6,947 nucleotides of DNA from Caldisericota bacterium (GTDB lineage: Bacteria; Caldisericota; JANLFM01), in the NCBI GenBank assembly GCA_024655865.1, contig JANLFM010000046.1, positions 1-6,947 on the forward strand. Reading direction: 5' to 3'. The notes below the pieces were generated by a model. The model was given only the letters and a program-made list of their open reading frames with translations, was not told the origin of the DNA and did not search any database. Shown in pieces: positions 1-6,947 of the stretch. The position numbers were made by a program, and so were the translations under genes. Position 1 is the stretch's first letter, and each line of letters opens with the position of its first letter.

Positions 1-20
1 CAACAGGAAGAGGCTTCCCT

Positions 21-53
21 CCCCAGAGAAAGTGCCAGGCACTTTCTCTGGGG
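21..53. repeat. Perfect 16-bp inverted repeat with 1-base centre
   Basis: The arm CCCCAGAGAAAGTGCC (21-36) and its exact reverse complement (38-53) flank a single A at 37. The core AGTGCCAGGCACT has the form of dispersed palindromic repeats found in many bacterial genomes. There is no T-run on either side, so it is not a typical terminator. It sits directly before the transposase remnant and probably marks the point where that gene was broken. Confidence 0.85.
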
Positions 54-56
54 CCT

Positions 57-188
57 ATGCATAGCGCTCTTTTCTATCTGACACCTGAAGATTTTCTCAT
101 GGGAAAAGTGGAGGAGAGACTGAAAGCTCGGGAGCAGAAACTACGCCAGGCGAAATGGAAGCGCATGGAGGTTAATCATGTGGCCTGA
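57..188 (+). pseudogene. C-terminal fragment of an IS3/IS481-type transposase (integrase core)
   Basis: The reading frame ending with TGA at 186-188 gives HSALFYLTPEDF followed by a basic, charged helix (GKVEERLKAREQKL and on). This matches the end of DDE integrase-core transposases, where RPHxALGYLTPxEF closes the catalytic domain. Only about 43 codons remain; the DDE residues would lie upstream. The frame stays open back to position 3, but before codon 57 it reads through a perfect palindrome (21-53) and no longer looks like transposase. The gene therefore seems truncated or interrupted there rather than merely cut by the window edge. It is very unlikely to be functional. The family call rests on the motif alone, so IS3 and IS481 cannot be separated. 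Confidence 0.6.
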
Positions 189-227
189 CATTTCACCTTA
201 TTTTATTAAGGGAAAATTCCATTTCAC
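189..227. repeat. Two CATTTCAC direct repeats just after the transposase remnant
   Basis: CATTTCAC occurs at 189-196 and 220-227, 31 bases apart, starting at the stop codon of the transposase fragment. Short repeated TTTCAC-type blocks just after the transposase stop are in keeping with the subterminal end of an insertion sequence. I cannot see the matching left end, so the assignment as an IS end is an inference. Confidence 0.3.
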
Positions 228-665
228 GCTGAACCAAGACACTTTAGATTTTTAGCGAGCTATGAATATCCCTCCATTTCCCTTTAGCCTATGTTCTAAA
301 GAGTCCATCGCTGGGCTTGGAGAAGGTCATGATTTAAAGAATCATGCCCATCAAGGAAGATGAGCATCTCCAAAGTCACTGGAACTATCCGAGGATTCCT
401 TGGTGGGAGAAACAGGGGTTAGGAAAAATAACTGCCCTACAAGGGAAAGACTTATTCAAGCAGATTTTCAGAATCGCCTCCTTCTGTAAAATTGGGCATG
501 GCCTGGCCGAGGCAAACAAGAGGGATAGAGAGGTTCCAGCTTTTCCTCTACCCGGACTAACCCTGAAGAGATTCTGCAAGGATGTATAAGGGAGAGTCAA
601 CGTGATGGAGCATTCCTTAAAGCCAGATGCAGCTAAAAAAGTCCTCTTGAACAAAGAGAGGACAA
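228..665. other. Stretch with no convincing gene
   Basis: No frame here combines a ribosome binding site, plausible composition and a recognisable protein. The longest open frames (344-589 plus and 385-654 minus) overlap each other and lack a start signal. A hairpin with 7-bp arms (CATGATT at 328-334, AATCATG at 340-346) lies just before a former open frame. The stretch is best read as degenerate sequence beside the mobile-element remnant. Confidence 0.5.
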
Positions 666-848
666 ATGAAATCTACGGAAGGAAGACCTTACCCAGCTGC
701 ATTCACTTATACCATACCGGAGGAATTCAAAGCTCAAAGATATACTAAAAAGAAAAGGTCGAAGGAGGCATTGGCTGCGGGAAAAGGAAACAACAAAAAC
801 TCTTTACACTACCCTATAAGATTGAAAGAGCGCCGTTCACTAAATTAG
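666..848 (+). CDS. Small hypothetical ORF, doubtful
   Basis: This 60-codon frame starts with ATG and has AGAGAGGA a few bases upstream, which could serve as a ribosome binding site. The product is basic and hydrophilic, rich in K, R and N in its second half (KKKRSKEALAAGKGNN), with no signal peptide or membrane segment. I do not recognise it. An overlapping frame from the ATG at 604 gives another 47-codon product, so this may be a decayed gene whose frame was lost, possibly part of the mobile-element debris to the left. It runs towards the minus-strand genes and ends 18 bases before the last of them. Confidence 0.22.
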   Translation: MKSTEGRPYPAAFTYTIPEEFKAQRYTKKKRSKEALAAGKGNNKNSLHYPIRLKERRSLN

Positions 849-865
849 GAGTATGGTTATTATGG

Positions 866-1132
866 TTAAGGGGTTTGGGTGAGAGTGGTGGTCATTGGGG
901 GCTGATAAAGTCTTGGATTAGGCATATATATCCAAAGTTGGCCCGTAGGCTCCAGAGGCTCCCCAATAGGGGCATTTTCCATTGCCTTCAACTCTTCTAA
1001 AGTGGGTGGAGTTGGAGATCCTGGTATGAATTTTGGAACAAAGTTTTGAGCATTGGTTGACCCCTCTAAGGTAAAAATTACCATAACCATGAGAAGGCAG
1101 ATAATAGCTATGGCCAGAATTTTTCTTTTCAT
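866..1132 (-). CDS. Short secreted protein, stand-alone copy of its neighbour's propeptide-like segment
   Basis: The 88-residue product has a clear signal peptide: MKRK, a hydrophobic core to about residue 20, and likely cleavage near STNA-QN at 28. Residues about 35-77 (FIPGSPTPPTLEELKA through MPNPRLYQ) are nearly identical to residues 55-97 of the 300-residue protein encoded just upstream. It then ends in a short threonine- and proline-rich tail. The whole beta-rich domain of the paralogue is missing. The start codon lies one base after the neighbour's TGA, and its ribosome binding site GGGGAG is inside the neighbour's last codons, so the two are almost certainly translated together. It may be a truncated duplicate, or a small protein that binds or inhibits the larger one in the way propeptides do. 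That role is inference. Confidence 0.7.
   Translation of the reverse strand: MKRKILAIAIICLLMVMVIFTLEGSTNAQNFVPKFIPGSPTPPTLEELKAMENAPIGEPLEPTGQLWIYMPNPRLYQPPMTTTLTQTP
901..1030. repeat. 130-bp direct repeat, copy 1
   Basis: This stretch matches 1745-1874 (offset 844) with three mismatches in 130 bases. Two of the three are silent in both proteins and one changes Ile to Val. Identity stops abruptly at both ends, so the block behaves like a copied protein module rather than the remains of a whole-gene duplication. Confidence 0.9.
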
Positions 1133-1133
1133 T

Positions 1134-2036
1134 TCAATCTCCCCAGTAAGATATATTATACCAGTAGCTCTGAATTGAAAGATTCATGTAAGTGTCAGCT
1201 CGGGTATTACACCAGGTTGACCATAATTTCCATGGAATTCCTTCTCCCTCCCAAATTTGCATACTCAAGCTGTAACTTAGAGGAAACATACCGTAGTGAT
1301 ATCCCCCAGCATCATCATAAACTTCCCCATAGGCCATGGGATATAGATTAGTGGAGGAAGTTAGATAGCTCGTAAGATACCTCCATTGACCTCCCCAATA
1401 TAGTTCGAGAACCCAATGACTGGGATATTCATATCTGGCTCTGAATGTATAGTAGTTTCCCGCGTAGAATCTGTATTCGCTATATATTGAAGGTCTATTA
1501 TAATTCCCAACTTGAGTGAAGGGGTAAACCCCTTCAGGATATCCTAAAGGATTTCCCGGAGCTAAATAAATCCAACCGGTTTGTAGAAATACGGTATTGT
1601 CTGAAGAAACAATTCCCACCCAGCCACCAATAAAATCTTTTTCATGGATAGATGTGTTGGGCTGCTTAACTAGAAGAGTACCTTGAACTCCTTGATATGT
1701 GTACCAACTCTCTATTCCGGCCAACCTCCAAGCTCCTGAAGTCAGCTGATAAAGTCTTGGATTAGGCATATATATCCAAAGTTGGCCCGTAGGCTCCAGG
1801 GGCTCCCCAACAGGGGCATTTTCCATTGCCTTCAACTCCTCTAAAGTGGGTGGAGTTGGAGATCCTGGTATGAAGATCTGATTGCTGGTTGTAGTCGGAA
1901 AAGCCTGAGGAGCAGCCAGAGCAGGAGTCCAAAACATCAAAATACTTAGGCATATAAGGAGACTGATTATCCTTGATGCCAAGCGACCAAATTTCCATGA
2001 AAGCCTGCCTAACTTTTGAATCTTGCTTTGCTTCAT
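1134..2036 (-). CDS. Secreted beta-rich protein with a possible glutamic (G1) peptidase-like pattern
   Basis: The 300-residue product begins with a long basic n-region and a hydrophobic stretch (residues about 22-38), with likely signal cleavage near ALA-AP at 41-43. Residues 55-97 form a proline-rich segment repeated in the downstream 88-residue protein. Residues 100-300 are rich in Tyr, Trp and Gly, as in a beta-sandwich. WVGI (139-142) followed by FLQTG (150-154) resembles the catalytic-Gln region of eqolisin/G1 peptidases. AYGE (235-238) could supply the Glu, 86 residues further on, close to the Gln-Glu spacing in that family. If so, residues 43-97 would be the propeptide. The match is a short-motif impression only; a lectin-like or carbohydrate-binding protein is equally possible. 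The ATG is preceded by GGGGGAG at a normal distance. The gene probably forms a two-gene operon with the one at 866. Confidence 0.72.
   Translation of the reverse strand: MKQSKIQKLGRLSWKFGRLASRIISLLICLSILMFWTPALAAPQAFPTTTSNQIFIPGSPTPPTLEELKAMENAPVGEPLEPTGQLWIYMPNPRLYQLTSGAWRLAGIESWYTYQGVQGTLLVKQPNTSIHEKDFIGGWVGIVSSDNTVFLQTGWIYLAPGNPLGYPEGVYPFTQVGNYNRPSIYSEYRFYAGNYYTFRARYEYPSHWVLELYWGGQWRYLTSYLTSSTNLYPMAYGEVYDDAGGYHYGMFPLSYSLSMQIWEGEGIPWKLWSTWCNTRADTYMNLSIQSYWYNISYWGD
1745..1874. repeat. 130-bp direct repeat, copy 2
   Basis: This is the partner of 901-1030 and encodes the propeptide-like segment of the 300-residue protein. The surrounding signal peptides of the two proteins are unrelated in sequence, which confines the duplication or conversion to this block. 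Confidence 0.9.
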
Positions 2037-2071
2037 TCCCTTTTCTCCCCCGAAGAATTTCTCTTGCTTCT

Positions 2072-2099
2072 ATTTTCTACCCATCTTTCAGTTCGTCAA
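2072..2099 (-). promoter_or_regulatory. Sigma-70-like promoter for the 300-residue protein gene
   Basis: On the minus strand, TTGACG (2099-2094) and GAAAAT (2077-2072) are separated by 16 bases, which places a start about 30 bases before the ATG at 2036. An inverted repeat, AATACG (2098-2103) and CGTATT (2112-2117) with an 8-base spacer, overlaps the upstream edge of the -35 box and could be an operator. The -35 matches five of six bases and the -10 four of six. Confidence 0.4.
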
Positions 2100-2323
2100 T
2101 ACGTCATTTGGCGTATTTTTTGAATTTTTCTGGTAGGTGATCAAGCTTCTTCACCAGGCCATGCTCCTAAGCCAGGCTATGGCCTCCCTTTGGGAATGAA
2201 CATTTCCCTTTGCAAACGCCCTCAATTTAGAAAACGGGCTTGCTCTTCAAAATGTATATTTTTTCCAAAATATTTTTTAACTTCCTTTAAGCTAAGAAGG
2301 TAAAAAGTTTTAAAGATCTCTCC
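2077..2323 (-). pseudogene. Decayed small ORF of unknown function
   Basis: Read on the minus strand, this gap gives protein-like sequence in pieces: KEVKKYFGKNIHFEEQARF (about 2287-2231), then KLRAFAKGNVHSQREAIAWL (about 2228-2169), then GLVKKLDHLPEKFKKYAK (about 2160-2107), then RIDELKDG and a TAG at 2079-2077. Adding one T near 2231 and one G near 2160, and changing one TGA (2106-2104) to CGA, would join these into one continuous frame. That is the pattern expected of a recently inactivated gene. The product would be about 75 or more residues and charged, with helical character. I do not recognise the family. Chance open frames could give a similar picture, so the call is tentative. Confidence 0.35.
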
Positions 2324-2345
2324 TAACCTATTTCCTCTTCCCCCT

Positions 2346-2462
<117 letters not shown>

Positions 2463-2472
2463 AGCCAGCAAA

Positions 2473-3207
2473 TTATTCTGTGATTGCTAAATAGATCTCT
2501 TTCAAAGAAGGATCCAGGATCTCTACTTGGGCATTCTTCACAATCTGGGACTTGAATTCCTCCCAGAGTTGATTGAGTTTCTCCTGAGAGGCTTTTTGAG
2601 CTAATATTTCCGGGGAAACGTTTCCCCACTCCGGGTGTTTGGCTTTTAACGCCTCTATCTCCTCAGGAGTGGGTGGAGGCACATTTACACTTTGTCTGAA
2701 GCTTTCCCCCAAGCGGTTCATGGTCAGCACAGTGCGTGAGGCCTTGGCTACTTCCTCCCAGTATTCCTCCTCGCTCAAGCCCTGAGACTTGAGGAGCTCG
2801 TGAAAGAATTCTTTGCTCTCTGGTACGACTTGAGGAGATTCCATGATCGCCCTCTGTTCCTGGGCATATTTGCGGGCTTCCTCCTCGCTTACCAGAAGCC
2901 CTCTCTTGACTGCTTCGCTGTAGAGAGCTTTATCCTCAATTATCTTGCGCAGGGTCTCCTTTTTCACCTCCAGGTCAGACATTCCGGAATTCTGGGGATT
3001 CAGGCGAATGGTGAGATACCACATTGTCCAACATTTTTCCGTAGCAGGCTCGCCGTTGACCGTCAAAATTACTCGATCGCTGGCCTGTTTCAAGTTTTCC
3101 CCAACAATTCCCGCAAGCGAAGTAGCCTCAAGATTTCGATAAATAATAATCCCTGCTATTCCCAGGACCGCTATTGCGGCTAAGAAGATAGGCTTTTTGA
3201 GCTTCAT
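2473..3207 (-). CDS. Membrane-anchored SurA-N-like foldase without a parvulin domain
   Basis: The 244-residue product has one N-terminal membrane segment (residues about 6-23, IFLAAIAVLGIAGIIIY) and then a soluble, helical, Glu/Lys-rich domain outside the membrane. VILTVNGEPAT (about 47-57), followed by a helix, DLEVKKETLRKIIEDKALY and SEAVKRGLLVSEEE, is the typical pattern of the SurA N-terminal / trigger-factor C-like chaperone fold. The parvulin peptidyl-prolyl isomerase domain found in PrsA and SurA is absent, so a chaperone rather than isomerase role is expected. The gene follows Z' by 26 bases and probably shares its transcript. It may assist folding of the exported X and Z proteins; this is inferred from position only. 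The ribosome binding site is weak (AGGTTGGA before ATG). Confidence 0.75.
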   Translation of the reverse strand: MKLKKPIFLAAIAVLGIAGIIIYRNLEATSLAGIVGENLKQASDRVILTVNGEPATEKCWTMWYLTIRLNPQNSGMSDLEVKKETLRKIIEDKALYSEAVKRGLLVSEEEARKYAQEQRAIMESPQVVPESKEFFHELLKSQGLSEEEYWEEVAKASRTVLTMNRLGESFRQSVNVPPPTPEEIEALKAKHPEWGNVSPEILAQKASQEKLNQLWEEFKSQIVKNAQVEILDPSLKEIYLAITE

Positions 3208-3233
3208 TCCAACCTGTAAAAATTAACTTCATT

Positions 3234-3689
3234 CTATAAATCGCTTTCCAGGAACGCCCTCGGAGGAAACTCATTCATGGGAAGCCACAGAGTGTATTTA
3301 ATTTTTGTTGAAAGATCCGGTTTGATTACTATCCAGGTTTCCCGGTCTACTTTAACCTCAATTGATCCCATATCAATAAACTTGTAGTCGTTCTCAGCTT
3401 TTAGTGAAAGTTTGTATTCTCCAGGAGGGATATTCCCTGTGCTTGCGAAATTAATTTCTCCCGCAGGAGCTACACTCAATTCCTGAACTCCATTTAACCA
3501 GACCTCCACTGTAGATGTACTGGTATTATATACGCAAAGGTTCCCCGGCAAAGGATAACCTCCAGGTGAAGTAGTGGGTGAACCGAAGGGAAAAATTCCT
3601 GCGGGAATAAGAACCAGATAGACGATAAGGAAGGTCAGAAAACCTCCCCCAAGAAAAGACAGGATCCCCACCGTTAAAATCTTCTTCAT
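3234..3689 (-). CDS. Z': anchored extracellular beta-domain protein
   Basis: This 151-residue protein has a single hydrophobic segment (residues about 4-30), a Gly/Pro/Ser linker (SPTTSPGGYPLPG), and then a beta-rich domain starting LCVYNTSTSTVEVWLNG. It is a clear paralogue of Z at 4669-5136 and 6141-6608; shared landmarks are YNTSTST, the VW-NGV strand, EYK-SLK, ETW-IIKPDLS and a closing TRW/TLW-LP/SPNE. The domain has the look of small Ig-like or DUF4397/PEGA-like domains, but I cannot assign it. GGAGG stands 6 bases before the ATG. It lies 27 bases after X2 and 26 bases before the foldase gene, so it is the middle gene of a likely operon. Confidence 0.75.
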   Translation of the reverse strand: MKKILTVGILSFLGGGFLTFLIVYLVLIPAGIFPFGSPTTSPGGYPLPGNLCVYNTSTSTVEVWLNGVQELSVAPAGEINFASTGNIPPGEYKLSLKAENDYKFIDMGSIEVKVDRETWIVIKPDLSTKIKYTLWLPMNEFPPRAFLESDL

Positions 3690-3716
3690 GCTATTCCTCC
3701 ACCTTCCAAAACGTCT

Positions 3717-4190
3717 TCAAGGATACCACATAGATACTGTTCCCCATACATTAATATTATAGGCGCCGGCATTGTATATCCAAATTTGAAATGCTCTTCC
3801 CAGTTGGGGATACCAGGTAAAGCTTCCAACACCGCCATAGAATCTTCTCAAAAAGACAAAATTTCCTGGCTCACCTACATAGTTTATAAAGACATCAATT
3901 GGCCCCAGCGTACCTCCAGCTAACAACTTCCAATTTACAACAACTGAGACGCCATAGTTTACTCCATCGGAACCAGAATAAGTAAATTCTCCACCAAGGC
4001 CTTGGGCTCCAGAATAAAGAGTTAGGTAGTTTAGAGGATAATCAAGATGCCAAATTAATGGTTCCAGGTAATCTGGAGAGACTTTAGAGGGAACAGCGAT
4101 TTGTTGCTTTGCCATAACGGGTGTGGCCAGAGTCAGGAGGGTTGCCAGAACCAAGAACACGCTTACCGCTTTCCATAACACTCTTCCCAT
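3717..4190 (-). CDS. X2: secreted beta-rich protein, mosaic paralogue
   Basis: The ATG at 4190 is chosen because GGAGG stands 5 bases before it; a TTG four codons upstream overlaps that binding site and is unlikely to be the start. The product is 157 residues. The signal peptide has a hydrophobic core at about 8-22 and likely cleavage after PVMA (27). The mature part is beta-rich and aromatic, ending in FYGGVGSFTWYPQLGRAF and NVWGTVSMWYP. The first 80 codons are identical in DNA to the copies at 5662 and beyond; from 3948 downward the sequence diverges sharply although the protein stays homologous. No known family is recognised. It leads a likely operon X2, Z', foldase, perhaps reading through to the 5S gene. 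Confidence 0.75.
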   Translation of the reverse strand: MGRVLWKAVSVFLVLATLLTLATPVMAKQQIAVPSKVSPDYLEPLIWHLDYPLNYLTLYSGAQGLGGEFTYSGSDGVNYGVSVVVNWKLLAGGTLGPIDVFINYVGEPGNFVFLRRFYGGVGSFTWYPQLGRAFQIWIYNAGAYNINVWGTVSMWYP

Positions 4191-4222
4191 TTTTGCCTCC
4201 AAAAGAATTTAAGGTCTTCATG

Positions 4223-4251
4223 TTTTTAGAAGGTCTTAATAGTTTTGTCAA
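4223..4251 (-). promoter_or_regulatory. Promoter of X2 operon, with AAGACCTT repeats
   Basis: On the minus strand a consensus TTGACA (4251-4246) is followed after 17 bases by TAAAAA (4228-4223), a four-of-six match to the -10 box. A transcript would start about 25-30 bases before the ATG at 4190. AAGACCTT occurs twice on the minus strand, at 4237-4230 (just inside the spacer) and 4218-4211 (just after the -10 box), 19 bases apart. Such paired direct repeats flanking a -10 box could bind a repressor. Confidence 0.6.
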
Positions 4252-4263
4252 TTAGGGAAATCC

Positions 4264-4440
4264 CTACCTTTTACCTTTGGCTTCCGCTTTCTTGGCCATC
4301 TCGCTATAGGAGAGAACAATTGCCTCTGCCCTTCTTGGTACCCCCAGCTTATGGTAAATACTCGTGAGGTATTTCTCCACAGTTTTCTCGCTGACGCTGA
4401 GAACCATTGCTATTTCCTTATTGCTTTCTCCTTGGAGCGA
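4264..4440 (-). pseudogene. LuxR/NarL-type HTH remnant, copy 1
   Basis: The frame ending with TAG at 4266-4264 encodes GESNKEIAMVLSVSEKTV, EKYLTSIYHKLGVPRRAEA and then a Lys-rich tail. This is a nearly complete LuxR/NarL DNA-binding domain, with the expected S-N-K-E-I-A, V-S-x-K-T-V and KLGV-xR-xxA positions. It has no usable start: the same frame meets TAG about 24 bases upstream of the HTH part, and the first ATG is inside the HTH. A possible linker fragment, KRKLERSKNPEPLTA, lies at 4670-4626 next to the end of Z. If so, about 180 bases of unrelated sequence separate the two parts of the regulator. It may once have been a response regulator controlling the X promoter 13 bases downstream. 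Confidence 0.65.
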
Positions 4441-4668
4441 TGACTTCCTTCCACTGGAAAGAACCTACGAGATAAAATGTGTCCCATGTTTCCCCGAAAA
4501 ACTCCTCATCCCAAAAATCCTGAGAATTGGGCTAACACCCTCAGCTTTCGGGCTAGGAAAGAAAAGTTTTTCGAAAAATTTCCTCTAACGCCCCTCGCCT
4601 TGAGCATTCTCATTCATTATGTGCACGCAGTCAGCGGCTCAGGGTTCTTCGAGCGTTCAAGTTTACGC
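4441..4668. other. Non-coding stretch between Z and the HTH remnant
   Basis: No gene is supported here. The only structure I see is a 12-bp palindrome TTTTTCGAAAAA at 4567-4578. The sequence may have split the LuxR-type gene. The same stretch recurs at 5913-6140. Confidence 0.4.
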
Positions 4669-5136
4669 TTAATCTCTCCTTGAAAGATCCATAAGCACTT
4701 GGTTAATTTCATTAGGAGATAGCCATCGGGTGTAAGCGATTTTCACCGAAAGATCGGGCTTAATTATCAGCCAAGTCTCTTTGTCTGGCTCCACCCTCAC
4801 CAGCCCAATCTCTCGAAAGGTAACTTCCTGAGGAATCTTCAGGGAAACCTTGTACTCTTTGGGAATAAGGGGAGAGGTGTTATTTGAAATACCCACAGGA
4901 CTTTCTTGTGGTTTGGGGTCCACAGTAACCTCAGGCACCCCATCAACCCAGATTTCAATGGTGGAGGTACTGGTATTATAGACAAAAAGCGCTCCAGGGA
5001 AAGGAGAACCATTGGGGGAAACGGAAGGAGTATAGAATAGGTAAACATTGGCTGGCAAAAGTACCAAATAACTCAAAACCAGTCCCAGGATAATCCCGGC
5101 AAGGACAAGGAATACGGGGAGAACTAATTTTCTCAT
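4669..5136 (-). CDS. Z: anchored extracellular beta-domain protein, copy 1
   Basis: This 155-residue protein has an N-terminal membrane segment (residues about 4-28, very rich in Leu and Val), a SPNGSPFPG linker, and a beta domain beginning LFVYNTSTSTIEIWVDG and ending IIKPDLS, TRWLSPNE. It resembles Z' throughout. AGGAAGGT precedes the ATG at normal spacing. The gene begins 9 bases after the stop of the full-length X1 reading frame, so X and Z are probably translated as a pair. A frameshift in X1 moves its stop back to 5225 and could weaken that coupling. Its function is unknown; a surface-exposed partner of X is the simplest guess. Confidence 0.72.
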   Translation of the reverse strand: MRKLVLPVFLVLAGIILGLVLSYLVLLPANVYLFYTPSVSPNGSPFPGALFVYNTSTSTIEIWVDGVPEVTVDPKPQESPVGISNNTSPLIPKEYKVSLKIPQEVTFREIGLVRVEPDKETWLIIKPDLSVKIAYTRWLSPNEINQVLMDLSRRD

Positions 5137-5145
5137 TTTACCTTC

Positions 5146-5662
5146 CTAATCAAACCACATGGAGACGGTTCCCCATGCGTTAATGTTATAAGACCCTAAA
5201 TTAGTGATCCAAACCTGAAAAGGTCTATTCAGCTCTGGGTACCAGGTAAAACTTCCTGTACCCCCATAAAATGTCTTTGACAATACAGCGGCAGTGGAGC
5301 CACGGTAGTTGATCTTTACCAGTATTGGACCCAGAGTCGCTCCAGGTGGGGGAGCGAAAAGGCTCCAATATACCGTTACGGTATATTGGAGCGAAAAGGC
5401 TCCAATATACCGTAACGGTAACGCCATAGTTTACTCCATCGGAACCAGAATAAGTAAATTCTCCACCAAGGCCTTGGGCTCCAGAATAAAGAGTTAGGTA
5501 GTTTAGAGGATAATCAAGATGCCAAATTAATGGTTCCAGGTAATCTGGAGAGACTTTAGAGGGAACAGCGATTTGTTGCTTTGCCATAACGGGTGTGGCC
5601 AGAGTCAGGAGGGTTGCCAGAACCAAGAACACGCTTACCGCTTTCCATAACACTCTTCCCAT
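5146..5662 (-). pseudogene. X1: secreted beta-rich protein, frameshifted by a fold-back insertion, copy 1
   Basis: Translation from the ATG at 5662 (GGAGG upstream) gives the same signal peptide and first 80 residues as X2, then VTVTVYWSLFAP. A 37-bp insertion within 5351-5420 then shifts the frame; the product ends at 5225 as a 145-residue protein with about 53 foreign residues. The original C-terminal half remains intact in another frame down to the TAG at 5148-5146 (PPPGATLGPILVKINYRG to NAWGTVSMWFD). Removing 37 bases gives a 159-residue protein, close to the 157 of X2, and aligns it throughout. The fault is therefore one event and the rest of the gene is conserved. It could also be a reversible off state. 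Confidence 0.7.
5371..5420. repeat. 22-bp perfect inverted repeat (hairpin) inside X1, copy 1
   Basis: The arms 5371-5392 and 5399-5420 are exact reverse complements around a 6-base loop GAAAAG. A second inverted repeat with 15-bp arms (5362-5376, 5378-5392) overlaps it. The same stretch also holds a direct repeat of 33 bases with one mismatch (5351-5383, 5388-5420). Together they mark a fold-back copy of adjoining X1 sequence. Confidence 0.92.
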
Positions 5663-5694
5663 TTTTGCCTCCAAAAGAATTTAAGGTCTTCATG

Positions 5695-5723
5695 TTTTTA
5701 GAAGGTCTTAATAGTTTTGTCAA
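5695..5723 (-). promoter_or_regulatory. Promoter of X1, same as at 4223-4251
   Basis: The identical TTGACA, 17-base spacer and TAAAAA recur here within the tandem unit, with AAGACCTT repeats at 5709-5702 and 5690-5683. Each X gene copy thus has its own promoter, so array length should scale with X and Z expression. Confidence 0.6.
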
Positions 5724-5735
5724 TTAGGGAAATCC

Positions 5736-5912
5736 CTACCTTTTACCTTTGGCTTCCGCTTTCTTGGCCATCTCGCTATAGGAGAGAACAATTGCCTCTG
5801 CCCTTCTTGGTACCCCCAGCTTATGGTAAATACTCGTGAGGTATTTCTCCACAGTTTTCTCGCTGACGCTGAGAACCATTGCTATTTCCTTATTGCTTTC
5901 TCCTTGGAGCGA
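5736..5912 (-). pseudogene. LuxR/NarL-type HTH remnant, copy 2
   Basis: This copy is identical to that at 4264-4440, with the same upstream TAG and no start codon. The identical damage shows that the gene was already broken before the 1472-bp unit was duplicated. Confidence 0.65.
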
Positions 5913-6140
5913 TGACTTCCTTCCACTGGAAAGAACCTACGAGATAAAATGTGTCCCATGTTTCCCCGAAAAACTCCTCATCCCAAAAATCCTGAGAATT
6001 GGGCTAACACCCTCAGCTTTCGGGCTAGGAAAGAAAAGTTTTTCGAAAAATTTCCTCTAACGCCCCTCGCCTTGAGCATTCTCATTCATTATGTGCACGC
6101 AGTCAGCGGCTCAGGGTTCTTCGAGCGTTCAAGTTTACGC
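5913..6140. other. Non-coding stretch, repeat of 4441-4668
   Basis: This is the second copy of the stretch between Z and the HTH remnant, with the TTTTTCGAAAAA palindrome at 6039-6050. No gene is seen. Confidence 0.4.
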
Positions 6141-6608
6141 TTAATCTCTCCTTGAAAGATCCATAAGCACTTGGTTAATTTCATTAGGAGATAGCCATCG
6201 GGTGTAAGCGATTTTCACCGAAAGATCGGGCTTAATTATCAGCCAAGTCTCTTTGTCTGGCTCCACCCTCACCAGCCCAATCTCTCGAAAGGTAACTTCC
6301 TGAGGAATCTTCAGGGAAACCTTGTACTCTTTGGGAATAAGGGGAGAGGTGTTATTTGAAATACCCACAGGACTTTCTTGTGGTTTGGGGTCCACAGTAA
6401 CCTCAGGCACCCCATCAACCCAGATTTCAATGGTGGAGGTACTGGTATTATAGACAAAAAGCGCTCCAGGGAAAGGAGAACCATTGGGGGAAACGGAAGG
6501 AGTATAGAATAGGTAAACATTGGCTGGCAAAAGTACCAAATAACTCAAAACCAGTCCCAGGATAATCCCGGCAAGGACAAGGAATACGGGGAGAACTAAT
6601 TTTCTCAT
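6141..6608 (-). CDS. Z: anchored extracellular beta-domain protein, copy 2
   Basis: The encoded protein is identical to that at 4669-5136, with the same ribosome binding site and the same 9-base distance from the end of X1. It is one of at least two gene copies made by the tandem duplication. Confidence 0.72.
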   Translation of the reverse strand: MRKLVLPVFLVLAGIILGLVLSYLVLLPANVYLFYTPSVSPNGSPFPGALFVYNTSTSTIEIWVDGVPEVTVDPKPQESPVGISNNTSPLIPKEYKVSLKIPQEVTFREIGLVRVEPDKETWLIIKPDLSVKIAYTRWLSPNEINQVLMDLSRRD

Positions 6609-6842
6609 TTTACCTTCCTAATCAAACCACATGGAGACGGTTCCCCATGCGTTAATGTTATAAGACCCTAAATTAGTGATCCAAACCTGAAAAGGTCTAT
6701 TCAGCTCTGGGTACCAGGTAAAACTTCCTGTACCCCCATAAAATGTCTTTGACAATACAGCGGCAGTGGAGCCACGGTAGTTGATCTTTACCAGTATTGG
6801 ACCCAGAGTCGCTCCAGGTGGGGGAGCGAAAAGGCTCCAATA

Positions 6843-6892
6843 TACCGTTACGGTATATTGGAGCGAAAAGGCTCCAATATACCGTAACGGTA
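6843..6892. repeat. 22-bp perfect inverted repeat inside X1, copy 2
   Basis: The arms 6843-6864 and 6871-6892 repeat the hairpin of 5371-5420. The outer end of the right arm again coincides with the end of the 1472-bp unit. Confidence 0.9.
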
Positions 6893-6947
6893 ACGCCATA
6901 GTTTACTCCATCGGAACCAGAATAAGTAAATTCTCCACCAAGGCCTT
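6893..6947. repeat. 1472-bp tandem direct repeat, start of unit 3
   Basis: The last 55 bases repeat 3949-4003 and 5421-5475 exactly. The array therefore continues past the window or the contig ends inside it, so the true copy number is unknown. Confidence 0.9.

Follow-up and report, generated by a model that had tools for sequence, protein, structure and literature searches.

How does a gene come to contain text that runs forward, turns back on itself and then runs forward again? The gene X1 of a Caldisericota bacterium raises this question, as it carries such a fold-back mid-gene, with a net gain of 37 bases. Did these bases arise in the cell, in the tube or in the assembly, and what did they do to X1?

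The window and its genes

The window, i.e. the whole stretch of DNA that was analysed, is one complete contig (G000:C40) of 6947 bp. It belongs to a draft genome of 1.82 Mb in 63 contigs that is 96% complete, and comparisons within this genome cover the 1.75 Mb examined. Exported-protein-like genes lie on the minus strand of the window in the pairs Y0-X0 and Y1-X1:

3234-3689, minus strand: Y0, paired with X0
3717-4202, minus strand: X0, intact and diverged paralogue of X1, lacking the insertion (ORF list, comparison with X1)
4264-4407, minus strand: short LuxR/GerE-type frame (Pfam)
4669-5136, minus strand: Y1, paired with X1
5146-5674, minus strand: X1, forming the second pair with Y1

Pfam gave no family for X0, the 3' part of X1 or Y. 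The LuxR/GerE-type frame spans only profile positions 27-56 of 57; a longer frame with helix-turn-helix text resembling it is found at 375-656 of contig C36 (L019). A SurA_N-like protein (PF13624) at 2473-3207 of the window adjoins the exported-protein array, and a protein that is similar to it, as judged by eye, is likewise array-adjacent at 7624-8400 of C36. Furthermore, neighbouring genes or spacers have stretches of about 120 nt in common (96-99% identity) while they are diverged elsewhere, both in the window (901-1030/1745-1874) and on C36 (4955-5071/5843-5959 and 566-684/1839-1957), which suggests repeated partial duplication or conversion within exported-protein arrays. Close to the start of the contig, positions 21-53 form a perfect hairpin with 16-bp arms and a 1-nt centre.

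Sequence of the fold-back and its rarity in the genome

On the plus strand, positions 5351-5420 begin with GGAGC GAAAAG GCTCC AATAT ACCGT T ACGGT ATATT and continue with GGAGC GAAAAG GCTCC AATAT ACCGT A ACGGT A. A 15-nt segment is thereby arranged forward, inverted and forward, and the turning points are two mini-hairpins, GGAGC-6-GCTCC and ACCGT-1-ACGGT:

5351-5420, minus strand: whole fold-back, an inverted micro-triplication with a net gain of 37 bp (sequence read, repeats, model fit)
5362-5376, plus strand: segment S, forward copy 1, GCTCCAATATACCGT (sequence read)
5378-5392, minus strand: segment S', inverted middle copy, ACGGTATATTGGAGC (sequence read, triplet scan)
5399-5413, plus strand: segment S, forward copy 2 (sequence read, triplet scan)
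5371-5420, no strand: perfect hairpin with 22-nt arms (5371-5392/5399-5420) and a 6-nt loop (hairpin scan, folding)

The hairpin is predicted to be very stable (-28.2 kcal/mol, z -10.9), and direct repeats of 33 nt with a period of 37 and one mismatch run through the same positions. An earlier sequence-only reading had stated that GGAGC-CTTTTC-GCTCC on the minus strand can fold back, with the text behind it exactly reverse-complementary to the text ahead of it, and that the original text then resumes as a second copy; reading the sequence confirmed both points.

No longer perfect hairpin occurs in the 1.75 Mb of the own genome, and the fold-back provides the only forward-inverted-forward triplet with repeats of at least 10 nt. 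Chance is therefore excluded as its origin. Outside C40, 31 triplets were counted at word length 8, one at 9 and none at 10, and a 400-kb sample of the relative G008 contained two at word length 10 and none at 12. The uniqueness of the fold-back in 1.75 Mb at word lengths of at least 10 speaks against a dispersed repeat and against an artefact common in this assembly, so that it is neither; a query of 141 nt matched this contig only. Short triplets within 120 nt are, on the whole, about 4-5 times commoner in the own genome outside C40 than in locally shuffled sequence (250 vs 55 for words of 7 nt, 31 vs 6 for words of 8 nt).

Effect of the insertion on X1

As 37 equals 1 modulo 3, the insertion shifts the reading frame of X1, which is now divided between two overlapping frames:

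5225-5674, minus strand: X1 5' frame, out of frame past the insertion (ORF, alignment to X0)
5146-5427, minus strand: X1 3' frame, still uninterrupted and alignable with X0's C-terminal half (ORF, alignment to X0)

The first 85 residues of the 5' frame are identical to X0 and similarity extends to residue 95, after which it reads out of phase until a stop codon. From 5427 onwards the 3' frame stays open as far as the natural stop, matching X0 through the C-terminus. As had been proposed, removal of the 37 bases restores the X frame, with the 5' frame tracking X0 to residue 95 and the 3' frame then taking over. In the 3' frame 50 of the 83 aligned residues are identical to X0 (dN 0.34, dS 2.19), and the differences fall mostly on third codon positions (24, 21 and 48 at the first, second and third position, respectively). 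Judged by this pattern, the 3' half of X1 appears to have been under constraint until recently. Because the 3' frame is still open and constrained against X0, the break would be recent, and the fold-back is most likely a real, recent and inactivating mutation of X1.

The ancestral state was also looked for in relatives. Neither a search with X0 across 61 genomes nor an X profile run against 54 genomes of the phylum yielded an orthologue of X1 that could decide it; X0 is free of the insertion, yet as a paralogue it has diverged. Scans of genome contigs and a pattern scan of viral contigs likewise gave no orthologue informative on this state, and in the genomes searched no close relative carries the fold-back locus and no X1 allele free of the 37 bases turned up. 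The nearest match comes from G004 (contig C96, L141, 1432-2138), where an X fragment without the 5' part precedes a Y homologue. The order X-Y is thus conserved in another genus of the family, where X has apparently decayed.

A probable short-range template switch between two mini-hairpins

The ancestor was reconstructed from the paralogue X0 and the reading frame by deleting one 37-bp period; 27 different 37-bp deletions, with starts at 5351-5377, yield the identical sequence. The product was then modelled as ancestor up to point 1, reverse complement from point 2 to point 3, and ancestor again from point 4, with the template within 100 nt. This two-switch (four-point) model has 42 equivalent solutions, all without a mismatch, in which the reverse-copied part measures 11-22 nt. 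It thus reproduces the product exactly from a template within 100 nt and outperforms an explanation by substitutions and linear indels only: with a plain tandem duplication of 37 bp, at least four mismatches remain. The product, the two inverted repeats and the zero-mismatch fit are direct observations. Folding of the reconstructed ancestor predicts only two small hairpins, located at both turning points (-6.6 kcal/mol). In our view, the 37 bases probably stem from a single event of short-range template switching between adjacent mini-hairpins of X1.

The order of the switches and the strand we infer. In the direction of the minus strand, synthesis would run through ACCGT-T-ACGGT-ATATT-GGAGC-CTTTTC-GCTCC, whereupon the GCTCC end would pair with the newly made GGAGC. 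About 11-22 nt would then be copied backwards (AATATACCGTAACGGT). At the second inverted repeat (ACCGT/ACGGT) synthesis would rejoin the first template upstream of the turning point, and the segment between the hairpins would be copied once more, giving the forward-inverted-forward arrangement and, as the net outcome, a +37 frameshift that would inactivate X1.

The switch points follow each other as 4-3-1-2 on the plus strand and as 3-4-2-1 on the minus strand. An intrastrand switch requires point 2 to come before point 1 (PMC7954356), which is the case in the minus-strand direction only, so that the sequence does not fix the strand; the product is identical either way. If synthesis ran in the minus direction, a snap-back of the nascent strand can start the event, whereas the opposite direction needs an interstrand switch. 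Of the intrastrand template switching that the sequence-only reading had put forward, template switching stands as the best explanation, with zero against at least four mismatches and hairpins at both turning points, while the qualifier intrastrand fits synthesis of the minus strand only. In both directions point 4 precedes point 1, an order which tends to look like one large insertion and in which the new duplex must reopen (PMC7954356).

Apparent second copy and assembly loop

The same 37 bases recur at 6823-6892, as positions 3949-5475 and 5421-6947 are exactly identical over 1527 bp. Self-comparison and contig-end overlaps resolve this end of the window as follows:

3949-5420, no strand: assembly-graph loop unit, 1472 bp
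5421-6947, no strand: exact second passage through the loop plus 55 bp (one k-mer)

A third passage of the repeat is cut off by the contig end after 55 bp. At many contig ends a 55-bp word is found that also occurs in other contigs, in several cases as an exact end overlap of 55 bp, and the assembly is therefore a de Bruijn graph with k=55. Contig C22 ends in a similar loop, and the first 55 bp of contigs C25 (L044) and C32 (L051) are the reverse complement of their own last 55 bp, as if each were flanked by an inverted repeat. The last 1472 bp of the window either retrace the loop of 3949-5420 or represent a genuine tandem repeat. The fold-back at 6823-6892 was rejected as independent confirmation, belonging to the same graph loop or exact repeat. 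The loop's exit, absent here, might be found in eight short contigs whose letters are given as N.

Text specific to X1 joins text identical to X0 at 5420|5421, which is the outer edge of the fold-back. As this join abuts the fold-back, the 5' half of X1 is not independently established; it may be X0's own, joined on during assembly, or the product of real recombination. The loop at the contig end and the coincidence of the join with the edge of the fold-back mark this stretch as hard for the assembler.

Alternative origins of the 37 bases

Could the assembly graph itself have built the insertion? Its junctions give rise to 22-mers (31) and 56-mers (66) that are absent from the reconstructed ancestor and from the rest of the genome examined. 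As these words occur nowhere else, the graph could not have built the junctions from other known sequence, and this origin was rejected. It follows, we infer, that molecules with the fold-back junctions existed and won the consensus. Whether they formed in the cell or in the tube is a matter of likelihood. A chimera from whole-genome amplification or library preparation might have prevailed in the consensus where coverage is thin at the contig end, and the fold-back does adjoin the loop of the k=55 graph; multiple displacement amplification (MDA) moreover yields mostly inverted chimeras, primed at complementary ends of 2-21 nt (PMC1855051). Such chimeras are typically single inversions, however, and in more than 85% of cases the inverted junction comes with an intervening deletion (PMC1855051), while the fold-back shows two switches in one molecule, no deletion and both flanks in order, and has no second example in 1.75 Mb. 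That assemblers normally retain the path with better coverage also counts against an artefact. An origin in the tube is therefore unlikely, and an origin in the cell, i.e. a real mutation, is the probable one.

Among real mutations, a plain 37-bp tandem duplication made by slippage and point-mutated afterwards would account for the tandem copies, but it requires at least four extra substitutions, clustered on one flank and fortuitously giving a perfect 22-nt inverted repeat, which makes it barely credible. Hardly more can be said for a functional palindromic element, be it a mobile miniature repeat, a terminator or a reversible switch of X1. The predicted stability of the hairpin would suit such an element, and the direct repeats could permit loss of the 37 bases by slippage through the 27 equivalent deletions. 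Yet the element lies inside a reading frame, every base of it is derivable from the neighbouring text, no other copy exists in the genome examined and none of the relatives searched carries it. A dispersed palindromic repeat (REP/MITE-like) was rejected, as copies were found on this contig only in that genome. It is highly improbable that the mini-hairpins promote gain of the 37 bases and the direct repeats their exact loss; if such a switch did operate, the exported protein X1 would be turned off and on within the population.

Relation to known systems and meaning

The template switch favoured here has the features of the four-point short-range switches described by Loytynoja and Goldman (PMC7954356), namely two switches and a reverse-complement copy of adjacent text, and shares a direct repeat and one apparent insertion with the class in which point 4 precedes point 1. 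That work concerned great ape genomes with ancestors inferred from relatives, whereas here the ancestor comes from a paralogue and the reading frame. Template switching at quasipalindromes in E. coli (PMC7202029) is likewise bacterial: there, too, the polymerase reverses at inverted repeats that are small and imperfect, and the product is an inverted repeat closer to perfection. In its classical form a single quasipalindrome is corrected, while here two neighbours were apparently used and the segment between them was triplicated. Interstitial inverted triplications (ODIRA) share the forward-inverted-forward order bounded by short interrupted inverted repeats, but they depend on an extrachromosomal intermediate and on a large amplicon that contains an origin of replication (PMC4689423), so that for a segment of 15 nt the likeness is geometric only. 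On sequence grounds, the fold-back thus appears to be a known type of short-range template switch that uses two neighbouring quasipalindromes instead of one.

The understanding of the template-switch mechanism is unchanged by this case. For genome analysis, the lesson is that an inverted repeat may be counted double unless assembly-graph loops are taken out first. The locus offers a clean and readable example of a two-hairpin template switch from a little-studied bacterial lineage. If the event took place in vivo, it would have inactivated one of the paralogues in an array of exported-protein genes that is undergoing duplication.
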